Below, in pieces: positions 1 to 64,000 of a stretch of 64,000 nucleotides of DNA. The position numbers and the translations under genes are program-made. Where the stretch lies: assembly GCA_003856375.1 (NCBI GenBank), contig CP034120.1, positions 1,860,001 through 1,924,000 on the forward strand, in the 5' to 3' direction. The notes under the pieces were generated by a model. It saw nothing but the letters and a program-made list of their open reading frames with translations, ran no database searches and was not told where the DNA came from. The stretch is from Glaciecola amylolytica. GTDB lineage: Bacteria; Bacteroidota; Bacteroidia; Flavobacteriales_D; Crocinitomicaceae. The stretch's first letter is position 1. Each line of letters begins with the position of its first letter.

Positions 1-1121
1 TTCAATTTCATTTTCAATTCTACTTTTCCTTTTGATGCCGCCAGTTCGTAGTCTGAAACGTAAACCAAGCAAGCATATGGCGAAACTGAATCTCTGTTGA
101 GAAAACGCGATATGATGACCTGAGATTTTGCTTTGAACAAATACCAGTCATTTTGAACGGAGAAATAGCTGATTACTTCATCCACCGAAGCTAACAGGAT
201 GGTTGTGTCATTATGCAACTTTTCAACATCTTTTATGGGTGGATAATGAATGAAAAATGATTTCCCGGAATTTGATTCCTCCGGCAGAATCAGGCTCAAA
301 TCGGGAACAATGAGATCCAGATTTATCCATCGCGCATCACTGCAAAAACTGACGGTTTTTTGTTCCGGGTCACGTTTCATGGTATCCGGTAATTTTTTCC
401 AGATATCATTTCCCGGTCGTTCAATCAGTTCAAACAATTCCACTTTTTCATCCCAACGTTCGGCTGGAAGCTGCATACACGTTCGGATTTTTTTCTGTTC
501 TTCTTCCGAAAGCGATGAGCAGGTATCAATATCAAAAAGAGCCATTCCGTATGTTTCCAAACGCTCATTTTTGTCTGTCATCAGACTGATTCCGTTCTGT
601 TTTGCCTCGTCTTCTGTTTGCAGGTATTTTATTTTGGGCTTCAATGCACAAATTCCGCAATCACCAAAGGAGGAAATGTCTCTTTTTACGATCACTCCAT
701 CTGCCGAACGAAACACAACGTCGGAGCCTTCCATCGGAGTCAGATAAACATCCACGCGGCGCTGAAAAGCAGCGTCTTTTCTCAGGTTGTTGGAATTAAA
801 ATCTTCTCCTTCATTGAAAGTCCGGATTTCTTTCGGAGTATTTTTTTTCTCTTTCAGATAGGTTAGAACAGCGTCAATCCTGTTTTGAGAAAGTTTCTTG
901 TTGTAATCATCTGTGTTTGAAGTATCGGTGAAGCCATATACTTCGAATACGAATTCGGAACCGTTCATGGATGCTACCAGACTATCGACAAGTAATTTCC
1001 CCTCAGGCTTTAAGTCTGATTTGTTCAGATCGAAAAAGATGCTGCCCGGTTTGCAAAAATACTGCGCGTTTAAACCAAAACTGCTCAAAAGCAGTGAGAG
1101 GAGGAGAATTGTTTGCTTCAT
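1..1121 (-). CDS. OmpA-family outer-membrane/periplasmic protein (partial, C-terminus missing)
   Basis: The frame is open from an ATG at 1121 to the left edge (373 codons, no stop), so the C-terminus lies outside the window. Residues 1-20 form a signal peptide ending in LNAQ. Residues about 25-130 look like an OmpA C-terminal (peptidoglycan-binding) domain: a beta strand with FFDLNKSDLKPEG, then VYGFTDTSNTDDYNKKLSQN-type spacing and an RRVDVYL ending. The remaining 240 residues match no domain I recognise and have four cysteines in the first half (GDCGICALK, DTCSS, RTCMQ). In the family the domain anchors envelope proteins non-covalently to the cell wall; the role of the extra region is unknown. 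The 207-base gap upstream carries the paired DnaA-box motif described separately. Confidence 0.8.
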   Translation of the reverse strand, partial: MKQTILLLSLLLSSFGLNAQYFCKPGSIFFDLNKSDLKPEGKLLVDSLVASMNGSEFVFEVYGFTDTSNTDDYNKKLSQNRIDAVLTYLKEKKNTPKEIRTFNEGEDFNSNNLRKDAAFQRRVDVYLTPMEGSDVVFRSADGVIVKRDISSFGDCGICALKPKIKYLQTEDEAKQNGISLMTDKNERLETYGMALFDIDTCSSLSEEEQKKIRTCMQLPAERWDEKVELFELIERPGNDIWKKLPDTMKRDPEQKTVSFCSDARWINLDLIVPDLSLILPEESNSGKSFFIHYPPIKDVEKLHNDTTILLASVDEVISYFSVQNDWYLFKAKSQVIISRFLNRDSVSPYACLVYVSDYELAASKGKVELKMKL

Positions 1122-1242
1122 ACTCTTCAATGTTGGTTCGAAAGAAAGGTAAACAAGCATGAGAGTTTTCGACAGAAACATCACGGATTGCAGGGAGTAA
1201 GGAGGTCAAAAAATGAACTTTTGTTTTTTGTTTACTAAACGA

Positions 1243-1268
1243 TGTGGATAAGCGTGCACTTATCCACA
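1243..1268. promoter_or_regulatory. Pair of inverted consensus DnaA boxes
   Basis: TGTGGATAA and TTATCCACA face each other across 8 bases (1243-1251 and 1260-1268). Each is a perfect match to the consensus DnaA box TTATNCACA, and together with the flanking G and C they make a 10-bp-arm palindrome. The site lies in the gap upstream of the OmpA-family gene. There is no T-run on either side, so it does not look like a terminator. It may be a DnaA-regulated promoter element or part of a replication-related site; dnaA itself is not in the window. Confidence 0.6.
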
Positions 1269-1328
1269 ACTTACCTCGGTAAATTTATTTCACATCCTGT
1301 TTTTTCGAGACAGAAATAAGAGAAAAAG

Positions 1329-1742
1329 TTAATCTACCCGTATCAGCGTCTCATCAAACAATTCCATTTCGTGCTGAACCAGAAGTAATTTCAACTGACC
1401 AATGTATTGTGCATTTTCATGCAGCGCTTTAAACAGAAGAGGAGTGAGCCATTCAACATTGTCCTGAATCCCCTGGTTGTATTGCTGGAAAACATTCATC
1501 CATTGCTGGAAATTATCACGTTCCAATGATTCCCAATACATTTCCGGCTGTACGTCATCCAATTCGGATTCAATTTCCTGATCCAAAATTCCACAAACAG
1601 CGATGTGCTGTGAGTTCATTAATCGGGAAAGTGCGAGTTTTACGTCCCAGGGAATATCCTGATCGTTTTGTTTCAAATGCACTATCCAACTCAGATTCAA
1701 CTGATGTAAATAGGAAAAACGCTGCTGAAAAAAGTCGAGCAT
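1329..1742 (-). CDS. DinB-like four-helix protein with degraded metal site
   Basis: This 137-residue protein has the layout of the DinB/YfiT-type four-helix fold: an aromatic-rich N-terminal helix (SYLHQLNLSWIVHL), a second helix with LMNSQHI, where the family normally has its first metal His, and a last helix LHENAQYIGQL, where the family has H-x-x-x-H (usually NHxxYHRGQ). Here only the first His of that last motif is kept; the second position is Ile. Metal binding is therefore doubtful. The ATG follows the TAA of rpe with no gap (1743/1742), so the two are translationally coupled. Function unknown; the family includes thiol-S-transferases and damage-induced proteins. Confidence 0.55.
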   Translation of the reverse strand: MLDFFQQRFSYLHQLNLSWIVHLKQNDQDIPWDVKLALSRLMNSQHIAVCGILDQEIESELDDVQPEMYWESLERDNFQQWMNVFQQYNQGIQDNVEWLTPLLFKALHENAQYIGQLKLLLVQHEMELFDETLIRVD

Positions 1743-2393
1743 TTAGAGTTTTTTCAAAGAAGAAATCGTTGCTTTCGGATCAGGACTGTTAAATACAAAG
1801 CTTCCGGCAACCAAAGCCTGTGCACCTGCGACTACCAATTTAGCTCCTGTTTCGGTGTTTACACCTCCGTCAACTTCAATCAAAGCTTTAGATCCGGATT
1901 TTTCAATCAGTTCCTTTGTCTGCTTCACTTTTTCAATTGCCTGAGTGATGAACTTTTGCCCGCCGAATCCTGGATTTACCGACATAATCAGTACTAAATC
2001 CAAATCTGCAATAACATTTTCCAAAACGGACACAGGCGTGTGCGGATTCAATGCAACTCCGGCTTTCATTCCTGCTTCGTGAATCGCTGCAATTGTTCGG
2101 TGAAGATGCGTACAAGCTTCGTAATGAACTGTCAGAATATCTACTCCGGCTTTTGCGAAATCCGCAATGTATTGATCCGGATTCACAATCATGATGTGGC
2201 AATCGATTGTTTTCTTCGCCACTTTCTTCAGTGCAGAAATAATCGGAAATCCGAAAGAAATATTGGGAACAAATACACCATCCATTACATCTACGTGAAA
2301 CCAATCCGCTTCACTTTGATTGATCAATTCGAAATCGCGCTCAAGGTTTCCGAAATCGCAGGATAAAATAGACGGGGCAATGATAACTGACAT
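1743..2393 (-). CDS. rpe: Ribulose-phosphate 3-epimerase
   Basis: This protein of 216 residues is the normal length for the family. It interconverts D-ribulose 5-phosphate and D-xylulose 5-phosphate in the cytoplasm (pentose phosphate pathway). The full set of TIM-barrel motifs is present: APSILSCDFGNL at the N-terminus, FHVDVMDGVFVPNISFG with the catalytic Asp and metal-binding His, DCHIMIV, VHYEA, VALNP, the phosphate loop region VNPGFGGQKF, and IEVDGGVN. A -7 promoter element lies just upstream (2410-2417). The DinB-like gene follows without a gap. Confidence 0.95.
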   Translation of the reverse strand: MSVIIAPSILSCDFGNLERDFELINQSEADWFHVDVMDGVFVPNISFGFPIISALKKVAKKTIDCHIMIVNPDQYIADFAKAGVDILTVHYEACTHLHRTIAAIHEAGMKAGVALNPHTPVSVLENVIADLDLVLIMSVNPGFGGQKFITQAIEKVKQTKELIEKSGSKALIEVDGGVNTETGAKLVVAGAQALVAGSFVFNSPDPKATISSLKKL

Positions 2394-2409
2394 ATTCTTA
2401 TTTTTTTCA

Positions 2410-2417
2410 CAAAAGTA
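2410..2417 (-). promoter_or_regulatory. Bacteroidota -7 promoter element upstream of rpe
   Basis: On the minus strand the sequence reads TACTTTTG, matching the Bacteroidota sigma-A -7 consensus TAnnTTTG. It ends 17 bases before the rpe ATG. A clear -33 TTTG at the usual distance is not obvious; CTTG lies about 22 bases further upstream. Confidence 0.45.
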
Positions 2418-2479
2418 CTAAATCCTTTTTTTATTGAGTCAAGAGACAAGACTTATAGGAGTCAGGACTCTCATAAAAA

Positions 2480-4075
2480 CTAATCAACCTTCGGATAAAT
2501 CTTCATCATTTTCAGGTATTTCTCATCGCGGTCATACACATCCGGAAAGAAAATCAATTTTCCGTTTTCATCGGTCACAACCGTAATGTAATCCATTTGC
2601 AGCGGAATCGGTTTTCTCAATGGAATCGAGTAGTGCTCTTTTCGTGCAATCAGGGTATCCAAAGAGTCGCGGGTCATTTTTTGCCGGTCATCTCTGGTTA
2701 AAATGAAGCGCGCCAGGGAATCCGGCATCTGACAACGCACACAACCGTGAGAATAGGCGCGGATATCTTTATTGAAAAATCCTTTGGAAGGTGTGTCGTG
2801 AATGTACACCCCGAATTTATTATTGAATTCAAACTTCACTAATCCGAGTGCATTATCGTCTCCGGGTTCCTGTCTTACTCTGAAAGGGAAATTCTTTTCC
2901 TTGTAATGTTTCCAGTTAATGGTTGTCGGATCAACTTCTGTTTCGCCGCGATATACTTTGTAATGATTTTTCGCAGCGTAGTTTGAATTTCTCTGAATTG
3001 CCGGCAGGAATTCCTTACTTGCAATTGAATGCGGCTGAGTCCAATAGGGCAGAGAAACAATTGCACGAAGACGGGAACTCAACTGAGGAGTTTGATTTTC
3101 GGGTTTACCAACCACTACACGGTGCTCCGACAACATACTGTCGTTGTAGAAAATGCGCAGCTTGTACTCCGGAATGTTCACCCACAAATATCTTTCCGGA
3201 AAAGGAGCGCGCCATCTCCAGCGTTCCATCGACAAAATAGCTCTGTGACATTTGTAGCGTTCTGATTCGTCTAAAGCTTTCCGGGTGTAAATTCCGATCA
3301 CTCCATCTGCTTTTAATCCGTTATCAGCCTGAAAACGCCCCATTGCTTCCCAAAAAGATTCCGAATCGGTTTTCTTCGGATCCAGATATCCTTTATCGAT
3401 CAGTGATTCTTCAGCTAATTCCAGAGAACGCAGGGAATCTTCCACCAATGCAGGAACTTCAAAATGAATGGTCGAAAACTTCTTCTTTGAAGCATAATCG
3501 AACAATGCCGCAGCCAAGGCGCGGTATTCCGGTCTGGAAGGACCCATTTGAGCAAACCAGGCACCCCAGTTTGTAACCGTATCCATTTGCCGGATACTTT
3601 TACTCAATGTTTTTATATCAATGGAAACAATCGGTCTGTAGTTGTTTGCCGATGTATCTAAAAAACCAACTTTCAGATCCTGCTGCAATTGTGCCAGACG
3701 TGCCGTAAGAATAAATTCCTGGATAATTGACGTGTGACTTAAGGAATCTTCTTTAAAGACAAAAGGACGATTATCCGGTAAGCCCAAAGCACAAGGATAA
3801 TTCGTCAGTTCCTTCCAAAGAGTTCCTTTTTCAGTTAAAGCAGAATCATTTGCCCAAACCGGTTTGAAATCGCGTGATTTGTAGAAAGTATAAACAGAAT
3901 CTTTCAATCCTTCCGGAAGATTTAGTTTTGTTAATAAATCAGATTCAATTGCAAGTCCGATTCTTTTTTTCAACGAAGTTTTCTGATCAAAAATCGGGTC
4001 GGTTTTGTCTATTGAGGAGGTACAGCGAATAAGTGTAAATGCGAGAAACAGTAATAGAAGTCTGCTAAATTTCAT
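2480..4075 (-). CDS. L,D-transpeptidase (YcbB-type), lipoprotein
   Basis: A lipoprotein signal ends in LIRC (Cys18), so the protein is lipid-anchored in the envelope. A peptidoglycan-binding type 1 domain is seen around residues 240-275 (FWEAMGRFQADNGLKADGVI). The C-terminal YkuD catalytic domain has VYIHDTPSKG and the catalytic YSHGCVR motif, with Cys445 as nucleophile. With 531 residues it has the YcbB/LdtD architecture, which forms 3-3 peptidoglycan cross-links and is a main target of carbapenems. It stands alone, divergent from the rhomboid gene across about 50 bases, so promoters for both must lie in that gap. Confidence 0.9.
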   Translation of the reverse strand: MKFSRLLLLFLAFTLIRCTSSIDKTDPIFDQKTSLKKRIGLAIESDLLTKLNLPEGLKDSVYTFYKSRDFKPVWANDSALTEKGTLWKELTNYPCALGLPDNRPFVFKEDSLSHTSIIQEFILTARLAQLQQDLKVGFLDTSANNYRPIVSIDIKTLSKSIRQMDTVTNWGAWFAQMGPSRPEYRALAAALFDYASKKKFSTIHFEVPALVEDSLRSLELAEESLIDKGYLDPKKTDSESFWEAMGRFQADNGLKADGVIGIYTRKALDESERYKCHRAILSMERWRWRAPFPERYLWVNIPEYKLRIFYNDSMLSEHRVVVGKPENQTPQLSSRLRAIVSLPYWTQPHSIASKEFLPAIQRNSNYAAKNHYKVYRGETEVDPTTINWKHYKEKNFPFRVRQEPGDDNALGLVKFEFNNKFGVYIHDTPSKGFFNKDIRAYSHGCVRCQMPDSLARFILTRDDRQKMTRDSLDTLIARKEHYSIPLRKPIPLQMDYITVVTDENGKLIFFPDVYDRDEKYLKMMKIYPKVD

Positions 4076-4128
4076 AAATGATCAAAAAATAATGAGCAAT
4101 TTTGTTGCAAGATACTTATTCCTCAAAT

Positions 4129-4752
4129 ATGGAGCCTCAAATTTATTCAACATACATCCTTCTCGGAACAATGATCATCATGTCAATCCTTGGATTCAAC
4201 AATCGTGATTTCATGGAAAAATACCTGTTCAGTCCGTACGAGGTGAAACACAACAGGGAATATTACCGGTTTATTACACATGCTTTTTTGCACGGAGATT
4301 TCGGTCATTTACTTTTCAACGGAATTACACTTTTTTACTTTGGTAAATATTTCGAGTATTACCTCTACAATTTCTACGGGCCTTTGGCAGGAGAGATTGT
4401 GTTTTGGGGCTTTGTACTCGTAGCGATGTTTGCTTCAAGTATGATTTCATTTTTCAGACACAAAGACAATCCAAACTACAGATCTTTAGGTCTTTCCGGA
4501 GTTACATCAGCGATTCTTTTTGCAATGATTATGCTCAGTCCGGGAATGGAAATCATGTTCATTTTTATCCCGATTCCGATCAAGGCATGGATCTTCGGAC
4601 CGATTTATCTGGCTTTTGAAATCTATTCTGATCGCAACAGAAAAACAAATATTGCACATGATGCGCATATATCCGGTGCAGTTTTCGGTATTATTTTCAT
4701 TTTAATTACTAATATTGAACAAGTGATTTTTGCATTTCAAAACCTACTTTAA
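4129..4752 (+). CDS. Rhomboid family intramembrane serine protease
   Basis: I chose the ATG at 4129 (207 residues) over an in-frame TTG at 4102, because the extra residues are not family-like. The protein is polytopic with about six membrane segments. Rhomboid signatures are present: FITHAFLHGDFGHLLFN in the first conserved stretch, GLSG with catalytic Ser123, and AHDAHISGAVFG with catalytic His180. The His and Asn of HxxxN in helix 2 (GHLLFN) are also there. It ends one base before the aminotransferase start, so the two genes are co-transcribed. Substrates cannot be inferred. Confidence 0.9.
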   Translation: MEPQIYSTYILLGTMIIMSILGFNNRDFMEKYLFSPYEVKHNREYYRFITHAFLHGDFGHLLFNGITLFYFGKYFEYYLYNFYGPLAGEIVFWGFVLVAMFASSMISFFRHKDNPNYRSLGLSGVTSAILFAMIMLSPGMEIMFIFIPIPIKAWIFGPIYLAFEIYSDRNRKTNIAHDAHISGAVFGIIFILITNIEQVIFAFQNLL

Positions 4753-4753
4753 A

Positions 4754-5608
4754 ATGAGCGATCAGGAATTATTCGTAAATAACAACGGTAAAATAATCAG
4801 TAACACAGGTCATTCCATCTCAGCAGGAAACAGAGCGTATACCTACGGCGATGGGCTTTTTGAAAGTATGCGGGTGATGAACGGGAAGGTTTTAAATCTT
4901 GCGCATCATTTCTCACGACTGGTTGAAGGGGCGAAAGTTCTGAAAATGCGTTTACCGGCTTTTTACACGACTGAATTTTTCCAACAGCAAATTGACGAGT
5001 TGATTACCTTGTGTAAAATTGCAGAAGGGGCAAGAATCCGTCTTTCAATTGATCGTTTAGGTGGAGGGACTTATCTTCCTGATACAAATGAAGTTAGTTA
5101 TTTTATAGAGCTTTATCCGATTGAGCAAAACCTATTCGGTCTGAATGCAAAAGGACTGGAAGTTGATCTGTATCAGGATATCAAAAAAACAAAGAACAGT
5201 CTTTCCAATTACAAAACGAAAAACGGGATTTTATACGTTTTAGCCGCTATTTCCGCAAAGGAAAAAGGCTTGGACGATATGTTGATCACCAATGATAACG
5301 GTCAGATTCTTGAAAGTTCTCACAGCAATATTTTTGTAGTCAGCAACGGCGTTTTGTATACTCCAAGTCTTGCCGACGGTTGTTTGGCAGGAACCATGCG
5401 TATGCAGGTGATTAATCTGGCCTTGAAAAACGGATTAAAAGTCTATGAATGTCCGATCTTGCCATCGAATTTATTGGTGGCTGATGAAGTATTCCTGACA
5501 AATGCCGTGCGTGGAATTACCTGGGTTGGAGGATACCGTACCAAGCGCTATTTCAATACGACTGCCAGAAAAATCGTTGCTTTCCTGAATGAAGAATGGG
5601 ACAATTAA
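4754..5608 (+). CDS. Class IV aminotransferase (PabC/IlvE-like PLP enzyme)
   Basis: The ATG at 4754 gives 284 residues; it follows the rhomboid stop after one base. The fold-type IV PLP signatures are present: YGDGLFESMRV near the N-terminus, the PLP lysine in LSNYKTKNG, ESSHSNIFVV, and GCLAGTMRMQV for phosphate binding. The family includes 4-amino-4-deoxychorismate lyase (folate pathway), D-amino acid and branched-chain aminotransferases. The short length and LAGTMR motif lean towards the PabC/IlvE group, but substrate cannot be fixed from sequence. It overlaps the next gene by 13 bases. Confidence 0.8.
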   Translation: MSDQELFVNNNGKIISNTGHSISAGNRAYTYGDGLFESMRVMNGKVLNLAHHFSRLVEGAKVLKMRLPAFYTTEFFQQQIDELITLCKIAEGARIRLSIDRLGGGTYLPDTNEVSYFIELYPIEQNLFGLNAKGLEVDLYQDIKKTKNSLSNYKTKNGILYVLAAISAKEKGLDDMLITNDNGQILESSHSNIFVVSNGVLYTPSLADGCLAGTMRMQVINLALKNGLKVYECPILPSNLLVADEVFLTNAVRGITWVGGYRTKRYFNTTARKIVAFLNEEWDN

Positions 5609-6306
5609 TTCCTGCTTATTTCAATTGGAGCGGAGGAAAGGACAGCACTCTGGCGCTTTACAAAGTTCTTCAGCAAGCTCAATTCGATATTCGTTATTTA
5701 CTCACAACCTTTAATCAGGAGGCAAATCGCATCTCCATGCATGGAGTGAGAAATGAATTGCTTGTTGCTCAGGCAGCATCTTTGAATATTCCTGTGAAAA
5801 GTGTTTTTCTTCCGACCAGCTCGGATATGTCTGAATATGAAAGTGCCATGAACCGAACTATTCAGGAAATAAAAGAAGAGGGGATTGCCGATTGTTTTTT
5901 CGGGGATATTTTTCTGGAAGACCTGAGAATGTACCGCGAACAGAAACTCAAAGAAGTGGCTATTTCAGCACATTTCCCGCTTTGGAACAGCAATACAAAA
6001 GAATTGGTTCGCGAATTCATTGATCTGGGCTTCAAAACGATGGTCGTTTGTGTGGATTCGTCCAAATTGAGCAAGGAATTTGTTGGCAGGGTTATCGATT
6101 CCCAATTTCTGGACGAACTGCCTGAAAACGTAGATCCATGCGGTGAAAACGGAGAATTTCACACATTTGTGTTTGACGGGCCGATCTTCAAAAAACCGAT
6201 TCGTTTTGAATTGGGAGAAAAGGTTTTAAAAACATATTCAAGTAAAAATAAAGACAACGAACCTGTTGAATATGAGTTCTGGTTTCAGGATCTGATTCCG
6301 GTTTAG
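5596..6306 (+). CDS. PP-loop ATPase of the diphthine-ammonia ligase (Dph6/DUF71) family
   Basis: The protein has 236 residues, with the PP-loop ATP-pyrophosphatase motif NWSGGKDSTLAL at residues 10-21 and the family-specific C-terminal motif NGEFHTFVFDGP. In archaea and eukaryotes the family amidates diphthine; bacteria have no diphthamide, so the bacterial members act on something else that is not established. The start overlaps the aminotransferase end by 13 bases, which suggests translational coupling. It converges with the permease gene, the two coding regions sharing four bases (6303-6306). Confidence 0.85.
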   Translation: MGQLIPAYFNWSGGKDSTLALYKVLQQAQFDIRYLLTTFNQEANRISMHGVRNELLVAQAASLNIPVKSVFLPTSSDMSEYESAMNRTIQEIKEEGIADCFFGDIFLEDLRMYREQKLKEVAISAHFPLWNSNTKELVREFIDLGFKTMVVCVDSSKLSKEFVGRVIDSQFLDELPENVDPCGENGEFHTFVFDGPIFKKPIRFELGEKVLKTYSSKNKDNEPVEYEFWFQDLIPV

Positions 6307-7391
6307 CTTTTCTTGATCTGTTTCTTTTTTGTCCAAAACAGCGCTTTTGGCAGCTCATCTCCCAATAAATAGCCATAAGGCTCCAAGCCGGGAGCCGCAT
6401 CAAAAACAACTTTTAGAATCGCTGTAATTGGTATTGCCAGAAACATTCCGGGAATTCCAGCCAATGCTCCGCCGATAATTACCGAAAGAATGGATGCCAA
6501 AGCATTAATCTGAACCTTGGAGCCAACAATTCGCGGCATCAGGATGTTATTGTCCAGAAATTGCACCACACCGATCACTGCTAAAACCCCCAAAACGGAT
6601 TGTTCCAGATTCGGATTGTTTGAAAGCGAAATCAGGCAGCTCAGGATGTTTGCGATGATAATTCCAACATAGGGAACAAGATTAAGCAAAGCCGTTAACA
6701 AGCCTAAAAACAAAGCGTATTTCACTCCGATCAGCCATAAACCCAAGGTTGTCAAACTGGCCACAACTGCAATTTCGAGCAATAAGCCCAAAATATACAT
6801 CCGAATAATGACTTTAATCTCGTTCACAACGATCTGCATTTTTTCAGTGCTTTTGGGTGGTACTAATTTCATGAGAAATCCCAGTAAAAGCGGACGGTAG
6901 AATAAAAACAGAAACAAATAAAGCGGAATCAGAACCAGATACATAAGCGCTCCGGTTATTGACCCGAAACTTTCCATGGAAATGAATTTTCCGGGTTTCA
7001 TGAGATTTTCTTTTACGATTTTCTCTTGTTGAAAGTTCGTGACACCAAATGTTTGATTGATCCAATCGCCCAGATCGTGAAATACTTTGGTCATATTTTT
7101 CTCTACCGTGGGCAGATCATTAAAGAAATCCTTCAGCTGAAATCCGATTAAAAACAAGATACTCGCAAAGAAAGCGATTGCTATTGCAACGGTGATGGTA
7201 ACTGAGATAATCTTTGGAAAACGCCATTTCCCTTGTAAAAAAGCATCAATCGGGCGAATCAGAACACCAAAAATGAAGGCTAAAATAACCGGGAATAAAA
7301 TATCACTTCCCAGATAAACAATCGCTGTAAGTACTACAAGCAGTAAAATGGTGAAAATGCGCTTCAAATAATTCTGTTGTACCTGATCCAT
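6303..7391 (-). CDS. AI-2E family transporter (PerM/YhhT-type permease)
   Basis: The 362-residue polytopic membrane protein has the AI-2E transporter pattern: two N-terminal hydrophobic helices, a soluble segment (residues about 85-140), then a long C-terminal membrane domain with LYLFLFLFYRP, YALFLGLLTALLNLVPYVG and the conserved VQFLDNNILMPRIVGSKVQINALASILSVIIGGALAGIPGMF region. The family exports varied substrates, including sodium/proton exchange in some members and an autoinducer in TqsA, so the name does not fix its role. It is transcribed alone. Confidence 0.85.
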   Translation of the reverse strand: MDQVQQNYLKRIFTILLLVVLTAIVYLGSDILFPVILAFIFGVLIRPIDAFLQGKWRFPKIISVTITVAIAIAFFASILFLIGFQLKDFFNDLPTVEKNMTKVFHDLGDWINQTFGVTNFQQEKIVKENLMKPGKFISMESFGSITGALMYLVLIPLYLFLFLFYRPLLLGFLMKLVPPKSTEKMQIVVNEIKVIIRMYILGLLLEIAVVASLTTLGLWLIGVKYALFLGLLTALLNLVPYVGIIIANILSCLISLSNNPNLEQSVLGVLAVIGVVQFLDNNILMPRIVGSKVQINALASILSVIIGGALAGIPGMFLAIPITAILKVVFDAAPGLEPYGYLLGDELPKALFWTKKKQIKKS

Positions 7392-7511
7392 AAGCTTTCA
7401 TGTTGGCTTTTCTAAATATAACAAAATACATGAAGCATGCAGTTATCCTGTTTGTAACTATTCGTTTAAGTTTTTGTTCGAGAATTTAGTTCATGTATTA
7501 TTTCCCCGCAG

Positions 7512-8060
7512 TTATTTCAAAAGCAGATACATGTAAATTTCATCGTGGTAACGGCCATTTTGCTTGAAAGCTTTTGGCATTCGACCATGTTCGGTAAAAC
7601 CTACTTTTCGATACAGGTTCAAACCGGCTTCATTTTCAGCATAAACTTGCAAATACAACAATTCCAGCCCGGATTTGTCCCGGCACCAATCGATCGCATT
7701 TTGAAGCAGGGCTGTTCCCAAGCCGCAACCTTGCCAGTTTTTGTGCATTCCCATTCCGAACACAGCCGTATGACTCATGATTTTTCGCTGACTTCCGTCT
7801 ATATTGATATTTCCAACAATTTCTCCTTCATATTCAGCCACTAAAAACACCGAATTACTTCTTTCTTCATAATTTTTCAAAAGCGCTTCTTCTTCCTCAA
7901 TAGTCGGGTTAAATTCTCCTTCGACCATAGGAACAAACTCTGCTTCGTAAACAAATCCCTGAACGAATTCAATGACCTTTACAGCGTCGGAAACCGTTGC
8001 GTGACGTAATAAAATCTCACGACCATCTTTCAATGTGATGTGTTTCGGTTCAAATTTCAT
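7512..8060 (-). CDS. GNAT family N-acetyltransferase
   Basis: The protein has 182 residues with the acetyl-CoA-binding motif A, NWQGCGLGTALL (Q-x-x-G-x-G), followed by the family helix and LYRKVGFTEHGRMPKAF near the C-terminus. The close resemblance of the end (GFxExGxxxxAFxxxGxYxDEIxM) is to the RimJ/RimL-like and spermidine-type branch of GNATs. It acts in the cytoplasm; substrate unknown. It lies downstream of the small lipoprotein gene at 8144-8506 but a terminator separates them. Confidence 0.85.
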   Translation of the reverse strand: MKFEPKHITLKDGREILLRHATVSDAVKVIEFVQGFVYEAEFVPMVEGEFNPTIEEEEALLKNYEERSNSVFLVAEYEGEIVGNINIDGSQRKIMSHTAVFGMGMHKNWQGCGLGTALLQNAIDWCRDKSGLELLYLQVYAENEAGLNLYRKVGFTEHGRMPKAFKQNGRYHDEIYMYLLLK

Positions 8061-8093
8061 GATTTCAAATTAGTGTATGGATTTTTTCTAAAA

Positions 8094-8121
8094 TAAAAAA
8101 GGCTGCAATCAATGCAGCCTT
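8094..8121 (-). terminator. Rho-independent terminator of the lipoprotein gene
   Basis: Minus strand: a 9-bp stem (AAGGCTGCA / TGCAGCCTT) with a 5-base loop, followed by a T-rich run. It lies 23 bases after the stop of the gene at 8144-8506. Confidence 0.8.
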
Positions 8122-8143
8122 CAAGTTATGAATGATTCAATGA

Positions 8144-8506
8144 TCAAAAGTTCAATTTAACGGAGCTGCATTCTTTTTGACTCATCTGAAAGGTTCCTGA
8201 CCAGATCAAACTATCCGCTTGATCGTAGACCTTATAGAAGTGTGTTCTGTTTTCTCTTTTAAACATGGGTTCTGTATAGATAAAGTTCCCTGTTCCACAT
8301 CCCGGATCTGCAGTAAAGTGGTCATCTGCTTCAATGGTTTTTACCAATTTGTCGTCCACATACAAGCTAACATGGCTAATTCCGAATGCAGCCAAATCAT
8401 CAGCAGTTTCCGTATTATACCAAAATGAATGAGTTCCTGTATACTTCTTTTTCGTACATGCTAATAAGGAGAACACGCAGAAAGATAGGATAATTAGTTT
8501 TTTCAT
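8144..8506 (-). CDS. Small lipoprotein of unknown function (paralogue of 31366-31731)
   Basis: This protein of 120 residues has a lipoprotein signal ending in LLAC (Cys17). The mature part shows two Cys (PGCG and KEC), and motifs shared with a second gene in this window: SFWYN, LYVDDKLV, FIYT..MF.RE, YKV.DQ. The two proteins align along their whole length with conserved Cys positions, so they are true paralogues. Predicted location is the periplasmic face of a membrane. I do not recognise the family. It has its own terminator. Confidence 0.75.
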   Translation of the reverse strand: MKKLIILSFCVFSLLACTKKKYTGTHSFWYNTETADDLAAFGISHVSLYVDDKLVKTIEADDHFTADPGCGTGNFIYTEPMFKRENRTHFYKVYDQADSLIWSGTFQMSQKECSSVKLNF

Positions 8507-8658
8507 GTCTGAAGAATAATTTTATGCAAATTAACTAAAAAGTTCTCAAAATGAATCTTTTTACGCGGTTTGTTTCCTGCTAACTTATCATTCAGGGCTA
8601 TTCAGTTAACATCTCGTCAGAATTCACTAGCAAACTAGTTGAAAGTTGTTTTATTTGG

Positions 8659-9363
8659 TTAATCCGCTTTAACGTAGGCATTCCGAATCAGATACTCTCC
8701 CAGAAAATATGCCCCGAAAGCCGTTGAAACGTGCCACAACCAATGTGTTCCCCAAGGCATAAACGTCAATTCAATTTTTTCATCGAGGAACCGAAACAAC
8801 AAGGCCAAAGAGAAAAAAGCAATGGCTACAAATAAACCTGAAGCATTTCGAAACCGTGTTTTTCGCAAAAACAAATAGCAGGGAAGCAGCAACATCCAGC
8901 CGCGGAAAAAGTACCCGGCAGAAATGCGGTCCTGACCATTCAGAAACATTCCCGAAAGAACGGTGAGTCCGAAGAAAATCAACAGAACCCACACCAAATG
9001 AATCTTTTTCGGAAGCACTTTCAACCACATCCAGATACTGATTCCCAAAACCAAAATGATAATCGGAATGGCATCCATCAGCAAGAGGAGGGAAGAAGCC
9101 CGAAAAGCGTGAAAAAAAGTACTTCCAAGTCCACCGAGAATCAACAACGGACAACAAAACCAAACGATAAATCCATATTCCGAATAACGTCCGCGCAATT
9201 GCCATAGGAAAATCATAACGGGAAGCAGGAAAGTCAACGAAGACCAGGCATTCCATGGCTCAACGATCAGTAAAGACAAATCCGTCGTTTCCCGATATAC
9301 AGGACCATTGTCGGGAACAAAAAGAATGACAGCTGACAAATCCATTGATGCAATTATTTCCAA
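8659..9363 (-). CDS. CREST-superfamily (alkaline ceramidase-like) membrane protein
   Basis: The protein has 234 residues and seven predicted membrane segments. Signature elements of the CREST hydrolase superfamily are visible in order: EPWNAWSSLTFLL, GSTFFHA (the S-x-x-x-H pair), LLLMDAIPI (Asp), FRFLDE, and GTHWLWHVSTAFGAYFLGEY with the C-terminal H-x-x-x-H pair. Members are zinc-dependent amide hydrolases such as alkaline ceramidases, or receptors in eukaryotes. Sphingolipid-related lipids are known in Bacteroidota, so a ceramidase-like role is plausible but unproven. An ATG seven codons in (9345) is an alternative start. Confidence 0.65.
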   Translation of the reverse strand: MEIIASMDLSAVILFVPDNGPVYRETTDLSLLIVEPWNAWSSLTFLLPVMIFLWQLRGRYSEYGFIVWFCCPLLILGGLGSTFFHAFRASSLLLLMDAIPIIILVLGISIWMWLKVLPKKIHLVWVLLIFFGLTVLSGMFLNGQDRISAGYFFRGWMLLLPCYLFLRKTRFRNASGLFVAIAFFSLALLFRFLDEKIELTFMPWGTHWLWHVSTAFGAYFLGEYLIRNAYVKAD

Positions 9364-9450
9364 TAAAAATAAGCAGGAAAATCAATTATTTCCTGCTCAA
9401 TTCCTTAAAATCACAAACAAATAGTACATTCGTGTTTCAGTACCTCCAGA

Positions 9451-9930
9451 GTGAAAAACAAATCGACCATATTGACTCTTTCTTGCTTCAGCGTCATCCT
9501 TATTTCGATGTTTCTTCCGTTTTATGAAGCACTCAGACCAATAAATCTGATTCCTGCAGACAGTTTCATCGTCATTAAAACAACTGAATTTTCCACCAAT
9601 CTTTCCGTTTTCGAATTCAACGGCTTCGGTTCACTGTTTGCCCTCATCAACTTACCGGTTTCCGGACTATTGGTTTTATCTCATTTCTTTTTCCCGATAT
9701 CACGGGTAACAGCTATTTTAAGCACTGTTATCTTTGTCCTGTCGATGGCTTTACTGATCTATGGAAATGAAGTGAGTGCCAACGGACCTTACGAAGATTC
9801 CATGTTGAAAGGTTTTTACCTGATGCTCATTTGCGAAGTCACATTGATTACTCAGGCGTTCACCAAAATTGTAAATGCTCCTCCCAAAGACAGAAGATCA
9901 AATTCCAATACAGATTTGTTGGATCTCTAG
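9451..9930 (+). CDS. Hypothetical four-helix membrane protein
   Basis: A GTG at 9451 gives 159 residues with four hydrophobic segments (about residues 7-25, 58-78, 84-104 and 120-140). No recognisable domain. It ends with a polar tail rich in Asn, Arg and Ser, and its last four bases overlap the end of the convergent lipase gene. The start is uncertain; the first ATG would remove the first membrane segment. Confidence 0.55.
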   Translation: MKNKSTILTLSCFSVILISMFLPFYEALRPINLIPADSFIVIKTTEFSTNLSVFEFNGFGSLFALINLPVSGLLVLSHFFFPISRVTAILSTVIFVLSMALLIYGNEVSANGPYEDSMLKGFYLMLICEVTLITQAFTKIVNAPPKDRRSNSNTDLLDL

Positions 9931-10859
9931 CTTGTTTGACAAACAGTTCCGGAGCACGTTCCTTCCATGTAGCGATAGCCGCAACCCGGATGATGCGCAC
10001 TCACAACCATTCTCCAGTTTTCTGCCAGTTGCAGGGCAATTTCTCCCATTCTGATCGGCAACAACGTTCTCGCACTCGAAGCTGAGTAAGGAACAGCAAT
10101 CGCATACGAATCAATGTAAATCAAATTTCCTACAGGCTCATAATCGAAATTTTTGAACGCATTGAGCACATCAATCAGTTCCTGCGGCAGATCCGGAAAA
10201 TCTTCCAAAACATCAATAAACTCAGGATCCGGCGGAAGGAGTGGAATAATGTCCAGGTAATTTTCATAGCGTCTGGTATCCGGATAAGTTTGATTAAATG
10301 CGTTGACGAAATCAGTGTTTCCGCAATTAGGTCCGGCAAAGGTCACTACTTGTTCGATTTTCAATTTAAAGGCATTCTTGAAGTACATGGCCGCAATCGG
10401 TGCGATTCCACCACCTTTACTGTGTCCGGTAATGTATATCGGAAGTGAATTCCCTCCGTCAAGCGCTGTAATAGCATCGCGAATTCCATCTGCAAGTGAT
10501 ATCAGAGCGAATAGGAAACCTTCATGCACTTCTCCCGGAAGATTGATGTTATCCGTTGGAAAAGCCAGGAAATCCTGAATCCAGTCCAAAGCAGAATCCC
10601 AATTTAATTCCGGAGGAAGTGTGCCGCGAAAAGCAACAACGATACCAAAACTTGTTTTACCTACAAGAGCGGCTTCAATAATCAAATCCGTAATAACATA
10701 AGGTGTTTCAATGAATCCAAGAGCATTATACTCTTTAATATACGGACTGTTGCTTGCTACCGGATTGTACTGTCCGCTTGGAGAAGTAGGGTCGATTGCA
10801 TAGGCTGAAACGGATGCACATAACAGCTTGCACGGAATAGAAATTGTACTCATAAACAA
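9927..10859 (-). CDS. Class 3 lipase-family alpha/beta hydrolase
   Basis: The 310-residue protein has the lipase class 3 pattern: VVAFRGT (oxyanion strand), a lid-like stretch with DFLAFPTDN and VHEGFLFAL, the nucleophile elbow ITGHSKGGG, TFAGPNCG, then DIIPLLPP with the likely catalytic Asp, and a late His in SAHHPGCGY. There is no convincing signal peptide; the N-terminus is only weakly hydrophobic. The C-terminus is rich in Cys (CGYRYMEGTCSGTVC). Predicted to hydrolyse acylglycerol-type esters; substrate unknown. It is preceded by about 100 non-coding bases. Confidence 0.8.
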   Translation of the reverse strand: MFMSTISIPCKLLCASVSAYAIDPTSPSGQYNPVASNSPYIKEYNALGFIETPYVITDLIIEAALVGKTSFGIVVAFRGTLPPELNWDSALDWIQDFLAFPTDNINLPGEVHEGFLFALISLADGIRDAITALDGGNSLPIYITGHSKGGGIAPIAAMYFKNAFKLKIEQVVTFAGPNCGNTDFVNAFNQTYPDTRRYENYLDIIPLLPPDPEFIDVLEDFPDLPQELIDVLNAFKNFDYEPVGNLIYIDSYAIAVPYSASSARTLLPIRMGEIALQLAENWRMVVSAHHPGCGYRYMEGTCSGTVCQTS

Positions 10860-10966
10860 TGGTTTTTCGGTTTAAAATGAAGAGCCAAAGTAGTGCAATC
10901 AACTTAAACGGATACCAGTATAAATGCGTGTTTTTCCAACCGGATATTTTTATCCTTCTCTTGAGA

Positions 10967-11530
10967 TCAAACTCTTAAAGAACCACGGAATCCCCGTGCT
11001 GCATAATACGATGAAGCGCCATTGTGATATACAAAAACGTGATCGTAGCGCCGGTCGCAAAACAGAGCTCCTCCGAGTTCTCTGATATTGACAGGTGTTT
11101 TCACCCAACTGGATGTTTTCAAATCGAAGTTTCCTAATTGCTGCAATTCCTTGTATTGTTCTTCTGTCAAGATCTCAATTCCCATGGCATCGGCCAAATC
11201 CAGTGCGCTGTTATCCGGACGATGTTCTTTCCGTGATTCCCATGCTTCCCGGTCGTAACAAAGACTTCTGCGGCCTTTCGGGCTTTCTGCCGAACAATCG
11301 TAAAAAATGTATTCGCCGGTGGTTTTATCCATTCCAACCACATCCGGATCACCTTCGGTCAGTTCCATTTCATTGAGCGACCAGCATTTTTCAGGATTTG
11401 CATTCAATCTGGTTTCAACATCACTCCAATTGATTCCTTTATGACGTTTGCTGTTTTTCTCGAAGCGGGTTTTCAATGCGTTCAGCAATCCTTCACGCTC
11501 TTCCTGCGATAATATCTTTTTGTTACTCAT
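10967..11530 (-). CDS. DUF4256 family protein
   Basis: I took the ATG at 11530 (187 residues), because family proteins begin close to LSQEEREGLLNALKTRF; an in-frame ATG at 11548 would overlap the upstream gene by eight bases. Family features: WSLNEMELTEGDPDVVG, YIFYDCSAESPKGRRSLCYD, and a C-terminal HVFVYHNGASSYYAARGFRG. Function unknown. It is the last gene of the ArsR-led operon, a position in which this family is often found. Confidence 0.8.
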   Translation of the reverse strand: MSNKKILSQEEREGLLNALKTRFEKNSKRHKGINWSDVETRLNANPEKCWSLNEMELTEGDPDVVGMDKTTGEYIFYDCSAESPKGRRSLCYDREAWESRKEHRPDNSALDLADAMGIEILTEEQYKELQQLGNFDLKTSSWVKTPVNIRELGGALFCDRRYDHVFVYHNGASSYYAARGFRGSLRV

Positions 11531-11540
11531 CTTTTCACTA

Positions 11541-12128
11541 TTAATCATTCAATCCTAAACCATTCAAAATTGCTTCCATGCATTTCTCAATTCTTGCTTC
11601 CCGTGTTTTGGCCTGCTTTGGTTGAGAAAAATGGAGCAGGTAAGCTCTTTGTCTTCCGGGAGTAAGTGCTTTAAACGCTTTTTTCAACACCGGATTTTCA
11701 TCCAGTTTAGCCTGAAACTCTTCCGAAACCGCAAATTCTGTTGTTTTCTTCATTTCTACCTTCAAGCCGGATCTTTCCACTTCCACAGCTTCAAAAATAT
11801 AAGCCTTCAAAATGGGTTTCAGTTCGATTATTTCCTGAATAGTTGTAAACCGGACTTGTCTGGCAGCCTGTACATTATCTGTTTGCTGAATCAAAATTCC
11901 ATCCGGATCTCTCAATAACGCTCCTTTCGGAAACAGAATGGCGCAATATTCCTTAAATCCATGGATCAAAACAACATTTCCATTCCGGAAGGTGTAGCAG
12001 GGAACTCCCCATTTTAATTCTTCGGTAAGTCCGCACTCCAGAACAAGCATTCTCAATTGCTCATATTCTTCCTGCCATTTTTTGGCTTTATCGAAGAAAA
12101 AATCAACTTTCGGATTCATCTGACTCAT
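11541..12128 (-). CDS. YdeI/OmdA-like protein (DUF1801 plus bacteriocin-protection domain)
   Basis: The protein has 195 residues with two parts. Residues about 15-115 are DUF1801-like (LTEELKWGVPCYTFRNGNVV and FKEYCAILFPKGALL). Residues about 140-195 are the OmdA-type C-terminal domain, with the hallmark KKAFKALTPGRQRAYLLHFSQPKQAKTREARIEKCMEAI. YdeI in enterobacteria is linked to resistance to polymyxin-type stress; the biochemical role is not known. It is the fourth gene of the ArsR-led operon, 21 bases after the DoxX gene. Confidence 0.85.
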   Translation of the reverse strand: MSQMNPKVDFFFDKAKKWQEEYEQLRMLVLECGLTEELKWGVPCYTFRNGNVVLIHGFKEYCAILFPKGALLRDPDGILIQQTDNVQAARQVRFTTIQEIIELKPILKAYIFEAVEVERSGLKVEMKKTTEFAVSEEFQAKLDENPVLKKAFKALTPGRQRAYLLHFSQPKQAKTREARIEKCMEAILNGLGLND

Positions 12129-12149
12129 TTGACGTACTTTGAAATAAAG

Positions 12150-12530
12150 TTATGAAACTGAAACGATTTTTCTACCCGGAGGTCTTAAATACCAGGACAA
12201 AATCGTTAAAACCAATGATAGCAGGGAAGGGAAGATCTGGCTAAAAGGATCTCCGGAAACAATGTGCGAATAAGCCGCTCCTGTCATTACAAAGAAAAAC
12301 CCTGCATATGCCCATTCTTTCAATATCGGAAGTTTTGGCGCAAGAATAACGATCACTCCCAGGATTTTCCAAATCCCCAACAAGGTTATGAAATAAAGCG
12401 GATAACCTAAATTCTGAATCATTTCTGCTTCTTCTTTCATTCCGGACAATTGTACAATCGCGCTGGATACCATTCCCAACGACATCCAAATGGTAAAAAC
12501 CCAATAGATGATTTTAGCTCTCTTTGTCAT
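12150..12530 (-). CDS. DoxX-like membrane protein
   Basis: The 126-residue protein has four membrane helices in the DoxX/DUF6 small-protein layout: IYWVFTIWMSLGMVSSAIVQL, GYPLYFITLLGIWKILGVIVIL, AYAGFFFVMTGAAYSHIVSG, then a last helix. The GIWKILG and GxxFxMxGAxxSH motifs are typical. Family members are associated with redox and stress responses, but no reaction is assigned. It lies six bases after the SRPBCC gene in the ArsR-led operon. Confidence 0.85.
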   Translation of the reverse strand: MTKRAKIIYWVFTIWMSLGMVSSAIVQLSGMKEEAEMIQNLGYPLYFITLLGIWKILGVIVILAPKLPILKEWAYAGFFFVMTGAAYSHIVSGDPFSQIFPSLLSLVLTILSWYLRPPGRKIVSVS

Positions 12531-12536
12531 ATGATC

Positions 12537-13004
12537 TTATTTTAATTGGTTTACTATTTCCTGTAAGCGGTTGTGCGCCATGTTGATTCCCTGAGCGAAA
12601 GGAAGCTGCAATTGCTTGTCGCGAAGTTCTATCGATCTGTAAACAACCTGCATTGTCAGCTTACTGGTTCCTTCTGTCAATGGTTCGAATTCCAGAAATT
12701 CCAATTGAGTTTCAAAAGGGGAGTTCTCCATTTCGAACGTGCGGATAATCTTTTGCTCTGGCGTGAATTCATGAATCGTTCCGTTGGCCTGAAAAACGAC
12801 ATTTCCCTGTGGATCGCTCGTTTGAAACTGCCAGCCGCCATGTTTTCTGTTTTCCAGCTTCAATACTTTCGTTCCCATCCATTGTTCTACAATTTCCGGT
12901 TCAGTGTATGCTTTAAACAGGAGTTCTACCGGAAGATCAAATTCCCGGACAATAGTCAATTCCTGTCTGCCTTCTTCAGCGTGGATTTTTGTTTTTCGTT
13001 CCAT
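12537..13004 (-). CDS. SRPBCC / AHSA1-type START-like domain protein
   Basis: This protein of 155 residues consists of a single Bet v1-like/AHSA1 domain: REFDLPVELLFKAYTEPEIVEQWMG (the classic first helix), GGWQFQTSDPQGN, FTPEQKIIRTFEME, and a C-terminal helix GINMAHNRLQEIVNQL. Such proteins bind hydrophobic ligands in a cavity; ArsR-SRPBCC pairs are very common and the ArsR member usually controls the SRPBCC gene. Eight bases separate it from the arsR-type gene. Confidence 0.9.
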   Translation of the reverse strand: MERKTKIHAEEGRQELTIVREFDLPVELLFKAYTEPEIVEQWMGTKVLKLENRKHGGWQFQTSDPQGNVVFQANGTIHEFTPEQKIIRTFEMENSPFETQLEFLEFEPLTEGTSKLTMQVVYRSIELRDKQLQLPFAQGINMAHNRLQEIVNQLK

Positions 13005-13012
13005 CTCTTTCC

Positions 13013-13336
13013 TTATTTATCTGATTTGTATTTTTTCATGATTTCTTCCAGTTTATTGAATCGATCGTCCCACATATTGCGGAAGGGCTCGATGAAATCT
13101 GCTATATCTTTCATTCCTTGTGCGTTTAAGTGATAATACATTTCACGACCGTTCTGTTCCTGTTTCAACAATTCACATTCGGTGAGGATCTGCAAATGCT
13201 TGGAAACTGTTGGTCTGGCTGTGTCAAAATTAGAAGCTATTGCTCCGGCTGTCATGGCCTGTCCTGCAACCAACAAAAGAATCGCTCTTCTGGTTGGATC
13301 GGCTATGGCCTGGAAAACATCTCGTCTCAAATTCAT
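13013..13336 (-). CDS. ArsR family winged-helix transcriptional repressor
   Basis: The protein has 107 residues with the ArsR winged helix: [16 protein letters not shown], then the recognition helix [12 protein letters not shown] and the wing [14 protein letters not shown]. There is no Cys cluster for metal sensing, so it probably belongs to the SRPBCC-associated, non-metal branch. It heads the operon ArsR-SRPBCC-DoxX-YdeI-DUF4256 and has two palindromic sites in its promoter, which suggests autorepression of the whole operon. Confidence 0.93.
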
Positions 13337-13338
13337 TA

Positions 13339-13382
13339 TGTAGCTATTTGACTACAAATATATATGTAGTTATTTAACTACG
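13339..13382. promoter_or_regulatory. Tandem palindromic operator of the ArsR-led operon
   Basis: Two inverted repeats of the form TGTAGYTATTTRACTACR lie at 13339-13356 and 13365-13382, 26 bases centre to centre. The arms (GTAGT/C...G/AACTAC) are the same in both. The second fills the spacer of the promoter and the first covers the -7 element and the start of transcription. That is what one expects of ArsR dimer sites blocking RNA polymerase. Confidence 0.8.
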
Positions 13383-13386
13383 CAAA
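13355..13386 (-). promoter_or_regulatory. Promoter of the ArsR-led operon (TTTG-N20-TAnnTTTG)
   Basis: Minus strand: TTTG (13383-13386), a 20-base spacer, then TATATTTG (13355-13362). Both elements match the Bacteroidota housekeeping consensus exactly. The distance to the ATG at 13336 allows a leader of only about 12-14 bases. Confidence 0.8.
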
Positions 13387-13554
13387 TTTTTCTTCAAAAA
13401 AATAAAATCCGAGAAGCGGAATTCTAAGCAAACAACACAAAAACAGGTATTTATACCTATTGACAAAACCGTCCTGAATTCTGATACTTGACAAACAAAT
13501 AAACATTCACTGAGATCAGATCTGAAAAGATTATGACATTAAAACAATGTACCT

Positions 13555-14946
13555 ATGAACGAACGCAAAAACGTTTATCAGCTTCCTGCTGGAGACACGA
13601 CTTTGGAATGGTATTCCAAGGCAGTTCTCGCTATGAAAAAAAAGCCAAGCACTGATCCGACAAGCTGGAATTACCAGGCTGCTATGCACGGATTCAATGC
13701 CAATTTATCCTTCTGGCAAGGATCTGCACCATGGCCAGGTAAAACCGAACAAGAACAATTCTGGAATCAATGTCAGCACGGTTCCTGGTTTTTTCTTCCG
13801 TGGCACAGAATGTATCTGGCATACTTTGAACAGATTGTAGCTCAAACGATTGTTGATTTAGGCGGGCCTGCAGGCTGGGCTTTGCCGTTTTGGGATTACA
13901 GCGATACTTCCAATCCGAATGCACGCACAATCCCGCCTGCATTTACAAATCCGGCTGATGCATCAAACGGTTTGTGGATCACGGGAAGACAAAGCAATGT
14001 GATTCCTGCAAGATACGTCGTATTAACGGCACTGAACACCATTCCATTTATCGGTGACGGAATTGTTTCTCCTTTGGGTTTTGGCGGACCTAAAACCGCA
14101 TTCTCCCACAGTGGAAGAACTCACGGTCAGCTTGAAAGTTTACCTCATGATATGGTTCACGTTGCTATCGGAGGAGCAATGGGAGATCCACGTACAGCTG
14201 CTTTAGATCCTATTTTCTGGCTGCATCATGCCAATATTGACAGATTATGGCAAGTTTGGTTAAATGAAGGAGGGCAACGAGAGAATCCCGGAGAAACATC
14301 CTGGTTGAATTTCAACTTTGAGTTTCACGATTCAAAGGGCAACAAAGCAGAAATGGACTGCGAAGATGTTATCGATACCAGAAAAGTATTGTCAGGATAT
14401 ACGTATCAGGGAGTTCCTGCCGGTGTTCCTTTGATGGAACGCAGCGCTAAATTGAAATCAGCGTTTGATTTCTCCTTGCCTTTGGAAGTTATTGCGGCTA
14501 CCAATGAGCATTACAAACTTGGAGCATCCAAAACCCTCATTCCGCTTAGTCTGGCGTCTAAACCAAAAAGCAGAGCAGGATTGAAGGCAATGAGCATGAG
14601 TTCGAACAAACCGAAAACAACTTTCCTGCACTTCGAGAACATTACCGGCACAGGTGTTCCTCCGATTCACGATGTTTATCTGAACCTTCCGGATGGATCT
14701 GCTGACAAAGATGCTTACTATGCAGGATCATTGAGTTTCTTCGGAGTAGAAGAGGCTTCCACACCAAATACACATCAATCCGGAAGCGGACAGCATTATG
14801 CTTTGGATATCAGTAGTCTAATTAATAAGCTCGAAGGTTCGTCGAACTGGAAAGACAGTGAATTGGATATTTCTATCGAACCGACCTATCAGATGGACAA
14901 AGACACTTCCTTGACAATCGGTCGAATCAGTTTATACAGCGAATGA
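13555..14946 (+). CDS. Tyrosinase / polyphenol oxidase with C-terminal PPO1_KFDV-like domain
   Basis: The 463-residue protein has a type-3 dicopper centre. CuA ligands are His45 (AMHGF), His75 (CQHGSWFFLPWHR) and His84; CuB ligands are His198 and His202 (LPHDMVHVAIGG) plus His224/225 (DPIFWLHHANIDRLW). Cys73 sits two residues before His75, the C-x-H arrangement that gives a Cys-His thioether in fungal-type tyrosinases. Residues about 355-463 form a beta-rich domain (HDVYLNLPDGS, YYAGSLSFFGVE, TIGRISLYSE) resembling the C-terminal lid domain of plant polyphenol oxidases. No signal peptide is seen. Oxidises phenols to quinones with O2; exact substrate unknown. First gene of a three-gene cassette. 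Confidence 0.93.
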   Translation: MNERKNVYQLPAGDTTLEWYSKAVLAMKKKPSTDPTSWNYQAAMHGFNANLSFWQGSAPWPGKTEQEQFWNQCQHGSWFFLPWHRMYLAYFEQIVAQTIVDLGGPAGWALPFWDYSDTSNPNARTIPPAFTNPADASNGLWITGRQSNVIPARYVVLTALNTIPFIGDGIVSPLGFGGPKTAFSHSGRTHGQLESLPHDMVHVAIGGAMGDPRTAALDPIFWLHHANIDRLWQVWLNEGGQRENPGETSWLNFNFEFHDSKGNKAEMDCEDVIDTRKVLSGYTYQGVPAGVPLMERSAKLKSAFDFSLPLEVIAATNEHYKLGASKTLIPLSLASKPKSRAGLKAMSMSSNKPKTTFLHFENITGTGVPPIHDVYLNLPDGSADKDAYYAGSLSFFGVEEASTPNTHQSGSGQHYALDISSLINKLEGSSNWKDSELDISIEPTYQMDKDTSLTIGRISLYSE

Positions 14947-15803
14947 GTTCGTCGACTGTCATAGAATCAATCAGTAGTAAATCGACATTCTACCTCAAGA
15001 GAATTCAGGTGCTATCCATGCGTTTTCCGGAATGGTGGATCTGGCTTTTCAGCGCAGCAATCTGGATTTTACTTCTGATCAACCCTTTGGTCACAACTGA
15101 AAAGGATAACCATTCAGGGAATCTTATTCTATGTACGGCGACAGATTCCACACCAATAGAAACCGGATCCGCTTTCCTCAAGGAGGCGGATCTTTCTACC
15201 CGGATTTTCACAGCTGTTTCCGATGGGCTTCCGGCCTGGGGAATCATGATTGCAGCAATGATGTTTCCGTTATTGAATGAACCGATCAGACACGTTGCGT
15301 TTTCAGTCAGGCAAAAAGACCGTGACAAAAGCATTTTGTATTTCCTGTTTGGATATACCATTGTATGGATTCTATCCGGGGTTTTGTTTTTATTGATCCC
15401 GATCGTGCTGGATCTGATAATCGTTGACCAGTCTTCTTTTCTGAAAGGTTTGATCGGAAGTTTCGGATTTCTGTTGGCTGCTTTGTCTGTCTGGTTTCCA
15501 AACAGGCTTGAAATAATGACCAAATACAATCAAACAATGCCCATCCGGATTCAAAGTCCGTACTTGCAAACAGACAGTATTTCCTATGGATTGAAAATGG
15601 GGATTGCCTGTATGCGCATGTGCTGGATTCCGATGATTGCACTGATGCTGGCTCATCACAACTTGATTTTAATGCTTGTTGTGACCATTATTCTTCTTTA
15701 TGAACGTTATCGCTTACCACATATCAGCAAACTTCCGGGATACGCCTGGGGAATCATTGCATTTGTTTTATTTGGTATTGAAACATGGAGCAGATTTTTT
15801 TGA
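14943..15803 (+). CDS. DUF2182-type predicted metal-binding membrane protein
   Basis: The 286-residue protein has about seven membrane segments. DUF2182 signs: MIAAMMFPLL, YFLFGYTIVWILSGVL, and a Met/Cys-rich helix MGIACMRMCWIPMIALMLAHHN, followed by YERYR. Family members are described as predicted metal-binding integral membrane proteins. The ATG overlaps the tyrosinase stop (ATGA), so translation is coupled. A role in copper supply to the tyrosinase is an inference from this position and from the Met/Cys/His-rich helix; a purely structural membrane role is possible. Confidence 0.75.
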   Translation: MSSSTVIESISSKSTFYLKRIQVLSMRFPEWWIWLFSAAIWILLLINPLVTTEKDNHSGNLILCTATDSTPIETGSAFLKEADLSTRIFTAVSDGLPAWGIMIAAMMFPLLNEPIRHVAFSVRQKDRDKSILYFLFGYTIVWILSGVLFLLIPIVLDLIIVDQSSFLKGLIGSFGFLLAALSVWFPNRLEIMTKYNQTMPIRIQSPYLQTDSISYGLKMGIACMRMCWIPMIALMLAHHNLILMLVVTIILLYERYRLPHISKLPGYAWGIIAFVLFGIETWSRFF

Positions 15804-15830
15804 TTTCATCCATTGATTCACCTAAATTTG
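15799..15830 (+). promoter_or_regulatory. Promoter of the free-standing KFDV-like gene (TTTG-N20-TAnnTTTG)
   Basis: TTTG at 15799-15802, a 20-base spacer, and TAAATTTG at 15823-15830 match the Bacteroidota consensus at both elements. The start codon follows 25 bases after the -7 element. The third gene of the tyrosinase cassette can therefore be expressed on its own. Confidence 0.7.
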
Positions 15831-15855
15831 AATCAAAACAAAAAAACAAATCCGG

Positions 15856-16344
15856 ATGCAGGCTTATCGCTCTTCACAATTACTTGCTTCAACTGAATCC
15901 GGTTTTTCCCTGACGGATCATTCACGTGCACTTACCCTTTATTTCAGTGGTTCATCTGAGTTGAATTCGCTTATGGAAAGTCTTGGAAAGTCTGATTTTC
16001 AATCCAGATATGATCTTTCTTTACGTTTTGAAAATCTGAAAGGAAACGATTCATTACCCATTATTGATGTGTATTTGAATTTAGCAGATGAGCAGATTCC
16101 ACAGGAAGATCATTATGTTGGCTCAATGGCTTTGTACGGTTTGGGCGAAAGTTCTGAGGAAACAGAAAAACATCCGGGTTCCGGACAAGATCGTGTTTTC
16201 AATATCGGTCCCGCCTTTGCGAAAGTAATGGCACGTCCCGGGTCGGAAAAGCAATTGAAACTCACCTTGGTTCCTGAGCGTGCATTACCAGCTCATGCAG
16301 TTTTGACAATCGGAAAGGTTTCGCTTTATCGGCATGAGAAGTAG
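15856..16344 (+). CDS. Free-standing PPO1_KFDV-like domain protein
   Basis: The protein has 162 residues. Residues about 52-160 align with the C-terminal domain of the neighbouring tyrosinase: LRFENLKGNDSLPIIDVYLN against LHFENITGTGVPPIHDVYLN, YVGSMALYGLGE against YAGSLSFFGVEE, HPGSGQ against QSGSGQ, and LTIGKVSLY against LTIGRISLY. The first 50 residues are specific to this protein. There is no signal peptide. In plants the equivalent domain covers the dicopper site until removed; a separate protein with the same fold next to the enzyme could be a lid, chaperone or inhibitor acting in trans. Function is inferred only. Confidence 0.75.
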   Translation: MQAYRSSQLLASTESGFSLTDHSRALTLYFSGSSELNSLMESLGKSDFQSRYDLSLRFENLKGNDSLPIIDVYLNLADEQIPQEDHYVGSMALYGLGESSEETEKHPGSGQDRVFNIGPAFAKVMARPGSEKQLKLTLVPERALPAHAVLTIGKVSLYRHEK

Positions 16345-16512
16345 TCGGATTTCTACAACTCAATGATATTGGGGTTCTAAACGTTTTTAACGGTTAAGCA
16401 ACGGATAAATCACACTGATTCCTGCATAAATGATTGATTTCATGTAGTTACAGTAAAACAGGGTATTCACATTTTTTAACAATCAAAAATCATCCGTAGC
16501 TGTAACATATCC

Positions 16513-16634
16513 TTGATGAACTGGTCTTACGGGAAACCAATTCAATTCAGGAAATATGAAAACAATCATTCTATTCATCAGCTTCTTTTTAACAACAGGT
16601 TCAATTGCTTTAGCCGGAAACGGAGAAACATTAA
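16513..16634 (+). repeat. Direct repeat copy 1: leader and 5' end of the small TonB-like gene
   Basis: About 122 bases are identical to 20120-20241: 43 bases of leader plus the first 79 bases of the coding region. Similarity continues more loosely through the whole gene and into the terminator. Within the leader, GAACTGGT (16518-16525) and ACCAATTC (16536-16543) form an imperfect hairpin that both copies share. Confidence 0.9.
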
Positions 16635-16882
16635 TGGACCGCATCATGCACCGCAAAATTTCTTATCCTGAATCTTTACGGGCAAAAGGAATTGAGACAA
16701 CCGTTCAGGTAAAAGTGCGCGTGATCTCCGAAAACAAAGTAGAAATTATTGAAATCATCTCTGATTCAGAAGAAATGAAAGCTTCAGTAGAAAAACAAGT
16801 ACAGCAAATCAAGTTTAATGTTCCGCAGAATTTAATCGGGAACGTTTTCAACTATACATTCAAATTTCAGGTGCAGAAATAA
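16556..16882 (+). CDS. Small secreted protein with TonB C-terminus-like domain, copy 1
   Basis: The protein has 108 residues: a signal peptide of about 20 residues (ending ALAGNG), then a single domain resembling the C-terminal domain of TonB: ISYPESLRAKGIETTVQVKV, a middle strand VEIIEIISDS, and a final YTFKFQVQK strand. There is no membrane anchor or proline spacer, so it is not an energy transducer; isolated domains of this kind occur as periplasmic partners in Bacteroidota. It differs from the second copy at about ten positions, nearly all in the second half. It has its own terminator (16911-16942). Confidence 0.8.
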   Translation: MKTIILFISFFLTTGSIALAGNGETLMDRIMHRKISYPESLRAKGIETTVQVKVRVISENKVEIIEIISDSEEMKASVEKQVQQIKFNVPQNLIGNVFNYTFKFQVQK

Positions 16883-16910
16883 TCGATTATATTCGGGTAA
16901 CTGAAAGATG

Positions 16911-16942
16911 AAAAAAAACGGCTGATTTAGCCGTTTTTTTTT
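16911..16942 (+). terminator. Rho-independent terminator
   Basis: Stem AAAACGGCT / AGCCGTTTT (16915-16923 and 16929-16937) with loop GATTT, followed by a run of T. Confidence 0.9.
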
Positions 16943-16982
16943 GTGTTATACCTAAATTGGAAAGAGGGAGAATGAAACCGGA

Positions 16983-18221
16983 TTAATTTTTCCAAAACAA
17001 ATTTCCTTTACTCACCATTGCTTCTACCTGCGATATTCTGGAAACAACTTCAGCAGAACAACTTGCAGCAACAAATATCATATTCGCATCATCACCGGGC
17101 TTTGGCCATTGCTGATTTCCCTGATCATCAAGAGGTAAAATATTCTGCGTAGCGAAGGAAAGCGTTCTTGAAAGATCAAATTCGGTTGTATAACCGTATA
17201 ACTCCGCTATCAAATTGGCCTTTTGTAAAATATTTCCGGTTCCGAAAGTACTCCAGTGATCCTGTACATTGTCGTTTCCGATCAAAACAGGAACTCCATA
17301 TTTTTTGAGAGTCGGAATAGGCATAATTATTCCGTAAAAAGGAATGGAAGAAGCTATTCCAATATTCGCTTCTGCCAGTTTTTCTGCAATTTCTTCGGTC
17401 TCTTTCGCTGAAAGATGTCCCAAAGCAAAAGCATGACTGATAAACACTTTTCCTTTCAACTCCGGATTTTCAATCGTTCTATCAATCAAATAACGAATTG
17501 TTTTCATTCCCGAATCACCAATTTCGTGCAAGTGCAGATCAATTCCTTTATGATAATCCAATGCCAATTGAATGGTGAAATCCAACGGTTTTTCAATACT
17601 TCCGTCAATACTAAAAGGGTCCAGACCACCAATAAATCCAACACTTTCCAATGAAGCAGCTTCATTCATGAGAGAAATCGAATCCGTGTAATACAAACCG
17701 TGTTGAGGAAATGCTACCAACTCCGCTTCAAAGGAATTACTCTTGTTTTTCAACGCCTGCTCCAGGTTTTCCAATGATTTTAATCCGGAAGTCGGATCTA
17801 CATTGAAATGCGATCTGGCATAAGTTGTTCCGTAATGCTGCAATAAATGAATCAGTTGTTCCGAACGTTCCACCGAAGTTTTCAGTAATTCCGGAATGAT
17901 TTCCTGTTCGTAAGCGATCATGTCTTTAACGGTTCTTCGTTTTGGAGACACTGCTTGCCAGGGTAACCCGTACAGTGTTTTGTCCAAATGACAATGCATA
18001 TCTTTAAACGCAGGAAGCATCAACTTTTCTTCCGCATCAAAAGCATCACCGTCCGGATCATTCGGTTTGACAGCTTTTATTTTTCCGTTTTCTACTTCCA
18101 CGCAAAAAAGGTCCGTTTTCGTCCGGATTACTTCCTGATCGTCATATTCAAAACCGGTTTCAAGCCGTACATTTTTCAGGGCATAATTCCCTGCTGAAAG
18201 CCATTTATATGGAAATTGCAT
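16983..18221 (-). CDS. Amidohydrolase-superfamily protein (cytosine deaminase-like)
   Basis: The 412-residue protein has metal-binding motifs of the CodA-like branch in order: MHCHLDKT (His76, His78), YARSHFNVDP, HLHEIGDSG (His and Glu of the active site), VFISHAFALG, and a final Asp in IGNDNVQDHW. An N-terminal beta sandwich (residues 1-70) precedes the barrel. Members deaminate cytosine, isocytosine or related rings; the substrate is not fixed. It lies 82 bases downstream of an AraC-family gene in the same direction, which suggests control by it. Confidence 0.8.
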   Translation of the reverse strand: MQFPYKWLSAGNYALKNVRLETGFEYDDQEVIRTKTDLFCVEVENGKIKAVKPNDPDGDAFDAEEKLMLPAFKDMHCHLDKTLYGLPWQAVSPKRRTVKDMIAYEQEIIPELLKTSVERSEQLIHLLQHYGTTYARSHFNVDPTSGLKSLENLEQALKNKSNSFEAELVAFPQHGLYYTDSISLMNEAASLESVGFIGGLDPFSIDGSIEKPLDFTIQLALDYHKGIDLHLHEIGDSGMKTIRYLIDRTIENPELKGKVFISHAFALGHLSAKETEEIAEKLAEANIGIASSIPFYGIIMPIPTLKKYGVPVLIGNDNVQDHWSTFGTGNILQKANLIAELYGYTTEFDLSRTLSFATQNILPLDDQGNQQWPKPGDDANMIFVAASCSAEVVSRISQVEAMVSKGNLFWKN

Positions 18222-18303
18222 CTGCTTTGTTTTTTTAGTTAAACAAAGCTAGCTGATCGAAAACCTAAAGTTAGTGTATGAATTATGCCTGATGTTGTAT
18301 GGA

Positions 18304-19155
18304 TTATCTTTGTTCGCGGAATTGAGTAGGAGAGATGCCCGTTTGAGCCTTAAAGAATTTTGAGAAACTGGCATGATCGTAGAATCCTAATTCATAGACA
18401 ATATCTTTTACCGTCATTTCCGATCCTTTCAGCAAGCGTTTTGATTCCAGCAAGATCCGATCCTGAATCAGGGAAGAAGCCGCCATCTTCAAATTCTTCC
18501 TGCACAATACGTTGAGGTAATTAGCTGTAACATTCAGTTTTTCAGCGTAAAACGAAACAGATCTTTCTTCCTTGAAATGTATATCAACCAGCGTTCGGAA
18601 TTTTGAAATAATCGGATTTGCATGATAGTTTTCCACATCACTGAAAGTCATTTCTACCGTTTTACTCAGCATCAAACCAATCAACTGAGTACGAATCCGG
18701 ATCAATTCCCAAAAGACCTCTTTTTCGCTCAAAGCTTGCTGAATAGCCCGGAATTCCTGCAACAATTCCTGATACACTTTTTCCGAAACACCAAAAACCG
18801 GATGTTTCTGATAGTAAGATGCTGAAAAACGCAGGGAAGACAAAAAATTCTCAAACCATTCCCTGCTGATCATCAATTGATATCCCATTGTTTCCGGCTT
18901 CATTTCCCATTGATGAACCTGCTCCGGAAAAACCATATGAACCTGCCGACCTTCGATCGAATATTCTTCAAAATCAATGACATGAACACCTTCTCCGCGT
19001 TCAAATAAAATAACGATGAAAAAATCATGTTTATGCGGTTCGTCGATAGAACGCGCACCTTCCAATTCATGAAACAACATGTTACATCCCTGTGATCGGT
19101 TTTCACTGAACTCCTGGATTCCTAAAACGGGAAAATAATCGGATGGATCTTCCAT
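18304..19155 (-). CDS. AraC family transcriptional regulator
   Basis: The 283-residue protein has a cupin-like N-terminal sensing domain (DEPHKHDFFIVILFERGEG) and a C-terminal pair of helix-turn-helix motifs of the AraC type: SVSFYAEKLNVTANYLNVLC and VKDIVYELGFYDHASFSKFFKAQTG, ending in ISPTQFREQR. Predicted to bind DNA on ligand binding. Its neighbour downstream is the amidohydrolase, a likely target. The ATG at 19155 gives a normal family length. Confidence 0.93.
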   Translation of the reverse strand: MEDPSDYFPVLGIQEFSENRSQGCNMLFHELEGARSIDEPHKHDFFIVILFERGEGVHVIDFEEYSIEGRQVHMVFPEQVHQWEMKPETMGYQLMISREWFENFLSSLRFSASYYQKHPVFGVSEKVYQELLQEFRAIQQALSEKEVFWELIRIRTQLIGLMLSKTVEMTFSDVENYHANPIISKFRTLVDIHFKEERSVSFYAEKLNVTANYLNVLCRKNLKMAASSLIQDRILLESKRLLKGSEMTVKDIVYELGFYDHASFSKFFKAQTGISPTQFREQR

Positions 19156-19339
19156 TTATCTCTTACTTGATGTTTTAAAGTTAAACACTATACGAAAACA
19201 GGGATGATGTAATAATTTTCTCCGCTGATTTAATTAACATACTTACTGCGAAGGAATATTAAAAATCACCTAAACTCCCGGACATTACTTAAAGTTAATA
19301 AATAACCGAAATTCCTTATTTTCTGATTAAATTCATCAA

Positions 19340-19981
19340 ATGACAAACAGCGTTTCACCGAAACTTGTTGAAAAATGGTTAAAGGGATGGTCTTTATCCA
19401 GAAAACTTCCGTTGCCCGTCAAATTTCTGTCGGGATTAAAAGTAAATGTGGGTTTTGAAAAACAGAAAACGCGTTATGTTTTCCCTAATTTGAACGACGA
19501 TTTTTTTCAGTTGGCAGAACAGATCAATGAGCCCTGGGTTTTTCTGAAGGTTTGTGCCGATCCGGATGAAGTAAAATCCAAAATACCCGAAAAATGGACC
19601 ATTCAGGCAAATGGCTATATGATGTATTGTTTCCATGCAATGCATTTCCGGGACAAACCATTACCTGATGGATATCAGGTGGAATACGAAAATGACAATG
19701 CTGTTTCCATCGTCCGGATTGTTACTGAAAACAACGAATCTGCTGCAATTGGCCGTGTTATTCTGGTGGATGATTTAGCTGTTTATGACCGGATTTCAAC
19801 AGAAGACCAGCACCGGAGAAAAGGACTTGCAACATTTCTGATGAAAGAACTTGAAAGAATAGCTCTCTCAAAAAGTGTTTCCCGGAATTTTCTGGTTGCC
19901 ACAGAAGAAGGAAGGGTCTTGTACGAATCTTTTGGTTGGGAACTTTACAGCTTGTACACTTCTATCGTTATTCAAGACTGA
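19340..19981 (+). CDS. GNAT-type acetyltransferase with N-terminal extension
   Basis: The protein has 213 residues. The C-terminal half is a GNAT domain: VDDLAVYDRISTEDQHRRKG leading into LATFLMKELE (Q-x-x-R-K-G-L-A acetyl-CoA loop), then FLVATEEGRVLYESFGWELY. The first 85 residues are not family-like and include PVKFLSGLKVN and a possible substrate-binding region. Substrate unknown. It sits alone, divergent from the AraC gene. Confidence 0.75.
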   Translation: MTNSVSPKLVEKWLKGWSLSRKLPLPVKFLSGLKVNVGFEKQKTRYVFPNLNDDFFQLAEQINEPWVFLKVCADPDEVKSKIPEKWTIQANGYMMYCFHAMHFRDKPLPDGYQVEYENDNAVSIVRIVTENNESAAIGRVILVDDLAVYDRISTEDQHRRKGLATFLMKELERIALSKSVSRNFLVATEEGRVLYESFGWELYSLYTSIVIQD

Positions 19982-20119
19982 CATCCGGGCATTATTTTAC
20001 TTTTTGGTTCTGCCCGAAAATACAGGTGATAAAAAATACACTGAAGGCGGGTGCAGATAGCTTACGATCAAGAAATACTTTTTTTAACAATTAAAATTCT
20101 TTGATGCTGTAACATTTCT

Positions 20120-20241
20120 TTGATGAACTGGTCTTACGGGAAACCAATTCAATTCAGGAAATATGAAAACAATCATTCTATTCATCAGCTTCTTTTTAAC
20201 AACAGGTTCAATTGCTTTAGCCGGAAACGGAGAAACATTAT
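20120..20241 (+). repeat. Direct repeat copy 2: leader and 5' end of the small TonB-like gene
   Basis: About 122 bases are identical to 16513-16634, 3607 bases away and in the same orientation. Recombination between the two would remove the amidohydrolase, AraC and GNAT genes. Confidence 0.9.
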
Positions 20242-20489
20242 TGGACCGCATCATGCACCGCAAAATTTCTTATCCTGAATCTTTACGGGCAAAAGGAATT
20301 GAAACAACCGTTCAGGTAAAAGTGCGTGTTGTATCCGAAAACAAAATCGAAATCATTGAAATTATATCTGATTCAGAAGAAATGAAAGCTTCAGTGGAAA
20401 AGCAAGTGCAACAAATGAAATTGACTATTCCACAAAATCTAATAGGAAATACCGCCACCTATACATTCAAATTCCAGGTGCAGAAATAA
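20163..20489 (+). CDS. Small secreted protein with TonB C-terminus-like domain, copy 2
   Basis: The 108-residue protein has the same signal peptide and first strand as copy 1 (16556-16882). Differences are conservative in the middle and cluster at the end (MKLTIPQNLIGNTATYTF against IKFNVPQNLIGNVFNYTF). Conserved YPESLRAKGIETTVQVKVRV shows the same TonB-C-terminus-like fold. The leader is identical in both copies, so regulation is likely shared while the last strand, which in TonB contacts the partner, has diverged. Confidence 0.8.
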   Translation: MKTIILFISFFLTTGSIALAGNGETLLDRIMHRKISYPESLRAKGIETTVQVKVRVVSENKIEIIEIISDSEEMKASVEKQVQQMKLTIPQNLIGNTATYTFKFQVQK

Positions 20490-20519
20490 TCGATTATATT
20501 CGGGCATCTGAAATTTGAA

Positions 20520-20547
20520 AAAAACGGCTTATATGGCCGTTTTTTTG
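20520..20547 (+). terminator. Rho-independent terminator
   Basis: Stem AAAACGGC / GCCGTTTT around the loop TTATATG, then a T-run. It is homologous to the terminator after copy 1, and lies between convergent genes. Confidence 0.85.
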
Positions 20548-20577
20548 TTTGAATTAGTATCCGCCGGCAGAAAGAAA

Positions 20578-20784
20578 TCATTCCTTCACATATTCCAGGA
20601 TATCGCCGGGCTGGCAGTCCAGGACTTTACAAATGGCTTCCAGAGTACTGAAACGAACTGCTTTTGCCTTTCCTGTTTTAAGAATCGACAGGTTGGATAA
20701 TGTCAGATCTACTTTTTCAGACAATTCATTCAGCGACATTTTCCGTTTAGCCATCATCACATCGAGATTCACAACAATCGGCAT
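20578..20784 (-). CDS. XRE-type helix-turn-helix regulator (YozG-like)
   Basis: This protein of 68 residues is a single Cro/C1-type HTH: RKMSLNELSEKVDLTLSNLSILKTGKAKAVRFSTLEAICKVLDCQPGDILEY. The CQPGDILEY ending is characteristic of the YozG branch. It starts three bases after the DUF2975 gene, a pairing that recurs in many genomes. It probably regulates the pair through the palindrome at 21341-21378. Confidence 0.92.
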   Translation of the reverse strand: MPIVVNLDVMMAKRKMSLNELSEKVDLTLSNLSILKTGKAKAVRFSTLEAICKVLDCQPGDILEYVKE

Positions 20785-20787
20785 AGT

Positions 20788-21342
20788 TTATATAGTTAAT
20801 TCGTTTTCTTCCTGAATTTCGATTCCTCTTTTGAAAATCTGGGCAATTACCAACAAGATAACTCCCATAAAAAGCCACACATCTGCTCCGCCAATGCGCA
20901 TTGAAGCTACATCTGGCATTTCCACACCTTGATTTGTCAGCCATTCCGCGTATTTGACTCCCCACGAAGAAAACAATCCGATTCCCAAAGCCAGATAAGC
21001 CAATCCGGAAATAAAACGGCGTATTTCCTGATTGAAAGGGTGGGACAAATTGAGTTTTTTATCGTGCAGAATCTTCAAGATAAAATAGAACAGGATCGCT
21101 CTTAAAACCGCAACAATACACACAAACACCATTTGCGCCAAAAAGTGGCCGGGGTCGTATTTGTAAAGTGCAGACAAGTCGGTCTGCTTCCACAGATGTT
21201 CGGCATCCGCCGGGTCGAGAACCATTGTCAAAATGGCATTGAATATGAATCCGCCGGCTTCGACACACACACCAATAAAGATAATCCAGGAAAGGATGTA
21301 CAATACTTTCAGCATTTGCTGAGTGGTAATTTTAATTTCCAT
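20788..21342 (-). CDS. DUF2975 membrane protein
   Basis: The 184-residue protein has four membrane helices (about 11-36, 66-90, 108-128, 155-172) and the DUF2975 layout, with a loop LKILHDKKLNLSHPFNQEIRRFI between helices two and three. Function unknown. It is co-transcribed with an XRE regulator three bases downstream. Its start codon is part of a perfect 14-bp-arm palindrome, so binding there would block both transcription and ribosome access. Confidence 0.88.
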   Translation of the reverse strand: MEIKITTQQMLKVLYILSWIIFIGVCVEAGGFIFNAILTMVLDPADAEHLWKQTDLSALYKYDPGHFLAQMVFVCIVAVLRAILFYFILKILHDKKLNLSHPFNQEIRRFISGLAYLALGIGLFSSWGVKYAEWLTNQGVEMPDVASMRIGGADVWLFMGVILLVIAQIFKRGIEIQEENELTI

Positions 21343-21378
21343 AATTGTTCAATTAGTTTCAATCAATTGAACAATTAT
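21341..21378. promoter_or_regulatory. 14-bp inverted repeat at the DUF2975/XRE start (putative operator)
   Basis: ATAATTGTTCAATT (21341-21354) and AATTGAACAATTAT (21365-21378) are perfect reverse complements with a 10-base spacer. The repeat begins at the start codon of the DUF2975 gene. Each arm also has a core TTGTTCAA / TTGAACAA that is nearly palindromic itself, fitting an XRE dimer site. Confidence 0.7.
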
Positions 21379-21427
21379 AACTAAATATTTATTGAAAAAC
21401 AATAAATAATGATTAAAATTCAAAAAA

Positions 21428-21790
21428 TTAATTTTCCAAAGCCAATTTCATAAACCCTCTCACTTCTTCATTCACATCTTCTTTGTTGAGCATTCTGAAA
21501 TGGTGATTGAACTGAGTACTTCCGGGAACTTGTCCCACTTTTTGAAAACACAAGTTATCGTTGAATGCTTGTTTTAAAGGAAATACCACATGAATAAAAT
21601 TCTTTCCCAGTTGAGAGATCCAGGCAACCCGTCTGTGCCCGTTATCAATAGCAATCATTGTTTTGGTAGTACCGAGTGTAATTTCTCCCAAAGCTTCAAA
21701 TTCGGAAATAAAATGGTGGTACAAACCGAGTGTGTATTCGGATTTTCCGGAAAGAAAATCAGCGATTGACGGATGTTCAGAAGCATTCAT
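21428..21790 (-). CDS. DUF5655-like protein
   Basis: The 120-residue cytoplasmic protein has the DUF5655 pattern: YHHFISEFEALGEITLGTTKTMIAI, a central RRVAWISQLGKNFIHVVFPL, and a C-terminal FRMLNKEDVNEEVRGFMKLA. Function unknown; the fold is related to the DUF1801/YdeI-type proteins. It is transcribed alone, downstream of the large muralytic gene's divergent start. Confidence 0.7.
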   Translation of the reverse strand: MNASEHPSIADFLSGKSEYTLGLYHHFISEFEALGEITLGTTKTMIAIDNGHRRVAWISQLGKNFIHVVFPLKQAFNDNLCFQKVGQVPGSTQFNHHFRMLNKEDVNEEVRGFMKLALEN

Positions 21791-21997
21791 ATCTGTAAGT
21801 TAACTCAAGACCAAGATAAGGAATAATTCATCATTTCCGCGAGAAGTAAAACCTTCGCATTCTCTTTGAGATGTGTTAAAATCCCGGTCCAAAACAAGCA
21901 TCAAAAAAATGTTTCGTAATATTAAATCGGCATTGTTAAAAGATGATTTAGCAAGTCATCTGAACTTTAAATTTTAACTGCTAAACTGAAAAACCAA

Positions 21998-23998
21998 ATG
22001 ATCTCTAAAATCGTTATTTCCAAATCACAAACTCCTTCAGAATATACTGTTTTCGTATCTGTTGATCTCTTTCAAGACGGAGAAATCGTCATTATCGAAA
22101 TCGGCCAAAAGTATTATTTTGCGGCATTTGATCATCAAAACAAATGGTATGCGCTGCAAATTCCGGCTTCTGAAAATGCATTCAACGGAGCAGTCAATAT
22201 TCCTTTAAAAGGAATTCTATACAACTACGAAAAACAATCTTTTACAGACGTAAAAAAAACATCAGCGACACCCAATCTGATCTCCGGAAACGGAACGTTG
22301 CAACTGACTCCCGGAACGGAAACCGATTCAAAAGCCTGGACCGGAAATCTGTTGGTGAAGAAACTAAAAGGTCCTTTTCAAAACAACCAATTGGTTGAAG
22401 TCATCGATCTGACTCTTCCCGTATATTATCTCGCCGTTCCAAACAGCAATGATGCGCACGATTCGCAAATACTTTCCATCAAATGGGAATATCAGTATAA
22501 TAACGATCCATCAACTGCTTTTAAAAACAGCAAGAGATCCGTTGTGGTAGAAAACGGGATCAAACAGTGTAAAATTGAATGCCAGTTTCATAACAGAAGT
22601 GAAATCGAGGAGGTCACACTTTATGCCTACTACAAAGCGAAAAGCCAGGATGTGCTTAAACGAACCAAAACACAAAATCAATCCAAAACCAGTGTAAATG
22701 ACGGTTCGTTGATCTGGTCATCGAAATTTTCGGTGGAAGAGCAAACCAAAATCCGTGAAATTTCGCAGCGGCTGCTGTTTGATCCGAATCATTTGATTGC
22801 AGCCATGGCTTTAGAAACCGGAGGCACCTTTGATCCGAAACTGGTTAATTCTTTGGGATATACAGGACTCATTCAAATCGGAAGTCAAGCCGCAAAAGAT
22901 ATAAACCGACGAAAAGGAACCAGCATCACTGCAGGTAAAGACGGGAATTTAGCAAAGATGTCGCGGTTGGAGCAGTTAACTTATGTGGAATATTACCTCG
23001 AACCATTTAAAGGAAAGCTAAATACTTTGGGAGACTTTTATCTCGCAATTCTGTTTCCGGTAGACTGCGGCAAGGGAAATCTTCCCGATCATGTGGTATT
23101 TGACAAGAATATCAAACCGGATCTTGATTCAAACGGTAACGTCATCAAAAACACCAAATGGCTGAGACAAAGAGCTTACGACCAAAACCCCTTATTTCAC
23201 AAAGAAAAGCCGGAACAAGGGAAAACATACGTTTGGGAAATCACGCAGGAAATCGAAAAATGGTATAAAAAAGGAGAATCCAATAAAGGAACTGCCATTC
23301 TCTCAGGAAGTGTGAATCAAACTGGTGGAAACTGGCATGACCCGGTTGATAATCCGAGATCGACCTTATACATGCAAAGCGGAGGCGGTGGTGAAAGCGG
23401 AAAACATTGGGGACTTTTCGGGAAAACAAGAGCCGGCAAAGCTCATACAGGCCTCGATCTGTTTGCTGTAACCGGAACAAAAATATACGCCTGTGCAGAC
23501 GGAACGGTTTATAATCGAAGATGGCATGGAGGTTATGGAAATACGTTGACCATCAAAGTAAAAGATGTTCAGGCTTTTCTGAAAAACAGAAAGAATTACA
23601 ACCTTCAATTTGAAAAAAGCGGAGAAATTCTGCAAGGTGCCCGCTGGAGTGATGCCAAAGAGATTTATTTGTTCTATGCCCATTTAGATTCCGTAAATCA
23701 ATATCATTTCGGAGAAGAAGTTAAATGTGGAGAAGTATTGGGTACAACCGGCAGATCCGGCGTAGTTGCAGGAACACGCGCTCCACATCTCCATTTCGAA
23801 ATATTCTGTGAATACGTGATGGCGGTTGGAACTCAATACCGCATTAATCCGGCTGCGTTCGTTCAGTACAAAGGCTACAAGGAGCAAAATGAAGCCGAAA
23901 AGAAAGAACAGGAAAATGTGAAAAATCAGGGACAAATCGTAGAAGTGAACGGCAAAGTGAAATTGAATTATGCCCATATGAAAGGGTTTGTGAAGTAA
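21998..23998 (+). CDS. Bifunctional peptidoglycan hydrolase: transglycosylase-like plus M23 endopeptidase, no signal peptide
   Basis: The protein has 666 residues in three parts. Residues 1-225 are beta-rich and unassigned. Residues about 240-430 resemble a phage-type lytic transglycosylase, with the likely catalytic Glu273 in AMALETGGTFDPKLVNS, then GYTGLIQIGSQA. Residues about 465-625 are an M23 metallopeptidase: HTGLDLF (His483, Asp487), YAHL (His562) and HLHFE (His597, His599). There is no Sec signal, lipobox or T9SS tail, so a specialised export route (phage-like tail or contractile injection) or cytoplasmic release is implied. It is not next to any structural injection genes here. It could be an antibacterial toxin or a cell-wall remodelling enzyme. 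Confidence 0.85.
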   Translation: MISKIVISKSQTPSEYTVFVSVDLFQDGEIVIIEIGQKYYFAAFDHQNKWYALQIPASENAFNGAVNIPLKGILYNYEKQSFTDVKKTSATPNLISGNGTLQLTPGTETDSKAWTGNLLVKKLKGPFQNNQLVEVIDLTLPVYYLAVPNSNDAHDSQILSIKWEYQYNNDPSTAFKNSKRSVVVENGIKQCKIECQFHNRSEIEEVTLYAYYKAKSQDVLKRTKTQNQSKTSVNDGSLIWSSKFSVEEQTKIREISQRLLFDPNHLIAAMALETGGTFDPKLVNSLGYTGLIQIGSQAAKDINRRKGTSITAGKDGNLAKMSRLEQLTYVEYYLEPFKGKLNTLGDFYLAILFPVDCGKGNLPDHVVFDKNIKPDLDSNGNVIKNTKWLRQRAYDQNPLFHKEKPEQGKTYVWEITQEIEKWYKKGESNKGTAILSGSVNQTGGNWHDPVDNPRSTLYMQSGGGGESGKHWGLFGKTRAGKAHTGLDLFAVTGTKIYACADGTVYNRRWHGGYGNTLTIKVKDVQAFLKNRKNYNLQFEKSGEILQGARWSDAKEIYLFYAHLDSVNQYHFGEEVKCGEVLGTTGRSGVVAGTRAPHLHFEIFCEYVMAVGTQYRINPAAFVQYKGYKEQNEAEKKEQENVKNQGQIVEVNGKVKLNYAHMKGFVK

Positions 23999-24146
23999 TC
24001 AAACCACTATATCCTAAATCTTCTTTCGAGCCTTCATCCGGGGTTTCGAATGCTCCACGCAACCTTTTTTTAATTTGTAAAGTCTTTGTTTTCAGAACAA
24101 TCATCGGTGATTTTTTAAACTACTCAAAACCCTAAAAAACAAGTTT

Positions 24147-25640
24147 ATGAAAACATGCTTGACGATATTGCTATCGGTGATCTTTTATTCTATGGCCCAA
24201 GGTCAATACCGCTATCTTCGAAATTACAACGACGATGTTCACACACTCATTCCATGCCAGGATTCAACTTATTATGCCATATCCGTTCATCCCGGATGCG
24301 GAATCAATAGTTTTTCAATACATTATCTGGGCAGACAAGGGCAAGTAATCTGGTCGAAAGAATCAAACACCTGGTCAGGACATCTTTTTGACTTTAAAGG
24401 ATATACTGATGAAAACAATACCGTTACATTGATCTATTATTCCAATGGCAAAAACGGTTTGACGCGAATTGATCAAAACGGGAATGTTCTTTTCAACAAG
24501 GTGTTCAATCAAAGTACCTACAAAATGAGTACGATTACTCCTGCAACTGACGGCTTTTACCTAACCGGAAAGCAGAATGAATACTCTTCCTGGGATCCCA
24601 GTGTTCCCGTGCTTCTGAAAATGAACAATAACGGCGAAATTGTCTGGATCAAATCGTATACCATCCCGAATATGCCTCGTTTCCTTTTTCACGGTGTTGA
24701 ACCAATAGGGGATTCCCTTCTGATTGTTGGAAGCTACACGCAAACGCCTTCACCGGAAGTTACTTTTCCGTGCTTACTCAAGACTGACCTAAGCGGGAAT
24801 GTAGGCAGTAAATTCTACTACCGGATAGAAACGGTGGATGTGGACCGATACAAATTTGTAGAAGTTGACAGTCAAGATCCTGCATCCATTTACTTAAAGT
24901 TTTACGCATCAGCTGGTGTGGACGGAATTCTGAAACTCAACGCGCAATTGCAGCCTCTTTGGTGTCAGAATATTGCCGGCGAACTTGGGACTATTTGTGC
25001 TTCTTACGATGGAGGAGTTTTGTTCTCCACCGGAATGTCGCTGGATGGTGATATCATGTGTCTGAATCCACAGGGTACATTCACAGGTTCTAAAGCAACA
25101 AGTAGTTTATCGACTTCAGCCGTACCTTCCATGATTTTACGCCATGATTGCGGTTATCTGGTTGCTATTCCTTCAAGTTGGCCAAGCGATCGTTATGCCC
25201 ATGTTTCAAAGGATCAAACCTATTGCGGACCGATATCCGGAGATCAAACTCCCGTTTATCCAATCAATCCAGTCACACGACATCCAATCAGTATTACAAC
25301 ACAGAACACTGCAACAAGTACCTTCGGTCTGACCGTTCTTCCAGGAGTTTTCTCATCCATTTCCACAACTGAAACCATTGATTGTATTGAGGCTTATTCC
25401 TGCAATGGACCCTTGGGGATTTCCGAACAAAACTTTGCTCCGGATGCACTTTATCCGAATCCGGCAACAGACATTATTCACATCGAAACCAATGGCTCTC
25501 CTTTAACGATAAGCGATGCCGCCGGATCGGTTGTTTTCAGCGGAACTTTACAGAACGGAGAACTGAACATTCGTTTTCTGGCACCGGGACTATATCATGT
25601 GAAGAGCAATCAGCAACGCGGACACTTCATTAAATATTGA
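24147..25640 (+). CDS. T9SS-secreted protein of unknown function
   Basis: The 497-residue protein has a signal peptide ending in MAQGQ and a C-terminal T9SS type A sorting domain of about 70 residues (ALYPNPATDIIHIE, SDAAGSVVF, LAPGLYHV). The body has repeating short beta units with GxYTxxxN-type patterns (TLIYYSNGKNG, FYLTGKQ, LLIVGSYTQT, GGVLFSTGM), as in beta-propeller-like surface proteins. It is expected to be exported through the outer membrane and attached to or released from the cell surface. No catalytic motif is seen. Confidence 0.85.
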   Translation: MKTCLTILLSVIFYSMAQGQYRYLRNYNDDVHTLIPCQDSTYYAISVHPGCGINSFSIHYLGRQGQVIWSKESNTWSGHLFDFKGYTDENNTVTLIYYSNGKNGLTRIDQNGNVLFNKVFNQSTYKMSTITPATDGFYLTGKQNEYSSWDPSVPVLLKMNNNGEIVWIKSYTIPNMPRFLFHGVEPIGDSLLIVGSYTQTPSPEVTFPCLLKTDLSGNVGSKFYYRIETVDVDRYKFVEVDSQDPASIYLKFYASAGVDGILKLNAQLQPLWCQNIAGELGTICASYDGGVLFSTGMSLDGDIMCLNPQGTFTGSKATSSLSTSAVPSMILRHDCGYLVAIPSSWPSDRYAHVSKDQTYCGPISGDQTPVYPINPVTRHPISITTQNTATSTFGLTVLPGVFSSISTTETIDCIEAYSCNGPLGISEQNFAPDALYPNPATDIIHIETNGSPLTISDAAGSVVFSGTLQNGELNIRFLAPGLYHVKSNQQRGHFIKY

Positions 25641-25943
25641 CAAGGTAATTTTTGGATTTTACTTATTTAAGAGGAGAAGGGGAAACCTTTCTCCTTTTTT
25701 TATTTCATTTCAAAAGAGCTCAAAAGCTTTATTTTTTTACACAAAAGATTCGAGTAATTAGTACTATTCGTAAAATCAAAAAAGATGATATTTTTTTTGA
25801 TTTTACCGTATTTATACGGTTGATTATCAGAAAAACATCTTTTACTTTTGAATCACTATTCATTAACTATTATTTGGTCTGAATCTCAATTTGAGAGGAG
25901 TGACCACTATTTACACTGATACCTTTTAACAACTTTCACTACT
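25641..25943. other. AT-rich intergenic region before the quinone cassette
   Basis: This gap of 303 bases contains the terminator at 25672-25701 and then strongly AT-rich sequence. A 76-codon frame here is low-complexity Phe/Lys/Ile and is not credible as a gene. No consensus promoter with both elements was found for the gene at 25944, although a promoter is expected here. Confidence 0.6.
25672..25701 (+). terminator. Rho-independent terminator after the T9SS gene
   Basis: AGGAGAA pairs with TTCTCCT (25672-25678 and 25689-25695) with extra G-C pairs inside, followed by seven T. Confidence 0.7.
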
Positions 25944-27053
25944 ATGCTAAAAATTGACATGAAGTACGTGCGTTCGATTCATGATGCAATCGAAACACTG
26001 GAAATTGGCGGAGACGCTGCAACGCAAACTGCTCACGACACGCTCATCAAAACACTTCACACCGCCATGCGTCTCGAAGCTTCAACCGTTCCTCCGTATT
26101 ATGTTGCAGCCTGGAGTATTCAAGACTCTGACGGCTATGAGAATGCAGCAATCCGTGAGCTGGTTTCCAGTATATCCAGAGAGGAAATGCTCCATATGAT
26201 GTCCATCGCCAATATTATCTCTGCCACCGGAACCGTACCTGAGATTGCTACACGGGAAATTGTGCTGGACTGGGGAACCGATAAACTTCCTGTAGGCGGC
26301 GACCTTGTTCCTTCGCTTAGTCCTTTTTCAATAGAAATTCTGACAGACCTGTTCATGGAAATCGAGCAACCGCTGGATCCTGTACATTATGTTGTCGTTG
26401 AAGCACGAGCAAAAGCACGGGGAATCGAGGTGCACTATGCCACGATCGGAGAATTTTACGATGCCCTTATTGTCCTGATCAATACATTTCCTGAAGATCC
26501 GTTTGCGAATGGCGAAAGTCACCCCCAAATCGATGTTTCCAACGACACGCGCTTCAGCAGGATTGGACATGATCCCATCAAGAACTTTATTGTCAAAAAC
26601 AAAAAACATGCAATCGAACTGCTGAACTGGATCGTAGATCAGGGGGAGGGAAGCTCTGCCGGACCACTTGATGGAAATGGTGATCCTGCACATTATTACC
26701 GGTTCGCTGAGATCTATAAAGGAGGGAAACTGGTTAAGGATATTTCCCAGCCACTCGGCTATGCCTATGATCGCGCGCGGTTCCCGATCAACTGCGATTT
26801 CACAAAGATTATGCAATTCGCATCCAATCCGAAAATGAAAGATTTTAGCCCGGAATCAAGACAATACAAGGGGTTAAACGCATTCAATCAGAAGTACAAA
26901 CTCATGTTCGAGCAGCTGCAGCAATTCTACGAAGGTGCAGGAGATCAGTCCATCAGCGACTCTATAAATTCGATGAACAGCATGGCCCGGCTGGTACCGC
27001 AACTGTTCGCCTGCACGCCTCCCGTGTGCCCGTCATTCGAATGGGTCGATTAA
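25944..27053 (+). CDS. VioB-type ferritin-like domain protein (PF12902)
   Basis: The 369-residue protein has the ferritin-like fold found in VioB and related iminophenyl-pyruvate dimer synthases. Likely iron ligands are Glu45 in HTAMRLEASTVPPYYVAAW, Glu81 and His84 in SREEMLHMMSIANIISATG, then Glu and His residues in the second half. A C-terminal HYYRFAEIYKGGKLV motif is typical of the family. It is the first gene of the four-gene cassette; the LodA-like gene follows after 64 bases. It could use the imine or hydrogen peroxide made by the oxidase. There is no signal peptide. Base composition is visibly G+C-richer than the flanks. Confidence 0.75.
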   Translation: MLKIDMKYVRSIHDAIETLEIGGDAATQTAHDTLIKTLHTAMRLEASTVPPYYVAAWSIQDSDGYENAAIRELVSSISREEMLHMMSIANIISATGTVPEIATREIVLDWGTDKLPVGGDLVPSLSPFSIEILTDLFMEIEQPLDPVHYVVVEARAKARGIEVHYATIGEFYDALIVLINTFPEDPFANGESHPQIDVSNDTRFSRIGHDPIKNFIVKNKKHAIELLNWIVDQGEGSSAGPLDGNGDPAHYYRFAEIYKGGKLVKDISQPLGYAYDRARFPINCDFTKIMQFASNPKMKDFSPESRQYKGLNAFNQKYKLMFEQLQQFYEGAGDQSISDSINSMNSMARLVPQLFACTPPVCPSFEWVD

Positions 27054-27117
27054 TGTGGGGAACACCATTTCTTCAGTATTCACAAGCAATTCCATAAATA
27101 ACCTAAAATGAAACACT

Positions 27118-28383
27118 ATGAACATTTCTGATGTAAAGTACTTCAAGATCCATCCCTCAATCGGGGTGGCACGCATTGCAAACAACGAAGATTACTTCGA
27201 GTTCTTTAGCGCACATGCGAAAAATTTCTCACCTTCCCGGGACTATATGTCGATGGGCGGAGCCTCTGATCCCGATCCGGGAAAACAACGTATAAAGCGT
27301 CAGGCTGTGCAGTTCACAATCTTTGCCTATGGTCCGAACAACGAGTTGCTCGGAAAGCTGCATGAGCTCTTTCCTGACGCACAGGTAAAATGGTCCGGCA
27401 ATGTCGGTAATCGCAAGCTCTACAATTACTCCATGAAAAAGGGAGGCGGAACGATTCCTTTCATCACCGCGCAAGCCACAGCCGACAGACCACAAGTTCA
27501 TGCCGAGCTGAACGGTAAAAATCCGTGGAATGATCGTGAACTTATCAATCTGGGAATCATTACCGGAGAAGGTCTCTATATTCCGCCAAAAGGTGGGGTA
27601 GTACGAAAAAATACTGGTTCTCCGATTGATCCGTACCCTGCAAATGCGAATGGCAGCCTGGAATCTACTGACACATCCTGCGATGGTCAGATATCAGCGG
27701 TGATTCTCAACAGTGGAACCCCGGTTACAACACCGATCATCCCAGCCTGGGTGGTTGCTACCCCAGGAAAGCATGCCCTGACTCTGAACCCTGTCATTAC
27801 TGAAAATATGCGCGATAATTTCGGAGATTTCCTGCCCACAAACAACAATGCAAACAGTGATTGGCTTAAAGCGACGAGCAGTATGCTTGGAATCACCGGT
27901 CCAATTTACGATCCGACCGGACTCGACGTACCGATGATGTCGACTTTGAACGCCGATTACAACCCCGGAATGGAGGTAAATCTTGGTTCTCAAAGTACCC
28001 GCATCGAAAACGGGGCCGTTCCGAAGAACTTTTTCTATCCGCGCGGAACCAATCACATTGATCGAAACGAGATCAGGGTGGAACAGAAAGCGGCAACAAA
28101 CGGTGCCATTCCCGGACAGCTAACCAGTGGACTCTGCTCCACATGGCAAGGAGACATGTCGGCTTGTCTGAACTACTGGACAGCAGAAAACCCTAACAAA
28201 GCCTACAGTCCGGATAATCAGGTACAAATTGTAATCTATAAGGAGGGTCATCCGGACCAAATGATGAGCAATCCGGAAGAAATCAACAAGGATATGGATT
28301 TCAGGGGAATTGTGGATTACAAGCCTGAAGGTGACAACATTCGTTTAAATCTGGTATATGACCCCAATCGTCCCGTGACATGA
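27118..28383 (+). CDS. LodA-like CTQ-dependent oxidase (short form)
   Basis: The 421-residue protein begins with a LodA-family N-terminus: KIHPSIGVARIANNEDYFEF, then IKRQAVQFTIFAYG and an SGNVGNRKLYNY stretch, where the family normally has WxVxxANxKA. Near the C-terminus the cofactor region reads WQGDMSACLNYWTAENPN, matching the family's WQxDxxSC and WxAxxPN; Cys350 and Trp354 are the predicted cysteine tryptophylquinone partners. LodA oxidises the lysine side-chain amine and GoxA glycine, giving H2O2. The protein is shorter than LodA as I remember it (650-730 residues). No signal peptide. The stop overlaps the radical SAM start (ATGA). Confidence 0.8.
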   Translation: MNISDVKYFKIHPSIGVARIANNEDYFEFFSAHAKNFSPSRDYMSMGGASDPDPGKQRIKRQAVQFTIFAYGPNNELLGKLHELFPDAQVKWSGNVGNRKLYNYSMKKGGGTIPFITAQATADRPQVHAELNGKNPWNDRELINLGIITGEGLYIPPKGGVVRKNTGSPIDPYPANANGSLESTDTSCDGQISAVILNSGTPVTTPIIPAWVVATPGKHALTLNPVITENMRDNFGDFLPTNNNANSDWLKATSSMLGITGPIYDPTGLDVPMMSTLNADYNPGMEVNLGSQSTRIENGAVPKNFFYPRGTNHIDRNEIRVEQKAATNGAIPGQLTSGLCSTWQGDMSACLNYWTAENPNKAYSPDNQVQIVIYKEGHPDQMMSNPEEINKDMDFRGIVDYKPEGDNIRLNLVYDPNRPVT

Positions 28384-29774
28384 TCCCATCAACAGATCAT
28401 TCCGCGACCCGACATCCTGGTTTTCACACTTTCAGAAGTGCCAGCCGTGATTTGCTGCTTGAGGTAGCAACCGGACGTATCATGTATGTCGAACCTTCGA
28501 TTTTGCAAGCGATTGAAAATGCAGCGATCACTGGAAACATACAGCAAGCAGCACTGATGGCCTCACTCGCAGGAATCAGAACAACCAATGAACCGGAAAC
28601 TGCCCCTCCAAAGGCAGTTTCCGTTCGTTCCTTTTCTCTGGCGATTGCTCAAAAATGCAACCTTGGCTGCACGTACTGCTATGCCGAACAAGGAACATTT
28701 GGTGGTCGTCCGGACAATATGCCGCCGGAAATTGCCCGATCTTCCGTTGACCGGCTTTTCATGGACACGCAGCCTGATGAGCCAATTACAATCGCTTTTA
28801 TGGGAGGTGAACCGTTTTTTAACCGTCAGGCATTGTATGAAACAACAACTTACGCAGCAAAAAAAGCGGAAGAAGAGGGGCGCACGGTATCTTTCAGCAT
28901 CACAACCAACGCTACACTTATCCGGTCGGAAGATGTAGAATTCCTGCAAAAATACCGGTTCACCGTAACAGTAAGTGTAGACGGAATCGGGGATACCAAT
29001 GATACGCTCAGACCTTATATTTCTGGAAAAGGAAGCTTCACTCAGGTACAGGAAAAGCTAAAACTCCTGTTCGGGATTCCCAACCGCAACTTCCGGGTGT
29101 TGGGACGAGTTACCGTTACTCCGCAAAACCTTGGCCTGACGGAAACCTTCCAGGGTTTACTCGATTTGGGATTCGATTCCGTGCAGTTTTCCCCTATGCT
29201 GAAATCTCCAAGCGGGAAGCAAGAAATGTCCGGGAAGGATTTCGATTCCTTACTGGAACAGCTTATCAGTTGTGGAGAAATCTTTCGCACCGGATTTATG
29301 GAGAAAAAACTAATGCCATTGCAGAACGTGTTGAGCACTCTGAAGCGCATCCATACGTATGAGCGCGAAATGTATCCATGCGGAGCTGGTGGCGGTTATA
29401 TGGGCGTTTCCGCAGAAGGAGAATTGTATGCCTGTCACCGTTTTGTCAATGACGAAGCCGGACATATGGGGGATTTGAAAACAGGTGTAAACCCGGTCAA
29501 ACAGGCTCAATGGCTCCAAGACCGTCATTTAGGTGCTCAAAGTGCCTGTACGGATTGCTGGGCACGCTATCTGTGTAGCGGCAGCTGTCATCACGAAGTG
29601 ATCAAGCGTGGCCGTCCGGCATGTGATTATATCCGCGGGTGGCTGCATTATTGTCTCGGATTGTACGTCGACCTATACGAAGCCGATTCTACGGGATTGC
29701 GGTTGCTACTGGGCGACAATCAAGAAATCATTGCTATTTCGGAAGAACAAAATGGAGCCGGACTTCAGTTCTGA
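28380..29774 (+). CDS. Radical SAM/SPASM peptide-maturation enzyme (QhpD-like)
   Basis: The 464-residue protein has an N-terminal domain (residues 1-80, with HTFRSASRDLLLEVATGRIM, as in SPASM maturases that recognise a substrate peptide), then the radical SAM motif KCNLGCTYCYAEQG (Cys93, Cys97, Cys100), GGEPF, and a C-terminal SPASM domain with YPCGAGGGYMGVSAEGELYA, then CHRF, CTDCWARYLCSGSCHHE and a late Cys, enough for two extra [4Fe-4S] clusters. QhpD makes Cys-to-acidic-residue thioether links in quinohemoprotein amine dehydrogenase. Translation is coupled to the LodA-like gene through a 4-base overlap, so that protein is the most likely substrate. Confidence 0.88.
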   Translation: MIPSTDHSATRHPGFHTFRSASRDLLLEVATGRIMYVEPSILQAIENAAITGNIQQAALMASLAGIRTTNEPETAPPKAVSVRSFSLAIAQKCNLGCTYCYAEQGTFGGRPDNMPPEIARSSVDRLFMDTQPDEPITIAFMGGEPFFNRQALYETTTYAAKKAEEEGRTVSFSITTNATLIRSEDVEFLQKYRFTVTVSVDGIGDTNDTLRPYISGKGSFTQVQEKLKLLFGIPNRNFRVLGRVTVTPQNLGLTETFQGLLDLGFDSVQFSPMLKSPSGKQEMSGKDFDSLLEQLISCGEIFRTGFMEKKLMPLQNVLSTLKRIHTYEREMYPCGAGGGYMGVSAEGELYACHRFVNDEAGHMGDLKTGVNPVKQAQWLQDRHLGAQSACTDCWARYLCSGSCHHEVIKRGRPACDYIRGWLHYCLGLYVDLYEADSTGLRLLLGDNQEIIAISEEQNGAGLQF

Positions 29775-31143
29775 TATCTGTGTTATCGGTGGTGGTCCGG
29801 CAGGATCGGTCATCGCACGGCAACTAGCAAAGCTGGGGCATAGCGTATGCATGGTAGAGAAAGCTGCTTTCCCAAGGCCGCACGTGGGGATCTGCCTTTC
29901 AGAGACAACGGGGGAATTACTTGCTTATCTTGGGATGCTTGAGGAAATTACCAGAACAGCAGCACTCCGACAACGAAAGAACGTGCTCGTAAAGTGGGAT
30001 ATGGATGACGCCATCCTGACACATCAGCCGGGAATGAACGTGGATCGTGGGGAATTTGACAGGATTCTGATCCGGAACGCACAATCTGCCGGAGTCAGAG
30101 TATTTCAACCTGCAGAAAATGTATCCATGCAGCGACTTTACAGCGGTGGATGGAAAATTAGCTTTAAAACGGAAAAACAGACAATTTCCATACGATCACA
30201 GTTCCTCGTGGATGCTTCAGGCCGTTCCAATGCGTTGCAGAAAAAATTCGTTCGTTACGCACCGGCACTTTTCGCTCTGCACGCTCATTGGGAGTTGGGA
30301 TCGGAACCTTCTTGCGACGGATCGATGGAAGCAGGTGAGTCATCCTGGCTATGGACAGCTTATCTGGGAAATCGAAAAGCCATGGTCTCCTTATATACTG
30401 ATCCCAAAAGCGTGGCAGAAAGCGGTGGATCTATAGAGGATTTCTATCTGAATTCTTTGAAGCAATTCTCCACATTGAACCAATTTGACCGGATTTCCAT
30501 TGTGGACAAGATCATCGGGTGTGATGCCAGTAGCCGCTACAGTACAGAAGCAGCGGGAAGAGATTTTATCAGAGTCGGTGATGCCAGTCTCTGCGTGGAT
30601 CCGATGGCTTCCCAAGGTATACATCTGGCAATCAGTTCAGGTATACAGGCGGCAGTTGTCGTCAACACATTATTAAGGAGTCCCGAAACTGCAGCTGTGG
30701 CACTTGATTTTTACAGCAACAGTCAGCAAGGTCAAATAGATCGATTCGGTAAACGCACAGCCGAAGAGTATTCCCGTGCATTAAAATATTGGAATGGAGC
30801 TTTTTGGCAGAACCGGTCTATGAATGTTGCTAAAACAGAGCGTACTTCCGAATCAGTTTCGAAACCAGAAGCAGACCGCATAGTTCAATTGTGCCCTGAA
30901 GCGCAATTTCTATCAACTCCTGTCATGCAGGATGACTTTATTGTTTCTCTACCAGCGCTACATCATCCCGGACTCCAACAACCGGTAGCATATTTGGGAG
31001 GAGTCTATATCGTGTCGTTGCTTGAGCAATTGCAAAGCGAGATGGCTGTACAGGAAATCACCTCGTTATGGGCCATGAATCTCTCGGATGAATTAAGTTT
31101 AAGCATCTTAGAATGGCTTTGGCAGCATCGAATTTTGATTTAA
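29752..31143 (+). CDS. FAD-dependent oxidoreductase (LodB/QhpG-like)
   Basis: I chose the ATG at 29752 (463 residues): the dinucleotide-binding motif DICVIGGGPAGSVIARQLAKL starts seven residues later, and the frame upstream has no family features. Other FAD motifs: VDRGEFDRILI, LVDASGRSN and the flavin-contact GDASLCVDPMASQGIHLAISSG, all typical of the tryptophan halogenase/monooxygenase-like flavoproteins. LodB and QhpG, needed for tryptophylquinone formation in LodA and QhpC, belong to this group. Overlaps the radical SAM gene by 23 bases. Last gene of the cassette. Confidence 0.88.
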   Translation: MEPDFSSDICVIGGGPAGSVIARQLAKLGHSVCMVEKAAFPRPHVGICLSETTGELLAYLGMLEEITRTAALRQRKNVLVKWDMDDAILTHQPGMNVDRGEFDRILIRNAQSAGVRVFQPAENVSMQRLYSGGWKISFKTEKQTISIRSQFLVDASGRSNALQKKFVRYAPALFALHAHWELGSEPSCDGSMEAGESSWLWTAYLGNRKAMVSLYTDPKSVAESGGSIEDFYLNSLKQFSTLNQFDRISIVDKIIGCDASSRYSTEAAGRDFIRVGDASLCVDPMASQGIHLAISSGIQAAVVVNTLLRSPETAAVALDFYSNSQQGQIDRFGKRTAEEYSRALKYWNGAFWQNRSMNVAKTERTSESVSKPEADRIVQLCPEAQFLSTPVMQDDFIVSLPALHHPGLQQPVAYLGGVYIVSLLEQLQSEMAVQEITSLWAMNLSDELSLSILEWLWQHRILI

Positions 31144-31178
31144 GAAATAGGTTTTGTACGAGAATGCTGGTGATATTT

Positions 31179-31270
31179 CCCACAGATGCGCAGATATTGG
31201 TGGCGCTTACCAGTCGCCACAATTTGACCAGCGAGCCCGGTAGGCGAGCATTTATCTGCACATCTGTGGG
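31179..31270. repeat. Long imperfect inverted repeat downstream of the quinone cassette
   Basis: Arms of 18 bases (31179-31196 and 31253-31270, CCCACAGATGcGCAGATA and its complement) differ at one position. The 56-base interior has a second hairpin, GTGGCG / CGCCAC. It ends in GGGG rather than a T-run, so it is not a simple terminator. It might be a small repeat-type element or a structured RNA. No open reading frame inside. Confidence 0.6.
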
Positions 31271-31365
31271 GAGTTACATCCTTTTTTGATGTAAGTGATT
31301 AGTATCTAAACATCCTTATTCTGAGAAATCATCAATTAAACTCTCGGACAAGTCAATAAATAAAA

Positions 31366-31731
31366 TCAGTACCCCAACCAAACCAAGTTACAATCACTTT
31401 CTTCAGTATTAAATTTTCCTTCCCAAAAGACAGTATTGTTTTGGTCTACAATTTTATAACTGTGCTCTGCAGATTCGTTTCTATACATTTTATCCGTATA
31501 TAAAAATTGTCCCTCTTTACATTCCGGAGCAGACGTTTTATATTCCGAAACATCTACCGTCGAAACAAATTCACCATCGACATACAAAGTCAATGTAGAT
31601 ACATCAGTAAATTCCATCAAATCATATGATGTCATGTAATCAAACCAAAAGGATTGATATCCATGATACTTTTCCTTTTTACACGCAGTAAAAAAAAGTC
31701 CCAAAAGGGATAAGATGATTAAATTTTTCAT
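31366..31731 (-). CDS. Small lipoprotein, paralogue of 8144-8506
   Basis: The protein has 121 residues: lipoprotein signal ending FFTAC (Cys17), then the same layout as its paralogue: KYHGYQSFWFDY, LTLYVDGEFVSTVDVSEY, CKEGQFLYTDKMYRNES, YKIVDQNNTVFWEGKF and a late Cys. The two Cys in the mature part are at equivalent positions in both, suggesting a conserved disulfide. Function unknown. The short reading frame at 31741-31824 lies just upstream and may be part of the same transcript. Confidence 0.75.
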   Translation of the reverse strand: MKNLIILSLLGLFFTACKKEKYHGYQSFWFDYMTSYDLMEFTDVSTLTLYVDGEFVSTVDVSEYKTSAPECKEGQFLYTDKMYRNESAEHSYKIVDQNNTVFWEGKFNTEESDCNLVWLGY

Positions 31732-31740
31732 AGATTGATT

Positions 31741-31824
31741 TTAAGATTTAACTTCAGATGTAGAAGCATTCGCGATTCCTGCAAAGAATAGTGGTAAAAT
31801 ACCGCAGATAACCATTTTTTTCAT
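31741..31824 (-). CDS. Very short secreted-peptide frame or gene remnant
   Basis: The frame encodes 27 residues, a lysine-rich start, a hydrophobic stretch (VICGILPLFFAGIANA) and a seven-residue polar tail. It is a complete signal peptide with almost no mature protein. It ends nine bases before the lipoprotein ATG at 31731. It could be a genuine micropeptide, or the surviving 5' end of a gene whose body has been lost. The 300 bases further upstream hold no clear gene. Confidence 0.35.
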   Translation of the reverse strand: MKKMVICGILPLFFAGIANASTSEVKS

Positions 31825-32096
31825 AATTGCTTTTTTTGTGAATAGATATTCGGTTTAACGAATCATCATACGAAATGGTTGGTGGAGGATAGAAGATTGT
31901 GCGAAACAAACCACACTGATCCCGAAAGGAATCGGGGTAAGCTACTTTGACTTTTTCGGCACTATCGTTTCAATGGCTTTGCGAAACCTGGGTACTCAGC
32001 CCACTAAATTCCAGTAGGAGAGGGGATTTAAAAGACTCAGCTTTCATAATCATACTGGAACAAAACGCTTCATTTTTTGTTAAAATTTACCTACCA

Positions 32097-32127
32097 CTTG
32101 TTTCGTACGAAAAATTTCCTACCTTTG
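32097..32127 (+). promoter_or_regulatory. blaI-type gene promoter with embedded palindrome
   Basis: CTTG (32097-32100), a 19-base spacer, and TACCTTTG (32120-32127) fit the Bacteroidota -33/-7 consensus. The spacer begins with the perfect 12-base palindrome TTTCGTACGAAA (32101-32112), a good candidate operator. The ATG at 32132 is only five bases after the -7 element, so transcription should start at or next to the start codon, giving a leaderless mRNA. Confidence 0.65.
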
Positions 32128-32131
32128 AAAA

Positions 32132-32533
32132 ATGAAAGCAAAAAACTCTGAAAATAATCCGCAATCGGAACCAACAAAATCAGAACTTGAAATTTTGCAG
32201 GTTCTTTGGAAAAATGGTCCATCAACAGTTCGTTTCGTAAATGATTACCTGAATGAACAGAAACGTGCCGTACAATATACTTCCACATTGAAGCTGATGC
32301 AGATCATGACCGAGAAAGAAATGTTGTTGCGTGATGCTTCGAGTATGAAACATATTTACAGCCCGGCGATCGAAGAAAACCAAACAAAGACAGTTTTGCT
32401 TGACAAGTTCATCGATACGATGTTCAACGGTTCAAGCACCAACCTAATGATGCAGTTGTTGGGTAACAAAAAAACCTCACAAGAAGAATTGGATGCAATC
32501 CGTGCGATGCTGGATCAATTGGACAAAAAATAA
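32132..32533 (+). CDS. BlaI/MecI/CopY family transcriptional repressor
   Basis: The protein has 133 residues with the BlaI winged helix: PTKSELEILQVLWKNGPSTVRFVNDYL, a recognition helix in RAVQYTSTLKLMQIM, wing KEMLLRDASSMKHIYSPAI, then a dimerisation helix DKFIDTMFNGSSTNLMMQLL. It is 21 bases ahead of an M56 metallopeptidase; in the family, cleavage of the repressor after membrane signalling de-represses the operon. A palindrome in its own promoter suggests autoregulation. Confidence 0.93.
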   Translation: MKAKNSENNPQSEPTKSELEILQVLWKNGPSTVRFVNDYLNEQKRAVQYTSTLKLMQIMTEKEMLLRDASSMKHIYSPAIEENQTKTVLLDKFIDTMFNGSSTNLMMQLLGNKKTSQEELDAIRAMLDQLDKK

Positions 32534-32554
32534 AAACTTTTAAAACCCAATACT

Positions 32555-34483
32555 ATGAATTTTTTAGTGAACGACTCAATTATCAAAGCAGTCAGCTGGA
32601 CATTAATCCATTCGCTTTGGCTGGGACTCGCAGCTGCCTTACTGGCAGGACTAACCCTTTTACTTACAAAAAAAACAACTTCGGCAATCCGATACAATTT
32701 GCTCGCAGGATTGAGTATTGCATTTTTAGTGACAATCGGTTTCATTTTCTATAACGAATTTGAAGCACAAGCACCTGTTTTACAATCGGGTAAATTGATA
32801 AAAAGTGATCTTCAAACAGAACATCTTGTTTCAGTTTCTGACACGGGAATGAAGGAAGAGGCGAGTTCACCGCTTTCAGTAATATCTACATTCATAAGCA
32901 ATTATGGTTCTTGGATTGTTTTTATTTGGTTTATCATTTTCATTTTCAAATGCATTCGAATGACTGGCGATTTACGGCAGGTTTATCGGGCACGAAATTA
33001 TCAAACGATTTCTCCACCGGAAATGTGGCGGAAACGGGTTTCAGAACTCCAGGATTCACTCCGGATCAAACGCAGTGTTCGATTACTTGAATCCAAATTA
33101 GTAACGATTCCATCAGTAACAGGATTCTTCAAGCCCGTTATTTTGGTACCGGTCGGATTGTTGAACAATATTCCTCAAGATCAGGTAGAAGCTATTTTGT
33201 TGCACGAGCTTGCACACATTCGCCGCAGTGATTATGCAGTCAATCTCATGCAAACATTCATTGAAATCTTGTTTTTCTTTAATCCCGGTGTTTTGTGGAT
33301 TTCATCCTTGTTGAAAGACGAACGTGAAAATTGCTGTGATGATTTAGCAATCAGCGTTACAAACAATAAGAAAGAATTTGTCAATGCCTTGATTTCCTTT
33401 CAGGAATACAATATGAACACACAGCGTTTCGCCTTGCAATTTGGCGATCAGAAAATGAAGCTGGCCGACCGTGCAAAAAGAATTCTTTTCAACAGTAACA
33501 AGATGCTCAGCGTCCGTGAAAAGTACTTTCTGTCCGCTTGTGTAGCAATGAGTGTGGTTCTCTTTCTCGTAATTTTGAACGTGAATTCCTCTTCTGCACA
33601 AGAAATTAAATTGCCTGCATTGGATACTCTGGGTAACGCAAAGTACAATCCGAAGGAGATTCCTGAAGGAACTTCCATTCGATATGTGGATGACGTGAAA
33701 GGAAAGAAGTCTCACGTATACATTTTTAAGAATGATGGAGTACTGTATCAGATTCCTGATAATTTGGAAAATTTTAAGGTTAACGGAGAATTGATTACCG
33801 GAAAGGACCGGGAGAAATACCTTCCTCAAATCAAACAATTGATTGACGGTTATGAAAGAGCCATTGCTTCTGAAGGAGTTGATGGGTATGCAGCCGGTGA
33901 CTATCCGGAAATTGAAGTGGATCTCTCAGAAGAACAAAAAATCATTGATGAAGCGTCCCGAATAATAGACTCACACTCGGCAATCATAGACAAGCATTCA
34001 GCGGTCATTGATAAACATGTCGCAATTATTGACAAACAGGTAAAGATCCTGGAAGCCGAAACCAGCAAAAAGAGCGGGGAAATAAACTGGAAAAAACACG
34101 ATGAAGCACAGCGCCGCATCGAAGAAGAACAGATTAAGATCCAGGCCGAATCAGAGAAGATTGATCTCGAAGCACGCAAAATTGACGAACAAGCACGTAA
34201 GATCGATGAACAGTCGCGCAAGATTGATGCGAAACTGAAATTACAGCAGGAAAAAGAACTGAAATCAGCTCATTCAAGCGGTATGTCTCTTGACAAAGAT
34301 ATCACCCAAACGATTATGAATGATCTGAAAAAAGCGGGTTACAATGGAAAGATCAATTCCCTCGAACTGAACGAGAAAGCCTTAATAATTAACGGAAAAA
34401 CACAATCCGAATCACTTTTCGAAAAAGTAAAAAAACACATCAAACCCGGCATGCGCATCTTACACAATATTGATACGCATTAA
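32555..34483 (+). CDS. M56 (BlaR1-type) membrane metallopeptidase with repetitive C-terminal coiled coil
   Basis: The 642-residue protein has four membrane segments in the M56 arrangement, and the zinc motif HELAHIRRSDY (His217, Glu218, His221) with a further Glu in the next helix. It lacks the penicillin-binding sensor domain of BlaR1. Instead, the periplasmic part from about residue 345 has a beta-rich region and then (residues 465-570) a highly repetitive helical stretch of seven-residue units: IIDSHSA, IIDKHSA, VIDKHVA, IIDKQVK, then LEARKIDEQARKIDEQSRKI. Partner of the BlaI-type repressor. The sensed signal is unknown. Confidence 0.88.
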   Translation: MNFLVNDSIIKAVSWTLIHSLWLGLAAALLAGLTLLLTKKTTSAIRYNLLAGLSIAFLVTIGFIFYNEFEAQAPVLQSGKLIKSDLQTEHLVSVSDTGMKEEASSPLSVISTFISNYGSWIVFIWFIIFIFKCIRMTGDLRQVYRARNYQTISPPEMWRKRVSELQDSLRIKRSVRLLESKLVTIPSVTGFFKPVILVPVGLLNNIPQDQVEAILLHELAHIRRSDYAVNLMQTFIEILFFFNPGVLWISSLLKDERENCCDDLAISVTNNKKEFVNALISFQEYNMNTQRFALQFGDQKMKLADRAKRILFNSNKMLSVREKYFLSACVAMSVVLFLVILNVNSSSAQEIKLPALDTLGNAKYNPKEIPEGTSIRYVDDVKGKKSHVYIFKNDGVLYQIPDNLENFKVNGELITGKDREKYLPQIKQLIDGYERAIASEGVDGYAAGDYPEIEVDLSEEQKIIDEASRIIDSHSAIIDKHSAVIDKHVAIIDKQVKILEAETSKKSGEINWKKHDEAQRRIEEEQIKIQAESEKIDLEARKIDEQARKIDEQSRKIDAKLKLQQEKELKSAHSSGMSLDKDITQTIMNDLKKAGYNGKINSLELNEKALIINGKTQSESLFEKVKKHIKPGMRILHNIDTH

Positions 34484-34526
34484 AGCATGTCTTTAGTACA
34501 GTTTAGACATCAGTAAGTTAAAGATG

Positions 34527-34556
34527 AAAGCTCCGATAGTAACATGTCGGAGCTTT
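34527..34556 (+). terminator. Stem-loop terminator after the M56 gene
   Basis: AAAGCTCCGA / TCGGAGCTTT (10 bp) with a 10-base loop; the T-run after it is weak (GTTGTTATTTAT). Confidence 0.65.
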
Positions 34557-34735
34557 GTTGTTATTTATATCGCTTCAGTATCAACCCGGGATTTCCAATA
34601 GGAGAGGAGAGCCTTCTTTGAACACCCTTATTTCGGTTTTTAATTTATTGATTCTATATGCAATGGAACATAAAGTTGTTCCTATCTTTGGAAAGATAAT
34701 TTACATAACAACTGCTTTATTTTTGAGTATGCATC

Positions 34736-35443
34736 ATGAAGAATCCGATTCTTTTTTTCTTGATTTTATTGTTTTTCAGTAGTTGTGCTCTATTTAGAAA
34801 AACTGCAAAACAAGAGCTTTCCGATGGATTGTACACCAAAAAGTCTCCATCCAATAAGTCACGTGTGTATGTAAATGTATCAGAAGAAACCATTTACTTG
34901 TATCCAACAATCAGACAAAATAATGTTTGTGTAATCGACACTTTAAGTCCTTCTGAGGTCTATTTACCAAAACTTCAAACCAGAGAAAAAATTGACTTTA
35001 AACTTTCACAAACCAGTTTTGATATAGATTTCTTCACCATTCCTTTTAAACTTCGATTTGCTGAAAAAGAAGTGCCACCACAGTTAAACGCGAATATTAA
35101 TGGAGCTGTCTATGTAGGATGCAGAAGGGATATTTATAAAATAAAGTACCACGCAAACCCTTTAAAGATGAACATCCGAAAAACCAACCACTTTGGTTAT
35201 TCGTTGGGATTTTTCACAGGTTTTGGTAATACATATATGTCGCCCACCAACACCAATACTATTTTACAACAAGAATACGATGGAATCGTTTGGGGGAAGG
35301 GAATCGCGGGAATAATCGGGATTAATAATTTTACGATTGGTTTAACTCTTGGTTTTGATAATTTACTTGACAAAAACAAAAGTATCTGGATCTACGAAAG
35401 CAGACCATGGCTCGGGCTCGCCTTTGGACTGAATTTGAATTAA
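34736..35443 (+). CDS. Hypothetical outer-membrane lipoprotein
   Basis: The protein has 235 residues, a lipobox ending FSSC (Cys17), then a beta-rich body with no known domain. The C-terminal 80 residues alternate polar and hydrophobic with many aromatics and glycines (FGYSLGFFTGFGNTY, WGKGIAGIIGINNFTIGLTLGFDNLL, WLGLAFGLNLN), as in outer-membrane barrels. Location inferred as cell envelope; function not recognised. A -7-like TATTTTTG lies at 34718-34725. Confidence 0.6.
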   Translation: MKNPILFFLILLFFSSCALFRKTAKQELSDGLYTKKSPSNKSRVYVNVSEETIYLYPTIRQNNVCVIDTLSPSEVYLPKLQTREKIDFKLSQTSFDIDFFTIPFKLRFAEKEVPPQLNANINGAVYVGCRRDIYKIKYHANPLKMNIRKTNHFGYSLGFFTGFGNTYMSPTNTNTILQQEYDGIVWGKGIAGIIGINNFTIGLTLGFDNLLDKNKSIWIYESRPWLGLAFGLNLN

Positions 35444-35467
35444 AGCTTCGTTCGAAAACCCTATTTA

Positions 35468-35926
35468 CTACTTCTCACAACTCTTCTTCAAAATATCCAG
35501 CGCCTTTGGCCAGGTCTCGTCAAAATAGGAAGCATACTCGTCTACCGTATCCACTTCAGCTGTTACACGTGTTCCGTTCGCTGTAGCTTCAAAACGATAA
35601 TTTTCATGAGCTCCTTTCCAACCGTCCACTTTTTCTCCTTCCGTTATTTCCACATCTTTTTCCAGGATGCCGTAGTGCTCAATAGACACATATTTCCCCG
35701 GATCATTTTCAGCAATACGGGCAATCATTCCTCCCTTGCTGCCATCTTCCGATATCCCGATGAACAGGATCTTGTCCCCCTTGTTCCATCCACCTTCCCA
35801 GGAAGAGGTCGGATTGAAAGCAGCCGTCCATTGTTCGTAAGTGCGCTTGTCACTGAGTCCGAGCATTACATCGTGAACGTGTTCCGGAGAAGCGAAAATT
35901 TCTTTGGTATAACTGAGTTTTTTCAT
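35468..35926 (-). CDS. SRPBCC family protein
   Basis: The start was set at the ATG at 35926 (152 residues), because a longer in-frame ATG (36019) would add 31 residues not in the family. A single START/Bet v1-like domain: KEIFASPEHVHDVMLGLSDKRTYEQWTAAFNP, then GWNKGDKILFIG, EHYGILEKDVEITEGEKVDGW and a last helix ETWPKALDILKKS. Ligand and partner unknown. It converges with the 34736-35443 gene. Confidence 0.8.
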   Translation of the reverse strand: MKKLSYTKEIFASPEHVHDVMLGLSDKRTYEQWTAAFNPTSSWEGGWNKGDKILFIGISEDGSKGGMIARIAENDPGKYVSIEHYGILEKDVEITEGEKVDGWKGAHENYRFEATANGTRVTAEVDTVDEYASYFDETWPKALDILKKSCEK

Positions 35927-36093
35927 GTGAAAGTCGTTTATAGATTGTTTAAGGTACGGAAGATTTGGGTAGGGAGCAAGGGGTGTAAGTGTGAAATAAA
36001 GGAAAATAAGTTTCCCCATTAGTGATTGTTTTTATTCTATTTGCAATTTGAAAATCTAATACTTAAATTCGGATCCTAAATTGTTACCTACAA

Positions 36094-36606
36094 ATGAAGC
36101 TATTCATCACACTATTGCTCCCTTTAATATTATTCACATTTACCAATTGCGAAAGCAATTCCCAATCCAATAATTTCCGTGACGAATTCACTAAAGGTTC
36201 TCCTGAACCCGAAATAGAAAAGAGCCCTGAAGAACTAAGAGCCGAACTAAAAGCTTCTGAAGAAAATTCACCTTTAGAATACTTGTCATGCGGTCAAGTC
36301 AGAATGAGTCCGCAGGAAAGACAAACAAGAAGCGCCGGACTGTTTCACGATGCAGAATATGAACCCGATGGGGCGATTTTCAAAGGAACTATCAACAATA
36401 ATGCAACTTTAGGCAGATACAAGGATGCGCGAATCAAAATTCTTTTTTATTCTCAAACCAATACACTCATTGAGGAACAATCTTATGTAATTTATGAATA
36501 CCTGGAACCTCAATCAACAACCAGCTTCTCATTCAAAACTGAATCATACCCACAGGCTTATGAAAATTTCAGGGTTGAGCTAGTAGGAGCTAGTGTGGCA
36601 GAATAA
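36094..36606 (+). CDS. Lipoprotein with FxLYD-like domain
   Basis: The 170-residue protein has a lipoprotein signal ending in TFTNC (Cys19). After an acidic linker the last 85 residues form an immunoglobulin-like fold: FKGTINNNATLGRYKDARIK, then ILFYSQTNTLIEEQSYVIYEYLEPQSTTSFSFKTESYPQAYENFRVELVGA, in the pattern of FxLYD domains (a conserved -N-A-x-x-x-x-DVxVxVxFYD-like run). Expected to be anchored in a membrane facing the periplasm. No enzyme motif. Confidence 0.6.
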   Translation: MKLFITLLLPLILFTFTNCESNSQSNNFRDEFTKGSPEPEIEKSPEELRAELKASEENSPLEYLSCGQVRMSPQERQTRSAGLFHDAEYEPDGAIFKGTINNNATLGRYKDARIKILFYSQTNTLIEEQSYVIYEYLEPQSTTSFSFKTESYPQAYENFRVELVGASVAE

Positions 36607-36776
36607 TGTTAGGGAAAATCAATTTATCCTATAATGTAATTGCGTTATGTTAATATAGCTTTGGTATCAGACAGAGATTGACGGCAGGAGGGAAGGTCTA
36701 AGATTTCATTTCAAAAGGGCGCAAAAGGTTTATTCTCCTATATTTAAAGGACTATTCATTAAGAAATCTAATAGTT

Positions 36777-37319
36777 ATGGCCGATACATTTCATTTTTCC
36801 GAAAAGGACCGAAATAATATTTTCGATACACTCAACTATACACGAGATAAAATTGAATCCAACTCGTTAGAAACTCTAGAGAGAATTGCTAATGATCCTG
36901 TAAGTTTCTTTTTAGAAGCTGGGATGAACCAAACTATCAAAAATTGGTTTTTCAAAATACCTGGTCTTTTGAAAGGATTTAGAATATCAATGAAGTCTTT
37001 AGCAAATAACATCCTAGACAGATTAAAAAATACATTTCATGATTGCCAACAATGCATTATCGCAATGCTGTATATGCTTTGGGTAGTAAGAGCAGCTCTT
37101 CGAAATGAATGTGAATCATACGCAAATTTTGAAGATGCTTTTATTGAACTATTTAAAGATAGTTGGATTGGTCAAATCATTTTAGGCTCTGGTTTACTTG
37201 CTAAAGGATTGATTGATCCAATCACCAAAGTTTTAAGATTTGACTGGCGTCCTCAACGTCTTGCTCAATATATCTGCTATAAAGTTGGAATCTGCCCGAA
37301 TCCTTATATTTATGAGTAG
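36777..37319 (+). CDS. Hypothetical protein with hydrophobic central region
   Basis: This protein of 180 residues is unfamiliar. It is rich in helices, with amphipathic segments and possible membrane contact around residues 95-110 (CQQCIIAMLYMLWVVRAALR) and 130-148 (SWIGQIILGSGLLAKGLI). Several Cys (CQQC, CES, CYKVGIC) are spread along the chain. No signal peptide and no recognised domain. About 40 bases upstream there is a short sequence resembling part of 25704-25740, which may be a small repeat. Confidence 0.55.
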   Translation: MADTFHFSEKDRNNIFDTLNYTRDKIESNSLETLERIANDPVSFFLEAGMNQTIKNWFFKIPGLLKGFRISMKSLANNILDRLKNTFHDCQQCIIAMLYMLWVVRAALRNECESYANFEDAFIELFKDSWIGQIILGSGLLAKGLIDPITKVLRFDWRPQRLAQYICYKVGICPNPYIYE

Positions 37320-37522
37320 TATAGAAATGAAATCTTACTTAGACTTATTTGAAGGTGATGTAGTGGTTAATTAAGAATGTGGAATTAGTCCGAATCTGAA
37401 TAACCTGGAAGGGGAGTTTTGGTCCAGAAGAGGGGATTACCTAATAGGTAATTTCTAAATTTCCATCAAATTGGATAATACTTAATTGAAATAAGGATCA
37501 TTTGATTATATCAACCAAAACT

Positions 37523-37559
37523 GAGTAATAAGGATGGAATTTATCCATCCTTATTACTC
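37523..37559. terminator. Bidirectional stem-loop between convergent genes
   Basis: Perfect 16-bp arms (37523-37538 and 37544-37559) with a five-base loop ATTTA. It sits 14 bases after the stop of the 1615-residue minus-strand gene and 200 bases after the plus-strand hypothetical gene. There is no long T-run, but the stem is very stable. Confidence 0.7.
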
Positions 37560-37572
37560 TAACTTATTGAAA

Positions 37573-40500
37573 CTACATTTTTACGATTTGTTCACGATGA
37601 ACACATCTACCAGCCTGCATAATCTCTAATGTATAATTCCCTTTGGACAACTGACTCAATAAAACAACTGTGTCTTTATGAATTATATCTTGTTGTAAAA
37701 TAGTTCTTCCAACATGATCAACTATATTCAATTGACAATTGGATACTGACTCTTCTGAACAAGCAAGGTGTAATTCACTTGTAAACGGGTTTGGATACGC
37801 TTGAAATTCCTTTAAATGCTGATCTTCAATACCTGCACAATTATCTACAAAAACAGAAACAGTATCCGATTTCGTACAATTATCATTATCTGTGTAGGTG
37901 TAACTAATCAAATGTGTTCCTACTCCCGAAATAGTGGGGTAAAACTGATTCCCCACAACTCCTACCCCTGAATAAACTCCTCCCAACGGTATAGAATTAG
38001 GCAATGAAAAAGGACCATTATAAACACAGAAATCATATTGAGACAAGATTCCAAAATCTACCACTAAATCAGAATAGCGAATTACCAAAGTATCCGTATT
38101 TGGTGAAGTAAAAACAAGTTTCAATTCATTTGTCACCCCTGATGCCAATGGAAATGAAAAATGACCATTTACAACTGTTGCAGTTTGATTTATTAAAATA
38201 GTTACATCATTTACGATGATATCAAATGTTACAGTATCCAAATCGTAGTAATCGTTTATCTGAACAAGAACAGTGGAGTCTTTATCACAAAGTAACAGGG
38301 TGTCATCAACATTCAAATAGGAACAGCTATCTACAAAAACTGAAATAGAATCAGAAGTAAAACATCCATATTGATCAGTGTATGCGTAAGTTATATAATG
38401 GCTTCCAATACCTGCAATTGATGGATTGAACTGGTTTGCAAGAACCCCTGTACCAAAATACGCCCCACCGGAAGGAGTTGAATTATCCAGTTGTATTGGA
38501 GCATCATAAATACAGAAATGATCATCTGCGAGTATACCGAAATCAGCTTCCAGATTGGAATATACTATTGCTAGAGTATCGGCATTAGGTGAAGTAAATG
38601 CCAATCTGAATCCTTGGGTCTGAGCTGCATTGATTGGAAATGGAATCGAAAAATGACCATTGACAACTGTTGCAGTTTGATTTATTAAAATAGCTGCTCC
38701 ATTAACAATTACGTCATAAGATAAAGTATTCAAATTGTAATAATCAAATAACTGAATGTCAATCGATTGACTCAATTCACATAGTTTTAAGGTGTCATCC
38801 ACATCCAGGTAACTGCAATCATCCACATTGCAATTCGAATAATACAAAAAAAGCATCACGGAATCCGATTGATAAGTTTGTCCATCAACCGCGACACTTG
38901 TTTCACTGTCTGTATTAACAAACGCGGCTAAATCACCACAGGAGGATACTGCTAATCTGACCGACAACCAAGGTAAGGATTCGTTTTCATCCGCGGTTCC
39001 GCAATCGAATTTCTTTATTGAAACCGGCTTTCCTTCACCATTCAATTTTGTAATAAACACTTGCTTTGTGGGGTGATTCAACCAGGGGTAATCCATATAA
39101 TTAGGCACACTTGTATATTGTAACGAATAGTGTTGTGCTTCACCAGACATTAAATTGACTTCACCAGTCCCCATACTGAAATTGTGCTTAGTTTTACAAG
39201 CTAAATAGGTTTCATTTGTAGCTTCAACATAAACCAGATCTTCGACATGACTATGAGTTCCAGCAGAAAGCCAATTCATCTGATAGTTTTTATCCATATT
39301 AACTACAAACGTTCCTGATTCCATAGGTAAAATGGAATCAAGAATCTGAATTTCATAATTTCCGTATTCATACTGCCAATAAGCCGATACTGTAATATTA
39401 TCATTCTTATCCACAAACATTTTAGGAAGATCATTAAAAACACCCGTATTACTCATATAAGCTGCAGAGCCTGTTTGAGCAAGTTTAGCGACATCATACA
39501 CACCATAATCCGGATGGTACTTCATTACGAAAATCCCGGAAGTAGAAGTAGTCGTCTCTAATTGAGGTTGAGAAGGATTAGATGTGCCTTTATAATTTCC
39601 AATTGCAATTACTTCGCCTGTAGAAAGGACATCTAATTGTGGGGACCAAAAAGAACCATGCGTATAATATGATCCACCTCCATTCATTAAACCACTCAGG
39701 GGAATAAATGTACTTCCTGTCCAAGTCAAATTCAAAGGAGACGTATTGATCAAATTCCCATTATCGCTTGCAAGCGTGTAAAAATCCAAGTTGGCATGTT
39801 CATAAGTTGAAGCATAAATGAAATCTCCATGTACGACAATATCTGTTAGCCTAGCATTTAGTCCGAGTCCTGCGGTAGGAGCAATCATATTTAAATTTTT
39901 GCTCCAAATCAAACCGCCTGTATTTTTGTCAATTTTAATGATGTAACATTCATTTCTCTCCTGATGCCATGAAGAAGGTGTAAATTGAATATAGTCATCC
40001 TGATAAGGTTCATCACCATGGATCCATAATCCGACAACCGGATTACCTTCACTATCAAAATCAATTTCTTCTATAGCAATTCCTGTTATGCCATTATAGC
40101 CTCCCCCAAGATAAGTGGATCGTTTTTCCCAAATAAGATTTCCTGCATGATCGTTCTTCCTTATAATATATAGTGGAACTAATACATTATATAATTTAAA
40201 TGCTCTGATTTCATAAATATTTCCGAACTGATCCATTTTTGTACGATGCAACTTATCCATCTCATGCATCTTTTTTACGATACAAGAACTATCAGGATTT
40301 GGTGCATAATTGGCATAATGTACATAATGCGTTGCTGAAGCATCACAACCTAAAATAGGTTCATTTCGAAGTTTAATACCAAAAAAACCAGTTGTATCAG
40401 CAATAATTAAAGGAGTTTGAGCCGTTTCATTCTGGATATAAACTGAATTCAATTCAGGAGACGACCATAATCGATTTGGAACCACATATGCATTGGATAA

Positions 40501-42420
40501 ATTCACGGTATCCGATTCAATATAAGACCTAGAATGTAATTCAAAAGCTGCTGTACGTCTTTGAATACGGATAGTATCAATTATCTTCTGAGAAACACAC
40601 CCCGCATTATCTGAGATACTCAAATTGACATATAAATACACGTTCCCGTATGTGTCAGGTGTTGAGCTAATATTAATGTCCCAATCAAATCCTTCCAGTT
40701 CAATTTCCAGGGTATCTGAAGCAGATCCTGATGTCAGAACATGTGGACTTCCTGGATTCGACCAACTGTTTGAAGGGAAAAAATCATACGAGTAAGATGG
40801 ATTAGTCCCAGTAATTGGAATAACCGGATTTACTTCTGAACATATAACTGAATCATGGTCAAGAATTGTGAAATCAAATAAATTTGGTCCCACAATGACT
40901 TGTTGATTGATCGTATCGCTGTTATTGTTATCACAATAATTCGTTTTATAAGAAATAATCTGCATAGTTCCGCTAGCTGTTACAGGTAGAGTAGTCGCAT
41001 TGATATTACTTGTTGTCATTGTTACCGGTCCATAGATTAATTGCCCGTTATATAGGATCTTAACCGCTGTGTTAACTGGATTTCCTGCTGATGGGTCAAT
41101 AAAAACATGAAGCGGAGAACCATAACAAACACTTGTATCCAAACTGTATGCAAAGGAATGCGGCATCTGAGGAGCAGTCATAATAACTGATTTAGTAGTT
41201 GTATTTACAACTCCATGGTAATAAGTCTCCAACTTGACATTATAAGTTGTGTAAACACCTAGCGGAGTTGGATAATTCATTGAATTTGAAGTAGAAATCA
41301 ATATATTATTTACATACCATTTAACCGAATCTGCATAATCAGCAATGGCTGAGGCAATAATCGGATCACCGGCACACGGGCCTGGCCCCTGGATATTAAA
41401 ATAGGAAGGGACGTAGACAGCCGGAGCTTGCGTCAAATCAATACGGTAAATTCTACCACTTCCACCGGAGGTTGATGTGATTGCTACACCGTAAGTTATA
41501 CCTAATGAAATTTCTTCAGCCAAATATGATCCTCCGGAGGCCGGGAAACCAAAGTGATATACATTATTTGTAGACGGATCGACTTGATAAAACAGATTCT
41601 GACTATGTGTAATCAGGTTTCCGTTGAAAAAAGCCCCCGTCAAACAAGGATTCCCATTCATAACCAAATTCGATTCAACAATAGCTGTAGTATCGATGGT
41701 ATTTGCTGCGTCCAACAAGAGCATTTGAGTTGTAGAAGCCGTTTTTCTTGCAAATAAGACCCCATTTGACGTAGATGACTCGGCTAGAACATTGACATCC
41801 GGATTAAAGCCAATCGTCAAATTTTGCCAGGTTAATCCATCATCTCCCGAATATTGATAACTCTGTAAATAACCTCCGATTATCCAGGATGCAGAAGCTG
41901 TATTATAACGAACAAAAGAAGAAGATTGACCACCTGACGACAAAGGGAGGAAATTCCAGTTTAAACCCGCATCTGTTGAACGGTAAATCCCATTAATCCC
42001 TGTTACTATAAGGGTATTTCCATTTGCTGCGATATCTTTCAAAGGTTGTGAATAAGACACAGAAAGTGTCTGACTCCAACTATTTCCTCCATCAGTGGTT
42101 CGGACAACAATATATGAAGCAGTTACTGCATTATAACCTACAAGACACATCGTTAATCCTGAAGAAATTGCGATATTCTGTGCTTCAAACTGGTACAATG
42201 GAGATCCAGAACTGCTGTTCAACTGTGTCCAGGTCTGCCCCTGATCAATTGACTTAAACTGCCTCGTTCCACCAACCATTGCAAACCCATACTGATCATT
42301 AACTACTGCGTAATTCAGTTTTGAAACAGGTGAGTTTACCAAGCTAAACACTTGCGATATTGAGTAATTACTAAAACTAAACAAACATATATAAAGATAG
42401 AAAAGATGGTTGCGTATCAT
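37573..42420 (-). CDS. Large T9SS-secreted surface protein with beta-propeller-like repeats
   Basis: The protein has 1615 residues: a signal peptide, then BNR/YCF48-type propeller repeats in the first 350 residues (SIDQGQTWTQL, TTDGGNSWSQTL, STDAGLNWNFL, SGDDGLTWQNL), several immunoglobulin-like segments, an SBBP-like stretch with WSKNLNMIAPT-type strands, and at residues about 1200-1530 two near-identical 164-residue units beginning SYLDVDDTL and SYLNVDDTL. The last 75 residues are a T9SS type A sorting domain (FQAYPNPFTSELHL, LSKGNYTLEI). Expected to be exported across the outer membrane and held on the surface, possibly as an adhesin. Confidence 0.88.
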   Translation of the reverse strand: MIRNHLFYLYICLFSFSNYSISQVFSLVNSPVSKLNYAVVNDQYGFAMVGGTRQFKSIDQGQTWTQLNSSSGSPLYQFEAQNIAISSGLTMCLVGYNAVTASYIVVRTTDGGNSWSQTLSVSYSQPLKDIAANGNTLIVTGINGIYRSTDAGLNWNFLPLSSGGQSSSFVRYNTASASWIIGGYLQSYQYSGDDGLTWQNLTIGFNPDVNVLAESSTSNGVLFARKTASTTQMLLLDAANTIDTTAIVESNLVMNGNPCLTGAFFNGNLITHSQNLFYQVDPSTNNVYHFGFPASGGSYLAEEISLGITYGVAITSTSGGSGRIYRIDLTQAPAVYVPSYFNIQGPGPCAGDPIIASAIADYADSVKWYVNNILISTSNSMNYPTPLGVYTTYNVKLETYYHGVVNTTTKSVIMTAPQMPHSFAYSLDTSVCYGSPLHVFIDPSAGNPVNTAVKILYNGQLIYGPVTMTTSNINATTLPVTASGTMQIISYKTNYCDNNNSDTINQQVIVGPNLFDFTILDHDSVICSEVNPVIPITGTNPSYSYDFFPSNSWSNPGSPHVLTSGSASDTLEIELEGFDWDINISSTPDTYGNVYLYVNLSISDNAGCVSQKIIDTIRIQRRTAAFELHSRSYIESDTVNLSNAYVVPNRLWSSPELNSVYIQNETAQTPLIIADTTGFFGIKLRNEPILGCDASATHYVHYANYAPNPDSSCIVKKMHEMDKLHRTKMDQFGNIYEIRAFKLYNVLVPLYIIRKNDHAGNLIWEKRSTYLGGGYNGITGIAIEEIDFDSEGNPVVGLWIHGDEPYQDDYIQFTPSSWHQERNECYIIKIDKNTGGLIWSKNLNMIAPTAGLGLNARLTDIVVHGDFIYASTYEHANLDFYTLASDNGNLINTSPLNLTWTGSTFIPLSGLMNGGGSYYTHGSFWSPQLDVLSTGEVIAIGNYKGTSNPSQPQLETTTSTSGIFVMKYHPDYGVYDVAKLAQTGSAAYMSNTGVFNDLPKMFVDKNDNITVSAYWQYEYGNYEIQILDSILPMESGTFVVNMDKNYQMNWLSAGTHSHVEDLVYVEATNETYLACKTKHNFSMGTGEVNLMSGEAQHYSLQYTSVPNYMDYPWLNHPTKQVFITKLNGEGKPVSIKKFDCGTADENESLPWLSVRLAVSSCGDLAAFVNTDSETSVAVDGQTYQSDSVMLFLYYSNCNVDDCSYLDVDDTLKLCELSQSIDIQLFDYYNLNTLSYDVIVNGAAILINQTATVVNGHFSIPFPINAAQTQGFRLAFTSPNADTLAIVYSNLEADFGILADDHFCIYDAPIQLDNSTPSGGAYFGTGVLANQFNPSIAGIGSHYITYAYTDQYGCFTSDSISVFVDSCSYLNVDDTLLLCDKDSTVLVQINDYYDLDTVTFDIIVNDVTILINQTATVVNGHFSFPLASGVTNELKLVFTSPNTDTLVIRYSDLVVDFGILSQYDFCVYNGPFSLPNSIPLGGVYSGVGVVGNQFYPTISGVGTHLISYTYTDNDNCTKSDTVSVFVDNCAGIEDQHLKEFQAYPNPFTSELHLACSEESVSNCQLNIVDHVGRTILQQDIIHKDTVVLLSQLSKGNYTLEIMQAGRCVHREQIVKM
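37831..38814 (-). repeat. Two-unit coding tandem repeat (492-base period)
   Basis: Copy 1 is 38323-38814 and copy 2 is 37831-38322, both within the 1615-residue gene. Stretches such as the one encoding AILINQTATVVNGHFS are almost identical at DNA level, which points to a recent duplication of the 164-residue domain. Confidence 0.85.
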
Positions 42421-42441
42421 TGAGGATTAATTATTGGAATG

Positions 42442-42449
42442 CAAATTTA
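42442..42449 (-). promoter_or_regulatory. -7 promoter element of the large T9SS gene
   Basis: TAAATTTG on the minus strand matches TAnnTTTG and ends 21 bases before the ATG at 42420. No good -33 TTTG was found at the usual distance. Confidence 0.45.
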
Positions 42450-43131
42450 CTGATATTATGTCAACCGATTAACATTGCAAATTCGATTTTGTCCTATAAT
42501 TACTATTATGTTAAATAGTATAACGAACCAACTTTGACATTTATTGCCCATCCTTCCAGATTCCTTTAAAACATTCCCCGCTTCATTCTTCCCTGATTCA
42601 TCCAAACAAACTCCTTCTCAATTGTTTCTGATAAGAGCTCAGAAAACTCAAACTTCAATATCACAGCATACAATCAAACCAGAAACTCGCTAAACAACTG
42701 ATTTACTGCACATCCACAACAAATCATTCTGTATCAAATTCAATCGAAAAAATTCTACGCGATTCTCCGGAGTCAAAATTTGCTGTGTCACCAGGATTTA
42801 CAACAAACAAATCCATTATCAAAATCCGAGACTTAGTTTAGGTAACCGCTGAATCAATCCTTCCAACTCTATGGCCTTCAAATGAATACAAGCTTCACAA
42901 TCCGGTCAAACTCCATTCTTTCAAAATCCCCGAATTTACACACCAATACTCAGATGAAATCAAATATCGAATTCTAGCGAACAATCTTATGTTAAATAGA
43001 ATATCGCTGCTGAAAGAAGCAAAAATGAAAATTTCACAGGAATAACATTCTTTGTACGATTTCATTTTTCCATGAAACTTCTCCTCACAAAAGAACGTCT
43101 TGATACAAACCCGATACTAATAATACTATTT
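42450..43131. other. Long intergenic region with a G-depleted strand
   Basis: No credible gene in about 680 bases. From about 42540 to 42960 the plus strand has few G: about 42 of 420 bases by hand count, while C, A and T are all common. It contains no long open frame on either strand. The sequence ATGTTAAATAG occurs near both ends (42508 and 42990). It may be a decayed gene or an untranslated strand-biased RNA. Confidence 0.5.
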
Positions 43132-44799
43132 ATGAAAATCAGATCTTTACTATTGTCATCTTCGTTGTTACTGGCAGCGAGTTCATTTTCACAACACATT
43201 GATTCTTCATTCGCTGTCAACGGCTACCTCCCCTATCAAGGCACAAATTCCAATAGTCAGGGAAATTTAGGTTCCGCCTATGCAACAGCAGTTCAAGCCG
43301 ATGGAAAAATCGTGACTGTACTTGGAAGAGATCCGAATACTCCGGATTTAAACATGTATACGTATCGCTATTTGCCGAATGGAATGCCGGATCCGACTTT
43401 TGGAATTAATGGCTCCAGCAAAAATTTCTGCGGGCAAGACAGTAGAGGTTATGATGTTGCGATTCAACCGGATGGGAAAATTGTATTGGTTGGAGAATCG
43501 GAATACTGTATCAACGGGATTTGTGGTGCAAGCCAATTTATCATGATGCGCTTAAAGACAGACGGAAGCCTGGATTCGACTTTTGGTGTAAATGGACATC
43601 TTTTAAGCAATCACGTATTTGGGAGTACCGGAACTTATTCCATTCCAAAAAACCTTCACATTCTTCCCAATGGAAAATTTATGGTCGGTGGAACCGGACC
43701 GGGCGGAAAACCGGCAATTGTTCGTTTAAACAGCAATGGTTTTCCTGATAATACATATGGAGTAAACGGCGTTTTTTCACTGACAAATATCACAAGGTCA
43801 CAATACAAAAGTATGGCAATTGGCCCGAATGGTGAAGCTTACGGATTGTTGTTCTCAGATACCTGGAACCAAACCACTACTTCTTATGATTCAACGAATT
43901 ACTCAGATAATACTGTATTTAAATTAACGCCAAACGGAACTTTAGACGCGACTTTTGGCACCAATGGAATCTTCCGCTTTGATACGGATGTAACAGATCA
44001 GCCTTTTTCCATTACCGTTGCAAGTACAGGAAAAATACTCGTGGCAGGTTATAATATGCCGGAACATTATTACTATTCGACAATGGATTTCAGCGGATAT
44101 GGTGAAGCAAACGTGGGGTTTGTTGCTTTTTTGAACCCGAATGGCACATTGGATATGGGGATTCCAAATGGATTTAAAACGTTTGATTTCCAGGAAGACA
44201 GCGCAACGTTCTTCAATAAGATTATCGAAAGAAGCCCGAATGAATATCTGATTTGCGGATTTACGACTGATTTTGTTGGTGGAAATTTTCAAAATAAAGG
44301 ACTGATTGTCAGTATGAATAATCAAGGACAATTAAATCAATCATTCAATGGAAACGGATACATGATTTTTGATCACGGAATTGTCGGTACTACCGGTTGG
44401 AACGGAAAACTGGCAAATTTCATGGATGTTGATGTGATCGGAAGCAACAAAATATTATTGACGGGTTATCGAAATCCGATTGGAGGAGCAACAAAAGGAA
44501 GTGTTTACATTCTGCAGTTAACTTTTGGACCAGGCAGTAATCTGGGCTTTGAAGAACTTTCTAAAGAACAGGAGTTTTCATCTTACCCGAATCCGGTTAC
44601 AAACAACCGCTTCATGGTTGATATTGAAGAAGCAGCAAATCTTGAATTGATCTCACTTGACGGACGACTACTTTATCAAAGTGAAATCTCACAAGGAATT
44701 TCTGAAATCATGGTTCCGTCTGAATATAAAGGAGTTGCAATCCTGAAAGTTCAAACGAAAGATGGAAAAGTAGGCACGAGAAAAATGTTGTTTGAGTAG
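43132..44799 (+). CDS. T9SS-secreted delta-60/DUF5122 beta-propeller protein
   Basis: The start at the ATG at 43132 (555 residues) gives a clean signal peptide ending ASSFSQ; an earlier in-frame ATG at 43072 adds 20 residues before it. The body has repeats of the DUF5122/delta-60 type: LPNGMPDPTFGINGS, KTDGSLDSTFGVNGH, NSNGFPDNTYGVNGV, TPNGTLDATFGTNGI, each followed by an AxxxxGKIxxxG strand. The last 75 residues form a T9SS type A sorting domain (FSSYPNPVTNNRFMV). Predicted surface or secreted protein; the role of these propellers is not established. Confidence 0.9.
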   Translation: MKIRSLLLSSSLLLAASSFSQHIDSSFAVNGYLPYQGTNSNSQGNLGSAYATAVQADGKIVTVLGRDPNTPDLNMYTYRYLPNGMPDPTFGINGSSKNFCGQDSRGYDVAIQPDGKIVLVGESEYCINGICGASQFIMMRLKTDGSLDSTFGVNGHLLSNHVFGSTGTYSIPKNLHILPNGKFMVGGTGPGGKPAIVRLNSNGFPDNTYGVNGVFSLTNITRSQYKSMAIGPNGEAYGLLFSDTWNQTTTSYDSTNYSDNTVFKLTPNGTLDATFGTNGIFRFDTDVTDQPFSITVASTGKILVAGYNMPEHYYYSTMDFSGYGEANVGFVAFLNPNGTLDMGIPNGFKTFDFQEDSATFFNKIIERSPNEYLICGFTTDFVGGNFQNKGLIVSMNNQGQLNQSFNGNGYMIFDHGIVGTTGWNGKLANFMDVDVIGSNKILLTGYRNPIGGATKGSVYILQLTFGPGSNLGFEELSKEQEFSSYPNPVTNNRFMVDIEEAANLELISLDGRLLYQSEISQGISEIMVPSEYKGVAILKVQTKDGKVGTRKMLFE

Positions 44800-44850
44800 T
44801 CTCAAACTAATGATCTAAATAAACGAAAATACAGGCCACACCTGAATTTT

Positions 44851-44925
44851 AACCGTAGAGGTACGGAGAACGCAGAGTCTTTCATATTCTCACTTTGCGT
44901 TCTTTGTTTCTTTACGGTTTTTTTG
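44851..44925 (+). terminator. Extended hairpin with T-run
   Basis: AACCGTA...AGAACGCAGAGT pairs with ACTTTGCGTTCT...TTTACGGTT, giving an interrupted stem, then seven T. It resembles a dispersed palindromic repeat common in Bacteroidota and probably also ends the 43132-44799 transcript. The 298-base gap 44800-45097 otherwise holds only the next promoter. Confidence 0.65.
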
Positions 44926-45048
44926 ATGCAAAATCCGCATATTAGCGATCCCGATAGCTCTAGGAACGAACAGCCCTAGAAAACACTGGGATTCAGAGCC
45001 AAAAAAAGCCCCGAAACCGTTACAAGTTGTTAAATCAAAAACACCTCA

Positions 45049-45079
45049 TTTCCAAAGCTCGAATACAAATGTATCTTTG
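45049..45079 (+). promoter_or_regulatory. Promoter of the DUF4268 gene (TTTC-N19-TAnnTTTG)
   Basis: TTTC at 45049-45052, a 19-base spacer and TATCTTTG at 45072-45079 fit the Bacteroidota consensus at 11 of 12 positions outside the two free bases. The start codon is 18 bases after the -7 element. Confidence 0.65.
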
Positions 45080-45097
45080 CATCAAAGTATCCGAAAC

Positions 45098-45562
45098 ATG
45101 TACTCCAAAGAAGAACTCAAGCAATTAAAAACCGATTTCTGGAACCAATTCAAAGTGAAGATGCAAAAAACGCGTTCTTCCAACGGTCGCAGAATGAACT
45201 GGCTTGCTTATCCTTCTGAGGTAAAAAACATCTATATCCGCGTAGATGCAGACAATTCGGGAGCTCGTTTAACCTTTGATATTCAAGGGAAAGACGAAGG
45301 TGTCCGGCAGATTTTGTGGGAACAGCTCTATGAACTGAAAATCGTCATGGAATCTGAAATGGGGCCGGAAGGAATTTGGATCGAAAACGCTTCTTCTCCT
45401 TCTGTTCCGCAGTTCAACCGCATTATTTGGGAAAGAACCGATCTGAAATTTTTCAACCCTGAAGATCATGCTGAAATTCAGAACTTTTTGGCGGATCGTC
45501 TCATCCATTTCGACGCATTTTATCAAGAATTTAAGGATATTCTGATAAATCTGGCAATGTAG
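45098..45562 (+). CDS. DUF4268 family protein
   Basis: The ATG at 45098 gives 154 residues; the -7 promoter element (45072-45079) overlaps a longer TTG-started frame, which rules that out. Family pattern: YSKEELKQLKTDFWNQFKV, NWLAYPSEVKNIYIRVDAD, then ARLTFDI and an RIIWERTDLKFFNPEDHAEI, typical of DUF4268, a domain also found at the C-terminus of some nuclease-like proteins. Function unknown. Confidence 0.85.
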   Translation: MYSKEELKQLKTDFWNQFKVKMQKTRSSNGRRMNWLAYPSEVKNIYIRVDADNSGARLTFDIQGKDEGVRQILWEQLYELKIVMESEMGPEGIWIENASSPSVPQFNRIIWERTDLKFFNPEDHAEIQNFLADRLIHFDAFYQEFKDILINLAM

Positions 45563-45574
45563 CCAAAGTCTTTG

Positions 45575-45582
45575 TATTTTTG
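45575..45582 (+). promoter_or_regulatory. -7 promoter element, near-leaderless T9SS gene
   Basis: TATTTTTG matches TAnnTTTG and ends five bases before the ATG at 45588, so the transcript would begin at or within a few bases of the start codon. Confidence 0.45.
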
Positions 45583-45587
45583 TCTCT

Positions 45588-46403
45588 ATGTTAAAACAAA
45601 TAGCCTTTTTTTCAAGCGTTTTGGTTTCAGCGTTTTCGTTGAATGCTCAAACAACAATTTTGGAAGAAGATTTCCAACAAGGAATTCCTGCTAACTGGAC
45701 AATTATCAAAAATGATAGTTATACGGAAAATAGTACGGTGAGTGAATTTTCACCGGGATGGATCACCATTGCAGATCCTGCCAACTCGAATGATTCGGCT
45801 GCAGCTGCTACATCCTATTTCACAACAAACGGAAAAGCAAGCCGCTGGTTAATATCTCCTCCGATTACAATTGGTACTTATGGAAATTACCTGAAATGGA
45901 AGGCCCGGTCTTTCGACCCGAGTTATCCGGATACTTATCAGGTGCTTGTTTCAACAACTGATACGCAAATTGCAAGTTTCGACGATACGATTTCCCGTGT
46001 GGTTCTTGAATGGGAAGAATGGACGGAACGTGAAGTGAATTTGTCTGAACAAGGTTATGCAAACGGAGAAACAATTCACCTGGCATTTGTTTTGGAAACA
46101 ACCGGTGGATTCAAATTATTGCTTGACAGTATCCATGTTCGAAAAGACGATCCACTTTCGTTGAACGAAAACAACTTAAAAACAGATATCAGCATTTATC
46201 CGAATCCGACGAGGGATTTTATTCAGTTTTCGACAGAAGCAGCTTTGAAGCACGTGGCGGTTTACAATACGGCAGGAAAGCTAATCTACAGTCAGGAAAA
46301 CGGAGCGAAAATCTCATTGGAAACGTTTGAACAAGGACTTTACCTGGTTCGAATGACAACAAATACCGGACAGATCATTACGAAACGCGTTCAGAAACTC
46401 TGA
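45588..46403 (+). CDS. T9SS-secreted cleaved-adhesin (choice-of-anchor J) domain protein
   Basis: The 271-residue protein has a signal peptide ending LNAQ. Residues about 25-190 form a jelly-roll cleaved-adhesin domain: EEDFQQGIPANWTIIKND, PGWITIADPANSNDSAAAAT, ASRWLISPPITIG, LKWKARSFDP, LAFVLETTGGFKLLLDSIHV. The last 70 residues are a T9SS type A sorting domain (SIYPNPTRDFIQF, LYLVRMTTNTGQIITKRVQKL). In oral Bacteroidota such domains bind carbohydrates and surface proteins. Confidence 0.9.
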   Translation: MLKQIAFFSSVLVSAFSLNAQTTILEEDFQQGIPANWTIIKNDSYTENSTVSEFSPGWITIADPANSNDSAAAATSYFTTNGKASRWLISPPITIGTYGNYLKWKARSFDPSYPDTYQVLVSTTDTQIASFDDTISRVVLEWEEWTEREVNLSEQGYANGETIHLAFVLETTGGFKLLLDSIHVRKDDPLSLNENNLKTDISIYPNPTRDFIQFSTEAALKHVAVYNTAGKLIYSQENGAKISLETFEQGLYLVRMTTNTGQIITKRVQKL

Positions 46404-46451
46404 ATCGAACGATTCGACGATTAAATTAGCTAACAAACCGTATCAATAACA

Positions 46452-47930
46452 TTGAAAAGACTCACTGTTTTTAGCATAAAATCCTTCGCTGGTCCGTTCG
46501 TGGTCACCTTCTTTATCTCCATGGTCATGCTGATCATGCAGTTTACCTGGGTGTACATCGATGATTTGATGGGAAAAGGATTGAGTGTTCTGGTGATCAT
46601 CGAATTGATGTTTTACGTTTCTGCTAGTTTGATTCCCTTAGCTCTGCCTTTGGCGATTCTCCTGAGTTCGATCATGACACTCGGAAATTTGGCAGAAAAC
46701 AACGAATTGACGGCCTTAAAATCCTCCGGATTATCTCTTTTCCGGATCTTAAACCCGCTTACGAAAACAGTTGTTCTCATTGCAACCGGAACGTTTTTCT
46801 TTTCCAATTATGTGATTCCTGTTGCAAACCTGAAGTGGCATTCCATCATTTTCGATATTCAGGAAACCAAAGTGGGCATGTTGATCACTCCGGGTTCTTA
46901 TTCGAAAGAAATCGACGGATATGCAATCAAAGTGAAATCGGGGAAAAACAATACTTTTTACGGCATTACAATCCACGATTATACGAATCCGAACATTCTC
47001 AAAACGGTAAAAGCTGATTCGGGAACTGTTTACAAAGGCGATAACGGAAAATACCTGCTCTTCCATCTTTCCAACGGAATCGTACACGAAGAATTACAGG
47101 CTCAGGCACCGGTTTTCACCAATCAGGGAAAACCGTTCCGCAACGGGGATTACAGACCTAGCAGAACCACACAATTCAAAGCGGCAACTTATAAAATGGA
47201 GTTGGTCGGCTTCAATTTCAATAAGTCGGATGAAGATCTCTTCAAAAACGATTTTGAAATGCTCAACGTCTTTCAGATCAGCGAAGCGAAGGATTCCATG
47301 CAGAGAAAGCAAAACCGGATGTTGTCGGATTACGCCAAAAACAACCTGAATAACCGGCCCTTCAATCAATCGGTCAACTTTGAGAAAATAAAGAATCCGG
47401 CACCCATTAAAGCTGGTAACGCACAGGAAATTGAGCATTTACAAGCCATTCCCTCTAAAATCATCAAACTCTCCGATTTATCAAACACTGAACGGGTTGC
47501 GGCTATAAATACAGCCATCATGAGCGCCCGAAACATGAGCAGTGCCAATCTGGAGCAAGGTGCATCAACGGTTATTCTCAATAAGAATTACACTCTTTTT
47601 CAAATTGAATTCCATCGGAAGTTCGCACTCTCCGGAGCAATTATCGTCTTGTTTTTCGTGGGTGCTCCACTTGGGGCAATTGTACGAAAAGGTGGTTTCG
47701 GAGCTCCGGTAGTGATTGCTGCTTTGCTTTTCATGATCTATTTTGTACTCTTCAGCGTGGGAGAAAGTCTGGCAAACAGCGAAGTATTGTCCCCGTTCTT
47801 CGGAATGTGGCTTCCTACACTCGTTTTAATACCTGTTGCCTGTCTCCTCATGACTGCTGCTGCAAACGATCTGAAGGTCTTCGATAGAAAATTGTGGATC
47901 TACATTTTAAGTTTCGGAAGAAAACGATGA
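46452..47930 (+). CDS. LptF/LptG-family permease (YjgP/YjgQ-type)
   Basis: The protein has 492 residues starting at TTG 46452 (family-like KRLTVFSIKSFAGPFVVTFF). Three N-terminal membrane helices, a long periplasmic domain (about 110-370) and three C-terminal helices follow the LptF/LptG plan: DDLMGKGLSVLVIIELMFY, SLIPLALPLAILLSSIMTLGNLAENNELTALKSSGLS and FFVGAPLGAIVRKGGFG. The family moves lipopolysaccharide from the inner membrane. Its stop overlaps the glycosyltransferase start (ATGA), so envelope-sugar genes are co-transcribed. Confidence 0.88.
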   Translation: MKRLTVFSIKSFAGPFVVTFFISMVMLIMQFTWVYIDDLMGKGLSVLVIIELMFYVSASLIPLALPLAILLSSIMTLGNLAENNELTALKSSGLSLFRILNPLTKTVVLIATGTFFFSNYVIPVANLKWHSIIFDIQETKVGMLITPGSYSKEIDGYAIKVKSGKNNTFYGITIHDYTNPNILKTVKADSGTVYKGDNGKYLLFHLSNGIVHEELQAQAPVFTNQGKPFRNGDYRPSRTTQFKAATYKMELVGFNFNKSDEDLFKNDFEMLNVFQISEAKDSMQRKQNRMLSDYAKNNLNNRPFNQSVNFEKIKNPAPIKAGNAQEIEHLQAIPSKIIKLSDLSNTERVAAINTAIMSARNMSSANLEQGASTVILNKNYTLFQIEFHRKFALSGAIIVLFFVGAPLGAIVRKGGFGAPVVIAALLFMIYFVLFSVGESLANSEVLSPFFGMWLPTLVLIPVACLLMTAAANDLKVFDRKLWIYILSFGRKR

Positions 47931-49093
47931 GAGTCCTCTACATTGCCCCAAAATCGCCGGCTCCGGTTGTAGACGGAGGCTGCTTCGCAATGATGGAGTG
48001 TCTGAAAGGTTTGAGTAAACTGGCAGAAGTGGACGGAATTATTTTCGAAACGCATAAACATCCGTACACCAAAGAATCCGAACAGATTTTAAAGCAATAC
48101 CTGAAAAGTCAAACCGTTGTCAAAATCAATACGGAAGTCAATCCTTCAGGTGCTTTGGTAAACTTTATCAAACAAAAAAATTACAATCTTTCCCGGTTCA
48201 AATCGGAAAAACTGTATCATACGATAGCAGAAAAGATCAGTAGTAAATACGATTACATTGTGTGTGACAGCTTGTTTGCTGCTGCCCAATTGAGTCATTT
48301 CGACCAGAAGGAGCTTCCGCCGGTGATCATTCGTTCGCACAATGTGGAATCGGAAATCTGGAAACTGCACGCTGCGCTCGAAACTTCGGTTTTGAAACGT
48401 TTTTACCTTCGAAAACTTGAGAAAACGCTGCGAAAAGAGGAAATAGAAATCCTGAACAAAGCAACTGCTCTGTGGGCTATTTCGGAAGAAGATAAAAACT
48501 GGATGTTACAAAACACGCTTCAGAAAAACATTTGTCTGCTCCCAGTTTCAGTGGATTTACATCCGGAAATACCTGTTGATTACAGCAAAAACTCCTTCTT
48601 CCACCTGGGATCAATGGATTGGAAACCCAATCAGGAAGCGGTTCAATTTCTGGCACGGAAAATCTGGTCGGATCCACGCGTAGCTTCGTTAAAATTGTTC
48701 ATTGCGGGTTCCAAAAGTGAACATTTCAGCTTCTACAATACTGATTCGATTGAAGTGCTCGGATGGGTAAACAACAGCAACGAATTTATGTCGCAAGCCG
48801 GAACCCTGGTCACTCCTATTCTTTCCGGAAGCGGAATCCGGATCAAACTCCTTGAAGCAATGGCTTTGGGAATTCCGTGCATCACAACCAAACTCGGAGC
48901 AGCAGGAATTGATTGTGAAAAAGCAGGTATTCAAATTGCTGATTCTCAGGATTCCTTTATTCAAACTATTTTAAAATTCCATGAAAACGCCGGATTACGG
49001 CAAGAAGTTGGTGAAAAATCACGCGATTATATTTCAAAAGTTCATAGTTTTGAAAATTGTATCGCAGTAATGAAAGAAACTTTTGAAGGCTAA
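47927..49093 (+). CDS. Glycosyltransferase family 4-like protein (GT-B fold)
   Basis: The start at ATG 47927 (388 residues) is the overlap with the permease stop; a longer frame starting at 47894 is unlikely. The GT-B fold is seen in an N-terminal RVLYIAPKSPAPVVDGG and a C-terminal donor-binding domain: HLGSMDWKPNQEAVQFL, VLGWVNN, and the GSGIRIKLLEAMALGIPCITT motif. Predicted to add a sugar to a lipid or polysaccharide intermediate. It overlaps the next glycosyltransferase by 11 bases. Confidence 0.88.
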   Translation: MRVLYIAPKSPAPVVDGGCFAMMECLKGLSKLAEVDGIIFETHKHPYTKESEQILKQYLKSQTVVKINTEVNPSGALVNFIKQKNYNLSRFKSEKLYHTIAEKISSKYDYIVCDSLFAAAQLSHFDQKELPPVIIRSHNVESEIWKLHAALETSVLKRFYLRKLEKTLRKEEIEILNKATALWAISEEDKNWMLQNTLQKNICLLPVSVDLHPEIPVDYSKNSFFHLGSMDWKPNQEAVQFLARKIWSDPRVASLKLFIAGSKSEHFSFYNTDSIEVLGWVNNSNEFMSQAGTLVTPILSGSGIRIKLLEAMALGIPCITTKLGAAGIDCEKAGIQIADSQDSFIQTILKFHENAGLRQEVGEKSRDYISKVHSFENCIAVMKETFEG

Positions 49094-50261
49094 ACAAGAT
49101 ATCTTATTTATCGTTTCCCGCTTCCCCTACCCTTTGGAAAAGGGCGATAAACTGAGGGCTTTCTACCAGTTAAAAGAACTTTCCAAAGAATACAATGTCA
49201 CACTTATTTGCACTTCAGACATCCCGATTTCAAAGGAACATCTGCAAATTGTAAATCAGTTTTGTACACAAATTCACATTTTTCATCTGAGTAAACCCGG
49301 ATTGTTGTTTCAACTCTGTTTTTCTCTTTTCGAATCCAAACCATTTCAGGTTCAGTACTTCTACCGGAAATCCATTCACCGGAAGATCAAAAAGATCATT
49401 GCAGAACTACAGCCAAAGCACATTTACTGTCAATTGATCCGTGTTGCAGAATACGTTAAAAACGAACATCTCATTCCAAAAACACTGGATTACATGGATG
49501 CACTTTCCAAAGGAATGGAACGACGTATTCAAACCGAACCGCGCTACAAAAAGTGGTTCTACCGTTTGGAAAGCAAGCGTTTGAAACAATATGAACGGCG
49601 CATCTTTGACTATTTTGAAAATAAAACGATCATTTCCGAACAGGATAGAAAACTCATCTTTCATCCGGAAAACAAGAAAATGATCGTAGTTCCGAATGGA
49701 ATTGACGATTCATTCTTTGAAACATTGCCTATTGAGAAGGATTATGATCTCGTTTTTACCGGTAATTTTTCGTATGCTCCCAACATTGAAGCAGCCATCT
49801 GTCTGGCAGAAGAAATTCTTCCGAGAGTTCACCAGAAAGGAATTCCATGCAGGTTACTGCTTTCCGGAGCCAATCCGGTGAAAAAGGTACTCGACCTCCA
49901 ATCTGAGTTCATTCACGTCACCGGCTGGGTCGATGATATTCGTACAAGTTATCAGCGTTCACGCCTATTTGTGGCTCCGCTTTTCATCGGAACAGGGCTT
50001 CAAAACAAGCTCCTGGAAGCCATGGCGAGCGGACTTCCGTGCATAACTACCTCACTGTCTAACAATGCATTGGGAGGTGTAAACTATGAAAACATCCTGT
50101 TGGCAGAAGATATCCCTACCTTTGTCGAAAAAATAACCGAAGGTTTAGTTAATGAAGGTAATTTTAGTTCGATTGCACTAAAAGGAAAGAACTACATAGA
50201 ACTACACTATTCATGGGAAAAACAAACATCAAAACTATTACAACTTCTGCAAGCGCCCTAA
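49083..50261 (+). CDS. Glycosyltransferase family 4-like protein, second copy
   Basis: The protein has 392 residues from TTG 49083. It is related to the gene upstream: N-terminal ILFIVSRFPYPLEKGDKLRA with the family's glycine-rich start, then VFTGNFSYAPNIEAAICLAE, HVTGWVDDIR and GTGLQNKLLEAMASGLPCITT, the donor-binding motif. It lacks an E-x7-E run identical to the first, so substrate is likely different. The last 49 bases encode the signal peptide of the next gene in another frame. Confidence 0.88.
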   Translation: MKAKQDILFIVSRFPYPLEKGDKLRAFYQLKELSKEYNVTLICTSDIPISKEHLQIVNQFCTQIHIFHLSKPGLLFQLCFSLFESKPFQVQYFYRKSIHRKIKKIIAELQPKHIYCQLIRVAEYVKNEHLIPKTLDYMDALSKGMERRIQTEPRYKKWFYRLESKRLKQYERRIFDYFENKTIISEQDRKLIFHPENKKMIVVPNGIDDSFFETLPIEKDYDLVFTGNFSYAPNIEAAICLAEEILPRVHQKGIPCRLLLSGANPVKKVLDLQSEFIHVTGWVDDIRTSYQRSRLFVAPLFIGTGLQNKLLEAMASGLPCITTSLSNNALGGVNYENILLAEDIPTFVEKITEGLVNEGNFSSIALKGKNYIELHYSWEKQTSKLLQLLQAP

Positions 50262-50680
50262 TCATTAGTATCCTTTCACTCTACTCCTGTTCCGATAAAA
50301 CCCGTCTTCCACACTGGATTGAAGGCAAGTGGGTTACCACACTCGATAAAGAGGACATTCATGAAAATTGGAAGATTGAAAATCAGTGCATTAAAGGTGA
50401 GAACTATATGTTCTACGAAAACAAATTCCAAAAGGAAAAACTCCGCATTTTTGAGCGAAAAAATGTTCTTTATTACCAGATAGTCATTAAAAAAGACACA
50501 CTGCTGTTTACTTGTAAAAAGTATATCAATACGGACACCTTAACATTTGTAAACAACCAAAACCCCTTTCCTAAAAGAATCGTTTATGCACGACCAAGAG
50601 CCAATAAAATGCTGGTTTGGGTAGAAAATTCAAAAAACGACCCGCACGGGATTTCCTTTACCTTTAAAAAAGTTAAATAG
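50213..50680 (+). CDS. Lipoprotein overlapping the glycosyltransferase gene
   Basis: The protein has 155 residues: a lipoprotein signal ending in SLYSC (Cys26), then a small beta domain ([64 protein letters not shown]). The pattern is reminiscent of small lipocalin-like lipoproteins of Bacteroidota, but I cannot name a family. The first 16 codons lie inside the glycosyltransferase end in a different frame; the signal peptide needs them, so the overlap of 49 bases looks real. Confidence 0.7.
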
Positions 50681-50705
50681 TTTACCACCATTGCAGAATT
50701 CGGAG

Positions 50706-50713
50706 TAAATTTG
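50706..50713 (+). promoter_or_regulatory. -7 promoter element of ribBA
   Basis: TAAATTTG matches TAnnTTTG and ends 19 bases before the ribBA ATG. The gap is only 52 bases, too short for an FMN riboswitch. Confidence 0.45.
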
Positions 50714-50732
50714 TGGTACTTTATTAAACCTT

Positions 50733-51947
50733 ATGTCAGGAAAGTTAAATACAATCGAAGAAGCGATTGAAGATATAAAAGCCGGAAAAGTTATTATTGT
50801 TGTGGATGATGAAGATCGTGAAAACGAAGGAGACTTTATCGCAGCAGCAGAAACAGTAACTCCTGAAATGATCAATTTCATGGCGACGCACGGAAGAGGA
50901 CTTATTTGTACTCCTTTGACCGAATCCAGATGTAACGAATTGGAATTAAACCTCATGGTTACAAATAACACGGTACTTCACGAAACACAATTTACTGTTT
51001 CCGTAGACTTAATTGGCCACGGATGTACAACAGGAATTTCTGTTTTTGACCGTGCGAAGACAATCAAAGCATTGGTTTCGGAAGATACGAAGCCGGAAGA
51101 TTTAGGTCGACCGGGGCATATTTTCCCGCTTCGCGCGAAGAAAGGTGGTGTTTTACAAAGAACAGGACACACAGAAGCAGCTGTAGACTTAGCGCGTATG
51201 GCAGGTTTCAAACCGGCAGGAATTCTGGTTGAAATCCTGAACGAAGACGGTTCCATGTCGCGTTTGCCTCAATTGTTCGAGATTGCGAAGAAATTCGATT
51301 TGAAATTGATTTCCATTGCAGATCTTGTGGCTTACAGAATGAAGCATGAATCCTTGATTTCACGAGAGATCGAAGTTGAAATGCCAACCGAACACGGTGA
51401 TTTCAAACTGGTTGCTTACTCTGTGAAGTCAAACGGACAAGAGCATCTGGCTTTGACAAAAGGAACATGGGAACCGAATGAACCGATTTTGGTCCGCATG
51501 CACTCTTCTTGTCTGACAGGTGATATTTTCGGTTCTTGCCGATGTGATTGTGGTCCGCAGCTTCACCATTCAATGAAAATGATTGAAGAAGCAGGAAAAG
51601 GAGTCATCGTTTATTTGAATCAGGAAGGTCGCGGAATCGGACTTTTGAATAAACTGAAAGCATACAAATTGCAGGAAGAAGGATACGATACGGTTGAAGC
51701 GAATCTGAAACTTGGATTCAAGTCTGATGAACGCGAATATGGAATCGGAGCTCAGATCTTACATGATTTGGGAATCTCAAAAATCCGTTTGATGTCGAAC
51801 AACCCGAAAAAACGTACCGGATTGGTTGGTTACGGTTTGGAGATCGTTGAAAATGTTGCGATTGAAGTTGGTCGTAATGCGCACAACGAGAAATACCTTC
51901 AGACAAAGGTTCAGAAAATGGGACATTCTTTAAAGCTGGATAAATAA
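50733..51947 (+). CDS. ribBA: Bifunctional 3,4-DHBP synthase / GTP cyclohydrolase II
   Basis: This protein of 404 residues makes two riboflavin precursors. The N-terminal RibB half has [12 protein letters not shown] (metal site), RGLICTPL and [13 protein letters not shown]. The C-terminal RibA half has the zinc ligands in [20 protein letters not shown], and the [18 protein letters not shown] nucleotide loop and [10 protein letters not shown] end. It uses ribulose 5-phosphate, which links it to rpe elsewhere in the window. lolD follows with a one-base overlap (TAATG). Confidence 0.96.
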
Positions 51948-52597
51948 TGCTTATTGCAAAAGGAATCCAAAAGAAGTATGGCCAACTGGAAGTTCTGAAA
52001 GGAATCGATCTGGAAATTCAATCCGGAGAGATTGTTTCCATTGTTGGTTCATCCGGAGCAGGAAAAACAACCCTGCTTCAAATTTTGGGTACTTTGGATA
52101 AGCCTGATTCCGGAACATTGACTTTAAACGGAATCAATCCTTTTGGCCTGAGTTCGAAAGGACTTGCGGCATTCAGAAATGAAAAAATCGGATTTATCTT
52201 TCAATTTCATCAGTTGCTTCCTGAATTTACCGCTTTGGAAAATGTCATCATGCCGGCATTGATCGGTGGAAAAAGCATGTCCGAATCCAAAGAAAGAGCA
52301 ACACTGCTTTTAAAGAAACTCGGACTGCAAAATCGCGAAAGCCATCAGCCTACGGAACTTTCCGGAGGAGAACAGCAACGTGTAGCCGTAGCCAGAGCTT
52401 TGATGAATGAACCGGATATCATTTTTGCAGATGAACCTTCCGGAAATCTCGATTCCAAAAATGCAGCAGAATTGCATCAACTGTTCTTCGATTTGCGGGA
52501 AGAATTCAAGCAGACCTTTGTCATTGTGACGCACAACAATCTTTTGGCGGAAATGGCAGACCGATCAATTGTAATGGCTGACGGATCTCTGAAATGA
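51947..52597 (+). CDS. lolD: LolD-like ABC transporter ATP-binding protein
   Basis: The 216-residue protein has the full ATPase set: Walker [13 protein letters not shown]-loop [17 protein letters not shown] (MacB/LolD type), signature [15 protein letters not shown], Walker [14 protein letters not shown]. The [16 protein letters not shown] stretch is characteristic of the LolD branch, which drives lipoprotein release from the inner membrane. The permease LolC/E is not in the window. Tightly packed between ribBA and the TIGR02757 gene. Confidence 0.9.
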
Positions 52598-53361
52598 AAA
52601 CATCTTTTACACAAGAAGAACTGAAAGTATTTCTGGATGAAAAAGTGGGATTGTACAATCAAACAGACTTCATTCAGACCGATCCGATTCAAATTCCGAA
52701 ACAATTCACCAGAAAGGAAGACATTGAGATCAGCGCATTTCTAATCTCTACCCTTGCCTGGGGAAATCGCACGGCGATTATTAAAAGCGGAGAAAGACTG
52801 CTGGAAATCATGAATTTCAAGCCATACGAATACGTTCTGAACTACGAAGAACAAAAACACAACTTCGTTCACCGCACATTCAACAGCGACGATCTGAACG
52901 CGTTTTTTGTTTCTCTGAAACGCATTTACGAGCAGCATCAGGGTTTGGAAGCCGCGTTTAAACTGCATTCCGAAATTCCGGGCATTCAGGGAAGAATCGT
53001 TTCGTTCCGAGAAACATTCACGCAGGAACCATTTCCTCACAGAACTCAAAAACACATTGCCAATCCGCAAAAAGGATCTTCAGCCAAGCGCATCAACATG
53101 TTTTTGAGATGGATGGTCCGCAAAGATGAATCCGGAGTTGATTTCGGAATCTGGAACAAGATTCCCATGTCGGAACTGCATCTTCCACTCGATGTTCACA
53201 CCGGGAACGTTGCCAGAAAACTGGGAATTCTCACAAGAACTCAAAACGATTGGCGCAGCGTTGCTGAAATTCAGGAACAATTAACCCAATTCGATTCTCA
53301 GGATCCGTGTAAATACGACTTTGCCTTATTTGGATTGGGAGCTTTTGAAGGGTTTAAATAG
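52594..53361 (+). CDS. TIGR02757/DUF2400 family protein
   Basis: The 255-residue protein has the family markers: [20 protein letters not shown] and [21 protein letters not shown] at the start, [41 protein letters not shown], then [19 protein letters not shown] and a [15 protein letters not shown] end. The HhH-like character and conserved [14 protein letters not shown] suggest a DNA-glycosylase-related fold. No reaction is established. Four-base overlap with lolD. Confidence 0.9.
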
Positions 53362-53515
53362 TTACGAATGCCAAATTGATATTTCACTTTATCAATCCTA
53401 ATCAGGAATTAGTAACGCGCATTTTGTTGTTAAACTCCGCTAAATTGTTCAAAAATCAAGGAAAACTCTCGCAACTCAACATTTGTAATTCGCAATTCAT
53501 AATTATCTTAGCGGT

Positions 53516-55567
53516 ATGAAATGGGTTTATCCTGAATTTTTGTTTGCCCTACTGGTTTTGGTCATTCCAATACTCATCCACCTTTTCCATTTTCGCAAAT
53601 ACAAAACCGTTTATTTCTCGAGCATTGCCTTCGTTAAATCGGTAGAACAGCAGCAAAAGAATCCCAGAAAACTCAAGCATTTACTGATTTTACTGGCGCG
53701 AATTCTGGCTTTCACCTGTTTAGTCATTGCATTTGCCCAACCCTATTTCCCCAGCTCCGATTCCAATAAAAAAGACATTCAGCTCATTGGTGTTTATGTA
53801 GACAATTCGTTTTCCATGTCGCGGATTGGCGGCCAGGGAGAATTGCTTGCACAAGCGAAAACACTGGCGGAATCAATCGTTGAAAAAGCACCGAGAAATA
53901 CACAATACGTATTGTTTACCAATGAATTGAGCGGAAACGAAAAACAGACGCTTACTCAGGTGAAATTCGTCGATCAGGTTGGAAAGATCAACTATTCTCC
54001 TATCTACCGTTCCAGAGAAGAAGTGCTTTCTTTCTGGAATCAATGGATTGATGATGCTCAAAAAGAAGGAAATATCAAATCGAAGCCAACCTTGGTTTTT
54101 CTATCTGATTTTCAAAAAGATAAATCCAATCAGTCAACTAAAAAGTTTAAATCAATTCCATCTGTTTCTCCACTGGTTCTGAATCCTCAGAACACCGGAA
54201 ACTTATACATCGACACACTTTGGTTTGAAACGCCGATTCAAAAAATGGGTTCTTCCCAAACGCTTTCAATTCGCGTAGTAAACAGTGGAAAAGAAGCCAT
54301 TGAATCTGCAGTTGTCAATGTTCAGATCGGGAAAATGAAACGCGATCTGTTTGCAGAACTTCCGGCATTTGGCTCCGATACCCTTCAACTGAACTACTTC
54401 AATCAAGAAGCGGGAATCGTTAATGGAAAAGTCTCCATCAACGACAAACAAATGACTCAGGACGATTCATTCTTCTTCAATTACGAAGTGAAGAAAAACA
54501 GTTCTGTCTTGATCATTAACGGAGAAGATGCCGTAAACAACGTCGGAATCGTATACGGACTCGACGATTTTTATAAAGTAAAAGAAATCACAACGAATCA
54601 GGCTTCTCAGGAAAATCCGGAAGAGTATGATTTGATCGTATTAAACGGTTTGAATCAGATTCCGAGCAGTTTGAGTACTTCACTGGAATCTTATCACCAG
54701 GAACTCGGTTCCATTCTTTTGATTCCCGGAACCAACGTTTCGCCAACCGGGTGGAATGCAAGTCTGGAAAAACTGGCACTTCCAACCATTAACGGAATTC
54801 AGACCGTTGGTTTATCCGTTCAGAAACTGAATATCAAAGATCCGTTCTTTCAGGGCATTTTTGAAGGAAAACCGGACAATATTTCGCTTCCTGCCGTGGC
54901 AAAAGCCTATCGTTTGATCAACAATTCGAAAACACTTTCCAGCAGTCTGATCAATTACCAAAACGGAAGTCCGTTTTTTGTGAAGAGTACCGGGAAAGGG
55001 GCTTCTTACCTCTTCTCTACTTCTCTGAAACAGGAATTCAGCACTTTTACAAGCAATCAGCTGTTTTCTACGCTTCTTCTGCACGTTGGGAATTTGAGTC
55101 AACGGCAGAATCCATATTACCTCATTATCGGTTCGGACGGAAGTTATCCGCTGAACAATGCCGCTGCAGGCGATAACCCGGTTCATTTAAAACAAGGAAC
55201 CATTGATTACATTCCGGTTTTGTTCACCAAAAACAAGCGTTCCTATATTTCCGTTCAGGGATTGGAAGCTATTCGAATTCTTGAAGCAGGAAATTACAAC
55301 ATTCAGCAGGAAGGAAAGAACAAGGGAATCGTTTCAATGAACTACAATCGACTGGAATCTCAGACCGCAGAATCTACTCCCGAAGAAATTAAAACCAGTT
55401 TTCAGCAAGCCGGAATTCAAGTCAATACCATTCAGGATGGCTCCAATTGGAATAGCGCTTCTCTGTTAGAAATCGGAGAGAGTTATGACATCTGGATTTG
55501 GTTTGTTTTCTTTGCAGGAATTTTCGTCCTGTGCGAAATGGCATTGCTAATTTTCTACAAGAAATAA
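53516..55567 (+). CDS. BatA-domain membrane protein with vWA-like region
   Basis: The protein has 683 residues. The N-terminal BatA (aerotolerance-type) domain has two membrane helices (EFLFALLVLVIPILIHLFHF and LLILLARILAFTCLVIAFAQP). Then a von Willebrand A-like segment with the metal site VDNSFSMS (DxSxS). The rest is beta-rich and ends in a membrane helix (IWFVFFAGIFVLCEMALLIFY). In Bacteroidota such proteins stand in a conserved cluster before the dihydroorotase-like gene, as here (gap 3 bases). Function not known. Confidence 0.88.
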   Translation: MKWVYPEFLFALLVLVIPILIHLFHFRKYKTVYFSSIAFVKSVEQQQKNPRKLKHLLILLARILAFTCLVIAFAQPYFPSSDSNKKDIQLIGVYVDNSFSMSRIGGQGELLAQAKTLAESIVEKAPRNTQYVLFTNELSGNEKQTLTQVKFVDQVGKINYSPIYRSREEVLSFWNQWIDDAQKEGNIKSKPTLVFLSDFQKDKSNQSTKKFKSIPSVSPLVLNPQNTGNLYIDTLWFETPIQKMGSSQTLSIRVVNSGKEAIESAVVNVQIGKMKRDLFAELPAFGSDTLQLNYFNQEAGIVNGKVSINDKQMTQDDSFFFNYEVKKNSSVLIINGEDAVNNVGIVYGLDDFYKVKEITTNQASQENPEEYDLIVLNGLNQIPSSLSTSLESYHQELGSILLIPGTNVSPTGWNASLEKLALPTINGIQTVGLSVQKLNIKDPFFQGIFEGKPDNISLPAVAKAYRLINNSKTLSSSLINYQNGSPFFVKSTGKGASYLFSTSLKQEFSTFTSNQLFSTLLLHVGNLSQRQNPYYLIIGSDGSYPLNNAAAGDNPVHLKQGTIDYIPVLFTKNKRSYISVQGLEAIRILEAGNYNIQQEGKNKGIVSMNYNRLESQTAESTPEEIKTSFQQAGIQVNTIQDGSNWNSASLLEIGESYDIWIWFVFFAGIFVLCEMALLIFYKK

Positions 55568-55570
55568 GAT

Positions 55571-56845
55571 ATGAAATTACTCATTCGACAAGTAAGAGTT
55601 ATAGATAAAGGCTCGAAGTGGCATGGTAAAACGGTGGATATCTATCTGGAAGATGGAAGAATCCACGAGATTGCAGAAAAAATCAACAGATCCTGCGAAC
55701 TCGAAATTCAGGAAGAAAACCTGCATATTTCGAAAGGCTGGGTCGATTTGAAAGCTCATTTCGCAGATCCGGGAGAAGAACATAAATCAACGATTCAAAG
55801 TGGTTTGGATGCTGCTGCTTTCGGCGGCTTCACACACGTAGCTGTTCTTCCTTCCACCAAACCGGTTCTGGACAACAAAACCAGCGTGGAATATGTTTTG
55901 CGAAGAGGAGAAAATGCCGTTACAACGATTCACCCGATGGGCTGTATCACGAAGAAAAATCAAGGCGAAGCGCTGGCTGAAATGTACGATATGTTCCAAT
56001 CCGGAGTTCGTTTGTTCTCAGATGATTTGGTTCCGGTAAACGGAGGAATCATGTACAGAGCTTTACTTTACTCTAAGAATTTTGACGGAATTGTGGTTGG
56101 TTTTGCTCACGACAAGTCGATTTCAGGAGGCGGAATGGTCAATGAAGGCGAAGCTTCTACCAAAACCGGCTTGAAAGCAGATCCTTCCATCAGCGAAGTA
56201 ATCGAACTGGAGCGCAACCTGCGTTTATTGGAATATACCGGAGGAAATTTACATGCCACAGGAATTGCAAATGCAGAATCAGTGGATCTGATCCGCAAGG
56301 CAAAAGCAAAAGGATTGAATATCACCGCTGATGTTCATGCACAACATTTAATTTACAACGAAACTGCCGTTTTGGATTTCGATGTGAATTTCAAATTAAT
56401 GCCGCCACTTCGAAGAGAAGCCGATAGAATTGCACTTTGGGAAGGATTGAAAGACGGTACAATCGACTGCATTGTTTCAGATCACAGACCAAATGATACG
56501 GAAGAAACGGATTTGGAATTCGATCATGCCAATTACGGAAACAGCACCTTGCAAACCCTCTTCGGAGAACTGGGAGCTTGCCCGGAATTTGATTTGGAAC
56601 TCGTTGTGAAGGCTCTGACTGAAAAAGGACGTGAATTATTATCATTGGATATTAAATCAATTGAAGACCAGCCGGTAGCAGATTTATCCTTATTTACCCC
56701 CAAAAAACCGTGGGTTTTCACACATGACGATCTGCTTATACCATGTACTAACACACCTGCGTTGAATAAACAATTGAACGGATGTGTTTACGGAGTGATC
56801 AATAATGGTAAATTCGCACTCAAAGAAACAAGAGAAAATGTCTGA
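55571..56845 (+). CDS. Dihydroorotase-like protein lacking several metal ligands
   Basis: The protein has 424 residues with the amidohydrolase fold of type I dihydroorotase and good overall match, but the metal site is broken: the usual D-x-H-x-H is DLKAHF (Lys61, His63), the H-C-E-D region reads FAHDKS, the H-x-S-T region reads [10 protein letters not shown], and the DHAPH loop reads [28 protein letters not shown] start and [10 protein letters not shown] still mark the family. It may be an inactive, structural partner of aspartate transcarbamoylase, as PyrC' is in some proteobacteria, or have another role. Another, active dihydroorotase would be expected elsewhere in the genome. Confidence 0.8.
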
Positions 56846-57395
56846 TAAGCGTTCGTTTATACGTAATTTCTGGAAAGAACGTAAAATGGTCGGGGCGATG
56901 GCTCCGAGTTCAAAATATTTAGCAAAGAAAATGTTGGAGAAAATTGATTTCTCAACAGCTAAAGTCATCGTGGAATTAGGTCCCGGAACCGGAGTTTTCA
57001 CACGGAAAATGCTTCAGAAGCTAAGTCCGGACGGTGTGCTTTTGGTTTTTGAACTCAACGACAGTTTCATGAATATGCTCAAAAAAGAGTTTAAAGATCC
57101 ACGCGTCATCTTGATTCATGATTCAGCAGAAAAGATCGGAGAATACCTTCAAAAGCACGGGTTGCCTCATGCTGATGCAGTAGTATCCTCTCTCCCGCTT
57201 GCAAATTTTCCGGCAGAATTAAAGAACGGAATTCTGAAAGAAAGCCACCGGGCAATGCATGAAAATTCACTGTATGTTCAGTTTCAATATTCATTGAACG
57301 CAAAAAAGAACATCAAACAGTTTTTTAAGCATGTAGAAATTGCATTTACTCCGGCAAATTTTCCACCCGCTTTCATCTACTACTGTAAAAAATAA
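56838..57395 (+). CDS. Class I SAM-dependent methyltransferase (phospholipid/rRNA adenine type)
   Basis: The start at ATG 56838 (185 residues) overlaps the upstream stop by eight bases; an in-frame ATG at 56805 would overlap more. SAM motif I is [17 protein letters not shown], then [11 protein letters not shown], and a motif IV-like [11 protein letters not shown] in place of NPPY. The N-terminal [22 protein letters not shown] is like phospholipid N-methyltransferases (PmtA) and KsgA-related proteins. Substrate uncertain. Confidence 0.82.
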
Positions 57396-57456
57396 TCTTG
57401 GATTCCTACCTGAAAACAGGATCTCACGAAGGGTTCTTTCTGAAACGGGAAAACCC

Positions 57457-57464
57457 TAATTTTG
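57457..57464 (+). promoter_or_regulatory. -7 promoter element of trxB
   Basis: TAATTTTG matches TAnnTTTG, 36 bases ahead of the trxB ATG. No consensus -33 TTTG is obvious. Confidence 0.45.
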
Positions 57465-57500
57465 TATTTGACTCAAACTAAAAAAACGATAAAAACAAAC

Positions 57501-58448
57501 ATGAGCGCTGAAAAAGTAAAATGCCTGATCATTGGTTCAGGTCCCGCAGGATATACAGCAGCAATCTATGCTGCAAGAGCTGAAATGAAACCTGTTATGT
57601 ATCAGGGAATGCAACCCGGAGGACAGTTAACGACGACCAACGAAGTTGAAAACTTCCCGGGATATCCGGACGGAATTTCAGGACCGGAAATGATGGTTCA
57701 ATTGGAAGCACAGGCAAAACGTTTTGAAACAGACGTTCGCTCAGGATTTATTACAAAAGTTGATTTCACTGGTCCGATCCACAAATGCTGGAGCGAAGAC
57801 GGTCATGAAATTCATGCTGAAACAGTGATTATTTCTACCGGAGCTTCCGCAAAATATTTGGGATTACCTTCCGAACAACACTACCTTTCAATCGGAGGTG
57901 GAGTTTCCGCTTGTGCAGTTTGCGACGGATTCTTCTACCGCGGCCAGGAAACGGTGATCGTAGGTGCAGGAGATTCTGCTTGTGAAGAAGCACATTACCT
58001 TTCTAAATTGTGTAAGAAAGTAACGATGTTGGTTCGTACGGAGAAATTCCGCGCTTCCAAAATTATGGCTGACCGTGTTAGAAACACTCCGAATATCGAG
58101 ATTTTGCACAACACCGAAACAGTTGAAGTATTGGGTGACGGAAATGGTGTAAACGCGGTGAGAGTTAAAAACAACGTTACCGGTGAAGAACACGATATTC
58201 CTGCAACTGGTTTCTTCGTTGCAATTGGTCACAAACCAAATACAGACGTTTTCAAGGATTACATCAATCTGGATGAAACAGGATACATCAAATACGAAAA
58301 ACCGGGAACTTCATTGACAAATGTGCCGGGAGTATTTGTAGCCGGAGATGCTGCTGACAGAAATTACCGTCAGGCAATTACTGCTGCGGGAACTGGTTGT
58401 ATGGCTGCTTTGGATGCTGAACGTTATTTGGCAAGTTTAGAGCATTAA
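57501..58448 (+). CDS. trxB: Thioredoxin reductase
   Basis: The start at ATG 57501 gives 315 residues; an earlier TTG at 57462 adds a non-family extension. Low-molecular-weight TrxB: FAD motif IIGSGPAGYTAAIYAARA, redox-active SACAVCDG (Cys138, Cys141), NADPH motif VIVGAGDSACEEA and a C-terminal FVAGDAADRNYRQAITAAG. It reduces thioredoxin with NADPH in the cytoplasm. Followed by a strong terminator. Confidence 0.96.
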   Translation: MSAEKVKCLIIGSGPAGYTAAIYAARAEMKPVMYQGMQPGGQLTTTNEVENFPGYPDGISGPEMMVQLEAQAKRFETDVRSGFITKVDFTGPIHKCWSEDGHEIHAETVIISTGASAKYLGLPSEQHYLSIGGGVSACAVCDGFFYRGQETVIVGAGDSACEEAHYLSKLCKKVTMLVRTEKFRASKIMADRVRNTPNIEILHNTETVEVLGDGNGVNAVRVKNNVTGEEHDIPATGFFVAIGHKPNTDVFKDYINLDETGYIKYEKPGTSLTNVPGVFVAGDAADRNYRQAITAAGTGCMAALDAERYLASLEH

Positions 58449-58510
58449 CAAAACATGAAAGCTTTCTTCGACTCCCGTTCAGTCAGCTTTTAAAACATGA
58501 TACAAAAACA

Positions 58511-58538
58511 AAATCCCCCGACTCCTCGGGGGATTTTT
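58511..58538 (+). terminator. Rho-independent terminator of trxB
   Basis: AATCCCCCGA / TCGGGGGATT (10 bp, 58512-58521 and 58526-58535), four-base loop, then TTTTT. Confidence 0.93.
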
Positions 58539-58643
58539 GCGAAACAACGTTTTGTTTCTTTTTCTTTAACTCTACTTATGGTAAACCTAACTATTGCTTT
58601 GTTACAGCGTCTTTAGTTCTTTTTATCAAATCGTTTTAAGCGT

Positions 58644-59741
58644 TTATCGCTTTTTTACTACTGCGGTTCCGCTGGTTCCCAAACTGGTTGAAACTTCCCT
58701 TGAATTTCCTTCCACCTGATAATAGGTAACACTTGCTCCGGAGCCATCAACTACCAATCCTTCCGAAACGGAAATCTCCGCATGTCCTGCGCCGCTGTTG
58801 TCCACTTTTGCTTTTCTGGTCTTCAGATCAAACAAATTTGCCTGAGCAGCACCGGATACATCCAAACTCATCGTTTCACATGTTCCATTCAGTTTGATAT
58901 TAGACGCTCCGGAAAGATCCACTTTAGAGGAAGATGCATTTACTTTCAGATTCAGGTCGCTCGCTCCTGTCATATCCACAATAAGAGATTTCACATCGAA
59001 TTGGTTCGTAGAAACCAAAGTAGTTGCTCCGCTCATATCTACCCTTTCCAAAGTTGGCATGCTCACTTTCACAACAAAATCTTCGCTGCTGTTGTTTCTC
59101 CTCCTTGATTCATTACTCAAATGAAGTGTTCCGTTGAGAATTTCAACACGCACCAGATCTTTCGCAGATTCCGGTACAACTTCCACAGTGCATGATTTTC
59201 CCTGAGTCAATTCCACGGAAATTGCCCCCGAAACATCGATTTTAGTGAATGGTTGACTCACCTGAGGAGTCGTTTTTAAAGCCAGAATCGATCCTTTTTT
59301 CGTTTCTAACTCTGGCGTTCTTGCAGGAATGCGAACTCCCATATCTTCAGGTAGAACTGGCGCTTCCTCTTTTGTTTTTTCGGTGGGAGCTTCTTCAGGT
59401 ATGGGAGTTACTGTTTCTTTTTGTATTTCCGCTTCAGCGGTTTCTGATTTCTTCACCGGTAAGGAATGACTTACCCTTGGTTTATCTACTTGTTTTTCTT
59501 TTACTTCCGGTTGACTGAAAAGCACAACTGCGCTTAATGATGCTCCACCGGCAAGGGTTAAAAATGCTGACCACATAATCAAAGGTTTTTTAATGAGAAA
59601 TAGTTTCAATGTTGCTAAGAGGCCAATTGTTGCAGCACCTGCCACAGCAGTTTCAATCCATTGATTTACTTCGGAAACGGAAGTCTGAGCTGACTCATTC
59701 CGAATCTCATCGAACAAACCCGATAATTTATCTTCTGTCAT
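58644..59741 (-). CDS. Membrane-anchored DUF2807 (GIN-domain) protein, putative anti-sigma factor
   Basis: The 365-residue protein has a short cytoplasmic N-terminus (residues 1-30), two membrane helices (about 30-50 and 55-73), a Pro/Glu/Lys-rich linker (76-140) and then a DUF2807 beta-helix-like domain (155-365) with repeated turns: VDMSGATTLV, VDMTGASDLNL, VDLSGASNIKL, LDVSGAAQANL, VDNSGAGHAEI. It starts inside the end of the sigma-factor gene (14-base overlap). That coupling and topology suggest a membrane-bound regulator of the sigma factor with an extracytoplasmic sensor. Confidence 0.78.
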   Translation of the reverse strand: MTEDKLSGLFDEIRNESAQTSVSEVNQWIETAVAGAATIGLLATLKLFLIKKPLIMWSAFLTLAGGASLSAVVLFSQPEVKEKQVDKPRVSHSLPVKKSETAEAEIQKETVTPIPEEAPTEKTKEEAPVLPEDMGVRIPARTPELETKKGSILALKTTPQVSQPFTKIDVSGAISVELTQGKSCTVEVVPESAKDLVRVEILNGTLHLSNESRRRNNSSEDFVVKVSMPTLERVDMSGATTLVSTNQFDVKSLIVDMTGASDLNLKVNASSSKVDLSGASNIKLNGTCETMSLDVSGAAQANLFDLKTRKAKVDNSGAGHAEISVSEGLVVDGSGASVTYYQVEGNSREVSTSLGTSGTAVVKKR

Positions 59742-60261
59742 AACTCATATTTTTTGATTCAACTTCCTGTTTCTCGGTCATTAATTCCAAGAGTTTTTTT
59801 CTGCTTCGAACCAGGCGCTGTTTCACAGCATCCTCCGAAGATTGTTGTAATTCGGCAATTTCTCTGATTGAAAATCCTGAGATCTCGAAGAGAATAATAC
59901 TTTCTTTCTGAATATCAGGCAATTTCGAAATTGCTTCATATAATAAATTAATTTCCAACTGTCTGTCCGTTCTGTCACCTTCAACCGAATAATTATAAGC
60001 CTGCTGGTTATCCACTAATCGTTCCGTAGATTTCTTACGGTTTTCATTGGCAAGCAAGCGAATAGTTATTCCGAATAGAAAGTGTAGGAATGCGTCGTCA
60101 CTCTTCAAAGATTCAAAACGTTCATAAGCGACCAACAATGCATCATGCATCAAATCTTTGAAGTGAAAATTTCCGTACGCTCTCGCTTTACAAAACTTTT
60201 CAAACCGCACATGTATCGGTTCGTAAAGTTCCATGAAGCGTTTCTTTTTCATGGCTGCCAT
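59728..60261 (-). CDS. ECF-type RNA polymerase sigma factor
   Basis: The 177-residue protein has sigma region 2 (FHFKDLMHDALLVAYERFE, HFLFGITIRLLANENRKKS) and region 4 (LPDIQKESIILFEISGFSIR and EIAELQQSSEDAVKQRLVRS) with its helix-turn-helix. It directs RNA polymerase to its own promoters and is paired with the downstream membrane protein. An ATG three codons later (60252) is an equally good start. Upstream on the same strand TAACTTTA is a weak -7-like element. Confidence 0.9.
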   Translation of the reverse strand: MAAMKKKRFMELYEPIHVRFEKFCKARAYGNFHFKDLMHDALLVAYERFESLKSDDAFLHFLFGITIRLLANENRKKSTERLVDNQQAYNYSVEGDRTDRQLEINLLYEAISKLPDIQKESIILFEISGFSIREIAELQQSSEDAVKQRLVRSRKKLLELMTEKQEVESKNMSYDRR

Positions 60262-60377
60262 GCTGCTAAATTGGTCTCTTATAAAGTTAGTGTAACGAGA
60301 TTCGAAAAGGTGACACGGGAATGAAACTTTTTTTCAAAGGAATGTAAAACATTGCAAATAAATCAATTAAAACACTC

Positions 60378-61055
60378 TTAATCAGGACTTTTATTTTTTC
60401 CGATAAAATACGTTATTCCGAGTGCGATCTCCATTTCCAATCCATAAAATCCATCTTTCCGGAACATTGGATTAAAGTTTCTTTTATCAATTGAGAAGTA
60501 GATTGGAAAACGTAGGCCATAATAAAAGGTGAGTTTACTTCTTTGACGCAGTGTATGATAAATCTCAGGGCTGATTGCCGCTACCAAGTGATTTTTTTGA
60601 TGATGTACAGGAATTATCGTATCATTTATCATTCCTTTATAAGCATAGCTTCCGGAATTTTGAGCTCCACCAACCCTGCCATTGAGATTCACTCTGACTC
60701 CATGAACAGAACCAAATTCACGAAAATATCCGGTATTCAAAGTCAACATCAGAGCTTTGGAAACAGTTCGGTATCCCTGAACAACATACTTTTCATCGTT
60801 TCTATCGAACGACTCAGAAATCTTGACCAAAGCTGTATGAATTCCGTTTGAAGATTCATCCTGAAAAGCTTCTCCTCTTCTATTCTTCATCCAGACTATC
60901 CCTGTTCCGATAAGGAATTTCGAATAAATCACTTTCTGATAGTGAATTCCCACCGACAGATGATCAAAATGGCTGAAAAGTTCCAGTCCGACACGTTGCT
61001 GGGAAAAGCCTGAAATTGAAAATGCCAGAAAAAAAATGACTGGTAGTTTGTTCAT
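60378..61055 (-). CDS. Hypothetical outer-membrane beta-barrel-like protein
   Basis: The 225-residue protein has a signal peptide ending ISGFSQQ, then an amphipathic beta pattern with a C-terminal FYGLEMEIALGITYFIG strand, as in small outer-membrane barrels. No known domain. It sits between the sigma factor gene and a membrane protein gene, both on the same strand, with gaps above 50 bases. Confidence 0.65.
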   Translation of the reverse strand: MNKLPVIFFLAFSISGFSQQRVGLELFSHFDHLSVGIHYQKVIYSKFLIGTGIVWMKNRRGEAFQDESSNGIHTALVKISESFDRNDEKYVVQGYRTVSKALMLTLNTGYFREFGSVHGVRVNLNGRVGGAQNSGSYAYKGMINDTIIPVHHQKNHLVAAISPEIYHTLRQRSKLTFYYGLRFPIYFSIDKRNFNPMFRKDGFYGLEMEIALGITYFIGKNKSPD

Positions 61056-61105
61056 GATGGTTCAAACGATCTGATCAAATCCTTTATTGTTAGCATCTTT
61101 CAAAT

Positions 61106-61741
61106 TCAATCATCCAGCAACTGGTTTTCACTGATTGGGATCGTTCTCGGTCCGATATCCCGGACTATTTTCCGGAATTCCCAAAAATAGGACAGATACA
61201 CCAATGAAAAGATCAATGCATAAACAGAGCTTGCAATTAATTCGTAATTCTTATAAGACATTACAGTCGTAACAAGTTCCGGTGAATTTGAGTAGTCGAC
61301 CAAAATCAAATAAATCAAAGGAACAAACACGCGAATGATAACCAAAATCCAAATAAGTATAATCTTCCGGTCGGATCTGATAAAATCCTTTCCGGAGTAG
61401 ATAAACAGAGATCGATTCAATTTCCGCCAAAGTATAAAAGACAAAACAGAATAAACAATGGGAACAAAACTGAGTAAAACAATCAGAAAATGATAGCTTT
61501 TTCCCAATTTATTCTTCCTTACAACATGATTACATACTAAAAGAAAAATTACTTTTCCTGCGAAATCCAGTATATCCAGCCAACGATGAATAAGCGTTTC
61601 TTGTTTCATAACCGGAAACAGTGTTTGCTTTAACGGATCCAAAGATACAAGACTATTCCAGAAAGATTCGAAACCATTCAGCAGAATAAAAAGCAAGTAT
61701 AAAACGATAAAGAAAAAGGTGATTCGTTTCAAATTCCGCAT
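61106..61741 (-). CDS. Hypothetical membrane protein
   Basis: The start at ATG 61741 (211 residues) makes the first hydrophobic helix begin at residue 6; a longer frame (61975) overlaps the divergent gene and has no hydrophobic start. About five membrane segments, a conserved-looking RRNxxGKSYxFLIVLLSFVP-like loop, and no cofactor motif. Function not recognised. Confidence 0.6.
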   Translation of the reverse strand: MRNLKRITFFFIVLYLLFILLNGFESFWNSLVSLDPLKQTLFPVMKQETLIHRWLDILDFAGKVIFLLVCNHVVRKNKLGKSYHFLIVLLSFVPIVYSVLSFILWRKLNRSLFIYSGKDFIRSDRKIILIWILVIIRVFVPLIYLILVDYSNSPELVTTVMSYKNYELIASSVYALIFSLVYLSYFWEFRKIVRDIGPRTIPISENQLLDD

Positions 61742-61855
61742 ACAGCGTTTTTTCAGTTTGATACAAAGGTAAAATTTCCATTCGCATCTGCATACGATCG
61801 AATAACTGTTACTTTCAGCATTGGTTCGGATTAAATATTTTATACATTCGTTTCT

Positions 61856-62635
61856 ATGCAATTCATTCCGCTTTTCTTCGAACCTGCAGCAGAGCTTCCC
61901 AATTGGCTGGTCATCCTTTTGTTTGGAATTCCTTTTTTTGGAGGAATCATTTTGTATACCTATAAAACCAGACATTCACGTTCCTGGCGAAAAGGAATTT
62001 TCCCTCAGGGTTTGAAACCCACTGAAGACAATTATCTGGAAGCCTATCTGGCATTGGGAGCCAAGTTGATTCTGATGGATTATCAGGAATCGAAGGAAAA
62101 AATCCAATTCATCAATCAGTATTTTAATCGCTACTTCCCTTCTTCCAATTACAATTTCGGAGATTCGCTGTTGTTTTCACTCAGATATCCCATCAGGACC
62201 AAAACAATTACCGATTGGATGAAAATGCATTTAAAAGATGAAGGAAGTCGTTCTCAGATTGTCTATTTCCTCACAGGATTGGCTTTGATCAACGGGAAAA
62301 TGAATGCGCATGAAATGGCTTTTCTGAAACAAATCAACCTGGATCTGGATTTAGCTCCGGAAAACCTGACCAAGATTATCGCCATTTATGCAGCGTATGC
62401 GAAACATAAAAAGGAAAGCACTGAGAAAACTCCCGCAAAGGATACAAAAGCATATGCTCACGAGATTCTGGGAGTTCAGAAAGGTGCAAGTATCGAAGAA
62501 ATCAAGAAAGCTTACCGGAAATTGGTCAAAATTCACCATCCCGATCATTTTGCAACCGGAACCGAATCACAACAAAAAATGGCCGCTGAAAAGTTTGTCG
62601 AGATACAAAATGCGTATGAAAGCCTGATTAATTGA
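61856..62635 (+). CDS. J-domain protein with N-terminal membrane helix (DjlA-like)
   Basis: The 259-residue protein has one N-terminal membrane helix ([21 protein letters not shown]), a TerB-like helical region (about 50-185) and a C-terminal J-domain: [33 protein letters not shown] with the HPD loop, ending [13 protein letters not shown]. The J-domain is at the far C-terminus, as in DjlA. It is expected to stimulate a DnaK-type chaperone at the membrane. Confidence 0.88.
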
Positions 62636-62704
62636 AACGGTAAAAGTAAGAAGTGAAAAAATTCAAAAGATATACTTTTTGACTTTTACCTTATACTTTT
62701 TAAC

Positions 62705-63349
62705 TTATCTGACAGTTTTCTCCAACATCGGAACAAAACTAAAGTTTCCGAACACTTCTTCCTTGTACTCCGAATCCGAAATTTTAGTGATGCGGTGCAT
62801 TTCCTGTGAATCCAGGTCTCCGACCGGAATCACCATCATTCCTCCTACTTTCAATTGCTGAACCAATTTCTCCGGGATAAACGGAGCTCCACAGGTAACT
62901 AAAATCTTGTCGAAAGGAGCAAAAGTTTCTTTTCCTTCATAACCGTCTCCAAAAAACAATTTGGGAGTAAAACGAAAATGATCAATAATACCTTTTGCTT
63001 TAATATGCAGTTCCTTCTGGCGTTCGATGGAGAATACCTTCATTCCCATTGAACATAAAATACATGTTTGAAATCCGGATCCTGTACCGATTTCCAATAC
63101 CTTCTCCCCTTTTTTCAATTCCAGGATAGACGTCTGAAAAGCAACTGTATACGGATGTGAAATCGTTTGGCCCGCCCCAATCTGAAAAGCCACATTGGAA
63201 TAAGCTTGCTGCTCAAATACCAGATCCAAAAAGAAATGTCTCGGGATAGCATCAAAGGCAGTTAAAACGCGTTCATCGGTAATTCCCTTCTGGCGCAATT
63301 GCTCAATCAACTGCTTTCTCATTCCTTTGTGCTTGTATGTATCTTGCAT
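62705..63349 (-). CDS. pcm: Protein-L-isoaspartate O-methyltransferase
   Basis: The 214-residue protein has the family motifs: FDAIPRHFFLD at the N-terminus, AFQIGAGQTISHPYTVAFQT (the pre-motif GQTIS) and SAM motif I VLEIGTGSGFQTCIL, then IERQKEL and ILVTCGAPFIPEKLVQQLKVGGMMVIPVG. It repairs isoaspartyl residues in aged proteins using SAM. Convergent with the J-domain gene. Confidence 0.95.
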   Translation of the reverse strand: MQDTYKHKGMRKQLIEQLRQKGITDERVLTAFDAIPRHFFLDLVFEQQAYSNVAFQIGAGQTISHPYTVAFQTSILELKKGEKVLEIGTGSGFQTCILCSMGMKVFSIERQKELHIKAKGIIDHFRFTPKLFFGDGYEGKETFAPFDKILVTCGAPFIPEKLVQQLKVGGMMVIPVGDLDSQEMHRITKISDSEYKEEVFGNFSFVPMLEKTVR

Positions 63350-63418
63350 ATAACAAAAGTAATTCAGAAATCAAGGATTCTTTACTTATCTCCGAGAAAG
63401 TTTCTACAGTGAATTGTG

Positions 63419-63426
63419 TATATTTG
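63419..63426 (+). promoter_or_regulatory. -7 promoter element of the carboxylase gene
   Basis: TATATTTG matches TAnnTTTG and ends 22 bases before the ATG at 63449. No clear -33. Confidence 0.5.
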
Positions 63427-63448
63427 GGACGCTTATAAACGAAAAAAC

Positions 63449-64000
63449 ATGGCAATTGACGCAAAAGAATTGGAATTCAATAAGAATGACGATGAAATGA
63501 GGCTAAAAATCTCCCGAATGGAAGCTGAATTAGCCAAAGTCATGAAAGGAGGCGGTGAAAAACGAATCGCAGCCCTTCATGAAAAAGGAAAAATGACCGC
63601 CCGAGAACGAATCGATATGCTCCTTGATGCGAATACCCCGCGCTTCGAAGTTGGTGCATTTGCAGGAATGGGAATGTACAAAGAACACGGCGGCTGCCCC
63701 TCTGCCGGTGTTGTAATGGTGATTGGAAAAGTATCCGGAAAACAATGTATTGTAGTTGCAAACGACGCAACCGTAAAAGCCGGAGCCTGGTTCCCGATTA
63801 CCGGAAAAAAGAACTTGCGTGCACAGGAAATTGCAATGGAAAATAAACTTCCGATCATTTATTTGGTGGATTCAGCAGGTGTTTACTTGCCGATGCAGGA
63901 TGAAATTTTTCCGGATAAAGAACATTTCGGACGCATTTTCAGAAACAACGCCGTAATGAGTTCCATGGGAATCACCCAGATTGCAGCTGTAATGGGAAGT
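63449..64000 (+). CDS. Acyl-CoA carboxylase carboxyltransferase beta subunit (partial)
   Basis: The 184 codons run off the right edge; the C-terminus is missing. N-terminal carboxyltransferase motifs: MTARERIDMLLD, GMGMYKEHGGCPSAGVVMVI, VVANDATVKAGAWFPITGKKNLRAQEIAM, PIIYLVDSAGVYLPMQDEIFPDKEHFGRIF. The VDSAG and QDEIFPDKEHFGRIF loops are typical of methylcrotonyl- and related acyl-CoA carboxylases (biotin-dependent). Substrate chain length cannot be told without the rest. Confidence 0.88.
   Translation, partial: MAIDAKELEFNKNDDEMRLKISRMEAELAKVMKGGGEKRIAALHEKGKMTARERIDMLLDANTPRFEVGAFAGMGMYKEHGGCPSAGVVMVIGKVSGKQCIVVANDATVKAGAWFPITGKKNLRAQEIAMENKLPIIYLVDSAGVYLPMQDEIFPDKEHFGRIFRNNAVMSSMGITQIAAVMGS

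Follow-up and report, generated by a model that had tools for sequence, protein, structure and literature searches.

A four-gene cassette with a compact LodA-like protein, a probable QhpD/QhpG-type maturase pair and a ferritin-like partner

A cassette of four genes within the window (the whole stretch of 64,000 nucleotides that was analysed) is read here, at a probability of about three in four, as encoding a LodA-family CTQ enzyme, a QhpD/QhpG-type pair of maturases and a ferritin-like, possibly di-iron, partner. Gene order, the families of the products, recurrence in other organisms, a cysteine specific to the cassette and an alignment with QhpC were observed directly. The features are as follows.

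25944..27053, + strand: ferritin-like protein, 369 aa (PF12902)
27118..28383, + strand: LodA-like protein of compact size (421 aa), predicted to be a CTQ enzyme and the substrate of both maturases
28135..28137, + strand: Cys340 codon; predicted thioether donor at the position of QhpC Cys27, six residues ahead of the conserved Asp
28153..28155, + strand: Asp346 codon; aligned with LodA D512 and QhpC Asp33, predicted thioether acceptor
28165..28167, + strand: Cys350 codon; aligned with LodA Cys516 and QhpC Cys37, predicted CTQ cysteine
28177..28179, + strand: Trp354 codon; aligned with LodA Trp581 and QhpC Trp43, predicted CTQ tryptophan
28380..29774, + strand: PapB/QhpD-like maturase of the radical SAM/SPASM kind, 464 aa, with CNLGCTYC at residues 93-100
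29752..31143, + strand: QhpG-type flavin monooxygenase, 463 aa (NF049967 QhpG, 269 bits, cut-off 240)
31170..31280, no strand assigned: dispersed repeat, about 100 bp long, whose inverted arms measure 18 nt, directly 3' of the cassette

Layout, surroundings and recurrence

The four genes are co-directional and are spaced, from the first to the fourth, by a gap of 64 bases, an overlap of 4 and an overlap of 23, exactly as given in an earlier note on this DNA. The longest frame of the fourth gene opens at GTG 29608, and its start was set at ATG 29752 because homologues begin at that point. The enrichment in G+C claimed by the same note was reproduced (47.9% in the cassette against 39.7% in the remaining window); the maximum among 121 other (overlapping) 5.2-kb windows was 42.25%. 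The dispersed repeat is a possible mark of insertion. There is no room for a separate precursor gene between the four genes, the 303 bp upstream contain no short + strand frame with both Cys and Trp, the short + strand frames downstream fall inside the dispersed repeat and, judged by eye, none of the flanking short frames is a Cys/Asp-rich precursor. Three neighbours scanned for domains gave an M23 peptidase (21998-23995), a secretion tail (24147-25637) and nothing (31366-31731), with no QhpA or QhpB subunit among these three, and the gene upstream of the cassette has no clear counterpart within the genus except one 35% match. Scans for promoters (15 sites against 8.8 in shuffles) and terminators (7 against 5.4) were not used as evidence.

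The four-gene unit is real and its recurrence, which extends over several bacterial phyla, is confirmed. Three forms were distinguished: T1, with the window's four genes in the window's order; T2, a longer form; and T3, in which a ferritin-like domain is fused to the LodA C-terminal block. A check on the gene order, suggested in the earlier note, found T1 again with the order unchanged in a Planctomycetaceae MAG and in one Flavobacterium (loci L003 and L004), at identities to the window of 55-64% for three proteins (58 and 60% for the LodA-like protein) and 46% for the flavoprotein, a recurrence in two other organisms that is more than chance. T2 keeps the gene order in five more Flavobacterium genomes, in L041 (from the phylum of the MAG) and in a second cassette inside the window's own genome, and it is also found on proteobacterial and actinobacterial plasmids. 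Across the family the LodA-like protein occurs as one chain, split into two chains or fused to the ferritin-like domain. The earlier note did not include the longer, split and fused forms, the additional cassette of this genome or the crosslink motif resembling that of QhpC, which is described below.

A radical SAM match adjoins the LodA-like gene in all 16 plasmid loci obtained with the LodA-like query (that of L062 is truncated); these 16 are the ones examined out of 20 plasmid records that gave T2-like matches. Six of the 35 plasmid records with a LodA match were examined and, from 53 radical SAM records, four QhpD regions and three outgroups beyond the 16 plasmid loci. Many of the loci nearly duplicate one another (L036-L040, L055/L056, L053/L064 and L049/L074), and locus counts are therefore not independent. 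The LodA N-terminal part is spread over two frames in L054 and lacks its start in L064, and the examined stretches of L057 and L062 yielded no ferritin-like gene. A search for T1 in plasmids returned a single N-terminal LodA match only, and viral contigs gave no relative with the patterns used.

Families of the four products

All four family assignments of the earlier note were supported. The LodA-like protein passes LodA_N (PF17990, 43.7 bits, cut-off 26.3) and falls below the cut-off of LodA_C (PF18417, 14.9 bits, cut-off 25); the NCBIfam equivalogs GoxA (36.6 bits against 750) and LodA (23.5 against 600) are not reached. Only two of the seven relatives tested exceed the LodA_C cut-off (L050, 25.2; L063, 25.6); separate scans gave 22.5 in L036 and values under the cut-off in L061 and L065, and LodA_N was not seen in the one T2 protein scanned whole. 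The counterparts of LodA C516, W581 and D512 are present in the sequence alignment. The earlier note's check on whether the second gene belongs to a family without CTQ chemistry did not refute its reading.

The radical SAM protein scores 57 bits with Radical_SAM and 16.7 with SPASM, below the cut-off of 21.5, and reaches neither PapB (266 bits against 340) nor QhpD (264 against 453). PapB scores marginally above QhpD in all three T1 proteins and neither cut-off is passed; the T2 protein of L036 scores 302 with QhpD. A tree of 20 cassette rows (L041, L053, L054, L062, L064 and L106 left out), which holds no PapB rows, sets the T1 proteins beside QhpD. Key nodes of this tree and of the flavoprotein tree (14 rows from T1/T2, three from T3) have middling support (82/98, 89/67, 81/66).

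The "LodB/QhpG-like" label that the fourth gene had been given can be sharpened: the protein scores 269 bits with QhpG, over the cut-off of 240, and stays under the cut-off of 400 with LodB (151.6 bits) and GoxB (119.3). Three of the four flavoproteins scored pass the QhpG cut-off and the fourth lies marginally below it (T1: 269, 272 and, in L004, 236; the single T2 tested: 257). Among PDB matches 7ctq, a peptidyl tryptophan dihydroxylase, ranks third with 94 bits, behind two halogenase entries (103 and 100). Judged by these scores, gene 4 is of QhpG type more than of LodB type. Flavoprotein matches in T3 are weak in L061, L063 and L065, lie on the opposite strand in L059 and were not found in L058, L060 and L062.

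The ferritin-like protein passes PF12902 with 158 bits against a Pfam gathering score of 22.3. Its candidate metal ligands are E45, E81, H84, E141, E235 and H250, of which five are identical in 21 of 21 aligned relatives and E235 in 18 of 21 (the comparison leaves out L041, L053, L054, L064 and the first ferritin-like gene of L063). The protein retains a putative di-iron site and is the partner that usually accompanies the LodA-like protein. A C-terminal VCPSFEW tail is common to, and invariant in, all three T1 ferritin-like proteins. The dimerising enzyme and small-molecule pathway proposed in the earlier note obtained no support: the protein scores 20.1 bits with the NCBIfam VioB model, which has 1003 positions and a cut-off of 1250, and the likeness to VioB is confined to the ferritin-like region (10 to 69 bits in five proteins). 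AlphaFold models of the ferritin-like and LodA-like proteins were unusable (pLDDT 35 and 41).

Predicted crosslink residues and the likeness to QhpC

Of the LodA-like proteins from loci with a radical SAM gene, defined as a same-strand gene no more than 4 kb away that matches the cassette profile with over 100 bits, 24 of 24 have a Cys at the sixth position ahead of the conserved Asp (D-6); of 28 from loci without such a gene, none does. Manual curation of this survey took out two spurious hits (L045 at 186, L080 at 4186) as well as one duplicate (L080 at 8947), and L069 and L062, for which the motif was not returned, stand outside the counts. L106, added afterwards, is one more radical SAM locus with the D-6 Cys. 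A looser scan of the 28 gave one more radical SAM gene, at L070, which is part of that genome's T2 cassette and lies on the opposite strand. In LodA itself a Cys (C507) stands at D-5. On this survey the mark of radical SAM maturation is the donor Cys residues. Other candidate marks were rejected: a short Cys-Trp spacing, since a spacing of 5 also occurs in L044 and L045, where radical SAM is absent (likewise in L085 and L088, by eye), and an acceptor Asp at W+6, which is present in L090 (by script) and in L085 and L088 (by eye). A Cys before PGLE is weak as a universal third donor, being found in 18 of 21 T2/T3 proteins and missing in L053, L057 and L064; relatives without radical SAM often have a Cys 10 residues ahead of the PGLE Glu.

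Passages of PMC8172795 describe QhpC thioethers, Cys27-Asp33 among them, formed by QhpD, and parts of PMC7876137 describe the dihydroxylation of the QhpC Trp by QhpG and a fall in the mass of QhpC from 14,875.5 to 14,869.4 on formation of its three thioethers. The pattern C-x5-D-x3-C..C..W-x5-D, picked with the data already in view, is common to QhpC (four loci) and T2/T3: out of 5,517 six-frame ORFs it was matched by 25, of which four were QhpC and 21 T2/T3, and by none in 20 rounds of shuffling. In shallow alignments with four QhpC sequences, which do not amount to a calibrated profile search, hhalign of QhpC against 51 LodA-family blocks gave a probability of 92.7 and a score of 37.5, as high as which none of 150 column shuffles came. 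Homology of QhpC with T2/T3 alone was rejected as non-significant (score 19.05, reached by 2 of 100 shuffles); raw scores were 17.4 against T1+T2+T3 and 14.4 against T1 alone, the shuffles belonging to the T2/T3 and pooled comparisons. PF08992, the QhpC gamma subunit, gave no match in the window's own genome, and its control likewise gave none. Two of the three thioether donors of QhpC are missing from the window protein, and its compact form is predicted to keep one thioether (Cys340-Asp346) and the CTQ (Cys350-Trp354), with Trp354 placed by the W-x-A-x-x-P pattern rather than a structure.

Proposed maturation, related systems and wider meaning

We infer each chemical step, the substrate and the role of the partner as follows. 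The CTQ would be built by a QHNDH-type pair of maturases instead of LodB alone. The radical SAM enzyme would link Cys340 to the methylene carbon of Asp346, the QhpG-type flavoprotein would add two oxygens to Trp354, and Cys350 would then be added to the ring, with oxidation to CTQ. The mature enzyme would oxidise a primary amine or amino acid, and the ferritin-like partner would probably handle the product (imine, peroxide) or O2.

It is unlikely, at roughly one chance in eight, that the maturases install another modification (a different Cys or Trp crosslink, or a hydroxylated Trp) on a LodA-like protein that serves as carrier or precursor rather than as amine oxidase. The length of 421 aa, against 726 for LodA (PMC4417212), the LodA_C score below its cut-off and the slight lead of PapB, a ranthipeptide maturase, among the scores of the radical SAM partner would fit such a carrier; the CTQ-position residues are nevertheless retained across T1, T2 and T3, T1 and T2 have a QhpG-type flavoprotein, and the PGxE motif is kept in all block-bearing proteins listed. 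More improbable still is CTQ formation by the flavoprotein alone, as with LodB, and a radical SAM enzyme acting elsewhere, for example on the VCPSFEW tail. LodB alone suffices for LodA, so far as described (PMC4417212), the survey includes 28 LodA-like genes whose operons lack a radical SAM gene, and the tail is invariant in the three T1 members; but it is absent from T2, whose radical SAM protein is homologous, and the D-6 Cys follows the presence of radical SAM. A shortened LodA operon, transferred in and without function, is very improbable: the LodA is very short, the distribution patchy (of 249 genomes in the order, one gave a full match) and the G+C odd, yet all four frames are intact, mean column identity across Planctomycetes and Bacteroidota is 76% for the LodA-like and 75% for the radical SAM alignment, and the active-site block is close to invariant.

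The predicted CTQ enzyme with its two maturases resembles the LodA/GoxA systems with LodB/GoxB in LodA_N, the PGxE motif, the PGxLT..WQxD...C..WxAxxP block aligned at D512, C516 and W581, and a flavoprotein maturase gene that adjoins the oxidase gene; it differs in its compact size, the D-6 Cys, the radical SAM gene, the QhpG-type flavoprotein and the ferritin-like gene that opens the operon. With QHNDH (the qhp operon) it has both kinds of maturase and the C-x5-D-x3-C spacing in common, and T2/T3, beyond T1, also a second Cys and W-x5-D. Unlike QHNDH, whose Cys and Trp lie in a gamma subunit that measures about 110 residues, leader included, the cassette carries them in a LodA-family protein, T1 lacks two donor Cys, and the scan of three neighbours named neither an exporter nor a protease. 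PF12902 ferritin-like genes also adjoin lodA and lodB in fungal group V (PMC4417212), where the two are oppositely oriented and "Radical SAM" is absent from the text describing the group. PapB/PapA ranthipeptides, for which passages of PMC8172795 describe Cys-Asp thioethers, have a radical SAM maturase of similar score; the cassette has no small precursor gene between its genes and has instead a flavoprotein and a LodA-like protein. The combination of a LodA-like protein with QhpD-like and QhpG-like maturases stands as the earlier note proposed, and its remark that no system with this exact set is described agrees with the open-licence literature, in which no description was found among the matches listed.

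According to parts of PMC7876137, tryptophylquinone enzymes generate their cofactor convergently, by divergent strategies. There are hints here that two supposedly separate quinone-enzyme families are related. Tentatively, and at slightly less than even odds, LodA/GoxA and the QHNDH gamma subunit may share one ancestral CTQ domain, of which the cassette family would be a surviving intermediate; in the LodA-family protein of T2/T3 two or three thioethers would surround the CTQ as in QhpC, the window form would be reduced to one, and the fused T3 would be a two-centre enzyme with CTQ and di-iron. A LodA-type protein with a QhpC-type motif and a QhpD/QhpG-type pair makes a common origin testable, and the family predicts exact crosslinks that can be checked by mass spectrometry. 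On the plasmid records examined the genes carry no annotation beyond "hypothetical protein", "radical SAM protein", "ferritin-like protein", "tryptophan 7-halogenase" or "FAD-dependent monooxygenase", and a set of coupled enzymes may therefore go unrecognised.

Active-site block of the LodA-like proteins and its likeness to QhpC

The predicted CTQ enzymes compared here are LodA-like proteins from cassettes of three forms: a compact one, T1 (the window and loci L003 and L004), a longer one, T2, and T3, in which a ferritin-like domain is fused to the LodA C-terminal block. Their blocks are given together with those of LodA and QhpC, the QHNDH gamma subunit.

Active-site blocks
T1 (window; almost invariant across the three T1 proteins): PGQLTSGLC340STWQGD346MSAC350LNYW354TAENPN
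T2/T3: LC[AS]PWxxD[FY]xxCxC[YFH]YWA[AS]x[RHK]PD
LodA: PGDLTKRMACPWQAD512FFNC516
QhpC (four plasmids): LCQPME[AS]DLY[GA]C[AS]DPCWWPAQV[AP]D

The CTQ tryptophan of LodA is reported as W581 (PMC4417212); in QhpC the cofactor is formed by Cys37-Trp43, and thioethers link Cys7-Glu16, Cys27-Asp33 and Cys41-Asp49 (PMC8172795). The aligned block sequences reveal equal spacings in T2/T3 and QhpC for C27-D33 (6), D33-C37 (4) and W43-D49 (6), but not for C37-W43 (5 in T2/T3, 6 in QhpC), and the middle Cys occupies a shifted position. Of these residues, T1 retains four, namely the first Cys, the Asp and the Cys and Trp of the CTQ; it has neither the second Cys nor the final Asp.

A Cys at D-6 is present in all 24 block-bearing loci with an adjoining radical SAM gene and in none of the 28 without one, many of these loci being near copies. 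The CxC motif is seen in 21/21 T2/T3 proteins, 0/3 T1 and 0/28 others, and the Asp at W+6 in 21/21 T2/T3 and 0/3 T1. The pattern C.{5}D.{3}C.{0,4}C.{0,3}W.{5}D, picked after the data were seen, matches 25 of 5,517 six-frame ORFs (832,478 residues), namely the 21 T2/T3 proteins and the four QhpC, with no match in 20 shuffling rounds.

Comparison of the four QhpC sequences with block alignments by hhalign gave a score of 37.5 (probability 92.7) for all 51 blocks pooled, with 0/150 shuffles as high and 9.3 for the reversed control, and of 31.05 (probability 74; 0/150 shuffles as high) for the relatives without radical SAM. The scores were 19.05 for T2+T3 (2/100 shuffles equally high), 17.4 for T1+T2+T3 and 14.4 for T1 alone. 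In addition, all block-bearing proteins listed, and the four QhpC as well, have a PGxE motif upstream of the block. These scores and the common motif favour, at the level of sequence, a shared origin for QhpC and LodA C-terminal blocks generally. They do not themselves establish T2/T3 as the closest kin of QhpC, and the Cys pattern common to both could alternatively have been drawn out by shared maturases. Among the literature matches listed (titles and abstract openings of open-licence papers; closed papers may hold one), no description was found of a radical SAM maturase accompanying LodA-like genes or of LodA-QhpC homology.

Radical SAM enzyme and flavoprotein

In a plasmid search with a cassette radical SAM enzyme, cassette members matched at 37% at least, the truncated Azospirillum member falling lower by coverage, and QhpD/PeaB came next among named proteins (30-35%). 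Profile scores of the three T1 enzymes were 261-266 for PapB and 257-264 for QhpD, none over the cut-off; the one T2 enzyme tested scored 302 for QhpD and 275 for PapB, neither over the cut-off. The radical SAM tree, which carries long-branch warnings and no PapB row, supports T1 (100/100), T1+T2 (82/98), all cassettes (89/67) and the cassettes with QhpD against three long outgroups (95/91). In the flavoprotein tree, T1+T2 (81/87) group with QhpG and one T3 row (81/66), and LodB is placed apart (61/79).

QhpD crosslinks QhpC first and QhpG dihydroxylates it next, the three proteins forming a complex (PMC7876137). On this precedent and on the motif, cassette maturation would comprise thioether, dihydroxylation and CTQ steps.

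Compact, longer and fused cassettes

The gap and two overlaps that the earlier note had stated for the four + strand genes of the window cassette (25944-31143) agree with the gene coordinates. Pfam/NCBIfam assign these genes to ferritin-like PF12902, LodA_N, radical SAM with a sub-threshold SPASM, and QhpG; the cassette has 47.9% G+C versus 39.7% in its surroundings. T1 is rare. A pattern-based scan of 84,980 species (one genome each), which detects close relatives only, found two full-length relatives of the window LodA-like protein (58 and 59%), in a Planctomycetaceae MAG (L003) and Flavobacterium sp. SLB02 (L004), both with the four genes in the order and strand of the window. Full-length matches numbered 1/395 genomes in the window's phylum, with a single-sequence query, and 1/249 in its order, each the window's own, and 1/392 in the MAG's phylum and 1/299 in the genus Flavobacterium, both known members. 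A LanC-like protein (PF05147, 170 bits) is encoded upstream of the MAG cassette on the same strand (L003 15-1175).

The T2 LodA-like proteins (~765 aa) were reached through short matches to window residues 332-362. Five Flavobacterium loci (L036-L040) carry, on a single strand and in this order, genes for a ferritin-like protein, a LodA-like protein, a radical SAM enzyme and a flavoprotein, and so does L041, from the MAG's phylum. A complete T2 cassette also lies in the window's own genome (L106 7400-14037, G000:C1 2047899-2054536), ~124 kb past the end of the window and 157 kb away from the T1 cassette, so both forms coexist in one genome; a sample of 296 genomes of the phylum gave no T2 match other than this copy. 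A ~100 bp dispersed repeat with inverted arms is found 26 bp 3' of the T1 cassette (window 31170-31280) and ~340 bp 5' of this T2 cassette (L106 6950-7060), among 31 matches in the genome, 15 of them covering at least 85 of 111 bases. At the one T2 locus tested, the gene ahead of the cassette (L036 2384-3937) encodes an FMP-type peroxidase (NF040571, 616 bits), a name for which the literature search found no paper.

Plasmid tblastn yielded T2-like matches in 20 records, including ones from Mycetohabitans, Rhizobium, Bradyrhizobium, Embleya, Streptomyces and Nostoc, and loci from 16 were examined. Nine of these (L050-L057, L064) have the LodA-like protein split into two chains; the second bears the CTQ motif, and the genes for the radical SAM enzyme and the flavoprotein come after it. 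The ferritin-like gene precedes this set in six (L050-L054 and, in part, L064) and is on the opposite strand in L055 and L056; none was found in the stretch of L057 examined. Tyrosinase genes lie near L055 and L057, a multicopper oxidase gene near L057, and peptidase genes near L052 and L060 (serine and C25) and L055 (S8); a protease would be reminiscent of QhpE. A LodA gene of the radical-SAM type and an ordinary one occur together on plasmids of Mycetohabitans (3), Bradyrhizobium barranii (2), Embleya (2) and Microvirga (1).

In T3 (L058-L061, L063, L065) a LodA-N-like gene is followed by the radical SAM gene and then by a gene whose single protein has the LodA C-terminal block and, after it, the ferritin-like domain; L063 has a second ferritin-like domain fused ahead of the LodA-N-like part. 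The fused proteins exceed the Pfam cut-off for PF12902 in 6/6 and for LodA_C in 1/6, and flavoprotein matches are weak or missing. A T3-like Azospirillum locus cut short (L062 7977-11483) holds a LodA-N-like gene, a short radical SAM gene and then an IS3 transposase. A Dyp-type peroxidase domain is encoded ahead of the Streptomyces T3 cassette (L058 6692-7960).

The ferritin-like partner

The T3 fusions argue that the ferritin-like protein acts jointly with the quinoprotein. In an alignment of 21 ferritin-like sequences (T1, T2, T3 and a Hymenobacter gene next to a LodA gene without radical SAM), E45, E81, H84, E141 and H250 are identical in 21/21 and E235 in 18/21; from this conservation, these residues look like a putative di-iron site. 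Against the cassette profiles, L088 was the only one of the 28 LodA-like genes lacking radical SAM to show a ferritin-like match. PF12902 neighbours are reported beside fungal lodA genes too (PMC4417212). In L088, on a Hymenobacter plasmid (5498-8488), the ferritin-like gene lies near a 494-aa LodA/GoxA gene.
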